Counted from the first letter of the stretch, positions 1 through 59,038 are shown. The stretch is DNA of 59,038 nt from Vicinamibacteraceae bacterium (GCA_011525805.1 WYBR01000011.1:1-59038); one strand, 5' to 3'. The notes: generated from the letters alone by a model not told the origin. Program-made: numbers and translations.

Positions 1-2629
1 CGAGGAGTTGGAGGTACCCGCCGCAGGCGCCGGGTCCGGCGGTGGTGTTGAGTGTGCGCGAGCCGTTCACTCCGGCGTGGCCGTTGTAGACGATCTGGAT
101 CTGGTTGGAGCCGAGGCCGAGTTGCGTGCCGGCGCAGGGGCGGTTGTTGGGGATGATGAACGAGCCGGTGTTGCGGGCGAAGATCAGGGCAACCTGCCCG
201 CCGGGCGATGCGCCGGACCACTCGATCTGGATAGAGCCGCCGGAGGGGCAGGTGGCGGCGACGGCAAGTTGCGGGCCGTCGGCGAGGCGGAGTTTGAGGA
301 GGAAGGCGTCACCGGTGCCACCGTGGTACGAATTGTTCCGTCCTTCGAAGTTAGTCGAACTCGTAAAGCCCGCCACCAGTGTGTTGCCGCTGTCGTCCAC
401 AGCGATGCCCTTGCCGGATTCATCGCCGCTTCCGCCAAGGTAGGTCATCCACTGGAGTTGGCCGGAGGTGCTGACCTTGAGCGCGAACGCGTCCTGGATC
501 CCGCCGTGGTGCGAGTTGTTCCGCTCGGCGAAGTCGGTCGACGTCGTTTCGCCCGTCACCAGCGAGTCGCCGGCGCCGTCCACGGCCATGGCGAAGCCGT
601 AGTCGTAGCCGCTTCCGCCGAGGTAGGTCATCCACTGGATCTGCCCCGCGCGGCTGACCTTGAGTGCGAAGGCGTCGTTGTTGCCGCCGAACGAGTTGTT
701 CCGCCCGGCGAAGTTGGCTGAATATGTCACGCCCGTCACCAGCGCGTCGCCGGCGCCGTCCACGTCGATGGCGGCACCGGAGTCCCAGCCGCTTCCGCCG
801 AGGTAGGTCATCCACTGGATCTGCCCCGACGGGCTGACCTTGAGCGCGAAGGCGTCCCGGGTGCCGCCGTAGTACGAGTTGTTCCGCCCGGCGAAGTCGG
901 TCGAGGTTGTCACGCCCGCCACCAGCGCGTTGCCGGTACTGTCCACGGCGATAGCGCCGCCAGCCTCGTCCCCGCTGCCGCCGAGGTAGGTCATCCACTG
1001 GATCTGCCCCGACGGGCTGACCCTGAGCGCGAAGGCGTCGCCGTCGCCGTAGTACGAGTTGTTCCGTCCGGCGAAGTCGGTCGACTCAGTGCGGCCCGTC
1101 ACCAGCGCGTTGCCGGTGGCGTCCACGGCGATACCGCGGCCGTAGTCCGAGCCGCTTGCGCCGAGGTAGGTCATCCACTGGATCTGCCCCGACGGGCTGA
1201 CCTTGAGTGCGAAGGCGTCGTAGCCGCCGTGGTACGAGTTATTCCGCCCGTCGAAGTTGGTAGACGTCGTCTCGCCGATTACGAGCGCGTCGCCGGCGGC
1301 GTCCACGGCGATGCCGCGGCCGTAGTCGCCGCCGCTTCCACCGAGGTAGGTCATCCACTGGAGTTGGCCGGATGGGCTGATCTTGAGAGCGAAGGCATCG
1401 TCGCCGCCGTAGTGCGAATTGTTCCGACCAGCGAAGTCGGTGGAGGTCGCATAGCCCGTAACTAGCGCGTTGCCGGTATCGTCCACGGCGATGCCGTAGC
1501 CATAGTCGTAGGCGCTCCCGCCGAGGTAGTACATCCACTCGATCTCCGGGTCGATCACCAGCGGCAGCAACGGGTCGGGGGCGGTGTCGAGGGCGATGCG
1601 GTAGGTGGTCGCGTCGATGACTTCGAAACGGGCAAGGATGGTGGTGCGCATCACACCTGACGAGCCGAGCGTGTCAGCAAGCGGCGCATCACGCACGGCG
1701 TCGAACTCCGCTTCCTTACGGGTGCGGCTCGTTGGATCGCCCCCACCCCGGCCCTCCCCCACAGAGCCGGGGGAGGGAGTGAAGGCTGCTTCCTCAGGGG
1801 CGCGGCTCGGTGATTCGTCATTTGACGTATCGGCAATCCGGGGCGGCGCAGAGCCTGTGCCCCGGCTTGCTGAACCTTCCTGCCACACGATCGGCGCGCC
1901 GTCGCGGAGGGTGCCGAAACTTGTGGCGATCTCGAGATCGCCCTTGTCGTTCACGCACAACGAGTCAATGCCGTCGTAGTGGATTCTGATCTGCGCGTAG
2001 TCCGCGCCAGGGGCGCAGTGGAACTCGTACTTCATCACGCCGTCGTCGTTGCCCGTCACATGCAGGTCGATGCCGTCGTAGAGGTTTTCGTAGATGACGG
2101 CGCCGAAGGAAGGCACGTTGCTCGCGATGCCGCGGCCTTCGCCGCCGACGTAGTAGTTGAACTTCGCCGTCTGCGGCTGCGCGCCGCGCGGGGTGACTGG
2201 GTTGCTGCCGGGAAAGGAAACGGTGAGGGTCAGATGCTCGTACGCCGGGGCAGAGTCTTCGACGCCCCGGATTTGCTCGTGGCGAAAGTCGTCGTCGAGG
2301 GCGTCAATCCGGGGCGGCGCAGAGCCTCTGCCCCGGCTTGCATTCGTTGCATCATCAATCGGCCGCGCGAGGTGCATCGTGAACGACGACTCGCGAAACG
2401 CGACATCGAGGCCGCGCGACTTGAGGCCGTAGTGGACGGACGCATCGCTCCACTGTCCCTGATTCTCGACGAAGTAGACGCCGCGCAGGCCGAGGTTGAA
2501 GCGCTCGGCCGCGGCGGGGCGCGCGGGCAGCGCCGGATCAGCCGAAGGCGGGGCGACCTGGCCGCTCAGGGGCGCCGTCAGTCCGAGAACGGTGGTTGCG
2601 ACGAAGGATGCGATTCGAGTGCTGGCCAT
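1..2629 (-). CDS. Secreted SBBP-repeat beta-propeller protein (C-terminus beyond the window)
   Basis: This minus-strand frame stays open from ATG at 2629 to the window edge, about 876 codons, so the last residues are missing. A GAGGAGGA ribosome site lies just upstream. The N-terminus (MASTRIASFVATTVLGL...) looks like a signal peptide, followed by a conserved module (RGVYFVENQGQWSD) that often precedes SBBP propellers. From about residue 360 there are seven copies of a near-identical unit of about 60 residues, each carrying WMTYLGGSG and FAGRNNSYYGG-like strands (PF06739 type), which implies a beta-propeller. The last visible part (CAGTQLGLGSNQ, then ACGGYLQL) matches a tail I associate with planctomycete exported proteins. 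The role is unknown, probably extracellular or cell-surface. Three short palindromes and a larger palindromic block are inserted in frame between the N-terminal module and the propeller. Confidence 0.85.
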   Translation of the reverse strand, partial: MASTRIASFVATTVLGLTAPLSGQVAPPSADPALPARPAAAERFNLGLRGVYFVENQGQWSDASVHYGLKSRGLDVAFRESSFTMHLARPIDDATNASRGRGSAPPRIDALDDDFRHEQIRGVEDSAPAYEHLTLTVSFPGSNPVTPRGAQPQTAKFNYYVGGEGRGIASNVPSFGAVIYENLYDGIDLHVTGNDDGVMKYEFHCAPGADYAQIRIHYDGIDSLCVNDKGDLEIATSFGTLRDGAPIVWQEGSASRGTGSAPPRIADTSNDESPSRAPEEAAFTPSPGSVGEGRGGGDPTSRTRKEAEFDAVRDAPLADTLGSSGVMRTTILARFEVIDATTYRIALDTAPDPLLPLVIDPEIEWMYYLGGSAYDYGYGIAVDDTGNALVTGYATSTDFAGRNNSHYGGDDAFALKISPSGQLQWMTYLGGSGGDYGRGIAVDAAGDALVIGETTSTNFDGRNNSYHGGYDAFALKVSPSGQIQWMTYLGASGSDYGRGIAVDATGNALVTGRTESTDFAGRNNSYYGDGDAFALRVSPSGQIQWMTYLGGSGDEAGGAIAVDSTGNALVAGVTTSTDFAGRNNSYYGGTRDAFALKVSPSGQIQWMTYLGGSGWDSGAAIDVDGAGDALVTGVTYSANFAGRNNSFGGNNDAFALKVSRAGQIQWMTYLGGSGYDYGFAMAVDGAGDSLVTGETTSTDFAERNNSHHGGIQDAFALKVSTSGQLQWMTYLGGSGDESGKGIAVDDSGNTLVAGFTSSTNFEGRNNSYHGGTGDAFLLKLRLADGPQLAVAATCPSGGSIQIEWSGASPGGQVALIFARNTGSFIIPNNRPCAGTQLGLGSNQIQIVYNGHAGVNGSRTLNTTAGPGACGGYLQLL
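438..1530 (-). repeat. Tandem ~180-bp coding repeats (SBBP blades)
   Basis: The conserved plus-strand string ccgaggtaggtcatccac recurs near 438, 621, 801, 983, 1163, 1343 and 1523. The spacing is close to 180 bp, and DNA identity between units is high. Each unit encodes one propeller blade. The units are coding, so this is not a CRISPR or satellite array. Confidence 0.9.
1709..1818. repeat. Palindromic repeat block inside the SBBP coding sequence
   Basis: A GC-rich near-palindrome (CCCCACCCCGGCCCTCCCCC ... CCGGGGGAGGG, about 1741-1777) is flanked by two related copies of a motif beginning GCTTCCT and containing GCGGCTCG (about 1711-1740 and 1788-1818). The flanking motif resembles the reverse complement of CGAGCCCCGACCGTAAGG at 58952-58969, so it probably belongs to a dispersed repeat family. 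The reading frame of the gene stays open across it. Confidence 0.6.
1835..1870. repeat. 36-bp palindromic repeat, copy 1
   Basis: The unit contains CCGGGGC ... GCCCCGG as inverted arms and differs at one base from copy 2 at 2306-2341. It lies in the SBBP gene and is translated in the same frame in both copies, giving SRG(T/R)GSAPPRI. Confidence 0.8.
2244..2273. repeat. Palindromic repeat, diverged inverted copy 3
   Basis: GCCGGGGCAGAGTCTTCGA then CGCCCCGGATT matches the opposite strand of the 36-bp unit at 1835 and 2306. The copy is more diverged and is also read in frame (IRGVEDSAPAY). Confidence 0.6.
2306..2341. repeat. 36-bp palindromic repeat, copy 2
   Basis: This is a near-identical second copy of the unit at 1835-1870, with one mismatch, again in frame within the SBBP gene. 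Confidence 0.8.
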
Positions 2630-2724
2630 GATTCCTCCTCGGCCGGATCAATCCGGCAAGCCCCCACGCGGCTCAGTTTACCATCGCCCCGGCCATTGCC
2701 GGCACGGCGAACAGCCCTTGCGCG

Positions 2725-2748
2725 AAAAAATCTGAAGATTTTCTGCGT
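2725..2748 (-). terminator. Possible terminator of the HAD phosphatase gene
   Basis: On the minus strand AAAATCT-tc-AGATTTTTT forms a short A/T-rich hairpin ending in a T run, 25-40 bp past the HAD stop codon. The stem lacks G/C pairs beyond one, so the call is weak. Confidence 0.4.
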
Positions 2749-2769
2749 CTGCGGCTGGGGGGGCGCGGT

Positions 2770-3474
2770 TCACGCCGGCGCGAGACCCGAGCCGTTGACC
2801 AGCCAGCGGCACACGGCGTCGGTGTCGGAGAGGTCGGAGATGACGCGATCGGCCCTGGCGGCGCGCAACTGCTCCTCGCGCCCGCCTCCGGTGCAGACGG
2901 CCAGGCTGCGGCAGCCGTGGGCGCGGGCGCAGTTCACATCATGGACCGTGTCGCCGACGATGACGATGCGCTCGAAGGCGATCTCCCCGCGGCGGGTCTC
3001 GACGTAGCGGCGGCGGGCGACGGGCGGCAGGTCGTCGCGCGTCGGGGCATCATCGCCCCACGCGCAGACGGGGAAGAGGCGCGAGTCGATGCCGACCGTT
3101 TCGACCTTGAGCCGTCCGTTCGCCTCCCAGTTGCCCGTCAGGAGGCCGATGGTCACCTCGGGTGAGGCGCTGAGCCGCTCGACGAGTTGGATGGCTCCGG
3201 GCAGCGCCTTGACGTTGTGGCGCCGAGATTCGATGCGCAGGCGGAGGTGGCGATGGCAGGCCTCGCGAAAGTCGCGGTCGATCCGTTCATCGCGATCCAG
3301 GCCATTGAGTTCCATGAAGCGGCGGTAGATCCAGGGATCGAGCCGGCCGGAGAGGTCAAAGGCGTGCTCGGCGAAGCGTTGGCCGAAGAGTTCGCGTCCG
3401 GCGTCGAGGAAGGCGGCGCGGCCGGTCCCGTCGCCGTGGTAGAGCGTGCCGTCGATGTCGAACAGGATCAGCAT
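2770..3474 (-). CDS. HAD-superfamily phosphatase (phosphoglycolate phosphatase-like)
   Basis: This 234-residue cytoplasmic protein has the HAD hydrolase motifs in order. Motif I is FDIDGTLYHGDG (nucleophile and acid/base Asp at 6 and 8), motif II is GLLTGN near residue 115, and motif IV is VGDTVHDVNCARAHG near 175. The helical cap after motif I fits the Gph/PGPase-like subfamily, which hydrolyses small phosphate monoesters. The exact substrate cannot be told from sequence. The gene runs in the same direction as the hydrolase upstream of it but is separated by 45 bp and a GC-rich stretch. Confidence 0.85.
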   Translation of the reverse strand: MLILFDIDGTLYHGDGTGRAAFLDAGRELFGQRFAEHAFDLSGRLDPWIYRRFMELNGLDRDERIDRDFREACHRHLRLRIESRRHNVKALPGAIQLVERLSASPEVTIGLLTGNWEANGRLKVETVGIDSRLFPVCAWGDDAPTRDDLPPVARRRYVETRRGEIAFERIVIVGDTVHDVNCARAHGCRSLAVCTGGGREEQLRAARADRVISDLSDTDAVCRWLVNGSGLAPA

Positions 3475-3519
3475 GGCAGAGGGTAGCGTGGCTGCCGCGC
3501 GCCTGCCGCGGCGCGAGCA

Positions 3520-4449
3520 TCAGGCGTGTTCCCGCTTTGCCGCGGCGCGCTCGACGCAGCGGCCGATGAAGTCATCCACGGTCGCGTGATAGCGATGGGC
3601 GTCGGTCTGGTGGAGGTTGAGGTGTCCGCCGGCGGGGATGATGACGAACTCCGACTCCGGCGCCGCCTGCGCGACCTCGAGGGCCGAGTTGAGCGGGCAG
3701 ATCGGATCATCCGCGCCGTGGAGAACGAGCAGCGGGCAGCGCAGGCGGGCGGCGAACTGCGCCCGTTCCGAGTTGCGCAGACGGGGAATCAGGACGCACA
3801 GCGCCCGATGCACGATGTTGAGGATGGGGAAGGACGGCAGGCCGTTGAAGGTCAGCATGGCGTGGACGGGCTCGCGCGTCCAGCGGTAGGGGCCGTCGGC
3901 GATGACGCCCACGACGCGCTCGGGCCGCTCGTCGCGGGCCGCGGCGCAGATCGAGACCCCCGCGCCCATCGAGTAGCCGTAGAGGATCACCGGGCGATCC
4001 GCCGCGACCCGGTTCATGAGGTCGAGGAGGTCATCGACCTCGAAGGTGCCCAGGCGGCTGGTTCCCTGCGCCTCGCCATGGCCGCGCATATCCCAGAGGA
4101 CGACGCGGCTGGCGCGATCGACGACGAAGCCGACGCGTTGGAGGGATTCGCGTCGCGATCCGCCCCAGCAGTGTGAGAAGATCACGACGGGTCCGCCGGG
4201 TTGGGCGTGGTTGACGATCTCCCAGACGGGCAGGCGCAGGCCGTCGCGGGTTTCGAGGCTCCACTCGGCGGCTTCGTACCCGGCGTCAGCGGGATCGACG
4301 AACCAGCCGCGGGCGACCGCGGCGCCGGCGGCGATGCGCGGCGGGTGGAGGAGGGCGTAGCCGAGCACGAGGCACAGTCCCGCGCCGAGCGCCGCCAGGC
4401 CGATGAGGAGCAGAACGGCGAGTCGCAATAGAGTTTCGGCGATTTCCAT
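3520..4449 (-). CDS. Membrane-anchored alpha/beta hydrolase
   Basis: The frame is open upstream to 4704, but the extension is Arg/Pro-rich and non-conserved in look. ATG 4449 (MEIAETLLRLAVLLLIGLAA) gives a clean N-terminal membrane anchor and 309 residues. The hydrolase core shows the HCWGGS oxyanion loop, the nucleophile elbow GYSMGA, an acid strand LVLHGADDP and the final GGHLNLH histidine. The active site is thus probably outside the cytoplasmic membrane. Family members act as esterases, lipases or peptidases; the substrate is unknown. Confidence 0.8.
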   Translation of the reverse strand: MEIAETLLRLAVLLLIGLAALGAGLCLVLGYALLHPPRIAAGAAVARGWFVDPADAGYEAAEWSLETRDGLRLPVWEIVNHAQPGGPVVIFSHCWGGSRRESLQRVGFVVDRASRVVLWDMRGHGEAQGTSRLGTFEVDDLLDLMNRVAADRPVILYGYSMGAGVSICAAARDERPERVVGVIADGPYRWTREPVHAMLTFNGLPSFPILNIVHRALCVLIPRLRNSERAQFAARLRCPLLVLHGADDPICPLNSALEVAQAAPESEFVIIPAGGHLNLHQTDAHRYHATVDDFIGRCVERAAAKREHA

Positions 4450-7334
<2,885 letters not shown>

Positions 7335-7572
7335 GCCGCTTCGCTTCATGCATGGCGGGTGCCACCGCATCTCGCTGCTCTGAGCGAGAGCGCCGTGCGG
7401 TGGGCAGGGGCATTCGTTCACGCTTGCTCGTTTGCACGGGAGGCCGGCGCGATGCGCTGTGGCATCGGCTCCGGCACTGGCTTACTTGCGCGCTCGCATC
7501 GATCTCCGCCCTGAGCGGCAGCGATCGATGCCATCCCCGAGCGAGGCGCTGGAAACGGGAATGCTCTCGTCC
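7335..7572. repeat. Hairpin-rich spacer between convergent gyrB and transporter genes
   Basis: This 238-bp stretch lacks a credible gene. It contains a compound hairpin with outer arms TGCCACCGCA (7360-7369) and TGCGGTGGGCA (7396-7406) and inner arms TCTCGCT/AGCGAGA. A second hairpin has arms GCATCGATC (7496-7504) and GATCGATGC (7523-7531). Neither has a T run. They may serve as bidirectional barriers between the convergent genes or be dispersed repeat sequence. Confidence 0.5.
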
Positions 7573-8388
7573 TCAGTCGAGCAGGCCGCTCATCTGCACC
7601 GCCGAGAACGTGAGCAGGCAGACAAAGAAGAGGCGCACCCAGAACATGGGCAGGCGGTGCGTCAGTTGCGAACCGAGCAGCCCGCCGACGATCGCGCCCG
7701 GCGCCAGCGAGGCGGCGAGGAGCAGCGAATCCTCAATCGTGCGCGCGCCGTGCGTGGCCTGGGCGAGGGTGAGGTTTTTGGCGATCGCGCCGATCGTCCC
7801 AGTGACCAGGATTACGGCGGTGGAGGTGGCGATGCTCTGGCGGAGGTTGATGCGGCAGACGAGTTGCTGGAGAGGGACGGCGACGGTGCCGCCTCCGACA
7901 CCGAGGAACCCGCCGACAAAGCCCATCGCCGTGCCGACGAAGAGGCTGCGCCCCAGCGCGACGCGTTGCCGCATGGCCGGCGTCCGGGCGGGCCGCCCGT
8001 TGCGGGCGTCGCTCCACTCCCGCGCCAGGCGCGCCACGTCGGCGGCGATCACGTAGAGCAGGAAGATTGCAAAGAGGCGGCGAAGGAGCGACTCGTCCAT
8101 CTGGTTGCCGATCCACACGCCCAGCAACATCGTGAGCACCGACGCGGGCACCAGCCCGCGCAGCACGTCGCGCCGGACCGCGTCCTTGCGCAGGTGCTTG
8201 CGCAGCGCGGCGAGGGCGACGATGATGTAGATGATCATCAGCGAGGCCTGGTAGAAGTGCTGATCCGGGCCGCGGATGAGCGTGAGCAGGGGGATGATGA
8301 TGATGCCGCCGCCCAGGCCGAGCATCCCGCCGACGCATCCGCCGAGGAGCCCGAGGGCCGACGCGATGAGGAGATCGCCGGCCGTCAC
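7573..8388 (-). CDS. TauE/SafE-family anion (sulfite) exporter-like membrane protein
   Basis: The longer open frame extends to 9312, but that part is antisense to the kinase gene. GTG 8388 (VTAGDLLIASALGLLGG) gives 271 residues and begins in the first membrane segment. The two halves repeat the glycine-rich family signature, GGMLGLGGGIIIIPLL near residue 18 and GGFLGVGGGTVAVPLQQ near 150, with about eight hydrophobic segments. Members export organosulfur or sulfite-type anions; the substrate here is unknown. It is divergently transcribed from the kinase gene across a 111-bp spacer. Confidence 0.8.
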   Translation of the reverse strand: MTAGDLLIASALGLLGGCVGGMLGLGGGIIIIPLLTLIRGPDQHFYQASLMIIYIIVALAALRKHLRKDAVRRDVLRGLVPASVLTMLLGVWIGNQMDESLLRRLFAIFLLYVIAADVARLAREWSDARNGRPARTPAMRQRVALGRSLFVGTAMGFVGGFLGVGGGTVAVPLQQLVCRINLRQSIATSTAVILVTGTIGAIAKNLTLAQATHGARTIEDSLLLAASLAPGAIVGGLLGSQLTHRLPMFWVRLFFVCLLTFSAVQMSGLLD

Positions 8389-8499
8389 GAATCCGTCGCC
8401 GATGCGCTCGATGATGCGTCGAGAAGAATCACGGGCGGGATGATAGCGGCCCTCCGACCTATCGTGCCCGCGGTTCGAGCAAGGTACACTTGACGCGCC

Positions 8500-9459
8500 A
8501 TGTTTGCCACCGCGACCGAGATCGTCACCATCACGCTCAACCCGGCGATCGACCGGCTCATCGAGGTGCGCGACTTCGCCGTCGGCCGGCACCAGATGGG
8601 AAGGCGCATCGACGTCTACCCGGCCGGAAAGGGCATCCGCCTCTCGCGCGTCCTCGCCCGCCTCGGCACGCGGAGCATCGCGACGGGATTCGTCGGCGAT
8701 CGCGAACTCGACCTCTTCGAGTCGTTCCTCAGCGCGCCCGCCGCGGGGCGAGCCGTCTCGCAGATGCTGCGCGTCAATCAGCCGACGCGCGAAAACGTCA
8801 CCATCGTCGATCCCATCAACGACCGCTCGACGTACGTGCGCGAGGAGGGCTTTCAGATCACTCCGAAGGACCTCGAGCGTATTCAGGGGAAGATCGGTCT
8901 GATGGCCCGCGACGAGGCGATCCTGTGCTTCTGCGGGTCGATTCCCCCCGGCCTGAGCGTGGAGGTCTTCCGGGAGATGGTGCAGCGGGCCATCCACGCC
9001 GGCGCCCGCGTTCTGCTCGACACCTTCGGCGAACCGCTTGAAGCGACGCGCGACTTGCCCGTCTGGATGATCCGCATGAACCGGACGACGGCGGCGCAGG
9101 TCGCCGGCCATCCGATCACCACGCGCGACGAAGCGCTGGAGATGACCCGGTTCCTCGCGCGGAAGGGAGCGATGGCGGCCGTCACCGTCGGCGCGGAAGG
9201 GGCCGCGCTCACGGTTCCCGGCCTCGCGTGGGTCGGCCACGTCGGGATTCACCCGGGCCTGGTGATCAACACCGTCGGCTGCGGGGAGAGTTTCGTGGCC
9301 GGCCTCCTGCATGAGTGGCGCCGCAGCGGCGACTGGGCCTCCGCCTTCCGCGAGGGACTCACCGTCGCCACCGTCAACGCGACGACCGTGCGCTCGGGCG
9401 AGATCGACGCGGAGACGCGCGAGGAGTTCCGTAAACTCACTGTGATCGAGGCGCGGTAA
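8500..9459 (+). CDS. PfkB-family sugar-phosphate kinase (1-phosphofructokinase/LacC-like) with altered catalytic residue
   Basis: This 319-residue protein has ribokinase-fold features: TLNPAIDR at the N-terminus, PAGKGIRLSRVLARLG (substrate-binding region, usually GGKGINVARVL), CGSIPPG mid-protein, and the C-terminal NTVGCGESFVAG anion-hole motif. Hexose-phosphate kinases of the FruK/LacC group normally read GAGD there, with Asp as catalytic base. This protein has Cys-Gly-Glu, with Glu at residue 263. RLS for NVA in the substrate motif is also unusual. It may be a kinase with changed specificity or a regulatory pseudo-kinase. Confidence 0.8.
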   Translation: MFATATEIVTITLNPAIDRLIEVRDFAVGRHQMGRRIDVYPAGKGIRLSRVLARLGTRSIATGFVGDRELDLFESFLSAPAAGRAVSQMLRVNQPTRENVTIVDPINDRSTYVREEGFQITPKDLERIQGKIGLMARDEAILCFCGSIPPGLSVEVFREMVQRAIHAGARVLLDTFGEPLEATRDLPVWMIRMNRTTAAQVAGHPITTRDEALEMTRFLARKGAMAAVTVGAEGAALTVPGLAWVGHVGIHPGLVINTVGCGESFVAGLLHEWRRSGDWASAFREGLTVATVNATTVRSGEIDAETREEFRKLTVIEAR

Positions 9460-9597
9460 CTCCCGTCGCGGCGTTTCGCACGTGGATCATCATCACGGAG
9501 CGGAGACCCGCCGCGTGCCGACGCGGCGCGGCGAGCCGGATCCGCGGCGCAGTTGCCATTCCGTCGCGGCCGACCTATCAATTTGGCCGTCCGATTC

Positions 9598-9670
9598 GCC
9601 ACCGTAGCTCAGCTGGTAGAGCGGCGCATTCGTAATGCGCAGGTCGTGGGTTCGAGTCCCACTGGTGGCT
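9598..9670 (+). tRNA. tRNA-Thr (CGT anticodon)
   Basis: This 73-nt cloverleaf has acceptor arms GCCACCG and TGGTGGC, an anticodon loop TTCGTAA (anticodon CGT, decoding ACG) and a T arm GTGGG-TTCGAGT-CCCAC. No CCA is encoded. Its 3' part from the anticodon loop onward is duplicated at 19593-19634, so the gene is the insertion site of the element and its 3' half is now supplied by element DNA. The T-rich tract expected behind the tRNA is found only after the distal copy. Confidence 0.97.
9629..9670 (+). repeat. attL core (42 bp), in the tRNA-Thr 3' half
   Basis: It runs from TTCGTAATGCGC to CCCACTGGTGGCT and is identical to 19593-19634. The flanking bases differ on both sides (A versus G before, C versus T after), which defines the core exactly. 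Confidence 0.95.
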
Positions 9671-9689
9671 CATTCACAACCCTAGCCGA

Positions 9690-9762
9690 ATCCGCAACTT
9701 GCGGATACCCGTCGAAGCGACGGCGCGGCGTTCAGGAGCGGCAGCCCGTATCAGGTGATACG
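9690..9762. promoter_or_regulatory. Left-end candidate integrase/excisionase binding sites
   Basis: Two perfect palindromes lie between attL and the integrase gene: ATCCGCAA-c-TTGCGGAT (9690-9706) and CGTATCA-gg-TGATACG (9747-9762). The second is nearly repeated at the right end of the element (19483-19497), as expected for arm-type sites. It could also be an operator for the integrase gene, whose start is 27 bp downstream. Confidence 0.5.
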
Positions 9763-9788
9763 AGCCGCCCAGACTGGAGGCCCCGCCG

Positions 9789-10997
9789 ATGGTCGATCAC
9801 CCATCGCCTCGAATCCCCAAACTGCGCCGGCAGAAGAACCGCGGCGGACCCGATCGCGCCTTTGTCGAACTCAGGGGCGAACGGTTCTACCTCGGCACGT
9901 GGGACAGCCCTGAGAGCCGCGAGGCGTACCGCCGCACGATCGCCGAGTGGCTCGCCACCGGGCAGCCGCCGGCGCGTGAGAAGCGAACGGGCGGAGCCGA
10001 CGCCCCGACCATCGCCATTCTTGCGGCCCGCTACCTTGAGTGGGCGGAGAAGTACTACCGCGATGCGCATGGGCAACCGACCGGGAGCGCCGAGACGGCC
10101 GCTGGCATTCTCCGCCCGGTAATTGCCCTCTACAAGACGCTCCCGGCCGCCGACTTCACGCCTCGATGCCTGGAGGCCTGCGCCGCCGAGATGGTCCGCC
10201 TCCGCTGGACGCGCAGGGGAGTGAACCGCGCGCTCGTGCGGATCCGCTCGATCTTCAAGTTTGGGGTGCGAGTGGGCATCGTCCCATCGGGCGTACATGA
10301 GGCGCTTCGCTCTGTGCCGGGGCTGAAGCGCGGCAGGACCGCAGCGGCCGAGACCAACCCGATTCTGCCGGCGCCTGAGCGGGCGATCGAGGCCGTCAAG
10401 CCCCACCTGTCTCGCCAAGTGCGGGCGATGGTGGACGTCCAACTCCTGACGGGCGCGCGGCCGGGCGAAGTCTGCATCATGCGGCCAGTCGATATCGACA
10501 TGACGGCGGCCGTGTGGCTCTACACCCCCGCCGACCATAAGAACGCCCATCGGGAGCAGGCGCGGACGATCTACCTCGGGCCTCGCGCACAGGCGATCAT
10601 CACTCCATTCCTGACCGGCCGCGCTGTCGATGCCTACCTGTTCAGTCCGATCGAAGCCGAAGCAGAGCGGCGGGCGGCATTGGCCGAGAAGCGAACGACA
10701 CCCTTGCGGCAGGGCAACAGCGCGGGCACGAACCGCCGGCGGCGCCCGAAGCGCCAACCCGGGCCCGTCTATGACACGGACTCCTACCGGCGAGCGATCC
10801 ATCGCGCGTGCGATGCCGCAGGCATCGACCGGTGGAGCCCGGGCCGGCTGCGGCACAACGCCGGGACGATGTTGCGCCGGGAGTACGGCCTGGACACCGC
10901 CCGGGCGATCCTCGGGCACCGCTCCACGGCCGTGACGGAGATCTACGCCGAGATCGACCGGGAGAAGGCTGTGGGTGTGATCGGAAAGGTGGGATGA
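9789..10997 (+). CDS. int: Tyrosine recombinase (integrase)
   Basis: This 402-residue integrase should catalyse site-specific integration and excision at the tRNA-Thr core. The N-terminal part (about 1-75) looks like a small arm-binding domain, about 80-175 is the SAM-like core-binding domain, and the catalytic domain follows. It shows LLTGARPGEVCIM (first Arg), SPGRLRHNAGTML (second Arg, with Gly where most enzymes have His), LGHRS and the nucleophile Tyr in TEIYAE. A GGAGG site precedes ATG 9789. Its place next to attL and downstream of a displaced tRNA terminator suggests that transcription from the tRNA promoter could enter it. Confidence 0.93.
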   Translation: MVDHPSPRIPKLRRQKNRGGPDRAFVELRGERFYLGTWDSPESREAYRRTIAEWLATGQPPAREKRTGGADAPTIAILAARYLEWAEKYYRDAHGQPTGSAETAAGILRPVIALYKTLPAADFTPRCLEACAAEMVRLRWTRRGVNRALVRIRSIFKFGVRVGIVPSGVHEALRSVPGLKRGRTAAAETNPILPAPERAIEAVKPHLSRQVRAMVDVQLLTGARPGEVCIMRPVDIDMTAAVWLYTPADHKNAHREQARTIYLGPRAQAIITPFLTGRAVDAYLFSPIEAEAERRAALAEKRTTPLRQGNSAGTNRRRRPKRQPGPVYDTDSYRRAIHRACDAAGIDRWSPGRLRHNAGTMLRREYGLDTARAILGHRSTAVTEIYAEIDREKAVGVIGKVG

Positions 10998-11000
10998 GCG

Positions 11001-11219
11001 ATGCTGAAACTCGCCGACTATGACGAGCCGCAACCGAAGCGCCGCCGCAAGGCGCCGCGTCTCATCGCGGGGATGCACTTCTGCGCGTGCGGGCAACCGA
11101 TGACCGGCGATCCACCGCAGTGCTTTGACTGCGGGCTGGCGGTGATCCCCTTCCCCTCGATACGGCGGTCCTCGCCGGAACCGACGACCCCCCACAACTC
11201 ATGGAGGCCAGGAGCATGA
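11001..11219 (+). CDS. Small zinc-ribbon protein A
   Basis: This 72-residue protein starts 3 bp after the integrase stop, with AAGGTGGG as ribosome site. It has a basic N-terminus (PKRRRKAPR) and a CxC...CxxC knuckle (FCACGQPM ... QCFDCGLAVIPFP), likely binding one zinc. It resembles the next gene's product in the segment ending CxxCGLA-I-P-P, so the two may be diverged duplicates. The function is unknown; by position it may help the integrase or regulate transcription. Confidence 0.6.
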   Translation: MLKLADYDEPQPKRRRKAPRLIAGMHFCACGQPMTGDPPQCFDCGLAVIPFPSIRRSSPEPTTPHNSWRPGA

Positions 11220-11416
11220 GCGCGACCATCCAGGAGCAACGGGAAACCTCGGAAGTGATCCCCACGGTCTGCGGCGTCTGCGGCGGCCGCATGGAGTGGC
11301 GGGCGCCCTTCGCGGTCTGCGCCGAGTGCGGCCTGGCGATCCCGCCGCGGCCCGTGATGACCGAATCGACAACGCGGCCAACGCCGGCGGCCGCTCTCAA
11401 CGCCGGTGGTAGGTGA
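11216..11416 (+). CDS. Small zinc-ribbon protein B
   Basis: This 66-residue protein overlaps the previous stop (ATGA-type overlap). ATG 11216 is preferred over 11201 because GGAGGCCAGGAG then acts as its ribosome site. It has a four-Cys ribbon, VCGVCGGRM ... VCAECGLAIPPRP, and a Thr/Ala/Pro-rich tail. The function is unknown. The shared CGLAIPP-type segment links it to zinc-ribbon protein A. Confidence 0.6.
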   Translation: MSATIQEQRETSEVIPTVCGVCGGRMEWRAPFAVCAECGLAIPPRPVMTESTTRPTPAAALNAGGR

Positions 11417-11439
11417 ACCCCAACATGAAAGGTGGAACC

Positions 11440-11979
11440 ATGTACAGACGACCGATCAGACTCTCAGACATCGAGATGGAAGGCGCTCACTATGAACAGA
11501 CGGGCCTGCGCGTCGTCGCCTGTGATGCTGACGCGATTCGTCTCTGGCGTGAACTCGGCGGAGTGGCCTTCAACACGGACAAGGCGTTCATCGAGCGTGT
11601 CGAGACCGACCGCTACGCCCCCGACCTGCCGCGCGGCACGCTGCTGCTGTGCATCGACGACCACTGCCACATCGATGAAGGCGACCTCAGTTTCTTCATG
11701 GGCAAGGGCGCTGAGGCGGCGCTCCTGTACGTCAGCATCGGCGACAATGGGGAGGAAGTCTTCACTCCGCCCGGCGCTGTGGAGGCGCTGCAAGACCTGT
11801 TCGACATCGACGACAACCGGACGTATTGCAGCATTCTCCTGCCCGGCGAGGATGGCAAGCCGTCGATCTACCTGCCGGCGAACCGCTACGCCCGCGCCGG
11901 CTTCGAGTCGGCTCCACCCCTGCCGACTGAACAGGGTGGCCGAGCCGAGGCCCTGAAGCCCCGACTCGCGACGGCCTGA
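11440..11979 (+). CDS. Unknown acidic element protein
   Basis: It is 179 residues from ATG 11440 (MYRRPIRLSDIEMEG), which has AAAGGTGG upstream; in-frame starts at 11413 (GTG) and 11425 are possible but lack a good ribosome site. The protein is acidic, with no signal peptide or membrane segment. The clusters DDHCHIDEGDLSFFMG and LFDIDDNRTY hint at a compact alpha/beta domain. I do not recognise the family. The position in the early, regulatory half of the element suggests an accessory protein. Confidence 0.65.
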   Translation: MYRRPIRLSDIEMEGAHYEQTGLRVVACDADAIRLWRELGGVAFNTDKAFIERVETDRYAPDLPRGTLLLCIDDHCHIDEGDLSFFMGKGAEAALLYVSIGDNGEEVFTPPGAVEALQDLFDIDDNRTYCSILLPGEDGKPSIYLPANRYARAGFESAPPLPTEQGGRAEALKPRLATA

Positions 11980-12090
11980 TAGCATCCCACGGCCAACCGG
12001 CCGCCGACGGGCGGCCGGGCGATCCGGCGCCGGCGCGGTTTCCACCTACGCCGCGTCGGCCCGGATCGCACTCTCGAAAGTAGGGACACA

Positions 12091-12591
12091 ATGACGAAGC
12101 ACATCGACCACACAGAGTCGCGGAAGATCATGCAGGAGCGGCTGCTCGCCGCGGCGTCGATCGAGGACATCGCCGAGGCCCTCACAGACGTATGGGAGTG
12201 CTACGAGCCGCAAGCCGACACACTGGCCGAGGCGGAACGCGATCGACTGCTCTCCCTCGGGCTGGCGATCTGGCGCATGCAGGAGGCGGTGCGGGTCGGA
12301 TCGCCGAAGGCGATCGCGGTGGCGCTCATGGAGGTCGGCGCGCGGCTGCAATCCCTCGAGGCATGGCCGGAGGTTGCCCCGAGTCAGGCACAGCGCGAGG
12401 AACTCAACTCATGGCGGGCCGGCCGCAAGCAACTGCGAGACGCGATCCGCGCGGTCAGAAACCAGCATGCGAACTGGAGCAATGAGCGAATCTTGAGGCA
12501 CTTTCGGAGCGATCAAACGCTGCTCGCGCGCTTCCCGAAGTCGCCCGGGAAGGACACAGTGAGGCGGGCACTGGCCGCGCCCAGCGGCTGA
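12091..12591 (+). CDS. Unknown helical element protein
   Basis: This 166-residue, mostly helical protein starts at ATG 12091 behind an AGGGA site. The first half (about 10-95) is Ala/Glu/Leu-rich. The last 50 residues (WSNERILRHFRSDQTLLARFPKS then DTVRRAL) resemble a helix-turn-helix or DNA-binding tail of the kind found in phage replication accessory proteins, but I cannot place it in a family. It is followed by a terminator-like hairpin. Confidence 0.6.
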   Translation: MTKHIDHTESRKIMQERLLAAASIEDIAEALTDVWECYEPQADTLAEAERDRLLSLGLAIWRMQEAVRVGSPKAIAVALMEVGARLQSLEAWPEVAPSQAQREELNSWRAGRKQLRDAIRAVRNQHANWSNERILRHFRSDQTLLARFPKSPGKDTVRRALAAPSG

Positions 12592-12617
12592 GCGAAGCGG
12601 CAATCGCAGATTTTCCG

Positions 12618-12648
12618 GCGGCGCAAGTCAGACCTGCGCCGCTTTCTT
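12618..12648 (+). terminator. Rho-independent-type terminator within the element
   Basis: GCGGCGCA (12618-12625) pairs with TGCGCCGC (12635-12642) and is followed by TTTCTTG. It separates the integrase-side genes from the replication genes and suggests two transcription units. Confidence 0.6.
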
Positions 12649-12706
12649 GCGCGGAACGGCCCGAGACTGATTGACGGCGATGCACAACGCGCGTCAAACT
12701 CTCGGC

Positions 12707-13027
12707 ATGACCGACAAGCAAGCAATCCAATCGGAGTACCTCTCCCTGAACGAAGTCTCGGCGATGCTGCCCGGCCGACCGGGGACCGGTGCGATCTGGC
12801 GATGGTGCCGCCGCGGCGTGAAGAGCCGCAGCGGCGAGCGCATCAGACTCCAGCACGCGCGGGCCGGCCGCAAGATCGTCGTCCAGCGTGGCTGGCTCGA
12901 TCGTTTCCTCAGCGACCTCGCAGCCTCCGACATGCCCGTGCTGGAGCGGGCAGCCTCGCCGGCGCCGAACCCCGAGCATGAGCGGGCCGTCGATGACCTC
13001 CGCCGTCGCGGTGTCGCGGTGAACTGA
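12707..13027 (+). CDS. DUF1580-like DNA-binding protein
   Basis: It is 106 residues from ATG 12707; starts at 12680 and 12671 (TTG) are alternatives, and none has a clear ribosome site. The core YLSLNEVSAMLPGRPGTGAI then WRWCRRGV resembles the helix-turn-helix of DUF1580/excisionase-like proteins common in planctomycete mobile elements: a SLxEAAxxLP helix, a Trp-Arg-Trp recognition helix and a beta wing ending KIVVQRGWLDRFL. It may act as excisionase or repressor. Directly upstream is a 12-bp motif (12682-12693) that recurs before the other HTH gene. Confidence 0.65.
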   Translation: MTDKQAIQSEYLSLNEVSAMLPGRPGTGAIWRWCRRGVKSRSGERIRLQHARAGRKIVVQRGWLDRFLSDLAASDMPVLERAASPAPNPEHERAVDDLRRRGVAVN

Positions 13028-13031
13028 AAAA

Positions 13032-13066
13032 ACGCCGCGCGAATCTTGGGTGATGGCGCGCGGCGT
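13032..13066. promoter_or_regulatory. Strong hairpin before the 43-residue ORF
   Basis: ACGCCGCGCG (13032-13041) and CGCGCGGCGT (13057-13066) form a perfect 10-bp stem. The A run before it makes a terminator on the minus strand. On the plus strand it ends one base before the GGAG ribosome site of the small ORF, so it could also control translation. Confidence 0.5.
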
Positions 13067-13079
13067 GGAGATCAATTCC

Positions 13080-13211
13080 ATGAAGCATAGGCAGACCAAA
13101 AAGAGCACGGGACTCTCACGCGAAGCGATCTGGTTTCGGCAGAGGATTGAGGAGGTCCGCCGACGCCGCCGACTGATGGCGCTGATCCGGCTGACGGGAT
13201 GGCGCCGGTGA
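13080..13211 (+). CDS. Small basic protein (43 residues)
   Basis: ATG 13080 has GGAG 10 bases upstream and the frame runs to a stop at 13211, overlapping the replication gene start (13199) by 13 bp. The product is very basic (MKHRQTKKSTGLSREAIWF then RQRIEEVRRRRRLM). Such a coupled leader ORF could set translation of the replication protein, or the peptide itself could bind nucleic acid. There is no homology evidence, so it may be chance. Confidence 0.4.
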   Translation: MKHRQTKKSTGLSREAIWFRQRIEEVRRRRRLMALIRLTGWRR

Positions 13212-14863
13212 CAAACGCGACCGCCACCATTCTCGCCGCCTGGGCTGAGCGCCTCGGCGTCTCCGATGAGACGCTCCAATGCCTCGGCTGCACCCTAGAC
13301 GGCGCCGGCAATCTGCGCTGGCCCGAGCGCGACGCCGATGGAGCGATCATCGGGTACTCCACCCGCTTCGACGACGGCAGCAAGAAGGCTGACGCCGGCG
13401 GGAAGAGGGGGCTGTGCTATTGCTCCCCGCTCCACCCTTACGCCGGCACCTCGCCGGATCAGCCGATCATTCTCGTGGAGGGGCTGAGCGACACCGCCGC
13501 GGCGACCGACCTCGGCTTCGACGCGATCGGCCGGCCGTCGGCGACGGGCGGCAATGCGCTCCTCGCGCCGCTCGTGAAGGACCGCCACGTCTGCATCCTC
13601 GGGGAGAATGACTCAGGAGCGGGCAAGGCCGGCGCCGAGAAGTGCGCGAACGAACTGCATGGGCAGGCGGCGAGCGTGAGGGTGCTCTTCCCGCCGGCCG
13701 AGCACAAGGATCTGCGGGCGTGGGTGGCCGCCGCCGGCCTCGACGTGGTGCGCCGCCACCTGGCGACGTTGATCGACGACTCGCCGCTCTGGAAGCCGCC
13801 CGAGCAGACGGGCGTGAGCATGAACGGCAAGGCGCGGGCGCCCGTGATCCGCCGCCTCGCCGACGTGGCGCCCGAGGCGATCGAATGGCTCTGGCCCGGT
13901 GTGATCGTTACGCGGGGCATCACCGGGATCGTCGGCGAGCCTGGCGAGGGCAAGAGCCTCTTCAGTGTGGACCTCGCGGCCCGCGTCTCAACCGGTGCGG
14001 GATGGCCCGATGCGCCCGGGCGCTACTTCGCGCCGCGCGGCGTCCTGCTCATCACGGCCGAGGACGCCCTGGCGAGCGTGGTGCGCCCGCGCCTCGACGC
14101 CGCCGGGGCCGACTGCTCACGCATCAATGCCCTTGACGCGGTGAAGGTCCGCGGCGAAGACGGCAAGCCCGTCGAGATGGCCTTCGACCTCACCGACATC
14201 GACGTGATAGAAGCGGCCGCCGACCGCACCGATGACCTCGGGCTCATCATCATCGACCCGTGGACGGCATTCCTGGGCAAGGCCAAGAGCAATGACGTCG
14301 GGGACACTCGGGCGCTCATGCGCCCCCTGCATCGACTGGCCGAGCAGCGGAACATCAGCATTGTGATCGTTTCGCACCTGCGCAAGGGCGAAGGCCGCGC
14401 CCTGCATCGGGCGGTCGGGTCGATCGGTTTCGTCGCCGCGGCCCGACTCGCATGGGGCATCACCCGCGACCGCGAGCACCCCGACGTCTTCCGCCGACTG
14501 ATGCTGCCGCTCAAGAGCAACTACTCCCCCGACAGCCGCGGCTTCGCGTACAGGATCGCGCCGCCAACGAACGGGCAGCACCCTCGCCTCGAATGGGAGG
14601 TAGACCGAATCGACGTGCCCGCCGATGACCTGATGAGCGGAGCCGCGGCGAAGCCCGGACCCGATCCCGATGAGCAGGATCGGGCCTGCGAGTGGTTGAG
14701 GACGGCCCTGTCCTCCGGTCCGCGCAAGGCCGCAGATGCGCTCGAGGAAGCACGAGAGGTTGAGTGCATCAGTCACCAGACACTCAAGCGCGCGCGGAAG
14801 ACGATCGGCGTCCAGGCGTACCGCCCCGAAAACCCCGGCCCGTGGTGGTGGCGACTCCCATGA
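13199..14863 (+). CDS. Toprim/RecA-like replication protein (primase-helicase type)
   Basis: This 554-residue protein has a Toprim-type region (IILVEGLSDTAAA near residue 92 and CILGENDSGAGKAG near 132). A RecA-like AAA_25 ATPase follows, with Walker A GEPGEGKS near 247, Walker B LGLIIIDPW near 348 and a VSHLRKGEG sensor-like loop near 397. The C-terminus (about 490-554) looks like a winged helix (ISHQTLKRARKTIG). This is the layout of RepA/primase-helicase proteins of plasmids, phages and satellites, so I infer it unwinds and primes the element origin. No catalytic primase palm domain is clear before the Toprim part. Confidence 0.8.
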   Translation: MAPVTNATATILAAWAERLGVSDETLQCLGCTLDGAGNLRWPERDADGAIIGYSTRFDDGSKKADAGGKRGLCYCSPLHPYAGTSPDQPIILVEGLSDTAAATDLGFDAIGRPSATGGNALLAPLVKDRHVCILGENDSGAGKAGAEKCANELHGQAASVRVLFPPAEHKDLRAWVAAAGLDVVRRHLATLIDDSPLWKPPEQTGVSMNGKARAPVIRRLADVAPEAIEWLWPGVIVTRGITGIVGEPGEGKSLFSVDLAARVSTGAGWPDAPGRYFAPRGVLLITAEDALASVVRPRLDAAGADCSRINALDAVKVRGEDGKPVEMAFDLTDIDVIEAAADRTDDLGLIIIDPWTAFLGKAKSNDVGDTRALMRPLHRLAEQRNISIVIVSHLRKGEGRALHRAVGSIGFVAAARLAWGITRDREHPDVFRRLMLPLKSNYSPDSRGFAYRIAPPTNGQHPRLEWEVDRIDVPADDLMSGAAAKPGPDPDEQDRACEWLRTALSSGPRKAADALEEAREVECISHQTLKRARKTIGVQAYRPENPGPWWWRLP

Positions 14864-14983
14864 GCACAGGTCCAAGTTACATTCAGGCTAACCGCGATTC
14901 CAGTGTAGAAACGCACCTTTAGGGGGCAGAGGTCCAAGACGGCCATATATAGAGAACCTGGCCCTCTGCTCCCCTGACCGACC
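14864..14983. other. Candidate replication origin downstream of the replication gene
   Basis: The longest spacer in the middle of the element carries a direct repeat AGGTCCAAG (14868-14876 and 14930-14938). It also has a 12-bp stem with one bulge (AGGGGGCAGAGG at 14921-14932 with CCTCTGCTCCCCT at 14963-14975), and the loop contains the AT-rich ATATATAGAGAA. Satellite elements often keep their origin next to the primase-helicase gene. The assignment is inference. Confidence 0.4.
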
Positions 14984-15313
14984 ATGCTGAGCACCACTCC
15001 AAACATCATTGGCGCGATTGAATCCGCCGCCCTCAGCCTGCGGTGCGGCGGCGATCCGCGCGTGGCGATCGAACGCCTGGACCTCGCCATGCGGATGCTC
15101 GCCGGCGTCGATCCCGGCGCCGTCGGCGAGTGCGCGGCCAATGAGCAGAGCATCCTCTCGGCCCGCAAGGTGCGCGACCTCGGCCGCCGCACTCAGCGGG
15201 GCAGCCGCGTTTCCGCGTCAAAAACGAAGGTACTCCCAGCCGGGGGTAGGCGCGCGGTGGCGAACGCGAGGCCCGCGCTTCCGCCAGACACTCCAACCCA
15301 ACCCGAGGGCTGA
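14984..15313 (+). CDS. Unknown small element protein
   Basis: This 109-residue protein starts at ATG 14984 with no strong ribosome site and ends immediately before the ATG of the zinc-ribbon gene at 15314. The N-terminal half is helical (IGAIESAALSLRCGG then AIERLDLAMRMLAG), and the C-terminal half is Arg/Pro-rich and probably disordered. I do not recognise the family. Confidence 0.55.
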   Translation: MLSTTPNIIGAIESAALSLRCGGDPRVAIERLDLAMRMLAGVDPGAVGECAANEQSILSARKVRDLGRRTQRGSRVSASKTKVLPAGGRRAVANARPALPPDTPTQPEG

Positions 15314-15526
15314 ATGAGCATTGAGCCTGCAAAACAAGAGGAATCATTGGGTTTCGTACGAGTGCGAGTGCCTTCGTGCCCGACATGCAAGGTGCGGATG
15401 TACGTCGCCAGCAGCCGGCGCATCGGCCGAACTGACAGCGCGGTGCGATTCTGGAAGTGCCGCAAGTGCGGCGCGACCGACAAGACCACCGGCGCGGCGC
15501 GGCCGCTCAACGTTACAGCCAAGTAA
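15314..15526 (+). CDS. Small zinc-ribbon protein C
   Basis: This 70-residue protein directly abuts the previous stop. It has SCPTCKVRM ... FWKCRKCGATDKTT, a four-Cys ribbon resembling transcription-factor-type zinc ribbons, so it probably binds nucleic acid. It is the third zinc-ribbon gene of the element. Confidence 0.65.
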   Translation: MSIEPAKQEESLGFVRVRVPSCPTCKVRMYVASSRRIGRTDSAVRFWKCRKCGATDKTTGAARPLNVTAK

Positions 15527-15568
15527 ACGACACCGCACAACGCGCGACAGCGCGCGGTAGGATGCAGC

Positions 15569-15832
15569 ATGGCGACGCGAACCATCACAAACGCGAGCAA
15601 GGTGCTGAAGGTGAACCTCAGCGATCCGCGCCAACTGGCCGACCGGCCGACTTTGAGCGTGAGCGACCTCGCCGCCATGCTCGAAACGAGCGAAGGGTAC
15701 ATCCGCAGCGAGATTCGCGCCGGCCGCCTGGAGGCCTTCGAGATCGCCGGCGGCTGGCGCACCACGTCAAGCGCGGTGGCCGCGTGGCTGGCCTCAAAGC
15801 GCATCGCCCCGAAGAAGACCATCGCACTGTGA
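15569..15832 (+). CDS. HTH excisionase-like DNA-binding protein
   Basis: This 87-residue protein starts at ATG 15569 (AGGA 7-8 bases upstream). LSVSDLAAMLETSEGYIRSE then IRAGRLEAFEIAGGWRTTSS is a MerR/excisionase-type winged helix (HTH_17). By position just before the capsid gene, with which it shares a GTGA overlap, it may regulate the structural genes or act as Xis. Confidence 0.75.
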   Translation: MATRTITNASKVLKVNLSDPRQLADRPTLSVSDLAAMLETSEGYIRSEIRAGRLEAFEIAGGWRTTSSAVAAWLASKRIAPKKTIAL

Positions 15833-17853
15833 AACGCCGCCCCATCCACCTTCGCGCCCCCGGTGATTCGACGCTCCAGGTCGATCGTGAAGCGGGCATC
15901 ATCCGGGGCGCGAGCGTGATTGCGGCCGGCCCGGCCCTCGGCCACGGCTTCGAGGTCGATGACGTGATGCTCCGCCAGGTGGCGCGGCATGCGCTCGGCG
16001 GCGTGCGCGTCGGCTTCACCCACGGCGCCGACGATGACCTCGAAACCCGCGTCGGCACACTCCGCAACCCCCGCCTGGACGGCAACCGCGTCCGCGCCGA
16101 CATCGCATTCGGTTCGTACTCCAAGTCAACCCCGAAGGGCAACCTGCACGACTACCTGCTCGCGCTCGCCGACGAAGCCCCCGAGTCCCTCGGGTTGTCC
16201 ATCGTCTTCGAGCCGGCCGACTTTGAGCGGCGCGACGGCAAGTCATTCGCCCGCGTCGCGCGGCTCGCCCGCGTCGATTTCGTCGGCGATCCCGCGGCCA
16301 ACCCGCGCGGTCTCCTCTCAACCCCCAACGAGGATCCCAACGTGAAAGTAACGAAAGAACTCCGGGCCGCGCTCGCCGCCCGAGGACTCGTCAGCCTCGA
16401 AGCGACCGACGAAGAGGCGCTCGCATTCGTCAAGTCCATGATCGCCAGCGCCCAGGGCGTCGGCGAGGGCGGCGACGGTGGTGACGGCGACGGCAGCGGC
16501 AGCGGCGGCGACGGCGGCGCCATGTCCACCGGCGTCAAGGCCGGCGTCGCCCTGGAGCGCAAGCGCGTCGCGCACATCCGCGGCGTCGCCCGCCAATTGC
16601 AACTCGGCGACGGATGGGCCCAGCAGCAGATCGCCGGCGGCTTCGAGATCGCCGCAGTGAACGACAACGCGATCAAGACACTGGAGCAGCGAACTATGGG
16701 CGGCCGCTTCAACCCCGGCGACCTGCACATGACGCGCGAGCCGGGCGACGGCCTGCGCGAAGCGTTCATCGACAGCATCGGCCTCAAGCGCGGCCAGAAG
16801 ATCGACAAGCCGCACGCCCGCGTCCGCGAACTCCAGGGCCGCTCGCTCCATGAGCAGTGGCGGTACTACCTGGAGCGCTCCCTCGGCGTCGATTGCACCG
16901 GCCTGGGCGCGGCCGCGCTGATGAAAGCGGCCTGCGACCCGCGTGAGTTTGCGAAACTCAGCGGCGGCGTCGTGGGGCACAGCACGAGCGACTTCCCGTC
17001 CATCCTCGCCGACTCCCTCAACAAGACCCTTCGCGCCGAGTACATGCTCCGGCCCGCCACGTGGCGCTTGTGGGCGGCGCAGAAGATGGCGCCGGACTTC
17101 AAGCAGGTGAGCCGCGCCATGCTGGCCGATGCGCCCGTGCCGCTGCTCACCGCCGAGGGTGCGGAGATTCAGCACTGCACCATCGGCGACTCGCGCGAGG
17201 TCTACACCCTCGGCACCTACACTCGCCAGTTTGCACAGACCTGGCAAAGCCTCGTTAACGATGACCTCGGCGCCTTCGACGGCCTGGAGCGTCGCCTTGT
17301 CCTGGCGGCACGCGCGATCGAGGATGACCTCGCCTACGCGCCGCTCACCGGCAATCAGACGATGACCGAGGATAACGTCGAACTGTTCCACACCACCCAC
17401 AACAACATCATCACGGGCACCAACTCCGGCCCGCCGAGTGTGGCGCAACTCGGCGCCATGCGACAACTGCTCGCGCGGCAGCAGGGCCCGGGCGGCAACT
17501 TCCTCAACCTCCAGGCGAAGGCGGTGCTGTGCCCCGTGGGGCTGCTCACGCTGGTCGAGCAACTCGTCATGTCCCTCGTCGATCCGGCGAAACAGAACGA
17601 CGCGGCGAATCCCGACTGGGTTCGGGCGCTCGTCCCCGTCGGCGATCCGCGCCTGGACCTTGACGACGCGACGAACTGGTATGTCGTGAGCGGCGACATC
17701 GACACCGTTGAGGTCTGTTTCCTCGAGGATGAGCCGGTGCCCGTGGTCGAAACGGACCAGGCGTGGGACGTGCTCGGCGTGCGCTACCGCGTCCGGCACA
17801 GCGTCGCGGCCCGCGCCATCGACTACCGCGGCCTCGCGCGAAACGATGGATGA
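15829..17853 (+). CDS. Prohead protease-major capsid protein fusion
   Basis: The real start is GTG 15829, which overlaps the upstream TGA (GTGA), giving 674 residues; the upstream open extension is antisense-like. Residues 1-165 resemble a phage prohead serine protease, with His65 (RVGFTH), Ser124 (ESLGLSIVFEP) and the VDFVGDPAANPRGLL ending as candidate active-site and fold markers. A Gly/Asp-rich linker (211-230) follows. The remainder matches Mu gpT-like major head proteins, notably VNDDLGAFDGLERR near 475 and a GNQTMTEDN ... LFHTTHNN stretch near 515. The protein would build and process its own capsid. Confidence 0.85.
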   Translation: MKRRPIHLRAPGDSTLQVDREAGIIRGASVIAAGPALGHGFEVDDVMLRQVARHALGGVRVGFTHGADDDLETRVGTLRNPRLDGNRVRADIAFGSYSKSTPKGNLHDYLLALADEAPESLGLSIVFEPADFERRDGKSFARVARLARVDFVGDPAANPRGLLSTPNEDPNVKVTKELRAALAARGLVSLEATDEEALAFVKSMIASAQGVGEGGDGGDGDGSGSGGDGGAMSTGVKAGVALERKRVAHIRGVARQLQLGDGWAQQQIAGGFEIAAVNDNAIKTLEQRTMGGRFNPGDLHMTREPGDGLREAFIDSIGLKRGQKIDKPHARVRELQGRSLHEQWRYYLERSLGVDCTGLGAAALMKAACDPREFAKLSGGVVGHSTSDFPSILADSLNKTLRAEYMLRPATWRLWAAQKMAPDFKQVSRAMLADAPVPLLTAEGAEIQHCTIGDSREVYTLGTYTRQFAQTWQSLVNDDLGAFDGLERRLVLAARAIEDDLAYAPLTGNQTMTEDNVELFHTTHNNIITGTNSGPPSVAQLGAMRQLLARQQGPGGNFLNLQAKAVLCPVGLLTLVEQLVMSLVDPAKQNDAANPDWVRALVPVGDPRLDLDDATNWYVVSGDIDTVEVCFLEDEPVPVVETDQAWDVLGVRYRVRHSVAARAIDYRGLARNDG

Positions 17854-17865
17854 TTCATGTCGGAC

Positions 17866-17899
17866 CCCGGGCGCGGCACTTCGCGGCGCCGCGCCCGGG
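17866..17899 (+). terminator. Strong hairpin after the capsid gene
   Basis: CCCGGGCGCGGC (17866-17877) and GCCGCGCCCGGG (17888-17899) form a perfect 12-bp stem, followed by TGTCTCTTTC. It starts 12 bp after the capsid stop codon. It may attenuate read-through into the last two genes or protect the capsid mRNA 3' end. Confidence 0.65.
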
Positions 17900-17937
17900 T
17901 GTCTCTTTCACCCCGCCGCGAACATGGAGCCGCGACC

Positions 17938-18306
17938 ATGCTCATCATCGACTTCGACCCCAAAGCAACCGCCCGCGTCGTCGCCATGCTTCAGGAGCAG
18001 CAGCCGGACGTAAGCACCCTCCTGAACGCCGCGGCGGTGAATGTGATCGCCGCCTGCGAGCAGGTCATGCGCGAGCGGCCGGTGTCGGCGTCCGATGAGC
18101 AGGAAGAGGCCCGTGCCGGCGCCGTCCTCGAAGTGGGGATCGGGTGCGTCCGCTGGATCATCGACGCCCATCGCCGCAACGTGCAAGGGAAACTCCCCGC
18201 CGACTTCCAGGCGATGACCGTCGAGGCGGCGCTCGAAGCCGATGAACTCGGCCGGGACATCGTGCGCTTCCGCCCATTGGAGATCCAGAAGACAGGCGGT
18301 GAATGA
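17938..18306 (+). CDS. Unknown structural-region protein
   Basis: ATG 17938 (MLIIDFDPKATARVVAML) has GGAG upstream and gives 122 residues. The open frame to 17857 crosses the hairpin and is unlikely to be translated. The protein is helical and acidic, without recognised motifs. Its place between capsid and tape-measure-like genes suggests a head completion or tail assembly role, which is inference. It overlaps the next gene by ATGA. Confidence 0.6.
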   Translation: MLIIDFDPKATARVVAMLQEQQPDVSTLLNAAAVNVIAACEQVMRERPVSASDEQEEARAGAVLEVGIGCVRWIIDAHRRNVQGKLPADFQAMTVEAALEADELGRDIVRFRPLEIQKTGGE

Positions 18307-19445
18307 TGGCACAGACCTCCCGCGACGTTGAGATCGGCCTGAAAGCCCGCGACGCCTACAGCGGCGAGTTTGAGAAACTGAGCAAGCGCATCGAGGGCGT
18401 GCGCCGAGAGACAGCCGCCTACGCCCGCCAGATTTCGGCGCAGACGAAGAGCATGGCCGGCGACGTCGCCCGGAGCATCTTCGGCGTCGAGAAAGGCATG
18501 CGCGCGATCGACGATTCATTCAAGGCCGTCACCACATCCATCGAGGATTTCCGCCGCGGATCAATCACCGCCTTCGACGCCGCGATGCGCAGCGCGGAAG
18601 GCTTCATCGAATCTCTCCAGAAGATCCCGGTTGCCGGTTCCCTCGGCTCACTCCTAGCCCAGGGCGTCGATGCGATCATGCCCGGTTTGAGCATGGCCGA
18701 TGAGGCGCGCAACCGCGCCGCCGTCGATGCGCTCATTGAGCGGACCGCGATCGAGGAGCGAATCGCCAACGAGCGCGAAGCGATTGCCGAGCGGTCCGCC
18801 GCGGCGATCAAGAAGACCGGCGAGGCGATCCGCAAGCAACTCGAGATTGAGTCCATCTCCACTACCGACCGCCTCGGGACCGAAGGCTTCGACCGCCGTA
18901 TGGCACAACTCCGCCAGGAGGAACTCGACCGCTTCGCCGAACTGAAACGGCTGCGCGAGGCGGCTTCCGATGACGCTCAGCGCGCTGAGATCGACCGTCT
19001 CAAGAAACACCTCGGCGATCTCTTTGACCTGCGGTTCCAGGCGCTGCGCGATGAGCAGGCACGGGAAGTCTTCGCGATGCAGGAGGCCCGCCGCGCCGAG
19101 CACGATCGCCACCGCGCCGAACTTGACCGTCGCCTGGAGCGGGAGCGCGAGGCCGCCGCACGCGAAGCGGAGATCCAGCGCCGTGCCCGCGAGGCGGCCG
19201 CCGCGGATGAACGCCTGCGAGCCTTCAATGCGAGTCGGCTGAATCCGGGCATCGAGGCGATCGAGGGCCGCTTCATCACCCGCGCGCCGCAGAGCGCCTT
19301 CGCTGAATCCAACAGCCACGAGGCGCGGCGGATCGCCGAACTCAAGCAACTCATGCGAGAGCACTTGGCCGAGACGAAGCGCACGAACGAGTCCCTCGCC
19401 CGCATCGAGCGCGACAAGACCATCATCCGCGTCGAGAACAACTGA
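18303..19445 (+). CDS. Coiled-coil, tape-measure-like protein
   Basis: This 380-residue protein begins RDVEIGLKARDAYSGEFEKL, a pattern like the start of phage tail tape-measure proteins (modified 'A-D-x-S-x-x-F' helix). It then has a short hydrophobic stretch (VAGSLGSLLAQGVDAIMPGL near 110-130) and a long Arg/Glu/Ala coiled coil (about 150-300). The C-terminus HEARRIAELKQLMREHL is again helical. At 380 residues it is very short for a tape measure, so any tail would be stubby; it may instead be a scaffold. It overlaps the previous gene by ATGA. Confidence 0.6.
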   Translation: MMAQTSRDVEIGLKARDAYSGEFEKLSKRIEGVRRETAAYARQISAQTKSMAGDVARSIFGVEKGMRAIDDSFKAVTTSIEDFRRGSITAFDAAMRSAEGFIESLQKIPVAGSLGSLLAQGVDAIMPGLSMADEARNRAAVDALIERTAIEERIANEREAIAERSAAAIKKTGEAIRKQLEIESISTTDRLGTEGFDRRMAQLRQEELDRFAELKRLREAASDDAQRAEIDRLKKHLGDLFDLRFQALRDEQAREVFAMQEARRAEHDRHRAELDRRLEREREAAAREAEIQRRAREAAAADERLRAFNASRLNPGIEAIEGRFITRAPQSAFAESNSHEARRIAELKQLMREHLAETKRTNESLARIERDKTIIRVENN

Positions 19446-19458
19446 CCGCCCGGCGCGA

Positions 19459-19497
19459 GTGATACGCTACCTCGCGCCCGACCGTATCAATGATACG
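19459..19497. promoter_or_regulatory. Right-end candidate integrase arm sites
   Basis: The palindrome CGTATCA-a-TGATACG (19483-19497) and an extra half-site GTGATACG (19459-19466) match the left-end palindrome at 9747-9762. Paired sites at both ends of an integrase element are typical of arm-type binding sites for Int or Xis. Confidence 0.5.
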
Positions 19498-19526
19498 AAA
19501 CGGCGCGAAAAGTGGGGCAATGAGGG

Positions 19527-19555
19527 TTGACATACAACCGCCTCACCCTTATTAT
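19527..19555 (+). promoter_or_regulatory. Outward sigma70-type promoter at the right end of the element
   Basis: TTGACA (19527-19532), a 17-bp spacer and TATTAT (19550-19555) make the best promoter match I noticed in the window. GGTTG-acata-CAACC overlaps the -35 box as a possible operator. It points out of the element 38 bp before attR. In the integrated state it has no gene to drive, but after circularisation it would face the integrase gene. Confidence 0.6.
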
Positions 19556-19592
19556 TTCATTGAGGAACGCCGATTGGCAGAATCGGGCCGGG

Positions 19593-19634
19593 TTCGTAAT
19601 GCGCAGGTCGTGGGTTCGAGTCCCACTGGTGGCT
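19593..19634 (+). repeat. attR core (42 bp), tRNA-Thr 3' fragment
   Basis: It is identical to 9629-9670 and followed by TTTTTTG, which is probably the original terminator of the tRNA gene. It lacks the acceptor and D arms and is therefore not a functional tRNA. Confidence 0.95.
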
Positions 19635-19809
19635 TTTTTGTTGCGCGCGGGCTGGCGGCCGCGTGCCCGCGAAAAACGCGGCCGATCCGGGATTCCCGCT
19701 GGAAGAGAAGACGCCGCACCTCCCGGCATGATCGTGCTCGCTTCGACGGGACGACTCCGGTCGGAACGCCGCGAGCGGCCGAGGATGTTCCCGCAGCGCC
19801 TCGGTCTGA

Positions 19810-20931
19810 TCACCTGATCCGTGCGACTCCAGCGCGCCCATCCGGACCTGACATCCAGACGGCTTCTCCATTCGGAGTGGTGTCGAGCGCGTGCCAGGGC
19901 GTGTCATCCACGGCCGTCCAACTGTTCCCGGCGTCCGTGGAAACATCCAGCCCATAGGGACCGACGGCGAGGGCGACGGTCAGACCAAGAGCCGGAAACG
20001 CGGCGACCGAACTCGAGTAGCCGCGCGGCCCAGGCCCATCGGGCTGAACCCACGTCAGGCCGCGGTCAGAGGAGACAGCCCGGTGCGCCTCCGCCCTGTC
20101 GGGCCGGAGGTAGTCGCCCCCGACCGCTACGATGCAACTCTCGCCCAGCAGGGCGAGTGAGAAGATGCCGGCGGAAGCGGAAGACGCGATCGGTGTCTGA
20201 ACGTACCTCCATTCCCCCGTCTCCGGCACAAGGCTGATCACTCTGGCGCGTCCAAGCGAGGTCTCGCCGCCGAGGCCGATGTAGATGTACACTCCATCGA
20301 GCGCCAGTGCGGAATTGGAGGCGGCGAATCCGACTTCGTTCGGAAGGGCCTTCGGGGCGAGTGCTCCCTGCAAGCGATGCCATGTCTCACCCCAATCGCC
20401 GGAGACCATGACTTGAAGCTCCTCTCCCAGAGGATCGCCAAACGCCACGCCGAACTCTTGCAGGTCGAATCGCATGGCGTTGAAGAACACCTCCGGGCGC
20501 TTGTCCTCGAAAGTGAGCCTCCACGTCTTGCCGCCGTTGCCTGTCATGTAGGCGCGGGCGGGCGAGCCGGCGCTGAGCACGATCGCCACGTCCTCGTAGA
20601 AGGCGTGGATACACCTGAAATCGAGACTCTCTGCGCCCGGTACGCTGACGTTCTCCCATCGCTTGCCGCCGTCCGTGGTGCGCAGGACGGTGCCCCCCGT
20701 GCCGCTCACCCATGCCACGCGCTCATCGATGCCGCAGACGCCGCGCAGAGAAGCGTTCGATCCCGTCTCAAACCCCTCCCACGTCGCGGCGAGCAGCCGC
20801 CGGGCCGGAGCGGACTCGCTCGGCGGCGGTGAGGGCTCGACTCCGCTTGTGGCGGACTCATCCGCCGGCGCGGCGCAGCCCGCGAGGAGCGAGCAGAGGG
20901 CAACGAGGAGGATTCGACGCTTCGACGGCAT
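19810..20931 (-). CDS. Lipoprotein with Ycf48/BNR-type beta-propeller
   Basis: ATG 20931 gives a 373-residue lipoprotein with a lipobox (LVALCSLLAGC). The upstream open frame overlaps tRNA-Sec and is not used. Repeats of the type TTDGGKRWENVSVP, TGNGGKTWRLTF, SGDWGETWHRL and STDAGNSWTAV are Asp-box/BNR strands of a Ycf48-like propeller. Such proteins are anchored outside the cell membrane and have assembly or hydrolase-related roles; the function here is unknown. It is the last gene of the minus-strand group, and its end lies 175 bp from attR. Confidence 0.8.
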   Translation of the reverse strand: MPSKRRILLVALCSLLAGCAAPADESATSGVEPSPPPSESAPARRLLAATWEGFETGSNASLRGVCGIDERVAWVSGTGGTVLRTTDGGKRWENVSVPGAESLDFRCIHAFYEDVAIVLSAGSPARAYMTGNGGKTWRLTFEDKRPEVFFNAMRFDLQEFGVAFGDPLGEELQVMVSGDWGETWHRLQGALAPKALPNEVGFAASNSALALDGVYIYIGLGGETSLGRARVISLVPETGEWRYVQTPIASSASAGIFSLALLGESCIVAVGGDYLRPDRAEAHRAVSSDRGLTWVQPDGPGPRGYSSSVAAFPALGLTVALAVGPYGLDVSTDAGNSWTAVDDTPWHALDTTPNGEAVWMSGPDGRAGVARIR

Positions 20932-20975
20932 GAGCCGCGTCTCCGCCGCCAACATGCGAGATGCGGCGGGCGAAC

Positions 20976-21071
20976 GGGAGTGGATGGGAATCGAACCCAC
21001 CTGGAGCCTGTTTTCCAGACACCACAACGGGTTTGAAGCCCGTGACCGCCACCAGGCGTGCTGACACTCCC
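20976..21071 (-). tRNA. selC: tRNA-Sec (TCA anticodon)
   Basis: This 96-nt minus-strand tRNA has acceptor arms GGGAGTG/CACTCCC, an anticodon stem-loop ACGGGC-TTCAAA-CCCGT (anticodon TCA) and a long variable arm, with T arm GTGGG-TTCGATT-CCCAT. The long variable arm, extended acceptor and UCA anticodon mark selenocysteine tRNA. No CCA is encoded. It lies 50 bp behind selA, so selB, selA and selC are contiguous. Confidence 0.95.
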
Positions 21072-21121
21072 GGGTTGTCCGCGCCGTGCGGCGACGCGCA
21101 GCGCGCCTGAGAGATTAGGGC

Positions 21122-22614
21122 TCAGGAGGCGTGCGGGCCAATCGCCGCGCGGATCGCCTCGACGAAGCGTTCATCCTCATCGTCGAAGATCGACCGCAGG
21201 TCGCAAAGCAGGGCATCATCGCGGATGCGAGCGACGACGGTGATCGCTCCGGTCCGCAGGCGCCGGGCGAGTTCGCCGGGGTTCACTTCCTCCACCGCGA
21301 TCTGCACCGCGATGCTCTCGATCGCCTGCGCGGGGACGGACCCGCCGCCGACATACGCGGTCGAGGGCACGATCTGAACGTCCGCGACGCCGTCGATGGC
21401 GGCCAGTTGCTCGACGAGACGGCCCGCGCGGGCGCGGAGATGATCAAGCGAGACGCCCAGTGCCCGCCACACGGGCAGGTCGCGCTGCACGCGCACGATG
21501 TCCTGGTGGATCTGGAGCGTGGCGCCGAGCGCGGCGAGGGTGTACTTGTCCACGCGCAGGGCCCGCATGAGCGGATTGGCGTCGATGCGGTCGATGAGGT
21601 CGCGCCGGCCGATGATGAGGCCGCACTGCGGACCGCCGAGGAGTTTGTCGCCGCTGAAAAGAACGATGTCCGCGCCGGCTTGGATCGACGAGCGCGCCTC
21701 CGGCTCGCCCGCGGGAAGCAGCGCTGACTCCTCGGCGTTGAGCGCCCCCGAGCCGATGTCGTGAATCACGGGCAGGCCGCGATCGCGCCCAAGTGCGGCG
21801 AGTTCGCCGATCTCGACGGCGGCGGTAAAGCCTTCGATGCGGTAGTTCGACGCATGCGCCTTGAGAATCGCGCCGGTTGTTTCGTCGATGGCGCGTTCGT
21901 AGTCGCTCAGGCGCGTCTTGTTGGTGGTCCCGACTTCGTGGAGGATCGCTCCGCCGGCCTCGATGACTTCGGGCAGTCGGAAGGAGCCGCCGATTTCGAT
22001 GAGTTCGCCGCGCGACACGATGACCCGCCGGCCGCGGGAAAGCGTCGCCAGCACGAGCAGGAGCGCCGCGGCGTTGTTGTTCACGACCACCGCCGCCTCG
22101 CAGCCCGTCAGGCGCACGAGGAGGCGCTCGACGACGCTCCGCCGCTTGCCGCGGCCGCCGGTTCCGAGGTCGAGTTCGACGGGCGCGTAGCCGCCGGCGA
22201 CGTCGGCGAGCGCGTCGACCGCGGCCTCGGCCAGCGGCGCCCGGCCGAGTCCGGTGTGCAGGAGAATCCCCGTGGCGTTGATCGCCCGGCGCAGCGGCGG
22301 ACGCTCCTCAATCTCGAGTTGTGCGGCGATCTCGTGGAGGAGCCGCTCCTCGACAAGTCGGGCGTCGAGCGGGCGCGCGGCAGCGGCGCCCGCGCGGAAG
22401 CGCTCCACCGCGTCGCGCGCGGCCTCAACCATCACGGCGCGCGGCACGCGACGCGACCAGCCTTCCGCTTCGAGCGATTCGACCAACCGATGGATCGGGG
22501 GGATCGATCGCAGCGCTTCGCCGGCTCCCGCGGCGGGCGCTGCCGGAATCGCACTCGTCGTCTGCCGATCACTCATGCCGCACTCCTTCATCGCGCCGCC
22601 GCGCGGATGAACAT

Positions 22615-22618
<4 letters not shown>
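21122..22618 (-). CDS. selA: L-seryl-tRNA(Sec) selenium transferase
   Basis: SelA converts Ser-tRNA(Sec) to Sec-tRNA(Sec) with selenophosphate, using pyridoxal phosphate. The 498-residue protein shows INATGILLHTGLGRAPL, ELDLGTGGRGKR, VVNNNAAALLLVL, VIVSRGELIEIGGSFR and the PLP-lysine motif SGDKLLGGPQCG near residue 325. The start is GTG 22618, whose GTGA overlaps the selB stop, so translation is coupled. Its partner tRNA gene lies directly downstream. Confidence 0.96.
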
Positions 22619-24591
<1,973 letters not shown>

Positions 24592-24643
24592 GGCGGAACT
24601 GTACGGAGGCTCCGGCGCGCGGGCCGTGCGACCTCACTGGAGG

Positions 24644-25570
24644 TCATGGGACGGCCGCGAGGAGCCAGTAGGCCACGGGGCCGGCGAGCAGGGGGGAGTC
24701 GAGGACATCGAGCACGCCGCCAAAGCCCGGCAGGAGGCGCGAGGAATCCTTCAGCCCCGCGTCGCGCTTGAACAGGCTCGCCATGAGGTCGCCGATCTGC
24801 CCGGCGACGGCCAGCAGCGCCCCGGCGAGCGCGGCGTATGCGGCGCTGAAGGAGTGGTCGTAGACCAGCCGGCCTCCGATGACGACCGGCTCGAGGGATC
24901 GGCCCCACCACGCGAGGAGCGAAGCGACGCACACGGCGAGGACGATGCCGCCGAGCAGTCCTTCCCAGGTCTTGCCGGGGCTGAGCCAGGGGATGAGTTT
25001 GTGGCGTCCGATGGCGCGGCCGGTGAAGTAGGCGCCGATGTCGCAACTCTTGGTGATGAGCACGATGGCCAGGACCACCCACGCCGACTCCCATCGCCGG
25101 ATCGAAAGCAGGAAGCCGAGCATGAACCCAAGGTAGATCATGCCGAACATCGTCCCGCCGGCGGCGGCGACGACGCCCTCGACGCGCCTCTCGCGGCTGA
25201 ACCAGAACAGCGCGAGCAGGAACATGGCAACCAGCGCCGTGCCGACGATGGCGACCGCCTGCGCGGCGTCGGTCGAGTAGGGCATCGCGAAGTGCAGCAG
25301 CAGGCCGAGTTCGGCGGCGAAGCAGGTCAGCCAGGTGCGGGCTCGAACGTCGTTGGCCCGGAGGATTCGCGTCAGTTCCCACGCTGCAAATGGGATCACG
25401 CCCACTGACAGCCCCAGCAGCGCCAGACCCGACGGAAGGTAGGAGCGGCCTCCGAAGAGGTCGCTCCACGCGCCGCTGAGCACGACGTAGTCAAGCCGGC
25501 TGTCCACCCAGAAGATGAGCAGCAGCGCCGCGATGAAGATGGTTCCGAAGATGAGCCGGAAGCGGAGCAA
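24644..25570 (-). CDS. cdsA: Phosphatidate cytidylyltransferase
   Basis: CdsA makes CDP-diacylglycerol from phosphatidate and CTP for phospholipid synthesis in the cytoplasmic membrane. The 308-residue protein has about eight membrane segments and the family signature near the C-terminus ([21 protein letters not shown] then VLDVLDS). The usual PGHGGxxDRxDS reads [12 protein letters not shown] here, with two substitutions in otherwise conserved positions. It lies between birA and selB on the same strand. Confidence 0.9.
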
Positions 25571-25651
25571 GGCCCAACGATAGGAACTCGGTCCGGCATC
25601 GACGAAGCATCCGATCCAGCGCTGCCGGGCGCGGGCGGAAAGGACGCCTGC

Positions 25652-26395
25652 TCACGGCGCCAGGCTCGTCAACGCGGCGGGCAGCGTTCGCAGACCATCG
25701 GGCGTGTGCACGCGCAGCCCCGCCAGCGGATCGACCCGCTCGACGACGCCCGTGATGCGCTCGCCTCCCAGCAGAAACACCCGCGTGGTGCCGGCGAGCA
25801 GGTCGCGCGGCGCGAACGCGGCAGCGAGTTCGGCGTCGCATCGTCTGAGCGTCGAAATCAGGCCCGCCGCGACCTCGGCGGTGACGTGGATGCGATCGAC
25901 CGCCGCCCCGGTCAACTGCCGCAGACTGATGGCGGCGTCCGCGAGTTCCGATGGCCAGGTGATCTGATTGACGTTGACCCCCACGCCGACGAGTGCGACA
26001 TCGTCGATTTGCTCGATGAGGATGCCGGCGAGTTTGCGGCCCTCGGCCATCACGTCGTTGGGCCAGCGAATGCCCAGCGGCCGACCGGCGAGTCGCTCCG
26101 CCGCCTCGCAGACGGCGACGCCGGCGGCCAGTGCGAGGCGCTCGGGCGGCTGAGGCGCCACGCTGAGCGTCAGCGCGACGCCCTCGCCGCGATCGTCCGC
26201 CCAGCGCCGTCCGAGGCGGCCGCGACCGGACGTCTGGCGCAGCGCCGTCACGAGACATCCGGGACGGTCGCCGGCAAGGCGTCGGCACTCATCCTGCGTC
26301 GAGCGCGCCTCGTCGAGTACGACGATCCGGGTGAGCGGCGCTGCGTCGCGCAGCGCCGCGCTCAACGCCTCGCTCCACGCCGACGCCCCGGTCAT
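25652..26395 (-). CDS. birA: Biotin--[acetyl-CoA-carboxylase] ligase, catalytic-only form
   Basis: This enzyme attaches biotin to the carboxyl carrier protein. The 247-residue protein has the ligase motifs TSGRGRLGRRW, IRWPNDVM, KLAGILIE and GVGVNVN. There is no N-terminal helix-turn-helix, so it should not act as a biotin repressor. Its ATG overlaps the nadC stop by 4 bp, indicating coupling. Confidence 0.92.
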   Translation of the reverse strand: MTGASAWSEALSAALRDAAPLTRIVVLDEARSTQDECRRLAGDRPGCLVTALRQTSGRGRLGRRWADDRGEGVALTLSVAPQPPERLALAAGVAVCEAAERLAGRPLGIRWPNDVMAEGRKLAGILIEQIDDVALVGVGVNVNQITWPSELADAAISLRQLTGAAVDRIHVTAEVAAGLISTLRRCDAELAAAFAPRDLLAGTTRVFLLGGERITGVVERVDPLAGLRVHTPDGLRTLPAALTSLAP

Positions 26396-27318
26396 GCGAA
26401 GTCCAGTCCGAGGTCAAGATGAGCGGCCGAATGCGTCAGGGCGCCGACGGCGATGCGGTCCACTCCCGTCTCGGCGATGCGCGCGACGGAGTCGAGCGTG
26501 ACCCCGCCCGAGGCTTCGAGTTCGATCTGAGGATGCCTCGCGTCGCGGAGTTTCACCGCCTCGACGAGGTCCCTGGGCGGCATGTTGTCGAGCAGGATGA
26601 CGTCGATGATCCCCGGCGCGCAGTCCAGAACCGCGCGCAACTGCGCGAGTGAATCGACTTCGACCTCAACGAAGCGCAGGGCGAATTCCTCCCGCGCCGC
26701 GGCAAGGCGCTCGCTGAGCCAGCGCGTGACTTCCGAGGCGTTGACCTGCGCGAGATGATTGTCCTTGACGAGGACGGCGTCGTAGAGGCCCAGGCGGTGG
26801 CACAGCCCGCCGCCGCAGCGCACCGCGTACTTCTCCAGACCGCGCCACCCCGGCGTGGTCTTGCGCGTGTCGAAGATGCGGGCGCCTGAGCCGCTGACCG
26901 CCTGCACGAAGCGCTGGGTCAGCGAGGCGATTCCGCTCAGATGGCAAAGGAGATTGAGCAGAGGCCGCTCGACGGCGAGCACTTCGTCCAGCCGGCCTCG
27001 GAGCACGCCGACGACCGCGCCCTTCTCGACGCGCCCGCCGTCGCGCACGGGCGCTTCGAACGTCGCGCTGCTGCCGTAGGCCTCGATGAGGGCGGGCGCG
27101 GCGGCGGAGCCGGCGATCGTGCCTCCCTCGCGCGCCAGCACATTGGCTGAGACGCGCCCGGGGGCGAGTTGCAGGCATTGCGTCGTGACGTCTCCGACGC
27201 GGCCGAGGTCTTCCTCGCGCGCCAGTTCGAAGAGAGCGCGCAGCAGCGGCGCCGGATTGAGCAGGTGAAACGCCCGGTCGAGGGGCGCGGCGTTGATGTC
27301 GGCGGGGGCGGGAATCAT
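26392..27318 (-). CDS. nadC: Nicotinate-nucleotide pyrophosphorylase (carboxylating)
   Basis: NadC makes nicotinate mononucleotide from quinolinate and PRPP in NAD synthesis. The 308-residue protein carries FDTRKTTPGWRGLEKYAV, GGGLCHRLGLYDAVLVKDNH and the late EASGGVTLDSVARIAETGVD motif. It is full length for the family and overlaps birA, a common pairing. Confidence 0.94.
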   Translation of the reverse strand: MIPAPADINAAPLDRAFHLLNPAPLLRALFELAREEDLGRVGDVTTQCLQLAPGRVSANVLAREGGTIAGSAAAPALIEAYGSSATFEAPVRDGGRVEKGAVVGVLRGRLDEVLAVERPLLNLLCHLSGIASLTQRFVQAVSGSGARIFDTRKTTPGWRGLEKYAVRCGGGLCHRLGLYDAVLVKDNHLAQVNASEVTRWLSERLAAAREEFALRFVEVEVDSLAQLRAVLDCAPGIIDVILLDNMPPRDLVEAVKLRDARHPQIELEASGGVTLDSVARIAETGVDRIAVGALTHSAAHLDLGLDFA

Positions 27319-27352
27319 CCGTCAAAGTGTAGTGGGGGCGCGTCCGCGACGG

Positions 27353-28156
27353 TCAGGACGGAGCGGCCGCGAGCAGCGTTACCTGAAAGTCGCGCGGCCC
27401 GACGGGCGTCAACCGGACCCGGTCGCCGGGCCGGGCGCCGTGGCGGGCGAACCAGCCCCGCCACGCGCGGCTGCGGAAGATGCTCCGGCGGCGCACGATG
27501 TCGGTCTCGATCACGCCGGCGCCGTCGAGGTGGAGGCGAAGCGGCCTTCCCGCCTGGGCGCGAGTCGGCCCGCCCAGCGCATCGGCGGGGAAGCGGTCGA
27601 TGTGGCCGGTCAGGTAGATGTGCCCGTGGCGCAGGTTGCCTTCGGTGAGTGCGATGATCAGGTCTCCGCCCGGCAGCGGCGCCGGCGATTCGCCGCGCTG
27701 CGGCGCGTTCGAGGTCGCCCGCGTCTTTGCCTCCGCGCGAACCGCGCACGCCGGATAAACATCCGCGCTCTCGGGCAGGCACTGCCACGCGACGCCGTGG
27801 TGCGGCCTCATGCGCGGGCCGAAGCGCACCTGCTCCACCTCGCGCAGCCACAGGAGCGTGCAGAAGCGGCAGTCGCGCCGCGCGCTCCAGAAGGCGGGCT
27901 CCGCGCCGATCCACTCGTTGTAATCGCGGCGGAGGCGAGCCAGATCGACCGGCTTCAGATCGCCCATGAACAACACGTGGTCCACCACGGCCGTGGCGCG
28001 GAATGGACCGCCGGACTGCTTGAAGTACAGCCGCTCTCCGACCTCAACGGCCTCGAACGGCGCGCGGCTGGTTCGCGTCAGGCGCATCTCGATCGTCTTG
28101 CGACCTTCGAGGATCGCCTCGAGATAGGGCGTCTGGAGGATGGCGACGTGGATCAT
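27353..28156 (-). CDS. ASCH-domain protein with second C-terminal barrel-like domain
   Basis: The N-terminus of this 267-residue protein (VAILQTPYLEAILEGRKTIE then MRLTRTSRAPF, then VGERLYFKQSGG) matches ASCH domains, PUA-like barrels that bind RNA or modified nucleotides. A CRFC pair lies near residue 95, followed by HHGVAWQCLP. After a linker, the C-terminal 90 residues (HIDRFPADALGG, TDIVRRRSIFRSRAWRGWF, RPGDRVRLTPV) look like a B3/EcoRII-N-type pseudo-barrel. A two-barrel architecture suggests nucleic-acid recognition, possibly of modified bases. No nuclease or methylase motif is visible. It stands 34 bp upstream of nadC. Confidence 0.65.
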   Translation of the reverse strand: MIHVAILQTPYLEAILEGRKTIEMRLTRTSRAPFEAVEVGERLYFKQSGGPFRATAVVDHVLFMGDLKPVDLARLRRDYNEWIGAEPAFWSARRDCRFCTLLWLREVEQVRFGPRMRPHHGVAWQCLPESADVYPACAVRAEAKTRATSNAPQRGESPAPLPGGDLIIALTEGNLRHGHIYLTGHIDRFPADALGGPTRAQAGRPLRLHLDGAGVIETDIVRRRSIFRSRAWRGWFARHGARPGDRVRLTPVGPRDFQVTLLAAAPS

Positions 28157-28246
28157 TCGCGGCTCCGGATCGCTCAGGGGCGGATCATTCTAACGCCAGG
28201 TGGCTCCTGGTCGGCCGGGGCGCCGGCCCGGGAGATTCCGGGTCGA

Positions 28247-29023
28247 TCAGTCGAGGTCGAAGTAGCGGTTGTGCTCCGGGCCGAACCAGCCGATGCGCTG
28301 CTCGCGCATTTGCGCTTCGCTCACGCCGTAGATGTTGCCGCGCGTGAAGGTCAGCCGTTCCCGGCCGACGTGTCCATCGGCCCAGGCGACGGCGGCCTCG
28401 CTGCCGTGGCGGAAGTGGATCGAGGGATCGAGGGCGTGGCTGGAGCCGCGCTGCCGCGGCGGCTCGGCGAAACTGTATTCGATCAGGCGCAGCGCCGGGA
28501 CGGGCATCGCCAGCGCCGCATCCGCGAACATGACGGTCTCGGCCGGGCGGGCGATGGAGGAGAGCCGCACGCCGGTGTCGTCGCGACCGTCTTCGCGCAC
28601 GCCGAGGTAGGCGTTGTTGTAGCCATAGCCGCCGCACCCGGCCTCGAAGTCGATGCCGGGGAGTCGCGGCCCCGGGCGGAAAGACGGACACCGGCGCACA
28701 GCGCCTTCCGGGCCGAGATAGGGTGAGAGCGGGCCGCCGCGCGGCTCGAAAGGCTCGCTCGCCTCGCGCCGCGCGCCGAACCATCTCTCGAGATTGCGAT
28801 CGAAGCGCGCTGCGCCGGGAGCGAAGCGGCCGTTGTTGGCGGTCGCGTACGCTGCGTTCGCCAGGTGCAACTGCCGGAGATTCGAAGCGCAGGCGCTGCG
28901 CTGCGCCGCGAGCCGCGCACTTCGCAGCGCCGGCAGCAGCAGGCTCATGAGCAGAGCCGCGATCGCCATGACGACGAGCAACTCGACAAGCGAGAACGCT
29001 CCGCGAACTCCCCTTGGCCGCAT
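28247..29023 (-). CDS. H-x9-DG type pseudopilin in the riboswitch-controlled operon
   Basis: ATG 29023 ([20 protein letters not shown]) gives 258 residues with a class III signal (GAFSLVE, Glu at +5) and a hydrophobic helix. Residues 45-75 are helical, and the rest is a globular domain with the planctomycete/verrucomicrobial marker [17 protein letters not shown]. It is the third gene behind the cobalamin riboswitch, 89 bp after the preceding stop, so it may be co-expressed with the two surface proteins. The role is unknown; a pseudopilus-linked export or uptake role is possible. Confidence 0.8.
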
Positions 29024-29112
29024 AGCGGACGCAATGGGACCAGCGAAGTGTCCCGCCGATCCTCTCGCCCTCTTGCGTCTTCTGAGCCTCTTTGCGGCCA
29101 TTCAACTGCCCT

Positions 29113-30015
29113 TCACTGCACCGCCGCCACGCCGCCGATCTCCGCCGAGACTTCGCCGAACTGCCCGTTGAACGCGTCAACTGCGGTCGTGATGCGGATG
29201 AAGTCGAAGCCGCGCAGGTTCGCTGGCTCACCGGTGAGCGGGTGAACCGCCCAGGCGATGTCGAAGGCGTCGCCCCCGCCGCTGCCGACCGTGACGCCTT
29301 CTCGCCTCGGATCATCCGGCACGGTGTAGAACTCCTCGGGCGTGATGAACGGATCATCGACGACGTTGTCCCCGTCGAGATCGCCCAGCAGGAGGACGGG
29401 GTTCATGTCGGCATAGCCCCAGAACGCCTCGCGGCCGTCGGTGCGCGTGTTGAAGATCGGCGGCGTCGCGAAGGGCTCGTCGGGGAGGATGAAGTGGCCG
29501 CTGCGCCGCTGCGTCTTCGGGTCAGCGAGGTGCGAGCCGGGGATGACGTACCACGGATCGTCGGGGACGCCGTTGCCGTTGACGTCGCGGCTGATTTCGA
29601 CGATGGCCGCTTCGGCCCAGCGGATGGATGGGAGGTTGGCGAGCCAGGACGCGTTGCCGAAGACGATGAAGTCAAGGCCCATCGGGTTAGAGGGATGATC
29701 CCAGATGGTGCGGTCAAAGCCAAGGGTGATCGACCCGCCGAATCCGCCGAGGGTGACGAGTTTGGTGTTGTCCGGCGAGAGCGTTCCGCCGCCGACCGGC
29801 GGGCCGAGTGCGCGGCGTGGATCGTTGTAGCGCGGATCGTTGACGAACTGCCCGTCGGCGGGAGAGTAATCGAGCACGCGCGTGGCGAAGGGCGAAGCGG
29901 CGGCCTCGCGCGCCGAGAGGCTGATCGGCGGCCCGGACGTGAAGGCCGCCAGCGCGGCCGTCGCGAACGACGTGGAAAGAAGCGAGAGGGCCGGGCGAAA
30001 AGCGGTGCCGTGCAT
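29113..30015 (-). CDS. Secreted 'FIVFGN' surface protein (BtuH-like candidate)
   Basis: ATG 30015 follows an excellent AAGGAGGAGGTGA ribosome site and is 5 bp from the preceding stop; the product has 300 residues with a signal peptide (ALSLLSTSFATAALA). The features TLGGFGGSITLGFD, GLDFIVFGN, EISRDVNGNGVPDDPWYVI and DLDGDNVVDDPF are typical of 'cell surface proteins' that accompany cobalamin-riboswitch genes and resemble BtuH-type proteins as I recall them. The DxNGNGxPDD loops could bind calcium. It has no obvious membrane anchor of its own. Confidence 0.7.
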   Translation of the reverse strand: MHGTAFRPALSLLSTSFATAALAAFTSGPPISLSAREAAASPFATRVLDYSPADGQFVNDPRYNDPRRALGPPVGGGTLSPDNTKLVTLGGFGGSITLGFDRTIWDHPSNPMGLDFIVFGNASWLANLPSIRWAEAAIVEISRDVNGNGVPDDPWYVIPGSHLADPKTQRRSGHFILPDEPFATPPIFNTRTDGREAFWGYADMNPVLLLGDLDGDNVVDDPFITPEEFYTVPDDPRREGVTVGSGGGDAFDIAWAVHPLTGEPANLRGFDFIRITTAVDAFNGQFGEVSAEIGGVAAVQ

Positions 30016-30020
30016 GTGGT

Positions 30021-31097
30021 TCACCTCCTCCTTCCGCCGCAGCCGGTTGACGCGAGGCCAAGCGCGGCGCCGAGCAGCGCCAGCGCCGGCGGCGCGGGGA
30101 TCTCCGCGTAGCGAAAGAGCGTCAGGGACGAGCCGGAGAAAACGAGCCACTCGCCGGTGATCGCATTGAACCGGGCGCTGTAGAAACTGAACGGCTCGGA
30201 ATCAGGATCGTCGCGATAGAGGTCGAGAAGGTGCAGCGGATCGCCGCCTCCCAGGGCGCGCGACACGGCCGAGGCATCGGCGATGGCGAAGTAGTCGAAC
30301 TCGCCCGAGTTGAAGTCGCCCCCGCCGATGAAGAGATGCCCGCGGGCGTCGAAGTCGAGCGTGCCCGCGGAGAGGACGCGGCCGATGGCGCGCCCCTCGT
30401 CGGCGAAGTTGAAAGAGCCGCGCTGGCCGCTGAGGACTTCGGCGAGTTCCGCGGCCAGGAAGGCGCGCACGTCTCCGGTCTGCGAGCCGCCAGGGAGGAT
30501 GTCGTAGCCGTTGCCGGTAAAGAGGTTGCCCTGGCGATCGAATCCCACGCCGGCGGAGGCGCCGTCCAGCGAGACGAGGCGCGTGGAGACGCCGGTGGAG
30601 AGGTCGAGGAGGCGCACTTCGCCGAGAAACGTGCCGGGATCGGCGGCGCTGATGGCGACGCGGTCGGCGTCGTACCACGCCGCGGCGTAGTTCTCATGCT
30701 CGAATGATCGATGGAGAATGGCGCCGCCGTTGAGGTCGCTCAGCGCGACTTCGTACACCCGCGCGCCGCCGAAGTTGCCGTCACCGACGAGCAAGCGCGT
30801 GCCGTCGGGACTGAGCGAGAGGAACGAAGCGCCGAATTCGCTGATGAGTCCGCGATCGAAGAACCCGGCGATCTTGAACGAGCCCGAGCCGAGGGCGGTC
30901 TCAACAAGCACGTCGTCGCCCGACATGCCGATGAGGCGGCCGTCGGCGAGGACGTCAAACGCACCGCCGGGACCGCGCTGCTCGCCTCGATACTCAAAGG
31001 GTGGGGCGGCGCCGGCGCTCGAAGCGGCGGACGAAAGGACGATGACAGGGATGGCCAGCGCGCACCGCGCCCGGCCGGAGAAAGAAACGAAAAGCAT
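30021..31097 (-). CDS. Secreted beta-propeller with PEP-CTERM-like tail (BtuG-like candidate)
   Basis: This 358-residue protein has an N-terminal signal peptide (LAIPVIVLSSAASSAGA) and repeated strands such as GGAFDVLADGRLIGMSGDDV, LSLSPDGTRLLVGDG and VGFDRQGNLFTGNG that point to a beta-propeller. The end (EIPAPPALALLGAALGLA then an RRR terminus) matches a PEP-CTERM-type sorting tail, with PAP for PEP. It is the first gene after a cobalamin riboswitch (193-bp leader). BtuG of Bacteroides is a surface propeller that binds B12, so corrinoid capture is a reasonable but unproven role. Confidence 0.75.
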   Translation of the reverse strand: MLFVSFSGRARCALAIPVIVLSSAASSAGAAPPFEYRGEQRGPGGAFDVLADGRLIGMSGDDVLVETALGSGSFKIAGFFDRGLISEFGASFLSLSPDGTRLLVGDGNFGGARVYEVALSDLNGGAILHRSFEHENYAAAWYDADRVAISAADPGTFLGEVRLLDLSTGVSTRLVSLDGASAGVGFDRQGNLFTGNGYDILPGGSQTGDVRAFLAAELAEVLSGQRGSFNFADEGRAIGRVLSAGTLDFDARGHLFIGGGDFNSGEFDYFAIADASAVSRALGGGDPLHLLDLYRDDPDSEPFSFYSARFNAITGEWLVFSGSSLTLFRYAEIPAPPALALLGAALGLASTGCGGRRR

Positions 31098-31289
31098 GGC
31101 GGAACTCCTCTGTTCACCCCTATGACGCGAAGGGCGGCTCCTGAACGCGAACCACGAGACGACCGGCCTCGCCGAAGTCGGGGCCGGGTCTTCTGCCAGG
31201 AACGGAACAGAAGCCGAGTGCCGCGACGTCCCGGAGCGCGAGGACGGCCAACGTGGGGTCTCCCGCTCGCCGCTTCCGGCGAAGGGAAA

Positions 31290-31465
31290 GCCCCGTGTCA
31301 GTGGCAGGTCTTCCGGCTCAGAGTCTCCCGCGACCGCCTTCCCGCGGGGCCGTCGGCCCGGCAGTGGCGAGTGGTCGCGGGCGGCCCGGGAAGTTGAATC
31401 CCGGGCAACCCATTACGGCGGCGCGTCCGCGGTGGATTTGCACCACGCTTCCCATTTCAGCCCTC
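31290..31465 (-). promoter_or_regulatory. Cobalamin riboswitch
   Basis: The minus strand reads GGGAAGCGTGGTGCAAATCC, then ACCGCGGACGCGCCGCCGTA, a loop-rich middle with GCCCGGGA...TCCCGGGC, and ends in GAGCCGGAAGACCTGCCAC. These match the conserved 5' core (GGTGnAAnTCC) and the B12-box end (AGCCnGGAnACCTGCC) of cobalamin riboswitches in order and spacing. Downstream hairpin CGCCG-gaag-CGGCG (31268-31281) could be part of the expression platform. It lies upstream of the beta-propeller gene and should repress the operon when cobalamin is bound. Confidence 0.92.
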
Positions 31466-31604
31466 CCGCCTCGGCGCCCGCGGGCGTCGGGGGCGAGAAG
31501 GACGCCCTTGACGATCGACTCTACAGGCGCGTGGGACGGCGGTCAACAGGCGGGGCAAGGGCGGGCGCCTCGCTGGGGGTTGATTGGGGTTTTTGGCCGC
31601 CTCG

Positions 31605-31633
31605 TTGACACTGGCGCATCCACTCGATACATT
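31605..31633 (+). promoter_or_regulatory. Sigma70-type promoter for the HEAT-repeat gene
   Basis: TTGACA (31605-31610), a 17-bp spacer and TACATT (31628-31633) lie about 120 bp before the GTG start at 31752. The -35 box is perfect, and the -10 is a 4 of 6 match. The rest of 31466-31751 shows nothing else I can name. Confidence 0.5.
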
Positions 31634-31751
31634 CCGTACTTACAATGCCGCCACCGCCGCCTCGCGGCGGGCGTGGGCGGCCTCTCGACCGGGGCGGCGG
31701 GACGCCCGGCGGAGACGACTCGACCGGACCCCTTTTTGGCGGAGACTGCCT

Positions 31752-33920
31752 GTGTTCCACACCTCACTGCGCCGGCTGTGCGTGCTCGGCCTCGTCCTTG
31801 CCTGTCTGTTCGCGCCCGCCTCGATCGCGGCGGCGCAGACGCCCGACTCGGGCGGCAAGCCGCGCGAGGCCCGGCTCCTCGAGGACTTCATCCACTATGT
31901 CCTCGTCGCGCGGCCGGAACTGGCGCACAGTTCGGCCCAGGCGATCGTCGAATCCGAGATCGCCGACGCCGACCTCTATCGCATCATCGACGAGATGGGA
32001 GTGTGGGGGCGGCTGGACGACGCCGTCGTCCGGGCCATGCGCGTGGCCGAACTCGAAGACATCGCCGGCAGACTGCAGATGCGCATCAACCGCGGGCGGA
32101 TCGACATGGCCCGCGATCCGGAAGAGATCGCGCGGCACATTCAGAACCTCGCCGGCACGCCGCGCGGACGCCTGATGGCGGAGGAAGCGCTTCGCGCGGC
32201 CGGCGAGTACGCCGTGCCGCAGTTGCTTGACGTGCTGACCGGCTCGAACCCGATGGAACTGAAAGTCCGCTGCACCGAAGTGCTTGAGAGCATCGGCCGG
32301 CAGGCGGTGACGCCGCTCTCGGTCGCGCTGCCGTACGTCGAACCGGTGACGCAGGAGCGCCTGTGCGAGATCCTCGGACAGATCAATCACGTTCACGCGC
32401 TCCCGGCGCTGCGCACTCTGATGAACGATCCGACGGCGGCGCAGGCGGCGCGGGCCGCGGCGGGTCGTGCGCACCAGCGCCTCGGCGGGCTCGCCGACGC
32501 TTCGACCGTGGACATCTGGCTCACGCTCGCCGACCTCTATTGGTCGGAGGCGGAGAGCCTCGTGGCCTGGCCGCTCGAGGAGACGAACAACGTCTGGTAC
32601 TACCGTTCGGGAACGGGGCTTTACGCGGTGCCGGTGCCGACGCACATCTTCGCCGAAGTGATGGCGATGCGGTGCGCCGAACAGGCGCTTCGGCATGACG
32701 CGAACTCGCTGCCGGCGCTGAGCCTGTGGATCGCCTCGAACTTCCGCCGCAGCGACCAGTTGGGCGAGGGCGAAGACCCGACCTATGGGCCGGACCGGCG
32801 CCCGCCGCTCTACTACGCCGTCGCCGCCGGACCCGCCGCGGCGCAGTCGGTGCTCGATCGTGCGAATCGGGATCTCAACGCGCGTCTGGCGCGGCACGCC
32901 ATCGCGGCGCTCAACGGGACCGCGGGCGGCGCCAGCCTGTGGGTCGGCGGGGGCCGGCCTTCCCCGCTCATCGACTCGCTTGCCTTCCCGGAGAGGCGCG
33001 TCCGCTACGACGCCGCCCTCGCGCTCGGCCGCGCGCTGCCAATGGACTCGTTCGACGGCTCGGATCGGGTCGTGCCGATCCTCGCGGGCGCGATCCGCAC
33101 GGGCGATGAGCGTTTCGCGGCCGTCATCGCCGACAACGAGGAGGACCAGCGGAGCATCGCGTCAAACCTGCGCGACATGGGCTTCACGGTGCTGCCGCCT
33201 CGTTCTTCGTATGCGGGTCTTCGCGGCGACCTCGCCGCGGCGCCGGGGGTGGATCTCTTCCTCGTGATGACTTCGCCCGATCGCGCCGGCGAGATTGTGG
33301 CCTCGATCCAGACGGACCTTCAGGTCTCCGCGACGCCCGTGGCGCTGCTCACCGCGTCCGAAGACGTGATGAACCTGAGGCGGCAGTTCGACGGCAATCG
33401 GCGCGTGGCGGTGATCCGCCTCGGCCTGTCGCAGGATCAGTTGACCAACGCGCTGCAGGCGCTCGTCTCGACGACGACGGGCGAACTCATCACCAGCGAG
33501 GAGGCGGACACCTACGCCGCCGAGGCCCTGCAGGTGCTCCGCGACGTCGCGGTGCGCAACAGCGCGGCGTACGACATCAAGTTGGCGGAGACGGCGCTCG
33601 TCGAGGCGCTGACGAACTTCACCGGCGAACTGCGGCTGACGGCGGCGCAGACGCTCAGTTGGGTGAACGGCTCCCGGGCCCAGTCGGCCCTGCTGAACGC
33701 GGCGCTCGCCGAGCCGGACGAGGCCGTGCAGGTTGCGCTCTTCGAATATGTGGCGCACTCCGCGAAGCGATTTGGCTCGTACGCGAGCGAGGCGCAGGTC
33801 GCGGCGCTGGTGAACCTCGTCAAGACCGCGATCGGTCCGGTGGCGACGGCGGCGGCGCAGGCGCACGGGGCGTTGAACCTCCCGGCGTCCAATATGGTCC
33901 CGCTCGTCGTTTCGGACTGA
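31752..33920 (+). CDS. Exported HEAT-repeat protein with receiver-like domain
   Basis: GTG 31752 has GGAG eight bases upstream and begins a signal peptide (VFHTSLRRLCVLGLVLACLF, then cleavage near AAAQT); the frame is open 56 codons further but without signals. The 722-residue protein has HEAT-like helices (GEYAVPQLLDVLTG, RLCEILGQINHVHALPALR and more near the C-terminus). Between about 455 and 550 lies a segment like a response-regulator receiver (AVIADNEEDQRSIASNLRDM, DLFLVMTS, ATPVALLTASEDV) that lacks the phosphorylatable Asp. It stands before the pilus cluster but is cut off from it by a terminator; the function is unknown. Confidence 0.75.
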   Translation: MFHTSLRRLCVLGLVLACLFAPASIAAAQTPDSGGKPREARLLEDFIHYVLVARPELAHSSAQAIVESEIADADLYRIIDEMGVWGRLDDAVVRAMRVAELEDIAGRLQMRINRGRIDMARDPEEIARHIQNLAGTPRGRLMAEEALRAAGEYAVPQLLDVLTGSNPMELKVRCTEVLESIGRQAVTPLSVALPYVEPVTQERLCEILGQINHVHALPALRTLMNDPTAAQAARAAAGRAHQRLGGLADASTVDIWLTLADLYWSEAESLVAWPLEETNNVWYYRSGTGLYAVPVPTHIFAEVMAMRCAEQALRHDANSLPALSLWIASNFRRSDQLGEGEDPTYGPDRRPPLYYAVAAGPAAAQSVLDRANRDLNARLARHAIAALNGTAGGASLWVGGGRPSPLIDSLAFPERRVRYDAALALGRALPMDSFDGSDRVVPILAGAIRTGDERFAAVIADNEEDQRSIASNLRDMGFTVLPPRSSYAGLRGDLAAAPGVDLFLVMTSPDRAGEIVASIQTDLQVSATPVALLTASEDVMNLRRQFDGNRRVAVIRLGLSQDQLTNALQALVSTTTGELITSEEADTYAAEALQVLRDVAVRNSAAYDIKLAETALVEALTNFTGELRLTAAQTLSWVNGSRAQSALLNAALAEPDEAVQVALFEYVAHSAKRFGSYASEAQVAALVNLVKTAIGPVATAAAQAHGALNLPASNMVPLVVSD

Positions 33921-33954
33921 AGCGGCGCGAGCCGATAATCGAGAGACGAACGCG

Positions 33955-33990
33955 CGTCGCGCCGGCCCCGGACCGGCGCGACGTTGTTTT
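33955..33990 (+). terminator. Rho-independent terminator after the HEAT gene
   Basis: CGTCGCGCCGG (33955-33965) pairs with CCGGCGCGACG (33973-33983) in a perfect 11-bp stem followed by TTGTTTT. It ends the HEAT-gene transcript ahead of the pilin genes. Confidence 0.85.
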
Positions 33991-34253
33991 CGGTGCGCCG
34001 CGAGGCGTGGGTCTGGAAACCCGACGGCCGTCGCAGGCGTCAGGGTCGGGGCTGTCTTGAAGCGGCCGGCTCCAGACGTCGCCGTCGCCCGTCGATCTTC
34101 CTGACGATGGAACGCACGTTCTCGGGCATCTCGAGCGTCGCGGCGGCCGGGCGGTGTGCCGAAGGGGAGGACACCGCGCGGGCCGCGCAACTCGCCGGTC
34201 GCCGCCGAGCGCCCGGGAATGGTCCAGTCCAACACGTGTCGCCGGGCCCTGGT

Positions 34254-34300
34254 GAAGACGCAGGCCCAGTCGAAGAACTCGAAGCAGCGCTTGCGTCTTC
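34254..34300 (+). promoter_or_regulatory. Leader hairpin before the first pilin gene
   Basis: GAAGACGCA (34254-34262) and TGCGTCTTC (34292-34300) form a perfect 9-bp stem with a 29-nt loop, ending about 12 bases before the AAGGAG ribosome site. It could stabilise the pilin mRNA or gate its translation. The remaining stretch 33991-34253 is GC-rich, and I see no gene or clear promoter in it. Confidence 0.4.
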
Positions 34301-34325
34301 AACTCATTTCGCGAAGGAGTCATCG

Positions 34326-34775
34326 ATGATGAACGTCAATGTTCGAAGGAAGGGCTTCACGCTGGTGGAAATTCTCATCGTGGTCGTGATTCTCGGCATT
34401 CTTGCCGCGATCGTGATCCCGCAGTTCACCAACGCGAGCCAGGAGGCGTCGGCCTCGTCGCTCAAGAGCCAGTTGCAGACGGTGCGCAGCCAGATCGAAC
34501 TGATGCGCGTCAAGCACAACGGGTTCGTGCCCGACTTCGTCGCCGATCAGTGGCTGCCGCTGACCGATCCGGACGCCTACAACGGCGCGTGGACGGAAGG
34601 CGCCTACCTCCAGTCCGATCCGATCAATCCCTTCACGGGCAATTCGCTCATCGTCGCCGGCACCGATCCGCTGACGGAAGGCGACCCCGCGACGGACGGC
34701 TGGCTGTGGGATGCGGTCGAGAACCGCATCTACGCGGTCGGCTTCGACGAGATCAACAACATCTACAACCGGTAA
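34326..34775 (+). CDS. Type IV pilin / GspG-like major pseudopilin 1
   Basis: It has 149 residues with AAGGAG upstream of ATG 34326. KGFTLVEILIVVVILGILAA is a textbook class III signal and assembly helix (Glu at +5). The following SLKSQLQTVRSQIELMRVKH helix is nearly repeated in the next gene. The C-terminal part (PFTGNSLIVAG ... DGWLWDAVENRIYAVGF) fits GspG-like pseudopilins of planctomycetes. A strong terminator follows at once, as expected for a highly expressed major subunit. Confidence 0.9.
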   Translation: MMNVNVRRKGFTLVEILIVVVILGILAAIVIPQFTNASQEASASSLKSQLQTVRSQIELMRVKHNGFVPDFVADQWLPLTDPDAYNGAWTEGAYLQSDPINPFTGNSLIVAGTDPLTEGDPATDGWLWDAVENRIYAVGFDEINNIYNR

Positions 34776-34797
34776 TCTCGTCTGAGTGCATCTCTCA

Positions 34798-34832
34798 AGA
34801 GGCGGCAGTGGGAACACTGCCGCCTCTCTTTT
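34798..34832 (+). terminator. Rho-independent terminator between pilin 1 and pilin 2
   Basis: AGAGGCGGCAGTG (34798-34810), loop ggaa, and CACTGCCGCCTCT (34815-34827) form a perfect 13-bp stem followed by CTTTTG. It starts 23 bp after the pilin 1 stop codon. Confidence 0.95.
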
Positions 34833-34884
34833 GTCCGCGGGTGGAACTGTCACCGGGCAACCGCGTGACGCGGAGTCGTACCCC

Positions 34885-35316
34885 ATGCGCCTCGAACGCA
34901 CTCTGTCAGCCCGTGCCTTTACGCTCGTCGAGATTCTCATCGTGGTTGTGATTCTCGGCATCCTGGCCGCCGTCGTGATCCCTCAGTTTACAAACGCGAG
35001 GGTTGAGACGTCCGTCTCGACGCTCAAGAGCCAGTTGCAGACGATCCGCGGGCAGATCGAGGTCTACAAGGCGCGGCACAACTCGCTGCCACCCTTCGGC
35101 ACCACGGGGACGGAGAGCGATTGGGATCCGCTGGTCAATCCCACCGACGAGAACACCTATCTTCTTAACGTGCCCTATAACCCCTTCACCAATTCACCCG
35201 GAATCGGCACCGTGGACGCCACCGACATCGGATGGGTGTGGGATGACGTCGATGGAGTGATTACGGCCCCGTATTTTGACGAGATTACGAACACGTACAG
35301 CCCGCCGGGCCCGTGA
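34885..35316 (+). CDS. Type IV pilin / GspG-like pseudopilin 2
   Basis: ATG 34885 (MRLERTLSARAFTLVEILIV) gives 143 residues; the longer open frame to 34786 runs through the terminator. The assembly helix and the TLKSQLQTIRGQIEVYKARH segment are nearly identical to pilin 1, so the two are recent duplicates, while the C-terminal domain differs (PYNPFTNSPGIGTVDATDIG). The signal has Ala rather than Gly before the cleavage Phe. The stop overlaps a possible GTG start of the next frame. Confidence 0.88.
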   Translation: MRLERTLSARAFTLVEILIVVVILGILAAVVIPQFTNARVETSVSTLKSQLQTIRGQIEVYKARHNSLPPFGTTGTESDWDPLVNPTDENTYLLNVPYNPFTNSPGIGTVDATDIGWVWDDVDGVITAPYFDEITNTYSPPGP

Positions 35317-35378
35317 CGATCGAGCCGGGCCGGCGGAGTCGCCGCCCGCGGCGTCGGCGGGCGGACCGGATGGAGCCG

Positions 35379-35930
35379 ATGATGTCCGAGAGGCGAGACC
35401 AGCACGGATCGACGTTGCGGCGGCGCGAAGGCGCCTTCACGCTCGTTGAACTCATCATCGTCGTCCTGATCATCGCGATTCTTGCGGCGATCGTGGCGCC
35501 GCGATTCTCGGGCGCGTCTGAGATCGCCGGCGGGTCCGCTCTCCTCCAGGACCTGCGCTACATCAGGCAGCAGATCCAGGTCTACCGGGCGCAGCACCAC
35601 GGCGTCTCGCCGGGCTATCCAGGAGGCGATCCCGACGCCACCCCCACCGAAGCCGATTTCGTCGCGCAGATGACCAATCCCACCTCGTCGGACGGCTCGG
35701 TGGGCAGCAGTTCCTCGCAGACGTTCCGCTTCGGCCCCTACATGGCCGAGATTCCCATCAATCCGATCAACGGCTTGAGCGCGGTGTTCGTCGTGCCCAA
35801 CGGGAGCACGCTGCCGCCGCCGCCCACCGGACCGACGTCCTACGGATGGCTGTACAAGCCCGAGTCGATGGAGTTCAAGGCCTACCTCGCGGGTCAGGAT
35901 GAGAATGGCCGCGCCTACTACGACTATTGA
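35379..35930 (+). CDS. Type IV pilin / pseudopilin 3
   Basis: The frame is open from GTG 35313, but ATG 35379/35382 (MMSERRDQHGSTLRRREGAF) has GGAG nearby and gives 183 residues. GAFTLVELIIVVLIIAILAAIV is the class III signal and helix. The C-terminal domain has Ser- and Pro-rich loops and ends SMEFKAYLAGQDENGRAYYDY. It is a third, more diverged family member. Confidence 0.85.
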   Translation: MMSERRDQHGSTLRRREGAFTLVELIIVVLIIAILAAIVAPRFSGASEIAGGSALLQDLRYIRQQIQVYRAQHHGVSPGYPGGDPDATPTEADFVAQMTNPTSSDGSVGSSSSQTFRFGPYMAEIPINPINGLSAVFVVPNGSTLPPPPTGPTSYGWLYKPESMEFKAYLAGQDENGRAYYDY

Positions 35931-36639
35931 TCGAGCGCCTGCCCCCGCAGAGAAGACCTCGCAGCGCGGATCGAGCCCGCGCCGGTGTTCGACGCGGCGC
36001 GCCGGGGCGGCGTGGACGGAGGCGCTGGCGCTCTTGGGCGTCGCGGCGACGCTGACGGCCTCGGCCCTCATCGTCGGGCCCCGGCTGCTCCGGGCCGGCC
36101 CGCCGGCCGCTTCCGCCGCCACCTCCTCCACCGGACTCTCCGCGCCGCACGCGGCACAGCACGATCTGCTCAGGTCCCTCATCGACAGCGCCGGCCGTAC
36201 GCTGGCGCTGGTCTACCAGGGCGAGCGGTCGACCGAACTCGACGTACTCGTCTTCTGGACCGAGGACAGCCGCTACCCCGGCGTCGTCAATCTCTCCGAA
36301 CTGCTGGTCGTGCGCTACAGCCCGGTCCTGCGCAGCCTGCTTGCCTTCACGTGGACCCCGGCCCCGGAGGATGATCCGGCCGTCGCGCTGCGCGACGTCC
36401 GAGATGTGCGGCGGCTGGAGGCGATGATCGGGCGAGACGACGCGATCCGCGCGGTCATCGCGCAGCCGCTCATCGGTTGCGAGATTACCGGCACCGATTC
36501 GGCGCAACCGCTACGTCCGGACACCGCCCCCGCGCGGGCGGTGATTCGCCTTACCTGGCTTGAAGAACCGACCGATACTCGGCGAGTGGGCACGATCGTG
36601 ACGGACCTGCGCTGGGTCGCTCCCTCGGATCGTTTCTGA
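35899..36639 (+). CDS. Pseudopilin-like protein with cryptic class III signal
   Basis: This 246-residue protein starts inside the previous gene (ATG 35899 or 35905). A basic leader (SSPRRCSTRRAG) is followed by AAWTEALALLGVAATLTASA. If cleaved after Gly, Glu falls at +5 of a hydrophobic helix, as in prepilins, although Phe+1 is Ala. The periplasmic part (LDVLVFWTEDSRYPGVVNLS, LLVVRYSPVLRSLLAFTW) is a beta-rich globular domain. I infer a minor pseudopilin; a simple bitopic membrane protein is the alternative. Confidence 0.6.
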   Translation: MRMAAPTTTIDRAPAPAEKTSQRGSSPRRCSTRRAGAAWTEALALLGVAATLTASALIVGPRLLRAGPPAASAATSSTGLSAPHAAQHDLLRSLIDSAGRTLALVYQGERSTELDVLVFWTEDSRYPGVVNLSELLVVRYSPVLRSLLAFTWTPAPEDDPAVALRDVRDVRRLEAMIGRDDAIRAVIAQPLIGCEITGTDSAQPLRPDTAPARAVIRLTWLEEPTDTRRVGTIVTDLRWVAPSDRF

Positions 36640-36688
36640 GAGATCGCCCGTCGGCTCCGTCTTCGCCCGCCACGCGAGGAGGGGCCTC

Positions 36689-36967
36689 ATGCGCCGACGC
36701 CGCTACGCCAACACGATTCTGACGCTCAACGCCGTCGCTCTCGGATTGCTCGCCACGATTCTCGTCGCCGACCGCGGGGCGCTGGCGCCCGCCGCCGTCG
36801 CCGGCCAGCCCGTCGGCATCCCCGACGCCGGCAGCCAGCGCCTCGAGATGATCCGCGAACTGCGGCGGCTGAACGCGAACGTGGATTCGCTGCGCAAACT
36901 GATCGAGAAGACCGAGTTCGAAGTGAAGGTCACGTCGATGCCGCCGGTGCGCATCGAAAGCGAGTGA
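36689..36967 (+). CDS. Small bitopic membrane protein of the pilus cluster
   Basis: This 92-residue protein has GAGGAGGGG before ATG 36689. A basic start (MRRRRYANTIL) leads into one membrane segment (TLNAVALGLLATILVADRGA), then a periplasmic coiled coil (LEMIRELRRLNANVDSLRKL). I do not recognise the family. It may be a small assembly or stability factor for the pseudopilus. Confidence 0.65.
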   Translation: MRRRRYANTILTLNAVALGLLATILVADRGALAPAAVAGQPVGIPDAGSQRLEMIRELRRLNANVDSLRKLIEKTEFEVKVTSMPPVRIESE

Positions 36968-37011
36968 ACCTGGCGGGTGGACCGAGTCGAAAGCGACATG
37001 AGGAACCTGCC

Positions 37012-37566
37012 ATGCACGCGAGGACGGCAACGGCGAAGCAGCGAGGATCGAGACGGGGCTTCACGCTCATCGAGATGCTCATCATCATCGCGCTGATGGG
37101 CATCGCCGCGTCGATCCTCATCCCGAACATGCGCAATGCGGTCAGTTTCGAGACCGAGGCGGCCGTGCGCCGAATCGTCTCGGACCTGTCCTTTGCGCAG
37201 TCCGACGCCATGGCGCGTCAATCGCCGCGCCGGGTCCTCTTCGAGGAAGACGGGATGGGCTATCGACTGCTCGCGTCGCCCTTCGATCCGGAGAACGACG
37301 TGCTGTACGACCCGATTTCCAACGAAGGCTCGGGGCGCTACGTCATCGACTTCGCCACCGACCGGCGCTTCCCGAACATCAGGATCGAAGAGGCGGACTT
37401 CGACGGCGGGCAGAACTTCATCACCTATGACGCGATCGGCGGGCCGGTAACCGGAGAGAACGCGTCGAGCATCGGCGGCTCGTTCGTCGTGAGCGGCAAC
37501 GGCGAGCGCTTCGAGGTCCGCGTGAGCGGTTTCACTGGCCGCGTCTCGGTCGTCCGCCTGGAATGA
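37012..37566 (+). CDS. GspH/FimT-like minor pseudopilin
   Basis: ATG 37012 (MHARTATAKQRGSRRGFTLI) has AGGA upstream and gives 184 residues; the open frame to 36964 is not needed. RRGFTLIEMLIIIALMGIAA is the class III signal and helix. The following VRRIVSDLSFAQSDAMARQS helix and beta-rich C-terminus fit GspH/FimT proteins that cap the pseudopilus. Confidence 0.85.
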   Translation: MHARTATAKQRGSRRGFTLIEMLIIIALMGIAASILIPNMRNAVSFETEAAVRRIVSDLSFAQSDAMARQSPRRVLFEEDGMGYRLLASPFDPENDVLYDPISNEGSGRYVIDFATDRRFPNIRIEEADFDGGQNFITYDAIGGPVTGENASSIGGSFVVSGNGERFEVRVSGFTGRVSVVRLE

Positions 37567-37597
37567 CGCCGGCCGCCGGAAACGAGGAGCATCGCGG

Positions 37598-38770
37598 GTG
37601 AGATGGAACTTCCTGAATAACTCGATTCTCCCGATCGGCGTCGACCTCGGCGCCTCGGGAGTGAAGTTGATGCAGATGCACGAGGAGGGAGGGCTGCTGC
37701 GAGTCACGGCGGCGTCGCGCCGGCCCTTCACCCGACCCCTGACCGACGATCCGGAGCAGCGCCACGCCGAGATCGAGCGCGCGCTGCGGGCCGCGCTCGA
37801 AGCCAGTCCCTTCAGAGGCGACGTGTGCGTCGTGGCGCCGAGCACATCGGATCTTCTCGTGCGCGCCGTGCGCATGCCGGCAATGACTGACGAAGAGCGG
37901 CAGAAGGCGGTGCGCTGGGAGGCGTCGGAGCGATTCACCGTACCGATGGAGGATCTCGAAGTCGAGTGGATCCGCGCGGGCGAAGTGGCGCAGGGGCACG
38001 ACACGCGCGACGAGGTGATCCTCGTGGCGTCGCGCCGCGGCGTGCTCGCGTGCTGCCTCGACGCCCTGCTCGCCGTCGGCCTGCGGCCCGTCGCCGTCGA
38101 CGCTCCCTTCCTCGCCTCCGCCCGCAATCTGACGCGCTCGCTGCGGCGGCAGGAGGACCAGGCCGTCGTGCAGATGATCATCGACGTCGGCCTGAGCGGG
38201 ACGACGGTGTGCCTGACGCGCGGCCGCGAGGTCGCGTTCATCAAGCCCGTGGCGATCGGCGGCCGCGACCTCAACCGGGCCGTCGGCGAGCGCCTCAGTC
38301 TTGATGAAGACGCAGCCCGCCAGCTGCGCCTCGAGCGTCTTTCAGATTCGGAACAGCCGGCCGGCCCGGGCGACCGGGTGAATCGCGCGGCGTACGAGGC
38401 GGTGCGCCCGCTCCTGCACGAGTTGGGCCAGGAGGCGGCGCTGTGCCTGCGCTACTACAGCGTGACCTTCCGCGGCGCCCGCCCGGAGCACGTCAGCATC
38501 ATCGGAGGCGAAGCGCGCGAGCCGAACCTTGCCTCCATCCTCACCGAGCATCTCAAGGTTGAAGCGCGCGTCGCCAGCCCGCTCGACGGCATTGACGTAA
38601 CCGCGGCGCAGATGCGCCTGGAGCGGCGGTCGGCGTCGCTGACGGAGTGGGCGGTGGCCGCGGGGCTGGCGATGCGAGGCGCCTCGATGTTCCAGGTTTC
38701 CACCCGCCGCAGGCCGGCCGCCGCCCCGGCGAAGTCGGCGCCCGCCAAGGCGAAGCGAGGTGCCGCTTGA
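37598..38770 (+). CDS. pilM: Type IV pilus assembly ATPase-like protein PilM
   Basis: PilM is the cytoplasmic actin-like component of the pilus alignment complex and binds the N-terminus of PilN. The 390-residue protein starts at GTG 37598 (GAGGAG upstream). It has ILPIGVDLGASGVKLMQM (phosphate 1 loop), IDVGLSGTTVCLTRGREVAF (phosphate 2) and a late VSIIGGEARE adenosine motif. The C-terminal tail is Ala/Pro/Lys-rich. The stop overlaps the TTG start of the next gene. Confidence 0.9.
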   Translation: MRWNFLNNSILPIGVDLGASGVKLMQMHEEGGLLRVTAASRRPFTRPLTDDPEQRHAEIERALRAALEASPFRGDVCVVAPSTSDLLVRAVRMPAMTDEERQKAVRWEASERFTVPMEDLEVEWIRAGEVAQGHDTRDEVILVASRRGVLACCLDALLAVGLRPVAVDAPFLASARNLTRSLRRQEDQAVVQMIIDVGLSGTTVCLTRGREVAFIKPVAIGGRDLNRAVGERLSLDEDAARQLRLERLSDSEQPAGPGDRVNRAAYEAVRPLLHELGQEAALCLRYYSVTFRGARPEHVSIIGGEAREPNLASILTEHLKVEARVASPLDGIDVTAAQMRLERRSASLTEWAVAAGLAMRGASMFQVSTRRRPAAAPAKSAPAKAKRGAA

Positions 38771-39513
38771 GTCGACCCATCAATCTCATGCCGCCCGAAT
38801 ACCGCCAGCGCCTGGGCGACTCGCGCCTGCGCCGCCGGTTCGCGAGTTATGGGCTGGCGACCGCCGTGGTGATCGCGGGGCTGGTCATTCACTCGCGCCT
38901 CGGCGTCGGACGCATGAAGGCCCTGGCCCAGGAACTGACCGCCCAGGCGGCGCAACTCGAAGCCGTCCGCGCCGAGGGCCTTGAGACCAACCGCAAGGCG
39001 GATGCGGCGGCGGAACGGCTTTCCGACTACTACCGTCTCGCGCTGCCCATCGAGATCAGCGACGTGCTGGCGCTGATCAGCCACGAAATGCCTCCGGGCC
39101 TGTACCTCACGGATCTGGAGTTGAACGTCTCACAGCGCGCCGAGGCCGCTTCCGCGATGGAGGAATTGCGCGAGCGCGTCAATCGCTCAAAGGGCCGCAA
39201 AGTCGATGAGCGGAACCTCCTCCGCTTTCTCACCGTCACCCTCACGGGCATCGGACAGGACGGTGTGCAGGTGGCCCAGTTCATCGGCCGCCTCGAATCG
39301 CACGCGGCGTTCGACCGAGTGATTCTGGACTTTGACCGCACGCGAACGATCGCGCAGGCCGCGGCGCGGGAGTTCCGCGTGCGCTTCGAGGTCGACCTGG
39401 AGCAGCGCTTCGTCTTCGGCGAGGCGGACGATCCGGCGGCGGAAGGCGATCGCCTGCCGCGACCCGGCGGCGCGGCCGCGCTGACGAATGACGGAAGGAG
39501 CGCCGGGCGATGA
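38767..39513 (+). CDS. pilN: PilN-like inner-membrane alignment protein
   Basis: The start is TTG 38767, overlapping the pilM stop (TTGA); the product (LSRPINLMPPEYRQRLGDSR) has 248 residues. The INLMPPEYR peptide is the PilM-binding N-terminus typical of PilN. One membrane segment (YGLATAVVIAGLVIHS) and a coiled coil follow, then a ferredoxin-like periplasmic domain (PPGLYLTDLELNV ... VTLTGIGQDGVQVAQFIGRL). It is somewhat longer than usual. Confidence 0.85.
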   Translation: MSRPINLMPPEYRQRLGDSRLRRRFASYGLATAVVIAGLVIHSRLGVGRMKALAQELTAQAAQLEAVRAEGLETNRKADAAAERLSDYYRLALPIEISDVLALISHEMPPGLYLTDLELNVSQRAEAASAMEELRERVNRSKGRKVDERNLLRFLTVTLTGIGQDGVQVAQFIGRLESHAAFDRVILDFDRTRTIAQAAAREFRVRFEVDLEQRFVFGEADDPAAEGDRLPRPGGAAALTNDGRSAGR

Positions 39514-40070
39514 CCTCGATGCTTACGCGCCTCAAGTACGGCTCGATCCTCTTCGGCGCCGCGATCTTCGCCTACCTGACGCTCGTGCGCCCCGCGTATG
39601 AGCAGCGCGGGCGCGTGCTCGGCGAGATTCGCACGCTCAACCAGCGAGTGGCGCAGGCGGAAGACGACTATGGCCTGCGCGACCGGGCGCGACGCCGGCT
39701 GGCGAACCTGGAAGCGCGGCTCGCGACGGAGACGCGGCCGATTCCCGACTCGGGCGACGTCGCCGGCGTCATCAGCGGCATCTCCTCGGACATCCGCGAA
39801 CTCGAACTCGAGGGCGCAAAACTGAACCGGGGCCGCGAAACCGCCTTCGGCGCGACCGCGAGCAGCGGCCTGCTCGTCGAGACGGTCGGTCGCTTCGACC
39901 TCATCGTCGAACTCGTGCGGCGGATCGAAGCGCTCCCGCGGCTCGTGCGGATCAGTTCGCTCTCGGCGCAAAACGTCAATCCGTCGAGCGGTGACGTGAA
40001 AGCGACGCTGGGCCTCGATGCGTACTACCGCGTCGCCGCCGCCCCCGAACCGAGCGCGCCCGGGAAGTGA
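39510..40070 (+). CDS. pilO: PilO-like inner-membrane alignment protein
   Basis: This 186-residue protein overlaps pilN by ATGA. It has an N-terminal membrane segment (YGSILFGAAIFAYLTLV), a coiled coil (GRVLGEIRTLNQRVAQAEDD) and a ferredoxin-like domain (TVGRFDLIVELVRRIEALPR, VRISSLSAQNVNP) as in PilO/GspM. It should pair with PilN to link the cytoplasmic motor to the secretin. Confidence 0.82.
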   Translation: MTSMLTRLKYGSILFGAAIFAYLTLVRPAYEQRGRVLGEIRTLNQRVAQAEDDYGLRDRARRRLANLEARLATETRPIPDSGDVAGVISGISSDIRELELEGAKLNRGRETAFGATASSGLLVETVGRFDLIVELVRRIEALPRLVRISSLSAQNVNPSSGDVKATLGLDAYYRVAAAPEPSAPGK

Positions 40071-40672
40071 AAGGAAGGCGTCGCGTGAACGAGGACTTTC
40101 AGCGATTGTGGATTCGATTGACGACGGATCGTCGGCGGTTCGGCGCGATGTGCACGCTCGCGGCGGTGGGGTTGCTGCTCTGGGCGCGGCTGCTGCTGCT
40201 GCAGGACGTTCCGCGGACAGGGCTGGCGGATCCGCCCGAGCAAGCCGGAGCGGCGCTGGCGGGGGCGGGCGCGCCGGCGGGGGAGTCGCCGCGGCGGCCG
40301 TCGATTGAAACGGCGCCGGTGGTTTATCTGGACTCCCCCGAGTCGCCGGCGCGCAATATCTTCGCCGCGCCGCAGGCACTGCTTTCCCAGCCGGAACAAG
40401 CGGCCGGGTCTGTCGAGGTTGCCCCCAAGTCACAATCCGAGACGCCCGAAGATTCTCCGGAGACCCGGCGCCAGCAGATCGAACGCGAAGCGCAAGGCCT
40501 CCGACTGGGCAGCCTCATCCTCGGCGCGGCCCCGGCCGCGGTCATCAACGACCGGGTCGTGCGTGAGGGGGGGACGATTGACGGATTCGTGCTTGAGCGC
40601 GTGCTCAAGCGGAGTGTGATCCTGGTGAAGGATCAGGTGCGGGTGGAAGTGAAGATGGACACTCCGGGGTGA
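40067..40672 (+). CDS. PilP/GspB-like connector
   Basis: This 201-residue protein starts at GTG 40067, overlapping pilO by 4 bp. It has one membrane segment (FGAMCTLAAVGLLLWARLLL), a Pro/Ala-rich linker and a compact C-terminal beta domain (LRLGSLILGAAPAAVINDRV then VREGGTIDGFVLERVLKRSV). The domain resembles the HR domain of PilP/GspC/GspB, which contacts the secretin N0 domain. The position just before the secretin supports this. Confidence 0.8.
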   Translation: MKGRRRVNEDFQRLWIRLTTDRRRFGAMCTLAAVGLLLWARLLLLQDVPRTGLADPPEQAGAALAGAGAPAGESPRRPSIETAPVVYLDSPESPARNIFAAPQALLSQPEQAAGSVEVAPKSQSETPEDSPETRRQQIEREAQGLRLGSLILGAAPAAVINDRVVREGGTIDGFVLERVLKRSVILVKDQVRVEVKMDTPG

Positions 40673-40736
40673 TCGGACCCGACGCCGCGATGGGACTGCG
40701 GGCGAAGGGCCGGCCTCGAGAGGGGAGAAAGCAATC

Positions 40737-43259
40737 ATGACGGACTGCCATGCTACCACGGGACGGAATCGCGCCGCCTTCGCCGCAATGACGCAGGTCG
40801 CGCCCGCACCTTCGCCGCGATCCCTCTTTCCGCTCGGCTCGCTTCGGGCCTACGGCCTGGCGTGCGCCGCGTGCGTCGGCCTCGTCACGCCCGCGCTCGG
40901 GCAGATCGACCTTGATTCGTGGGCGCAGACGCCGCCCGCCCAGCCCGCCCGATCCTCCGGCAACGTCGAGGAGGAACTCGAGGGGCAGGTTGAAGTCTCC
41001 GCCTACTCGACCGTGGACATCCACGTCCAGAACACCGACCTGGCGAAGGTGCTGCAGATGCTCAGCATCCAGAGCCAGCGCAACATCATCGTCTCCAAGA
41101 ACGTCAGCGGCACGGTTTCGGCCGACCTCTACGACGTGACCTTCTTCGAGGCCCTTGACGCCATTCTCAACAGCAACGGCTACGGGTACGTCGAGGAGGG
41201 GAGTTTCATCAAGGTCTACACCCTCGAGGAACTGCGCGCGATCAAGGAGGCGGCCAAGCAACTCGTTTATCGCCGCTTTGAACTCAGTTACCTCAACGCG
41301 GCCGACGCTTCGGTCTTCGTGACGCCGCTGCTCTCCGAGAAGGGGACCATCGCCGTCAGCGCCGAGGTGGCGCCGGGCTTCAAGCCCGATGAATCCGACG
41401 GCGGCGGCGAGAACTGGGCTTCGTACGCCACCATGGTCGTCCATGACTTCCCGGAGAACGTCGAAGAGATCGCGCGGCTGATTACCGAACTCGACATCCG
41501 GCCGCAGCAGGTCCAGGTCGAGGCGACGGTCCTCCAGAGCACGCTCAACGAGGACAACGCCTTCGGCATCGACTGGTCGCTCCTGGCCGACGTCGACTTC
41601 CTTGACTTCACCAACCCGCTCTCGACGGTGGACAACCTCCTGAGCGGAGCGGGCGAGAGCGGCTTCCAGCCCCCGGACAACAAGGCCACGGCGGTGCGCA
41701 GCAACGTCGGCCAGACGCAGCGAGCCGGCGGCCTGAAGGTCGGCATCATCTCCGACGACATCAGCATCTTCCTCCGCGTCCTCGACGAGGTAACGGACAC
41801 GACCGTCCTCTCCCGGCCGCGCGTCCTCGCCGTCAACCGCAACCGCGGGCAGATCCTCATCGGCCGCCGCATCGGCTACCTCTCGACGACCTCGACGGAG
41901 ACGAGCACGACGCAGACCGTGCAGTTCCTCGACACGGGCACGCAACTGATCTTCCGTCCCTTCGTCGGCAAGGACGGGTACATCCGCATGGAACTCAAGC
42001 CCAGCGTCTCGGAAGGCATCATCCGCGACGTGACGGGCAGCGACGGCAGCACCTTCACGATCCCCGACCAGATCACGCAGGAACTCCAGACCAACGTCGT
42101 GGTGAAGGACGGAAACACGATCGTGCTCGGCGGCCTGTTCCGCGAAGAGACGACGCTCACGCGCCGGCAGGTGCCTTTCCTCGGGGACATCCCGATCATC
42201 GGCGCCGCCTTCAAGGGCAAGGAAGACATCACGCGCCGCAGCGAGATCACCTTCCTCATCACTCCCTCGATCATGCGCGACGAGGTTCTCATCTCCGAGG
42301 GCCAGCGCGCCAACGAAATGGTCGAAGACGCCCGCCTCGGCGGCCGCAACGGCGTCCTTCCCTGGAGCAACGACCGGCTGACGAACGGCTACAACCTCAA
42401 GGCCGAGGAGGCGATCGCCGCCGGCGACTCTGAACTCGCCCTCTACTACATCGATCTGTCCCTCAGCCTCAAGCGCACTCAGCCGCAGGTCATCCAGATG
42501 CGCGAGCGGCTGCTCGGCAAGTCGGAGAGGTGGTTCAACGGCTCGATCATGCGCAACCTCTCTAACGAGCACATCGACGCGAGTCTCAATCAGATGAACG
42601 GGCCGTCGCAGGGCGGGGAGACCACGGCAAGCCCGGCGACCGATCCGCTCCTCCCGACCACCGGCGCGGCGAAGACCGGGGGCTCGACGGGCGGCGCGAC
42701 GACCGCGGGCGCCACCACCGGACCGCAGGCCGTCCCGGCGTCAACCACGACGACCGGCGCCACGGCTCTTCCGACCACGGAACCGACGAAGGCTCCCACG
42801 GCGACGCCTGCCGGCGGCGCGACGCCTTCACCGAAGACTGAGAATGAAATCTCCTGGGGCGGGGCCGACAACGGCCGCACGGAGATGAGCGACTGCTGGT
42901 TCGAGTACGGCCTGAGCACGTGGCAGGACGAGACCGGCGTCTGGAACATCGACGAGAACGCGTTCACCAACCCGGCGCTCCTGCCTCCGCTCGCGGGCGA
43001 CCCCTGCGCGCCCGGGACTCGGACGCCGGAGCAGCAGAACGACTTCGCGCTGCAGGCGGCGGAGCAGAACCTGCGCCTCGGGCAGTCGGTGGCGCTGAGC
43101 CTCTCGGTGACGCCGATGGGGGCGCTGCACTTCGGCCCGGCTCTGGCGCGCTACCAGGCGTGGGTCGCGGCTCAGCAGTCCGGTCAGCCGGCGCTGCCCG
43201 GCGAGGAGTCCGGCAGCGTGCTCGTCGAAGTGCCCACCGACACGGTTCCCTCAAAGTGA
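40737..43259 (+). CDS. Secretin (GspD/PilQ type)
   Basis: This 840-residue outer-membrane channel protein has GGGGAGAAAG before ATG 40737 and an extended N-terminal signal region (LRAYGLACAACVGLVTPALG). About 80-150 is an STN/N0-like domain (VDIHVQNTDLAKVLQMLSIQ), then N1 (VYRRFELSYLNAADASVFV). The secretin core (about 255-525) includes VQVEATVLQSTLNEDNAFGI, SRPRVLAVNRNRGQILIG and VVVKDGNTIVLGGLFREE then VPFLGDIPIIGAAFKG. A Thr/Ala/Gly/Pro-rich tail (about 620-700) and a further 140-residue domain follow the core, which is unusual. Confidence 0.93.
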   Translation: MTDCHATTGRNRAAFAAMTQVAPAPSPRSLFPLGSLRAYGLACAACVGLVTPALGQIDLDSWAQTPPAQPARSSGNVEEELEGQVEVSAYSTVDIHVQNTDLAKVLQMLSIQSQRNIIVSKNVSGTVSADLYDVTFFEALDAILNSNGYGYVEEGSFIKVYTLEELRAIKEAAKQLVYRRFELSYLNAADASVFVTPLLSEKGTIAVSAEVAPGFKPDESDGGGENWASYATMVVHDFPENVEEIARLITELDIRPQQVQVEATVLQSTLNEDNAFGIDWSLLADVDFLDFTNPLSTVDNLLSGAGESGFQPPDNKATAVRSNVGQTQRAGGLKVGIISDDISIFLRVLDEVTDTTVLSRPRVLAVNRNRGQILIGRRIGYLSTTSTETSTTQTVQFLDTGTQLIFRPFVGKDGYIRMELKPSVSEGIIRDVTGSDGSTFTIPDQITQELQTNVVVKDGNTIVLGGLFREETTLTRRQVPFLGDIPIIGAAFKGKEDITRRSEITFLITPSIMRDEVLISEGQRANEMVEDARLGGRNGVLPWSNDRLTNGYNLKAEEAIAAGDSELALYYIDLSLSLKRTQPQVIQMRERLLGKSERWFNGSIMRNLSNEHIDASLNQMNGPSQGGETTASPATDPLLPTTGAAKTGGSTGGATTAGATTGPQAVPASTTTTGATALPTTEPTKAPTATPAGGATPSPKTENEISWGGADNGRTEMSDCWFEYGLSTWQDETGVWNIDENAFTNPALLPPLAGDPCAPGTRTPEQQNDFALQAAEQNLRLGQSVALSLSVTPMGALHFGPALARYQAWVAAQQSGQPALPGEESGSVLVEVPTDTVPSK

Positions 43260-43384
43260 ACGACCGGAGGCGGATCTCCGGACCGGATGCCGCCGTCGGG
43301 CGGGCGCCGTCAAAGGCGGAAGGCGGTCCGGCGAGGTGATGTGAAGAGAGTGACCCACAGCGCCGCGGCGCGGAGGATTGCACG

Positions 43385-44668
43385 ATGAGCACGACCGAAA
43401 CGACTCGAATCCACCCGGCTCCTCCCCGATCGAGGCTGGCGTCCCCCGCGGGCGCGCTGAGGCGCTGCGTCCTCGCGGCCGGAGCGGTGTCGCTGGCCGT
43501 GGTGCTGGCGGGATGCGCCGGAAAGACGGCGCCGGAGAAGGCGCGTCTGGACGCGCGCGAGCGATTCGCCGGCAACAGCGCCGAATTCGCCGCCCAGCAG
43601 GCGCGGCAGGACTTTCAGGTCGGCAACCTCAAGAACGCGCTCACCAACATCGAAGGCGCAATCTCGCTCGTGCCGACCGATCCGGCCCACCACGTGATGC
43701 GGGGGCGCGTGCTGGTCGAGTTGAACCGGCTCGAGGCGGCGCTCCAATCATTCGAGGCGGCGCTGCGCCTTGACTCCGAATGCGGCGACGCCCACTACTA
43801 CTCTGGCCTCGTGTACCAGCGCTGGTCCGACTCCGCGAACGCCTACACCCGCTACTCCGCCGCGCTCGCGACGGACGAGACCAATCCGGACTACTTCCTC
43901 GCCGCGCTGGAGACGCTCATCGCGATGCGCCGGCTGGACGAAGCGGAGCACCTCATCGAGATTTCGCGCCAGCACTTCGAGAACAACGCCTCGGTGAAGC
44001 GGGCGCAGGGGCACCTGGCGATGCTGCGCGAGGAGCCGGCCGTCGCGGCGGAGCACTTTCATCGCGCCCTGCTGCTCATGCCCGAGGACAAGGGCATCAT
44101 GGAACTGCTCGTCATCAGCCTGATGAAGTCGGGCGACCACGCCAAGGCGGAGTACTACCTCGATCAACTCTTCAAGGACCCGGAGTTCGCGGCGCGGCCC
44201 GACCTGCGCCACCTCAAGGCGCTGTGCCTGACGGCGGGCAACCGCCTTGTCGAAGCGCGCTCGATCTATCTCAAACTGATCGACGAGGATCCGAGCGACC
44301 CGCAGTTGTGGTTCGAACTGGGGAGCGTCTCCTTTCAACTCGGCGACATGCGGCGCGTGCAGAACGTCGTGAGCCGGACCATCGCCGTCTGGCCGAACCG
44401 GTTCGAGAGTTTCATGCTCCGAGGAATGGTGCACGAGCGCGAGAACCGCCTCGACGCGGCCATCGCCGACTACGAGCGCGCGTGCGCTCTGCGGCCGGCG
44501 CACGAAGAGCCCTACATCCTGCTGGGCATGGCGCTGAAGGCGGCCGGGCGGGAAGGGGAGGCCTTCGACGCCTTCCGCACCGCGCGCATGGTCGCGCCGC
44601 ACAGCGCCCGGGCCCAGGCGCTGCTCCTCGCCGGCGTGGCGACGGAAGGCGCGGAGTTGAATCGCTGA
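43385..44668 (+). CDS. TPR lipoprotein (PilF/PilW-like)
   Basis: This 427-residue protein has GGAGG before ATG 43385 and a lipobox AVVLAGC near residue 40. It contains about nine TPR-like helical pairs, for example VGNLKNALTNIEGAISLVPT, ALQSFEAALRLDSECGDAHY and DAAIADYERACALRPAHEEP. Lipoproteins of this kind act as pilotins or secretin-assembly factors. Its place right after the secretin supports that role, although it is longer than PilF. Confidence 0.8.
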   Translation: MSTTETTRIHPAPPRSRLASPAGALRRCVLAAGAVSLAVVLAGCAGKTAPEKARLDARERFAGNSAEFAAQQARQDFQVGNLKNALTNIEGAISLVPTDPAHHVMRGRVLVELNRLEAALQSFEAALRLDSECGDAHYYSGLVYQRWSDSANAYTRYSAALATDETNPDYFLAALETLIAMRRLDEAEHLIEISRQHFENNASVKRAQGHLAMLREEPAVAAEHFHRALLLMPEDKGIMELLVISLMKSGDHAKAEYYLDQLFKDPEFAARPDLRHLKALCLTAGNRLVEARSIYLKLIDEDPSDPQLWFELGSVSFQLGDMRRVQNVVSRTIAVWPNRFESFMLRGMVHERENRLDAAIADYERACALRPAHEEPYILLGMALKAAGREGEAFDAFRTARMVAPHSARAQALLLAGVATEGAELNR

Positions 44669-44739
44669 GACTCGGCGCCGGGTCGGCGCTCCGGCGCGGC
44701 TCGGGGAAGACGGAACCACGAGATGGGAGCGTACGGGGG

Positions 44740-46179
44740 ATGAGAGTGGCCTGGATCATTTCGCTTGCGGCGGCGGGGCTGACGGGCGCCGCGACCGTCG
44801 CGGCCGCGGTGATCGCCGGGCTGGTCGTGTCGGCCTCAGGCGTGCCTTCGTGGCCGGCCCTGGGGTTGCAGGGGATGCTCGGCGCCCTGGCCGGCGCGGG
44901 CGCGGGCTTCGCCGCCGGGGCCGCGGTCCGGAAGCAACTCGCCCGCCTTCGCGCGACCGTCGAGGTCGTCGAACCCGCCGAAGCCCCAGCCCACCGGCTG
45001 TCCGCGCCCCTTGAGGAGATCGCCCGCGTTCACCTCGACGTCGTCGAGCAACTCGCGGGCGAGTGTCGCTCGATCCGCTCGCAGATCCGGCAGACGGAGA
45101 TCCGCAAGCACCTCGCCGAAACGGAGGTGCAGCACCTCTCCGACGTGCTCCACTCGCTGCGCGACGCGGTGCTGGTGACGAACGAGTTCAACGAACTGGT
45201 GATGGCGAACGACGCGGCGGCAAGCCTCTTCGCGTTCCGGCGCGAGGAGGCGCTCAACAAGCCCGTGAACAAGGTGCTGCGCGAGGCGCAGATCGTCGGG
45301 TTGATCAAGGAGGCGGCCGAGGCCGGCAACTCGAACTCGCGCAAGCACGCCGAGTGCGTCCTGCCGCGCGACCCCGAGCCCCTCAACGTCGAAGTCTCGC
45401 TCTCCTCGCTCGCCGATCCGACGCGCGAGGCGTCGAGCGTAGTCACCATCCTGCACGACATCACGCAGGAGCGGCAGGTCAGCCGCATGAAGAACGAGTT
45501 CGTGAGCAAGGCGAGCCACGAACTGCGCACGCCGCTGAGTTCGATCAAGGCGTACATCGAGATGCTGCTGGACGGCGAGGCGCGCGACGAAGAGGCCCGC
45601 CGCGAGTTCTACGAGATCATCCAGCACGAGGCCGAGCGCCTCGGCCGCATGATCGACAACATGCTCAATATCAGCCGCATCGAGGCGGGGATGATCACCG
45701 CGAACTGGGAGAACGTGGACCTCGTCCCCATCGCGCAGGACGCCGCCGAACTTCTCAAGCCGCAGGCGGCCGAGAAGCAGATCCGGATTCACTTCCAGCG
45801 CCCGCACCAGGCCTGCCACGCCGACGTCGACCAGGACATGATGAAGCAGGTCATCACCAACCTGATCTCCAACGCGATCAAGTACACGCCCGACGGCGGG
45901 CGCGTCACCGTGGCGCCGGACCTCACCGACTGCGACCGCTCCGTCATCGTCTCAGTCTCGGACACGGGCCTGGGCATCCCGCCCGAAGCGCTGCCCAAAC
46001 TCTTCAGCAAGTTCTACCGGGTAGACAAGCACGAGCGCGTGGCGAAGGGGACGGGGCTGGGGCTCAATCTCGTCAAGCAGATCGTCGAGTCGGTTCACCA
46101 CGGCGAAGTCGGGGTGGAAAGCGAAGTCGGCAAGGGAAGCCGCTTCTGGTTCATCGTGCCATGCAAGCAGGGAGGATGA
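44740..46179 (+). CDS. Membrane-bound PAS sensor histidine kinase
   Basis: ATG 44740 gives 479 residues; the frame is open far upstream, but that part is antisense-like to the TPR gene. Two membrane segments (about 5-30 and 38-65) are separated by only a few residues, so there is no external sensor. A HAMP/coiled-coil stretch and a PAS domain (about 125-235, LRDAVLVTNEFNELVMANDA) follow. The phospho-acceptor box KASHELRTPLSSIKAYIEML has His near 260. The ATPase shows NLISNAIKYTPDGG, DTGLGIPPEALPKLF and GTGLGLNLVKQIVES. All catalytic motifs are intact; the partner is probably the adjacent receiver. Confidence 0.92.
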   Translation: MRVAWIISLAAAGLTGAATVAAAVIAGLVVSASGVPSWPALGLQGMLGALAGAGAGFAAGAAVRKQLARLRATVEVVEPAEAPAHRLSAPLEEIARVHLDVVEQLAGECRSIRSQIRQTEIRKHLAETEVQHLSDVLHSLRDAVLVTNEFNELVMANDAAASLFAFRREEALNKPVNKVLREAQIVGLIKEAAEAGNSNSRKHAECVLPRDPEPLNVEVSLSSLADPTREASSVVTILHDITQERQVSRMKNEFVSKASHELRTPLSSIKAYIEMLLDGEARDEEARREFYEIIQHEAERLGRMIDNMLNISRIEAGMITANWENVDLVPIAQDAAELLKPQAAEKQIRIHFQRPHQACHADVDQDMMKQVITNLISNAIKYTPDGGRVTVAPDLTDCDRSVIVSVSDTGLGIPPEALPKLFSKFYRVDKHERVAKGTGLGLNLVKQIVESVHHGEVGVESEVGKGSRFWFIVPCKQGG

Positions 46180-46183
46180 GATC

Positions 46184-46615
46184 ATGGCGGTGCAGAAGGA
46201 GCGCTCAGGCGCCCGCGGCGGCGAGCGATCGGGCGGCAAGGCCCGCGTCCTCGTCGTGGACGATGAAACGTACATCCAGCACGTGGTCAGCCTCAAACTC
46301 TCCAACGCCGGGTTCGAGGTGATCACCGCGTCGGACGGCGAGGAGGGACTGGCGGCGGCCATCGAGCAGCGACCTGATCTCATCATCACCGACTACCAGA
46401 TGCCCTTCCTCACCGGCCTGGAAATGTGCCAGCGCCTCAAGCAGAATCCGGCGACGGCTTCGATTCCCGTCATCATGCTCACGGCGCGCGGCTTCGCGCT
46501 TGACGACGCCGACCTGCGCGACGTGAACATCCGCAAGTGTCTCGGCAAGCCGTTCAGCCCGAGGGAACTCGTCGCGTGCGTGACCGAGGCGGTGGGGGCC
46601 AGGTCATCTGAATGA
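46184..46615 (+). CDS. Stand-alone receiver protein (CheY-like)
   Basis: This 143-residue single receiver domain begins 5 bp after the kinase stop. Asp26-Asp27 (LVVDDE), phospho-acceptor Asp70 (LIITDYQM), Thr100 (MLTARG) and Lys122 (LGKPFSP) are present. A basic N-terminal tail (QKERSGARGGERSGGK) precedes it. Without an output domain it must signal by protein contact; the next genes encode HD-GYP and STAS proteins. It overlaps the HD-GYP gene by ATGA. Confidence 0.93.
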   Translation: MAVQKERSGARGGERSGGKARVLVVDDETYIQHVVSLKLSNAGFEVITASDGEEGLAAAIEQRPDLIITDYQMPFLTGLEMCQRLKQNPATASIPVIMLTARGFALDDADLRDVNIRKCLGKPFSPRELVACVTEAVGARSSE

Positions 46616-48312
46616 GCGCTTCATGCGGGGACAACCCGGTCGATCGACCTGAACTGCGCGAGGTGCTCTTGAACCTCGCTCAGCGCTGTGCCTCCCTTCC
46701 CGCCGGCCTGCTGGCGACCGGGCCGGCATTCGACGATCCGCGCCTGCTCGAAAACCAGTTCGCATGGCTGTTCGACCTCGTGGGCGGGGCCGAGGCGGCC
46801 GTGCGCCTCGCCGGGCGGCACTTCGGGGCGGAAGTGGAGTCGCCGCGCGGCGCCATGCTCGATCCGCCGCTCATGCTCATTGTCGTGCCCATTCTCCAGC
46901 GGCGCCGGCGGCTGGGTTACCTTCTCTGCCTCGTCGCCTCCTCCGAACTGCCCGACCATCCGGCGATGGGAACGGTCCGCGCCGAGGCCGGTCGGCGCGA
47001 TCCGCGCGGCCAACTGATGGTCCAGTCGCTGCCCGACCGCACCGCCGTCCCCACGCTGATCCAAGCGGTCGAGTGGTGGCTGCACGACCTGTGCGACCTG
47101 CGCGAGGCGGGCGGGCACATCGAGTCCTTCGGCCGCCAACTCACGGACGCCTACGAGGAACTTGCGCTGCTCCAGAAGATCAGCCGCAACATGAACGTCG
47201 TGCGCCAGCCGCGGCAGTTCCTCGACTCGGTCTGTCAGGACCTGCTCGAAGTCATGCCCTTCCGATGGATTGCCATCCGGCTGAGCGACCGCAAAGCGGG
47301 CTGCCGGAGCCTGTCGCACGGGCTGTTCCTGGCGGGCGAACTCACGTGCGATCGGCGGGCGCTGCTCGCGGCGCTCGACCACGTCATTCGCACGCGCGAC
47401 GACGCGAACCCGATGGTGCGCGAAGAGGGGCTGACGTGCAATTGCCCCGAACTTGAATCCCTCGAACGTTCGCTCATCGTCCAGCCGCTCGCGGATGAGC
47501 AGACCATCTACGGCGCCATCATCGCCGGCGGCAAACTGGGCGAGAGCAGCCAGATCAATTCCTTCGAGGTGAAGATCCTCGGCGCCACGGCCGAGCACGT
47601 GCGCATCTTTCTCGACAACGTCGGGCTCTACGACGGGTTGCAGAAGATGTTCCTCGGCACGCTCGAGGCCCTCACCGCCTCGATCGACGCGAAGGACCGC
47701 TACACCTGCGGCCACTCGCGCCGCGTGGCCTTCCTCAGCCGCGAACTGGCCGCGAGAATGGGCCTCGACGAGGCGACGGTGCAGCGGGTGCACATCGCCG
47801 GGCTGGTTCACGACGTCGGCAAGATCGGCGTGCCCGAAGCGGTGCTCTCCAAGCCCGGGCGGCTCACGGACGACGAGTTTGGCATGATCAAGCGGCATCC
47901 GGAGATCGGCGTGCGCATCCTCCGCGATATTCCCAACTTCGACGACATCATCCCCGGCGTCATGTCCCACCACGAGCGCTACGACGGCAAGGGCTATCCG
48001 CAGGGACTCGCCGGGGAGGACATTCCGCTCTTCGGGCGCATCGTCGGCATCGCCGACGCCTTCGATGCGATGAGTTCGACGCGCACCTACCGGCGGGCAC
48101 TGTCCTGGGCGGACGTTCTCGCGGAGATGCGCCGCTGCGCCGGCAGCCAGTTCGATCCGGAATTGATTCCGCACTTTCTCGAAATGATGGACCCGAACGC
48201 GTCGCCCGCGCCCGAGGCCGCGGCCGGCGCCGCGCTCCCGCCCCTGCGGGCCTACGAGCGCATGCGCGACGACGATCGGGCCAGGGAGCAGCAAAGCGGG
48301 GTGGCGGCATGA
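46612..48312 (+). CDS. GAF-HD-GYP cyclic-di-GMP phosphodiesterase
   Basis: This 566-residue cytoplasmic protein has an N-terminal region of unknown fold, a GAF-like domain (about 180-345, FLDSVCQDLLEVMPFRWIAI) and a complete HD-GYP domain. HSRRVAFLSRELA, HIAGLVHDVGKIGVPEAV (HD near 398), MSHHERYDGKGYPQGL (GYP near 459) and IADAFDAMSSTRTYR are all present. HD-GYP domains degrade c-di-GMP. It lacks its own receiver domain and may be steered by the stand-alone receiver just upstream. It overlaps the genes on both sides by ATGA. Confidence 0.93.
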   Translation: MSASCGDNPVDRPELREVLLNLAQRCASLPAGLLATGPAFDDPRLLENQFAWLFDLVGGAEAAVRLAGRHFGAEVESPRGAMLDPPLMLIVVPILQRRRRLGYLLCLVASSELPDHPAMGTVRAEAGRRDPRGQLMVQSLPDRTAVPTLIQAVEWWLHDLCDLREAGGHIESFGRQLTDAYEELALLQKISRNMNVVRQPRQFLDSVCQDLLEVMPFRWIAIRLSDRKAGCRSLSHGLFLAGELTCDRRALLAALDHVIRTRDDANPMVREEGLTCNCPELESLERSLIVQPLADEQTIYGAIIAGGKLGESSQINSFEVKILGATAEHVRIFLDNVGLYDGLQKMFLGTLEALTASIDAKDRYTCGHSRRVAFLSRELAARMGLDEATVQRVHIAGLVHDVGKIGVPEAVLSKPGRLTDDEFGMIKRHPEIGVRILRDIPNFDDIIPGVMSHHERYDGKGYPQGLAGEDIPLFGRIVGIADAFDAMSSTRTYRRALSWADVLAEMRRCAGSQFDPELIPHFLEMMDPNASPAPEAAAGAALPPLRAYERMRDDDRAREQQSGVAA

Positions 48313-48644
48313 GAGTCAAGTACGAAGACCACGACAAAATCTCAATCGTCTCGATCGACGGCGACCTGACCCACGACCACGTCGATTCCCTCCGGCGCAC
48401 CGTCGCCGAGCGCATTTCGCGCGGTACGCGCGACTTCGTTCTTCAGGTGCAGGGGATGACCTTCGTGGACAGCGCCGGCCTTGAGTCCCTCCTCTGGCTT
48501 CAGGAGGCCGCTGCCGAACACCTCGGCCAGATCCGCCTCGTGGCGCCCGACGAGAACATCCGCAAGATCTTCGAGATCACGCGACTGCAGCATCAATTCG
48601 ATACGCACGAGGAAGTTACGGATGCGATCCGGTCGCTCAGGTGA
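48309..48644 (+). CDS. STAS-domain anti-sigma-factor-antagonist-like protein
   Basis: This 111-residue STAS protein has the phosphorylatable Ser55 in TFVDSAGLESLLWL, as in SpoIIAA/RsbV. Such proteins sequester HATPase anti-sigma kinases when unphosphorylated. No anti-sigma kinase or PP2C phosphatase is visible in the window, so its partner lies elsewhere or it works within the pilus cluster. It overlaps the HD-GYP gene by ATGA. Confidence 0.9.
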   Translation: MRVKYEDHDKISIVSIDGDLTHDHVDSLRRTVAERISRGTRDFVLQVQGMTFVDSAGLESLLWLQEAAAEHLGQIRLVAPDENIRKIFEITRLQHQFDTHEEVTDAIRSLR

Positions 48645-48720
48645 GGGGAAAGGCATCAAGGTATCGAGGTCATAAGGGCGCAAGCGACCAGCGCTCAGCA
48701 CCGTTCCGTTGGAGTTCACC

Positions 48721-50463
48721 ATGATTCAGGCATCCATGACCACCGATCGCTGCTCGCTCCGCGACGGCACCAAGATGCAACTCGGGGAGATGCTCCTCGA
48801 GCGCGGCCTGCTCACCGAGGAGCAGTTGAAGCAGGCGCTCGCCGGACAGGGGCAGGGCGGGCACCGCAAACTCCTGGGCGAAGTCCTCGTCGAGATGGGA
48901 TACGTCACCGAGGACCAGGTTCTCTCCGTCCTCGCTGAGGCGTACGGCGTTCCTTACGCCAAAGTCTCCCCCAAACTCGCCGACCCCAAGGTCATCGAGA
49001 CTCTGCCGCGCGAGTTCCTCGAGACGCACGGCGTGCTGCCGCTGTTTCTCGTGCGCGGGCGCCTCACTGTCGCCGTCGCCGAGCCGGCCAACCTGTACCT
49101 CGTCGAAGAGATCACGCGGCTGAGCAACTACGACGTGCAGATCGTCGCCAGCGCCGCCACCGACATCCAGAACACGCTGCGTCAGTACCTTCCCGACGCC
49201 AACGTCTTCGTCATCGACGACATCTATCAGGAGTTGAACGAGGACGACTTTACCGTCGTCGAGCGGCAGATCACCGAACTGTCCAAACTCGAGGAGGTGG
49301 CGGGTCACTCGCCCGTCGTCAAACTCGTCAACTTCCTCATCTACTCCGCGGTTCAGGAGGGGGCGTCGGACATTCACATCGAGCCGGAGAACGGCCGGCT
49401 GCGGGTGCGCTACCGCGTGGACGGGCGGCTCTATCAGAAGATCAGCCCCCCGCCCGCGATGCAACTGGCGATCGTCAGCCGCATCAAGATCATGTCCGGG
49501 ATGGACATCTCAGAGCGCCGCCTGCCGCAGGACGGCGACATTCACGTCATGCTCGACGGCCGGCCGGTGGACCTGCGCGTCTCCACCATGCCGGCGAAGA
49601 ACGGCGAGAAGGTCGTCGTCCGCATCATCGACTCGAGCAACGTGATCGTAAACGTCGAGAAACTCGGCTTCACGCCCGACATGCTCAAGACCTGGCGGCA
49701 CATCGTCGCCCAGCCCAACGGCGTCATCCTCGTCACGGGCCCGACGGGCAGCGGCAAGTCCACCACGCTCTATTCCGCGCTCGTCGAACTCAACTCCGAA
49801 GAAATCAACATCAGCACGGTCGAAGACCCCGTCGAAGCGGGCATCGCCGGCATCAACCAGTTTCAGGTCAACGAAAAGGCCGGCTTCACCTTTGCCACGG
49901 CCCTGCGGTCGCTGCTGCGGCAGGATCCGGACGTGGTCATGGTCGGCGAAGTCCGCGACTCGGAGACGGCTCGCATTGTGACGCAGGCGGCGCTCACCGG
50001 CCACCTCGTGCTCAGCACCCTTCACACAAACGACGCGCCCAGCGCCGTCACGCGGCTCATCAACCTCGGCGTCGAGCCTTATCTCGTCGCGGCCATCGTG
50101 CGCGGCGTGCTGGCGCAGCGCCTGGTCCGCAAGATCTGCGTTCACTGCAAGGAGGCGTACGAGCCCGACGCGGTTACGCGCAAGGCGGTCGAGCAGTCGA
50201 TCGGCAAGTTCGAATCGCTTTACCGCGGTGCCGGATGCACCAAGTGTCGCGCGACGGGCTTCTCAGGCCGCGTGGGCATCTTCGAACTGTTCATTCCCAG
50301 CGAGCACCTGCTCGAGGCCATCGGTCGCGGCGCCAATCTGCACGAGATCCGCGCCGCGCTGGCGAAATTGAAGTACACGACGCTGCGGCAGGACGGCCTG
50401 CGCAAGGCGGTCGAAGGGCTGACCACCGTCGAGGAGGTCTTCTACACGACCGCCATGCAGTAG
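48721..50463 (+). CDS. GspE/PilB assembly ATPase with MshEN-like N-terminus
   Basis: ATG 48721 (GGAG upstream; a TTG at 48709 is less likely) gives 580 residues. The N-terminus has two MshEN-like half motifs, LGEMLLERGLLTEEQLKQAL and LLGEVLVEMGYVTEDQVLSV, a fold that binds c-di-GMP in MshE. The ATPase has ASDIHIEPE, Walker A GPTGSGKSTTLYSAL near 340, the Asp box VEDPVEAGI, Walker B RQDPDVVMVGEVRDSETA, the His box TGHLVLSTLHTNDAPSAVTR, and a CVHC...CTKC zinc knuckle. It powers pilus or pseudopilus assembly. Confidence 0.95.
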   Translation: MIQASMTTDRCSLRDGTKMQLGEMLLERGLLTEEQLKQALAGQGQGGHRKLLGEVLVEMGYVTEDQVLSVLAEAYGVPYAKVSPKLADPKVIETLPREFLETHGVLPLFLVRGRLTVAVAEPANLYLVEEITRLSNYDVQIVASAATDIQNTLRQYLPDANVFVIDDIYQELNEDDFTVVERQITELSKLEEVAGHSPVVKLVNFLIYSAVQEGASDIHIEPENGRLRVRYRVDGRLYQKISPPPAMQLAIVSRIKIMSGMDISERRLPQDGDIHVMLDGRPVDLRVSTMPAKNGEKVVVRIIDSSNVIVNVEKLGFTPDMLKTWRHIVAQPNGVILVTGPTGSGKSTTLYSALVELNSEEINISTVEDPVEAGIAGINQFQVNEKAGFTFATALRSLLRQDPDVVMVGEVRDSETARIVTQAALTGHLVLSTLHTNDAPSAVTRLINLGVEPYLVAAIVRGVLAQRLVRKICVHCKEAYEPDAVTRKAVEQSIGKFESLYRGAGCTKCRATGFSGRVGIFELFIPSEHLLEAIGRGANLHEIRAALAKLKYTTLRQDGLRKAVEGLTTVEEVFYTTAMQ

Positions 50464-50496
50464 GCCCGGGCGGCGGCGGGATCGGAGAGCGGAATC

Positions 50497-51723
50497 ATGG
50501 GAGTCTTCACCTACAGAGCGCGCGACCTTCGCGGGGAACTCATCGACGGCACGGTCAACGCCGAATCGATCATGGAGGCGAGCCGCTTCCTCCGCGCCGA
50601 AGGCAAGTACGTCCTCGATATCACGCCCGGCGTGGTCCGGTCGATGGAGAGCCGGGTCGAGCAGATCCGCACGGTCGAAGCGGCGAAGCGCGTCACTCGG
50701 GCCGACGTGATCGAGTTCTGCCACCAGATCAGCGTGATGCTCGAGGCGGGCGTGCCCCTGGGCGATGCGCTCGAAGCCTTCAACGCCGTCGGCCAGCAGA
50801 CGCACTTTCGGCGCATCGCGCGCGCCATCCAGGATGAGGTTCACTCCGGCGCGACGCTCTCGTCGGCGATGGCCCGCTGGCCGCGCGTCTTCCCACCCAT
50901 CACCGTCACCCTCGTCAAGGCCTCCGAGGCGTCGGGGACGATGGCGCTGATGCTCGGCCGCGTCTCGCAGTACATGAACAAGGAACTCAAGACCGCGCGG
51001 CAGATCAAGAGCGCCGTCGCGTACCCCTGCGTGATGATCGTCCTGTCGCTGGTCATCACCGTCTTCCTGGTCACGGTCGTCCTGCCGCGGTTCGCCTCGA
51101 TCTACGCGAAGCGGGCGGCCTTGCTGCCGGCGCCGACGAAGATCATGCTCGCCCTGAGCGCGTTCCTTCAAGAGCACTGGCTGACGATCGCCATGACGCT
51201 GGTGACCCTCGGCGTTCTGGCCGCGCTGTTCCTGCGCACACGCTACGGCCGGCTGAGCGTCGACTGGACCAAACTCCACCTGCCCGTCGTCGGGAGCATG
51301 TACCGCCAACTCTTCCTCACTCGAAGCGCCCGAACGCTGGCGACGCTCATCGTCTCGGGCGTCGATCTGCTCGAGGCCGTCGCGATCACCCGCGGCCTGA
51401 CGAACAACGCCTACTACCAGTCGCTCTGGAAGCAGGTCGAGTTCGACCTCGAGCAAGGCCGCTCGCTGAGCGACTCCTTTTCGCAGAACCGCCTCATCAG
51501 CCCGAGCGTGGTTCGCATGGTCTCCGCGGGCGAGGCGACCGGCCGCCTCGGGCCGGTGATGGAGCAGATCGGCCAGACCGCCGAGGAGGAACTCGACGAG
51601 GCCATCACCCGCACGACCCAATACCTCGAGCCGGCGATGATCGGCGTCATGGGGGCGGTGGTCGGCTTCGTCGCCATCGCCATGCTGCTGCCCATTATGA
51701 CCATCTCGCGGGCGATCCATTAG
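50497..51723 (+). CDS. GspF/PilC inner-membrane platform protein
   Basis: This 408-residue protein starts MGVFTYRARDLRGELIDGTV, the usual GspF/PilC opening. It has two copies of the cytoplasmic four-helix domain (ISVMLEAGVPLGDALEAFNA and LIVSGVDLLEAVAITRGLTN) and three membrane segments, the last at the C-terminus (PAMIGVMGAVVGFVAIAMLL). It forms the rotating platform for the GspE/PilB ATPase and closes the cluster. Confidence 0.95.
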   Translation: MGVFTYRARDLRGELIDGTVNAESIMEASRFLRAEGKYVLDITPGVVRSMESRVEQIRTVEAAKRVTRADVIEFCHQISVMLEAGVPLGDALEAFNAVGQQTHFRRIARAIQDEVHSGATLSSAMARWPRVFPPITVTLVKASEASGTMALMLGRVSQYMNKELKTARQIKSAVAYPCVMIVLSLVITVFLVTVVLPRFASIYAKRAALLPAPTKIMLALSAFLQEHWLTIAMTLVTLGVLAALFLRTRYGRLSVDWTKLHLPVVGSMYRQLFLTRSARTLATLIVSGVDLLEAVAITRGLTNNAYYQSLWKQVEFDLEQGRSLSDSFSQNRLISPSVVRMVSAGEATGRLGPVMEQIGQTAEEELDEAITRTTQYLEPAMIGVMGAVVGFVAIAMLLPIMTISRAIH

Positions 51724-52118
51724 CGCTCTCCCGCTTTAAGCGCATCGCTGCGGAATGGCATCGAACGCCGCCGCCCTCGGCGGAGTTCGATGACGAGCGT
51801 GAAGGTGCAAGCGTCCGCCCTTGCCCCTCGGCACACATCGCCCGCCTTCGGTCCAACTCAGGCCCGGGAAGCGCGTCGATGTGTGGCGCCCGCGCCTCGG
51901 AAGAGGGTGCCACACAGCATCGCGCCAGCGTGCTGTGTGCGAACGTGCAAGCGTCGCGGCATCGCGTTTCGCCACCAGGCCGACGCGCCAGCGAGGACGA
52001 TGAACCCTGCCCGCCGCACCGCACGCTTGTTCAAGGCAGCGATTGCGCAGCGGCACCCGCCGTGCCTGAAGTGAAACTGCACCAGACTCGTCGCTTCCGT
52101 GCAGGCCTGTCCAGCGAG
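51724..52118. repeat. Gene-free spacer with hairpins after the pilus cluster
   Basis: In this 395-bp convergent spacer I see no credible gene. CATCGAAC (51759-51766) and GTTCGATG (51785-51792) enclose a nested CGCCG/CGGCG stem and may end the pilus transcript, although no T run follows. CACACAGCA (51911-51919) and TGCTGTGTG (51931-51939) form a second perfect hairpin. The texture resembles the spacers at 7335-7572 and 58751-59038. Confidence 0.5.
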
Positions 52119-53675
52119 TCAGTTCTGCTCGCTCGCGGGTCGGCGCCGCGGCCGCGGCTGCTCCTCTTCTTCCCCTTCAGCCAGGGGCTGCTGACGGGGC
52201 AGAAGCGTTTCAGCGTTGGCGAGGTTGAACGCCGTAACCGCCGAGCAGGTGGAAGACTGAACGAGATACTCCGGGATGCCCTGCTCGAACTTGTCGTTCT
52301 GGGTGTGCCACGCGTAGCGGTAGTCGGCGCGTCCGACTTCGTCCCAGAAGAAGCCGGGGACGCCCTTGGCGTTGAACGACGCATGGTCGCTCGCGCCGCC
52401 GCGCGGCATGCGGGGATTGATGTTGATGGCCACCGGCATGTCGGGGAACGCGTGATTCACCGGCGCCGTCGCCTCGGCGAGCATGGGCGCCATCGACTCG
52501 ATCACTTGAAGCCCACCCTGGTAGTTCGTCCCGCCGTCGTCCACGAACACGGCGGAGATCTTCGAGAGTTCCTCCTCCGAGAGCGAGTCGACGTAGGCGC
52601 GCGAGCCCAGCAGCCCCTGCTCCTCGCCGGTCCAGAGGATAAAGCGGATGGTGCGCTTGGGCTTGACGCCGCTGGCGGCAAGGATGCGCGCCGTTTCGAG
52701 GGTGACGGAGGAGCCGGTGCCGTTGTCAACCGTTCCCTGCGAGCCGGGGCCGTCCCAACTGTCGAGGTGGGCCGAGATGATCACGATCTCGTCGGGCCGC
52801 TCCGTGCCGGGGATCTCGGCGATGGTGTTGTAGCAGGGGACGGGGCCGGGGATGAACGTCGCCTGGCAGTCGAACTCGACGACGACCTCCTCGCCGTCCG
52901 CCAGCCGGCTATTCATCGCGTCGTAGTCGGAGCGTCGGACGGAGATGTTGGTGCTGGTGGGGAGGTTGTTGAGATCGACGTTACGGAAGTTCCCGCCGGT
53001 GTGCACGATTTCACCGCCGCGGGCGACGGAGATGACACCGGCGATTCCCGCCTCGCGGCACTTGGCGAGCCAGTCGGTGGGGGTGGCGCCGCCCGGATCG
53101 ATGACGCCGCGCCGCGACCCGCTGGCGCGCGCGGGCTGGAGAATCCACGCGCCCTTGAGGTTGGCGGCGATCGCGTCAAACTCTTCCTGGGTGGCGGGCT
53201 CGCGGTAGAGCGTGCCGCGCACCGGGCCGTTCGTTCCCGGTGTCCACGCTGACCAGGTGAACTCGAACTCGCGGTCCGCACCGCGCGGCGCGACCATGCG
53301 GCCGTAGGAAGGACCGCGGTCGAACCCGGCGGGAATGGTGCCCCACTCGCGGACCTCGACGTTGACCAGCCCCCACGAGCGGAACTGCTCGGCGGCCCAG
53401 TCGTTGGCCGCCTTGGCCCGCGTCGAGCCGGTGAGGCGCGGCCCGATGCCCTGCGTAAGGTGCCGAAGGTGCTCCATGACCTGGTTGCGGTTCTTGCCCT
53501 CATCGAGGATGGCCATGACTTCGGCCGACCACGCCGCTTCTCCGCCGGTCAGGGCCGGGGAGACGTGCGGGTTGGAGGCCTGCTTGCTCTGGCAGGCGGC
53601 CAGGACGAGGGTGAGCAAGAGCGAGGCGCCGAAGCCGAGGCGGCGCCATCCACAAAGCAGCGTCGATGGGTTCAT
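52119..53675 (-). CDS. M28-family aminopeptidase-like lipoprotein with PA domain
   Basis: ATG 53675 (GGGGAAG upstream) gives 518 residues with lipobox LTLVLAAC. A PA-type insert (about 130-285) precedes the zinc peptidase core. Candidate metal and catalytic residues are ISAHLDSW (His), GTVDNGTGS (Asp), WTGEEQGLLGS (catalytic Glu pair), VFVDDGG and a late YAWHTQND His. This is an intact M28 set, so it is probably an active periplasmic or surface aminopeptidase/carboxypeptidase. The C-terminus ends in an acidic-then-Arg/Pro tail (EGEEEEQPRPRRRPASEQN). Confidence 0.88.
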   Translation of the reverse strand: MNPSTLLCGWRRLGFGASLLLTLVLAACQSKQASNPHVSPALTGGEAAWSAEVMAILDEGKNRNQVMEHLRHLTQGIGPRLTGSTRAKAANDWAAEQFRSWGLVNVEVREWGTIPAGFDRGPSYGRMVAPRGADREFEFTWSAWTPGTNGPVRGTLYREPATQEEFDAIAANLKGAWILQPARASGSRRGVIDPGGATPTDWLAKCREAGIAGVISVARGGEIVHTGGNFRNVDLNNLPTSTNISVRRSDYDAMNSRLADGEEVVVEFDCQATFIPGPVPCYNTIAEIPGTERPDEIVIISAHLDSWDGPGSQGTVDNGTGSSVTLETARILAASGVKPKRTIRFILWTGEEQGLLGSRAYVDSLSEEELSKISAVFVDDGGTNYQGGLQVIESMAPMLAEATAPVNHAFPDMPVAININPRMPRGGASDHASFNAKGVPGFFWDEVGRADYRYAWHTQNDKFEQGIPEYLVQSSTCSAVTAFNLANAETLLPRQQPLAEGEEEEQPRPRRRPASEQN

Positions 53676-53828
53676 TGCACTTCCCCTGAGGTTGAAGCGA
53701 CACACCGGATGCCACTTCCTACGGCCCGGCCGCAGGGAAGTTGCAGTCCTGCCACGGGACCATCCTAGCCGCCGGCCCGTGTGTGGGCCGGGGGTTGGGA
53801 ATGAGTGTCTCAGCGCCGTGGTCCTGCG

Positions 53829-56800
53829 TCAGATGATCCGTCCGAGGAGGAAGTCGTCGCTGTTGTCGTTGTCGAGGTACCAGGACTCGCCGCGGTTGAC
53901 GATCTCGCCCGTGCCGGTGTTGAACTGGATGCGATCGACGGTTCGTGCGGAGACGCCGAAGGGCACGCCGCCGTTATCCCCGTTCACGTCGTCGAGGTAC
54001 ACCTTGCCGAACGTGACCGCGGAGACAATCGAGTTGACCATGCCGAACAACTCGTCGCGCAGGCCACGGATATTGAAGGTCTTGACCCGGGCGTCCTCGT
54101 TGACGATCAGCGTCGGATCAACCACCAGGCCGCTGGTGACGGAGAAGTCGAATCCAACGTAGAAGTTGCTGTCGATGGATGCGCCGAGTTGGATGAGGCG
54201 GACCGAGTCCTGGGCCTGGAAGAGCACGTCGCGCGCCACGCCGAGCGCCTTGATGGAGCGCGAAGACTCGCGGAAGTCACTGCCGTCGTGGCGGAGGATC
54301 ATCGTGCCGGACCAGTCGCCGCGGAGGGTGGCCTTGTTGAGGGCGAGGACATCTACGTCGGCGTCGAAGTCTTCGCGGACTTTGAGGGTCATGAGCCGTC
54401 CGGGCGCTTCGAGGCTCAGGCCGCTCGCGGAGCCTCGGATGTCCACGAGTTTCCAGGAGTCGCGGCGGTCGTCCTCGCCCCAGACGGTCCAGACGCCGCC
54501 GGTGACGCTGCCGATGATCTTCATGATGGCGCGGTCGGCGTCTTCGATGTCCAGCCGCACCGCGCCCATGTCGCTGCGGGCGTCGAAGCGGACGAGTTCG
54601 CCGAAGGCGAAGGAGCCGCCGGTGATCTCCTCGGCGCGGAACTTGCGCGCCAGGCGGCCGACGACGAAGCGCGACTCGCCGCCGATCGACTCGAACTGGA
54701 GGTTGCCGTTGACGCCTTCGTCCTGGCGGACGTTGAAGTTCGTGCCGCCGAGAATGCTGTCGAAGCGGCCGACGCCGACGTTGGCGAGGTCGACGCCGGC
54801 GCCGTCGATGTCGGTGCGGAGCACTTTGAGAGTGCGCAGGCCCGAGCCGAGGATGCCGCTGATGACGGCCCGCCCGTCGCCGTCGCCCCGCCGCTTCACG
54901 TTGATGATCATCGTGTCGCGACCCGAGTCGGTCTCGGCGAGGGTGATGACCAGCCCGCCGTCCGTCTCTTCGACCGCGTACAGGCCGGTGTTGGAGGTGA
55001 GGGTGATGGTGATGAGGTCGCCGTCCGCCTCGGTGAACTCGAAGGAACGGTAGTACACCGTCTCGTCCGCGGCGGCGGTGCGGATGACCGTCGCCTGCCC
55101 GCGAAAGACCGGCGCCGAGCGCACTTCCTGGTAGAGGCTGATGAGGACGATCTGGGCGTCGTTGGTGACCTGGTTGTACTGGCCGAGGTTGCGCGGGCCA
55201 TAGGTCTCGTAGTCGATCGTCCCGCCGTCGCGGCTCGAAGCGGTGATGACGATCTGCGGATCGCCGCCCGCGTAGTCGGTCACGATGATCTGGTCCGAAT
55301 CCCATTCGTCGGTGAAGATCGCGTGCGTTCGCGTGTGCCGGTCGCCGATGATGATGAACTGGGCGTCGAAGAGGCGGCTGCGCGTCGGCTGGGCAATGGT
55401 CCAGTGCGCCTCGTTGAGGCGAGCGGCGTCGGTCCAGGCGCGCACGATGCCCGAAGAGTCATCGGACGGGCCGAGGTTCGCCAGCAGCACCTCGTGCGCA
55501 TTCTGTCGCATGACTTCAGCGCCGGGGATGCGGTCGCCCCACTGGATGCTCAGCAGGTTGTTCGCGTTGTCCTGGAACAGGCTGCCGCGCTGAAGGATGT
55601 CCTCGTTCATGATCGAGTCGGTCGCGGTCGAGGCCTCGGCGCGCAGGCCGAGGTTGCGGCCGATGTAGTGGGCGATGGTGTTGATGAGGTCGTCATAGTC
55701 AAACTCGCCGAGGCGCGCGATCTCGTCGGAGAAGACCACCGCCATGTCGCCGAGGTTGCCGTTGTCGAGGTCGAGGCGGTCCGCCAGGCCGAAGGAGCGC
55801 TGCGTGCCGCTCGCGTTGCGGAAATTCACGTAGTTGAACAGTTGCCGGAAGGTCGTCGAAGCGTTGAGCGGCCGTCGCAGCCACTCCGTCGAGCGAGTGT
55901 TGTCAATGGTGACCGTGTCGCTGTTGCGGCCGCCGATGACCACGTGCATGAACTCGCCGCTCACCGGTTCGGAGGTGACGAAGACGACGTCGTAGGCGGC
56001 GAAGGCCGCCTCGAGGTCGGCCTGAATGACTTCGGCGAAGTCGCCGCCCAGCCCGAAGTCGTTCTCGTCAAACTCCGGAACCACGTAATTCGTGCCCGGC
56101 AGGTAGAAGTCGCCGATGTCCTGCCCGTCAAAGTCGAGATACACCACCTGGGCCGTCTCGAAGCGGATGTTGTCGATCAGCGCCCAGGCGTCGAGCAGGG
56201 CGTCGCTCGAGTCGGCGAGCGTGATCTCGATGTCGAGCGTCATCACCCCGTCGGGGATCGAGTAGGAGGCCGTGAGCAGGTCGGAGTATTCGGTGCCGAC
56301 CTGGAATCCGAAGCCGGGTACCGTCTCTCCGATTTCGGGGTCGCGCTCGTTGGTGACGTAGGCCCCGCCGGCCTGGATGCGCCCGCGGGCGTCGAGTTCG
56401 GCGACGTTGACGCCGTTGACGATGATGTCGAAGAAGTCGCCGCCGTCGGTGTTCATGTCCGAGGCGTAGATGAAGTCGATGAGCAGCCGCTGGCGGGTGA
56501 GAGAAAAGGGAACTTCAAGGGTGAATCGCACCGTCGCGAAGTCGTCCGCGGTTCCCTCGTCGCCGAGGTCGCGGTAGCGCGTGGTGATGTCGCGGGTGGC
56601 GGCGTCGGTGGTGCGCACCGCGTCGAAGGCGTGGGCGGTGCTCAGGACGAGAAACTGCCCGTTGGGCCCCGAAGGCATGCCCAGCAGCCCATGCACCGTG
56701 TAATTCTCGAAGACGCCGACGGCGTCGCTGTGGCCCTCGTACGTCACCGTTACCCCTTCGGGAAGATCGAGCGCGCTGGCGATCTCCGCGGGAGTCGCGC

Positions 56801-56900
56801 TGAGCAGTTTGCGCGGCTCGAGAGACTGAAAAGTGGGACGCGCGCCGGCAGCGGTCGCGGCGGAACGCGTTCGGACGGTGCGACTGCGAAATGACGGCAT
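53829..56900 (-). CDS. Giant exported LEPR-motif protein with inactivated metalloprotease motif
   Basis: ATG 56900 (AGGGAGAG upstream) gives 1023 residues. The N-terminus is Arg-rich, then FQSLEPRKLLSA, the LEPR motif seen at the start of many planctomycete exported proteins. About 60-240 resembles a choice-of-anchor-L type domain (RLLIDFIYASDMNTDGGDFF). A metzincin-like region follows (VVYLDFDGQDIG ... NTIAHYIGRNLGLRAEAS near 405-420) in which HExxHxxGLxH has become HYIGRNLGLRA, so zinc chemistry should be lost. The rest is repetitive beta structure. The function is unknown, probably cell-surface. Confidence 0.8.
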   Translation of the reverse strand: MPSFRSRTVRTRSAATAAGARPTFQSLEPRKLLSATPAEIASALDLPEGVTVTYEGHSDAVGVFENYTVHGLLGMPSGPNGQFLVLSTAHAFDAVRTTDAATRDITTRYRDLGDEGTADDFATVRFTLEVPFSLTRQRLLIDFIYASDMNTDGGDFFDIIVNGVNVAELDARGRIQAGGAYVTNERDPEIGETVPGFGFQVGTEYSDLLTASYSIPDGVMTLDIEITLADSSDALLDAWALIDNIRFETAQVVYLDFDGQDIGDFYLPGTNYVVPEFDENDFGLGGDFAEVIQADLEAAFAAYDVVFVTSEPVSGEFMHVVIGGRNSDTVTIDNTRSTEWLRRPLNASTTFRQLFNYVNFRNASGTQRSFGLADRLDLDNGNLGDMAVVFSDEIARLGEFDYDDLINTIAHYIGRNLGLRAEASTATDSIMNEDILQRGSLFQDNANNLLSIQWGDRIPGAEVMRQNAHEVLLANLGPSDDSSGIVRAWTDAARLNEAHWTIAQPTRSRLFDAQFIIIGDRHTRTHAIFTDEWDSDQIIVTDYAGGDPQIVITASSRDGGTIDYETYGPRNLGQYNQVTNDAQIVLISLYQEVRSAPVFRGQATVIRTAAADETVYYRSFEFTEADGDLITITLTSNTGLYAVEETDGGLVITLAETDSGRDTMIINVKRRGDGDGRAVISGILGSGLRTLKVLRTDIDGAGVDLANVGVGRFDSILGGTNFNVRQDEGVNGNLQFESIGGESRFVVGRLARKFRAEEITGGSFAFGELVRFDARSDMGAVRLDIEDADRAIMKIIGSVTGGVWTVWGEDDRRDSWKLVDIRGSASGLSLEAPGRLMTLKVREDFDADVDVLALNKATLRGDWSGTMILRHDGSDFRESSRSIKALGVARDVLFQAQDSVRLIQLGASIDSNFYVGFDFSVTSGLVVDPTLIVNEDARVKTFNIRGLRDELFGMVNSIVSAVTFGKVYLDDVNGDNGGVPFGVSARTVDRIQFNTGTGEIVNRGESWYLDNDNSDDFLLGRII

Positions 56901-57130
56901 GATCACTCTCCCTTGCTCTTGGCTGCCGGCCGGTCGCGGTGTTTTCAATGACGCGCGAGGCCGACGTTCATTCGACCGGTCGCAGGTGGGGAGGACGGCA
57001 AGCCGATCCTGTCGCCCTCATTGGGCCGCATCGCGCGGCGTCTCGTCCGGTCGAGCCTTCAGGCGGGCGCGGCCCGCCCCACTCGGTTCACGCGGCCGCG
57101 CTGGCGCGGGGCTGCGTCTACACTTGCGGC

Positions 57131-58273
57131 GTGTCGCCGGTGCTCGTGCATCTCGGCCTGGCCGCGGTCGTACCGGCGATGGTATGCGCCCTTCTGCTGG
57201 GCGTCATCCCTAACCTGGCGCGCGAATCGCCCGAATCGCGCCCGCTCCACGCCTGGATCGATCTCTGGCTGCCGCTGCTGCTTGCGCTGCCCCTCTCCGC
57301 GGCGGCGCTAGGCCCGAATTCCTACGAACTTTCACCGGCCCTGCTGCTCGCGCTGCTCGTCGGCGGGCCGGTGGCGGTCGCGGCGGTTGTTTCGGGTGCT
57401 GCGCTGCTCGATCAGCGCCTCTGCCTCGCCGACCGGGTTCTGGATGGACATCACGTGATCGCCTGCGCCGTTCTGGCCCCGGTGCTCCTGAGCGCGTCCT
57501 ACGTGGCTCGACTGCCGGACTGGATCGGACACCTCTTCCTCACCGCCGCGGTCCTCTGGCTCTGGACCGTCAGCGGCGACGCGAAGGCGCCCGGGGAGGG
57601 CGAGTCGCGCGACGGCGCTTTCTTCGTCGACTGGACCGGCCCGCTCGCGCGCCCCGTGGCTGCGGGATGGAAGGCGCTGATGGCGATCGCCCTGCTCGCC
57701 GGCGCCATGTGCCTGGCGCTGGGACATCTTCTGCCGGCTTCTGCGGCGGGGCGAGCGCGGATTCCGCCGCTGCTGCTGCCCGTGGCGCTGTCGCTCGTCG
57801 TGCTGGCGGGGCAGGGAGCGGCGCTGGCGGGAACGTGGCGCGCCGTCGGGCCGCGCGCCGGCATCCGCGTGGCGATCTCCACCATGCTCCTCTCCTCGCT
57901 CCTGTCCATCGGCCTGCTGTGCACGCGCCTGGTCCCATGGGGTGAGTTGATCCGCAGTCGCGGCCGCTTCTCCGACGTCTACTACCAACCGCTCGACCTG
58001 ACCGGCCTCACCGCGGTCGGTCCGGCGGGCCTGGTGGTCGCCGCGCTGGCGTTGACGGCAATCGTGCCGCGCCTCGGTCCCGCCGCGCGGCGCGTTTCGG
58101 GCTGGAGCCTGATCGGCGCGGCGGTTTGCTCACTGCTGGCCGCGGCGATTCTGACGCGCTCCGCCTGGCCGGCCCCGGCGCCCCGGCCGCAGGAGGCGCC
58201 CTCCCCGGCGAGCGAGGAGCCGACCGGCCTCGCGCCAGAGGTCGGGGACGAACAGTTTTGCATCGGCGCATAG
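57131..58273 (+). CDS. Unknown polytopic membrane protein
   Basis: GTG 57131 (VSPVLVHLGLAAVVPAMVCA) is chosen because it starts in the first membrane segment; the frame is open to 56939, but that part is Arg-rich and overlaps the neighbour's leader. The 380-residue product has roughly nine hydrophobic segments, a loop SRDGAFFVDWTGPLARPVAA near 155-175 and a Pro/Glu-rich C-terminal tail. I do not recognise the family. Confidence 0.65.
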   Translation: MSPVLVHLGLAAVVPAMVCALLLGVIPNLARESPESRPLHAWIDLWLPLLLALPLSAAALGPNSYELSPALLLALLVGGPVAVAAVVSGAALLDQRLCLADRVLDGHHVIACAVLAPVLLSASYVARLPDWIGHLFLTAAVLWLWTVSGDAKAPGEGESRDGAFFVDWTGPLARPVAAGWKALMAIALLAGAMCLALGHLLPASAAGRARIPPLLLPVALSLVVLAGQGAALAGTWRAVGPRAGIRVAISTMLLSSLLSIGLLCTRLVPWGELIRSRGRFSDVYYQPLDLTGLTAVGPAGLVVAALALTAIVPRLGPAARRVSGWSLIGAAVCSLLAAAILTRSAWPAPAPRPQEAPSPASEEPTGLAPEVGDEQFCIGA

Positions 58274-58363
58274 CATTCTTCCGATCAATCTCCACGTTCG
58301 CTCCCGCCCGCCGCAGCGCATGAAGCGCTGCGCCACCGCCGTGCCATGGAAGGGCCAGCCGCG

Positions 58364-58750
58364 ATGAACGCCGTCATGACCTACCGCCGCCGCGTTCTCC
58401 CCTCGATCCGCGAATCGATCACGCACAAGTTCTGCATCAACGGTCAGGAGGGCTACCTGACCATCGGCCTGCACGCCGACGGCACGCCGGGTGAGGTCTT
58501 CATCAAGATCAGCAAGGAGGGCTCGACCCTCTCGGGCCTCATCCAGGCTTTCTGCCAGGCGTTCAGTCTCGCGCTCCAGTACGGCCTGCCGCTGGAGGAA
58601 GCGGTGCGGCGCTTCAAGGGAATGCGCTTCGACCCCATGGGCCCGACGACCAACCCCGACATCCCCGAAGCCAAGAGCATCATGGACTACACGGCCCGCT
58701 ACCTCGAACTGCACTTCGTCGAGAGCAAGGAGTCGGGTGTCGGGCGATAG
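58364..58750 (+). CDS. Stand-alone TSCPD-domain protein (NrdJ C-terminal-like)
   Basis: It is 128 residues from ATG 58364 (GGAAGGG upstream; 58346 is possible). RRRVLPSIRESITHKFCING, GYLTIGLHADGTPGEVFIKI, KEGSTLSGLIQAFCQAFSLA, LQYGLPLEEAVRRFKGMRF and IPEAKSIMDYTARYLELHF match the TSCPD domain. That domain usually ends class II (adenosylcobalamin-dependent) ribonucleotide reductase NrdJ, but here it stands alone. It lacks the Cys residues often seen after the domain. It may assist a separately encoded reductase or regulate it. Confidence 0.8.
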   Translation: MNAVMTYRRRVLPSIRESITHKFCINGQEGYLTIGLHADGTPGEVFIKISKEGSTLSGLIQAFCQAFSLALQYGLPLEEAVRRFKGMRFDPMGPTTNPDIPEAKSIMDYTARYLELHFVESKESGVGR

Positions 58751-58796
58751 GCATGAGGCACTGGACAATGGCGGGAGCCGAGCCCCGCGCGTGAGC

Positions 58797-59015
58797 AAGG
58801 GTCTTCGCCGAACACCGGCCTTCGCCGTTCGCATCGGCAACGACCCAACGGCGCTCACACGCCCGCGATCGTCGTGACCGGTTGCCGCGTCCACGTCCAA
58901 CACCCGTGCTTACGCGTGGGGCTCGGTTCCGATCATCGCTCTGCGATGATCCGAGCCCCGACCGTAAGGAAGGGTCTTCGCCGAACACCGGCCTTCGCCG
59001 TTCGTATCGGCAACG
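58797..59015. repeat. Dispersed repeat, two direct copies flanking a perfect hairpin
   Basis: A 46-bp unit (AAGGGTCTTCGCCGAACACC...) occurs at 58797-58842 and 58970-59015 with one mismatch; partial similarity continues to ACACGCCCG after each. Both copies are preceded by CCGAGCCCCG. Between them GGGGCTCGG-ttcc-GATCATCGC-tct-GCGATGATC-CGAGCCCC (58918-58959) makes a nearly perfect hairpin. No gene is seen from 58751 to the window end. The unit resembles part of the block inside the SBBP gene. Confidence 0.8.
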
Positions 59016-59038
59016 GCGCTGTCGCGCCGACACGCCCG

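Follow-up and report, generated by a model that had tools for sequence, protein, structure and literature searches.

The 59,038-nucleotide stretch of DNA analyzed here (the window) carries a complete 10-kb element, integrated in a tRNA gene of a bacterium of the Phycisphaerales (Planctomycetota), that is probably a PICI-like phage satellite. This reading was adopted because the element was inserted as a unit, has a PICI-like layout, lacks a packaging motor and has a parallel in a capsid-only family (CAPo) that is under selection. The satellite label of the preliminary description is therefore retained, with the reservation that no sibling was found and that the nearest capsids come from prophages. 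A wider capsid-only guild in Phycisphaerales, proposed below in tentative terms, is a more interesting result than the window element itself. The features of the element are as follows (positions are those of the window).

9598–9671, + strand: tRNA-Thr(CGT), the integration target (ARAGORN and Rfam)
9629–9670, + strand: attL core, 42 bp, an exact copy of 19593–19634 and the 3′ part of tRNA-Thr(CGT)
9747–9762, no strand: left TGATACG pair (CGTATCA..TGATACG), possible integrase/excisionase arm sites (motif search of the window)
9789–10997, + strand: tyrosine integrase, 402 aa (Pfam PF00589, Phage_integrase, 5.7e-14; PHROG 1, 1.8e-25)
11001–11416, + strand: two overlapping small ORFs, 72 and 71 aa, with paired-cysteine motifs (ORF list)
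11440–11979, + strand: 179-aa protein without assigned function, alternative start at 11413 (relatives of 38–43% identity, one congener)
12091–12591, + strand: 166-aa protein without a family match in Pfam or PHROGs
12671–13027, + strand: HTH_17-like DNA-binding protein, excisionase/AlpA-like by position and type (weak Pfam match)
13199–14863, + strand: REP, replication protein, 554 aa, with a primase-like N-terminus and an AAA_25/RecA-like domain (Pfam, PHROGs)
14864–14983, no strand: candidate origin, an AT-richer spacer just 3′ of REP that contains an inverted repeat and two copies of AGGTCCAAG (sequence)
14984–15526, + strand: two small ORFs, 109 aa and a zinc-ribbon-like 70 aa (ORF list; sub-threshold zinc-ribbon matches)
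15569–15832, + strand: 87-aa excisionase-like HTH protein directly 5′ of the capsid gene (sequence appearance; no family match)
15829–17853, + strand: prohead protease–major capsid fusion, 674 aa (profiles, alignment and predicted structure)
17865–17900, + strand: strong GC hairpin just 3′ of the capsid gene (sequence)
17938–18306, + strand: 122-aa protein (149 aa from an upstream start), with an ATGA overlap with the next start (ORF list, sequence)
18303–19445, + strand: 380-aa coiled-coil-like protein, the last gene (no homologue found)
19460–19497, no strand: three right-end TGATACG sites (motif search of the window)
19527–19555, + strand: near-consensus promoter TTGACA-17-TATTAT, directed across attR (11/12 matches)
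19593–19634, + strand: attR core, 42 bp (42/42 identity to the left copy)

The left att copy lies inside tRNA-Thr(CGT), and the att pair is the sole exact 20-mer repeat in positions 9000–20500. When the joined flanks were searched against the six nearest genomes, empty sites were found in two of the same genus (L194 and L195); there, the right-flank gene and tRNA-Sec come at most about 70 bp after tRNA-Thr, and the element is absent. It follows that the 9,964-bp element was inserted as a unit; the att repeats reported earlier are confirmed. An integrase, a specific att site and insertion as a unit characterize PICIs, as do unidirectional genes, a terminal int and a size of about 10–20 kb; all assigned genes of the window element are on the + strand and its length is at the lower edge of that range. 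All five TGATACG copies of the 59-kb window, a motif picked after being noticed, sit just inside the two element ends, and these terminal clusters could be arm sites for the integrase or an excisionase. On the excised circle, the promoter at 19527–19555 would face the integrase gene. No broken gene was found among the element ORFs, their spacing is regular and nothing is visibly degraded, in agreement with the earlier account of an intact 10-kb element.

The integrase was identified as proposed before by its Phage_integrase match. Gram-negative PICIs have an AlpA/MerR-type activator near int; the HTH protein here (HTH118) scored 12.5 bits against HTH_17, under the 27-bit cut-off. About 30 genomes of the order have relatives of it, one of which adjoins a REP relative and an integrase. 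In a search of 201 genomes with a chimeric query made of all orphan genes, clear relatives outside the window were obtained only for the HTH protein and the 179-aa protein. REP matched AAA_25 (Pfam, 2e-30) and a primase/helicase family (PHROG 239, 1.3e-23), and its N-terminal third matched PHROG DNA primases. It had been called a Toprim-RecA-like replication gene; the replication and RecA-like assignments hold, but no Pfam Toprim match was found in REP and that part of the label derives from the primase matches. Relatives of REP were present in 39 of 101 genomes, many of them in tRNA-linked integrase elements that have no capsid gene. The spacer behind REP is 56% GC (mean, 67.7%), placing it in the lowest 1.3% of the 120-bp stretches of the element. 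It holds one 9-bp direct repeat pair in addition to the inverted repeat but no clear iteron sets. Its designation as origin-like is suggestive only, and it is listed as a candidate replication origin.

The capsid protein, most likely started at GTG 15829, is encoded by a reading frame uninterrupted across 674 codons. It matched Phage_capsid_4 (5e-40) and the PHROG 'major head and protease protein' (4e-100), as well as the NCBIfam protease/capsid fusion (8e-103 over the capsid half, under the model's cut-off). The predicted model (pLDDT 79, 28 sequences) has an HK97 fold at residues ~320–674 (highest Z, 14.6); encapsulins, phage capsids and the capsid of the cf-PICI EcCI2 are tied as top structural matches. 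The family matches and the predicted fold bear out the protease–capsid fusion of the preliminary description. In the capsid alignment His65 is near-invariant, and Ser124, in a GLSI motif, is taken to match the serine of the ASVG motif of the other proteins, given a three-residue alignment shift; His65 and Ser124 are thus candidate catalytic residues of a presumed protease activity.

For the 380-aa gene, Pfam, PHROGs, NCBIfam and about 100 loci yielded no homologue, and sensitive phmmer searches of these loci with the 380-aa and 122-aa genes detected no relative of either, so the 'tape measure' is unproven and the name given earlier describes appearance only. As stated before, no terminase, portal or lysis family was found among ten ORFs in the profile searches that the earlier reader suggested (Pfam and PHROGs, E≤1). 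The lack of a terminase large subunit, a portal and lysis genes is itself a property of PICIs. Nor was a TerS, cos or pac found, which counts against the satellite reading; a TerS role of the 87-aa HTH protein was considered, with evidence neither for it nor against it. In cf-PICIs the packaging and head-completion genes are encoded by the element itself; like EcCI2, the window element has its own HK97 capsid gene, but no portal, terminase or head-completion gene was found beside it. Of the terminase, portal, capsid and tail module of a tailed prophage, it has the capsid alone.

Relatives of the capsid were searched for in the order. The nearest (35–40% identity) belong to full prophages and viral contigs (L031–L034, L021 and L024), and in a quick tree the window capsid branches among capsids of prophages with terminase and portal; this origin of the nearest capsids also counts against the satellite reading. 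A search of 400 genomes of the order yielded neither a closer capsid relative nor a close sibling element; the same gene order, which the earlier reader had suggested looking for in related genomes, was not recovered there. A search of GTDB contigs by peptide patterns also gave no relative of the window capsid. The contig of L105, considered as a sister element, ends within the capsid gene. Membership of the window capsid in the CAPo clade was considered and is not supported by the tree (a quick tree, with a long window branch).

The main alternative to a captured capsid gene is a shrunken prophage, from which the terminase–portal and connector–tail blocks were deleted and which is now dying. 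The position of the capsid among those of complete prophages would suit such a history, as would the single copy, the existence of decaying CAPo-family copies (L188) and the late order of capsid gene, small gene and coiled-coil gene, which could be a collapsed head–tail region. Phycisphaerales prophages (GpA terminase, lambda-type portal and protease–capsid fusion) share the capsid superfamily with the window element, which differs in having no terminase, portal, connectors or recognizable tail genes. A remnant is nevertheless unlikely, if clearly the strongest of the competing explanations: the ORFs are unbroken, the att repeats exact and the spacing regular, REP is of a type typical of small tRNA elements, and the gene order matches that of PICIs. 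The outcome that was to refute the satellite label, a single degraded copy derived from a prophage, is in part what was seen, in that the copy is single and its nearest capsids are from full prophages, but not in that anything is degraded.

The gene order of Gram-negative PICIs is integrase, HTH, replication gene, ori and late genes (PMC6092414, PMC10111431), and a major capsid gene, their commonest late gene, is present in 21 of 29 reference elements (PMC10111431). Elements such as EcCICFT073 and PmCI172 resemble the window element in size (about 10–20 kb), specific att, int, HTH regulator and unidirectional genes, and in a primase/replication gene with an ori (here a candidate) behind it and a capsid late gene (PMC6092414, PMC10111431). 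In contrast to them, the window element is from Planctomycetota and not Gammaproteobacteria, its capsid gene is a protease–capsid fusion, its replication protein is of the AAA_25 type and its AlpA identity is putative. SaPIbov5 also encodes a capsid-protein homologue, Ccm. It redirects the helper's shell assembly, and every pentamer of the T=4 shell formed on the assembly line of the helper consists of Ccm (PMC8569155). Ccm, which redirects shell size, is homologous to the capsid protein of its helper phi12; the window capsid differs in having a fused protease and no known helper with a close capsid. The statement that known capsid-encoding satellites keep more packaging genes does not agree with the PICI count or with Ccm, and because of these precedents a capsid without packaging genes does not make the window element a new satellite type, contrary to the earlier proposal. 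The window element is likely to work like a PICI, which is unproven for this copy; the likeness is one of layout and gene content and not of demonstrated descent. Charybdis elements (PMC12324425), considered as relatives, had no hallmarks in common with it.

The same precedents allow for a satellite or defence element whose capsid is an interference factor, poisoning or resizing helper heads, or a dispensable captured gene. Ccm (PMC8569155) and the Gram-negative PICI capsid genes (PMC6092414) point in this direction, that of EcCICFT073 being dispensable for transfer (PMC6092414), which counts against the capsid role proposed here; the restriction systems of the CAPo family would also fit. The fused protease kept with H65/S124 goes beyond the needs of a pure decoy, and this explanation is considered improbable. 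A very small complete phage with unrecognizable terminase and portal is a good deal less probable still: several element ORFs have no assigned function, but these encode 70–188 aa, too small for such proteins, the sole exception being the 380-aa coiled-coil-like protein, which has no ATPase family match. An encapsulin-like domesticated shell is the least credible explanation, since the tie by Z with encapsulin folds is outweighed by sequence families of the phage head/protease type, by the fused protease that encapsulins lack, and by a mobile-element location with no recognized cargo enzyme.

For the PICI-like satellite, the simplest history is that an integrase–REP chassis common in Phycisphaerales captured a capsid gene from a phage related to L031–L034/L021. 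In the presence of an active helper phage, the element would excise and replicate from the spacer behind REP. The protease–capsid protein, alone or mixed with helper subunits, would then assemble into a small shell at the portal of the helper, whose terminase would fill it with the ~10-kb element genome. The small shell is suggested by analogy with SaPIbov5 Ccm (PMC8569155) and with PmCI172, an element that combines small heads with a capsid homologue (PMC6092414). The resident phages of the host genome, with six portals and five GpA terminases among them, are candidate helpers; they use the portal family PF05136, and PF04860 was not found in the genome. Resident prophage capsids are only ~26–27% identical to the window capsid over the aligned part, which counts against the satellite reading.

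Related capsids were found at 91 places in 101 genomes of the order, 70 of them with a lambda-type portal within 6 kb and 21 without a portal, a few of the latter at contig ends. Apart from the window capsid, 20 lack a portal, and most of these fall into a single clade, CAPo (SH-aLRT 99, quick tree), the records of which are nearly all Phycisphaerales MAGs; one copy is in a chromosome record (CP054186). Strong CAPo matches were obtained in nine of 392 genomes spread over the phylum, two of these outside the order. The elements are ~11 kb long, without terminase or portal, and keep the gene order d8, sigma-like protein, CAPo, primase/helicase and recombinase. Nine with mapped ends measured 11.1 kb (sd 0.55), not far from the window element's 9.96 kb; among the possible explanations for the size of the CAPo elements is a head-size limit. 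The CAPo protein is 94–100% identical across genomes of three GTDB families, with MAG binning as a caveat. Its median dN/dS of 0.106 (19 copies, 171 non-independent pairs) indicates that the shell gene is maintained by purifying selection, and a family under selection without portal or terminase supports a capsid without a packaging motor as a working satellite strategy in Phycisphaerales.

A 3.2-kb d8–sigma–CAPo block occurs on two different backbones, one with a tyrosine recombinase and a tmRNA target (att repeats of 26–29 bp in five of six mapped cases, 16 bp in the other), the other with a large serine recombinase. The cargo varies from element to element and is often restriction–modification or a similar defence system. 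The upstream d8 protein was considered as a hidden portal or scaffold and rejected, its model (pLDDT 92) having only a weak MerR-like winged-helix resemblance (Z 6.7, 55 residues).

CAPo elements were also found inside IMG/VR phages bearing their own, related capsid; IMG/VR consists of selected viral contigs, and these cases carry no frequency information. The tail-tube gene (Phage_tail_2) of L200 is interrupted near residue 77 by 11.2 kb of CAPo element. Two phage lineages (L218/L221 and L214/L215) have a terminase gene interrupted at residue 317, with the serine recombinase of the CAPo element running in frame into the terminase remainder. In L212 and L222 the elements lie 3′ of the capsid gene and 3′ of the tape-measure gene. 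HE-PICIs likewise lie inside terminase and tail genes of phages (PMC10111431), and the CAPo-in-phage contigs, of which L200, L214 and L218 have the element within a phage late gene, are physical satellite–phage pairs of this helper-embedded kind. The CAPo elements differ from HE-PICIs in their large serine recombinase, phages with Phycisphaerales-type capsids, protease–capsid fusions and restriction systems; the window element, in tRNA-Thr, is not embedded in a phage.

Together with the window lineage, CAPo leads us to propose, tentatively and with somewhat less confidence than for the window element, that Phycisphaerales hold a large and distinct satellite guild. Its members would have a protease–capsid fusion as sole head gene, with at least two origins (window lineage and CAPo), and would keep to ~10–12 kb by way of their own small shell while using the helper's portal and terminase; one branch would control its helper from inside the terminase gene by means of a serine recombinase. 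If so, phage satellites, described so far from a few cultured groups, include capsid-bearing ones in Planctomycetota, where the capsid-only design was used at least twice. No paper on satellites of Planctomycetota was found in the literature searched, and one may still exist. Elements of near-constant size with exchangeable restriction cargo would offer a natural test of whether a satellite capsid sets genome size, and the phages with a CAPo element in a terminase or tail-tube gene provide specific satellite–helper pairs. The prophage c3 genes had been considered as tape measures throughout; two of them encode group II intron reverse transcriptases.

Three features lie at or beyond the right end of the capsid-bearing element of the window, and the tRNA-Sec gene is kept at the same place in two congeners.
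19527-19555, + strand, predicted promoter of sigma-70 type with a nearly perfect match, close to the element's right boundary and pointing outward over attR, the right 42-bp core
20975-21071, - strand, tRNA-Sec gene adjoining the insertion site
31303-31478, - strand, cobalamin riboswitch

Elements carrying CAPo, a separate protease-capsid clade, were located in the tmRNA 3' end and inside phage genes, at the following loci.
L175:4074-14875, in the tmRNA of chromosome CP054186
L218:5335-18039 and L214:2110-14712 (also L215 and L221), in phage terminase genes
L200:5922-17569 (also L199 and L211), in phage tail-tube genes

The tmRNA elements (L175, L173, L176, L177, L178 and L097) have att repeats of 16-29 bp and a variable restriction cargo. 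A second CAPo copy in CP054186 (L188, at about 2.07 Mb) is decaying, and the reading frame of its capsid is split. In two phage lineages (L218/L221 and L214/L215), elements of about 10.4 kb break the terminase gene at residue 317, and what remains of the terminase forms an in-frame fusion with their serine recombinase. Within the 11.2-kb element that divides the tail-tube gene of L200 lie a restriction gene and a sequence resembling tRNA-Val.

In one prophage, a group II intron (L038:4928-7829) splits the tail-tube gene; the domains recognised in it are reverse transcriptase, maturase and HNH. The genome G030 (a single contig of 7.4 Mb) holds about 12 copies of one prophage capsid type, several of them about 80 kb from one another.
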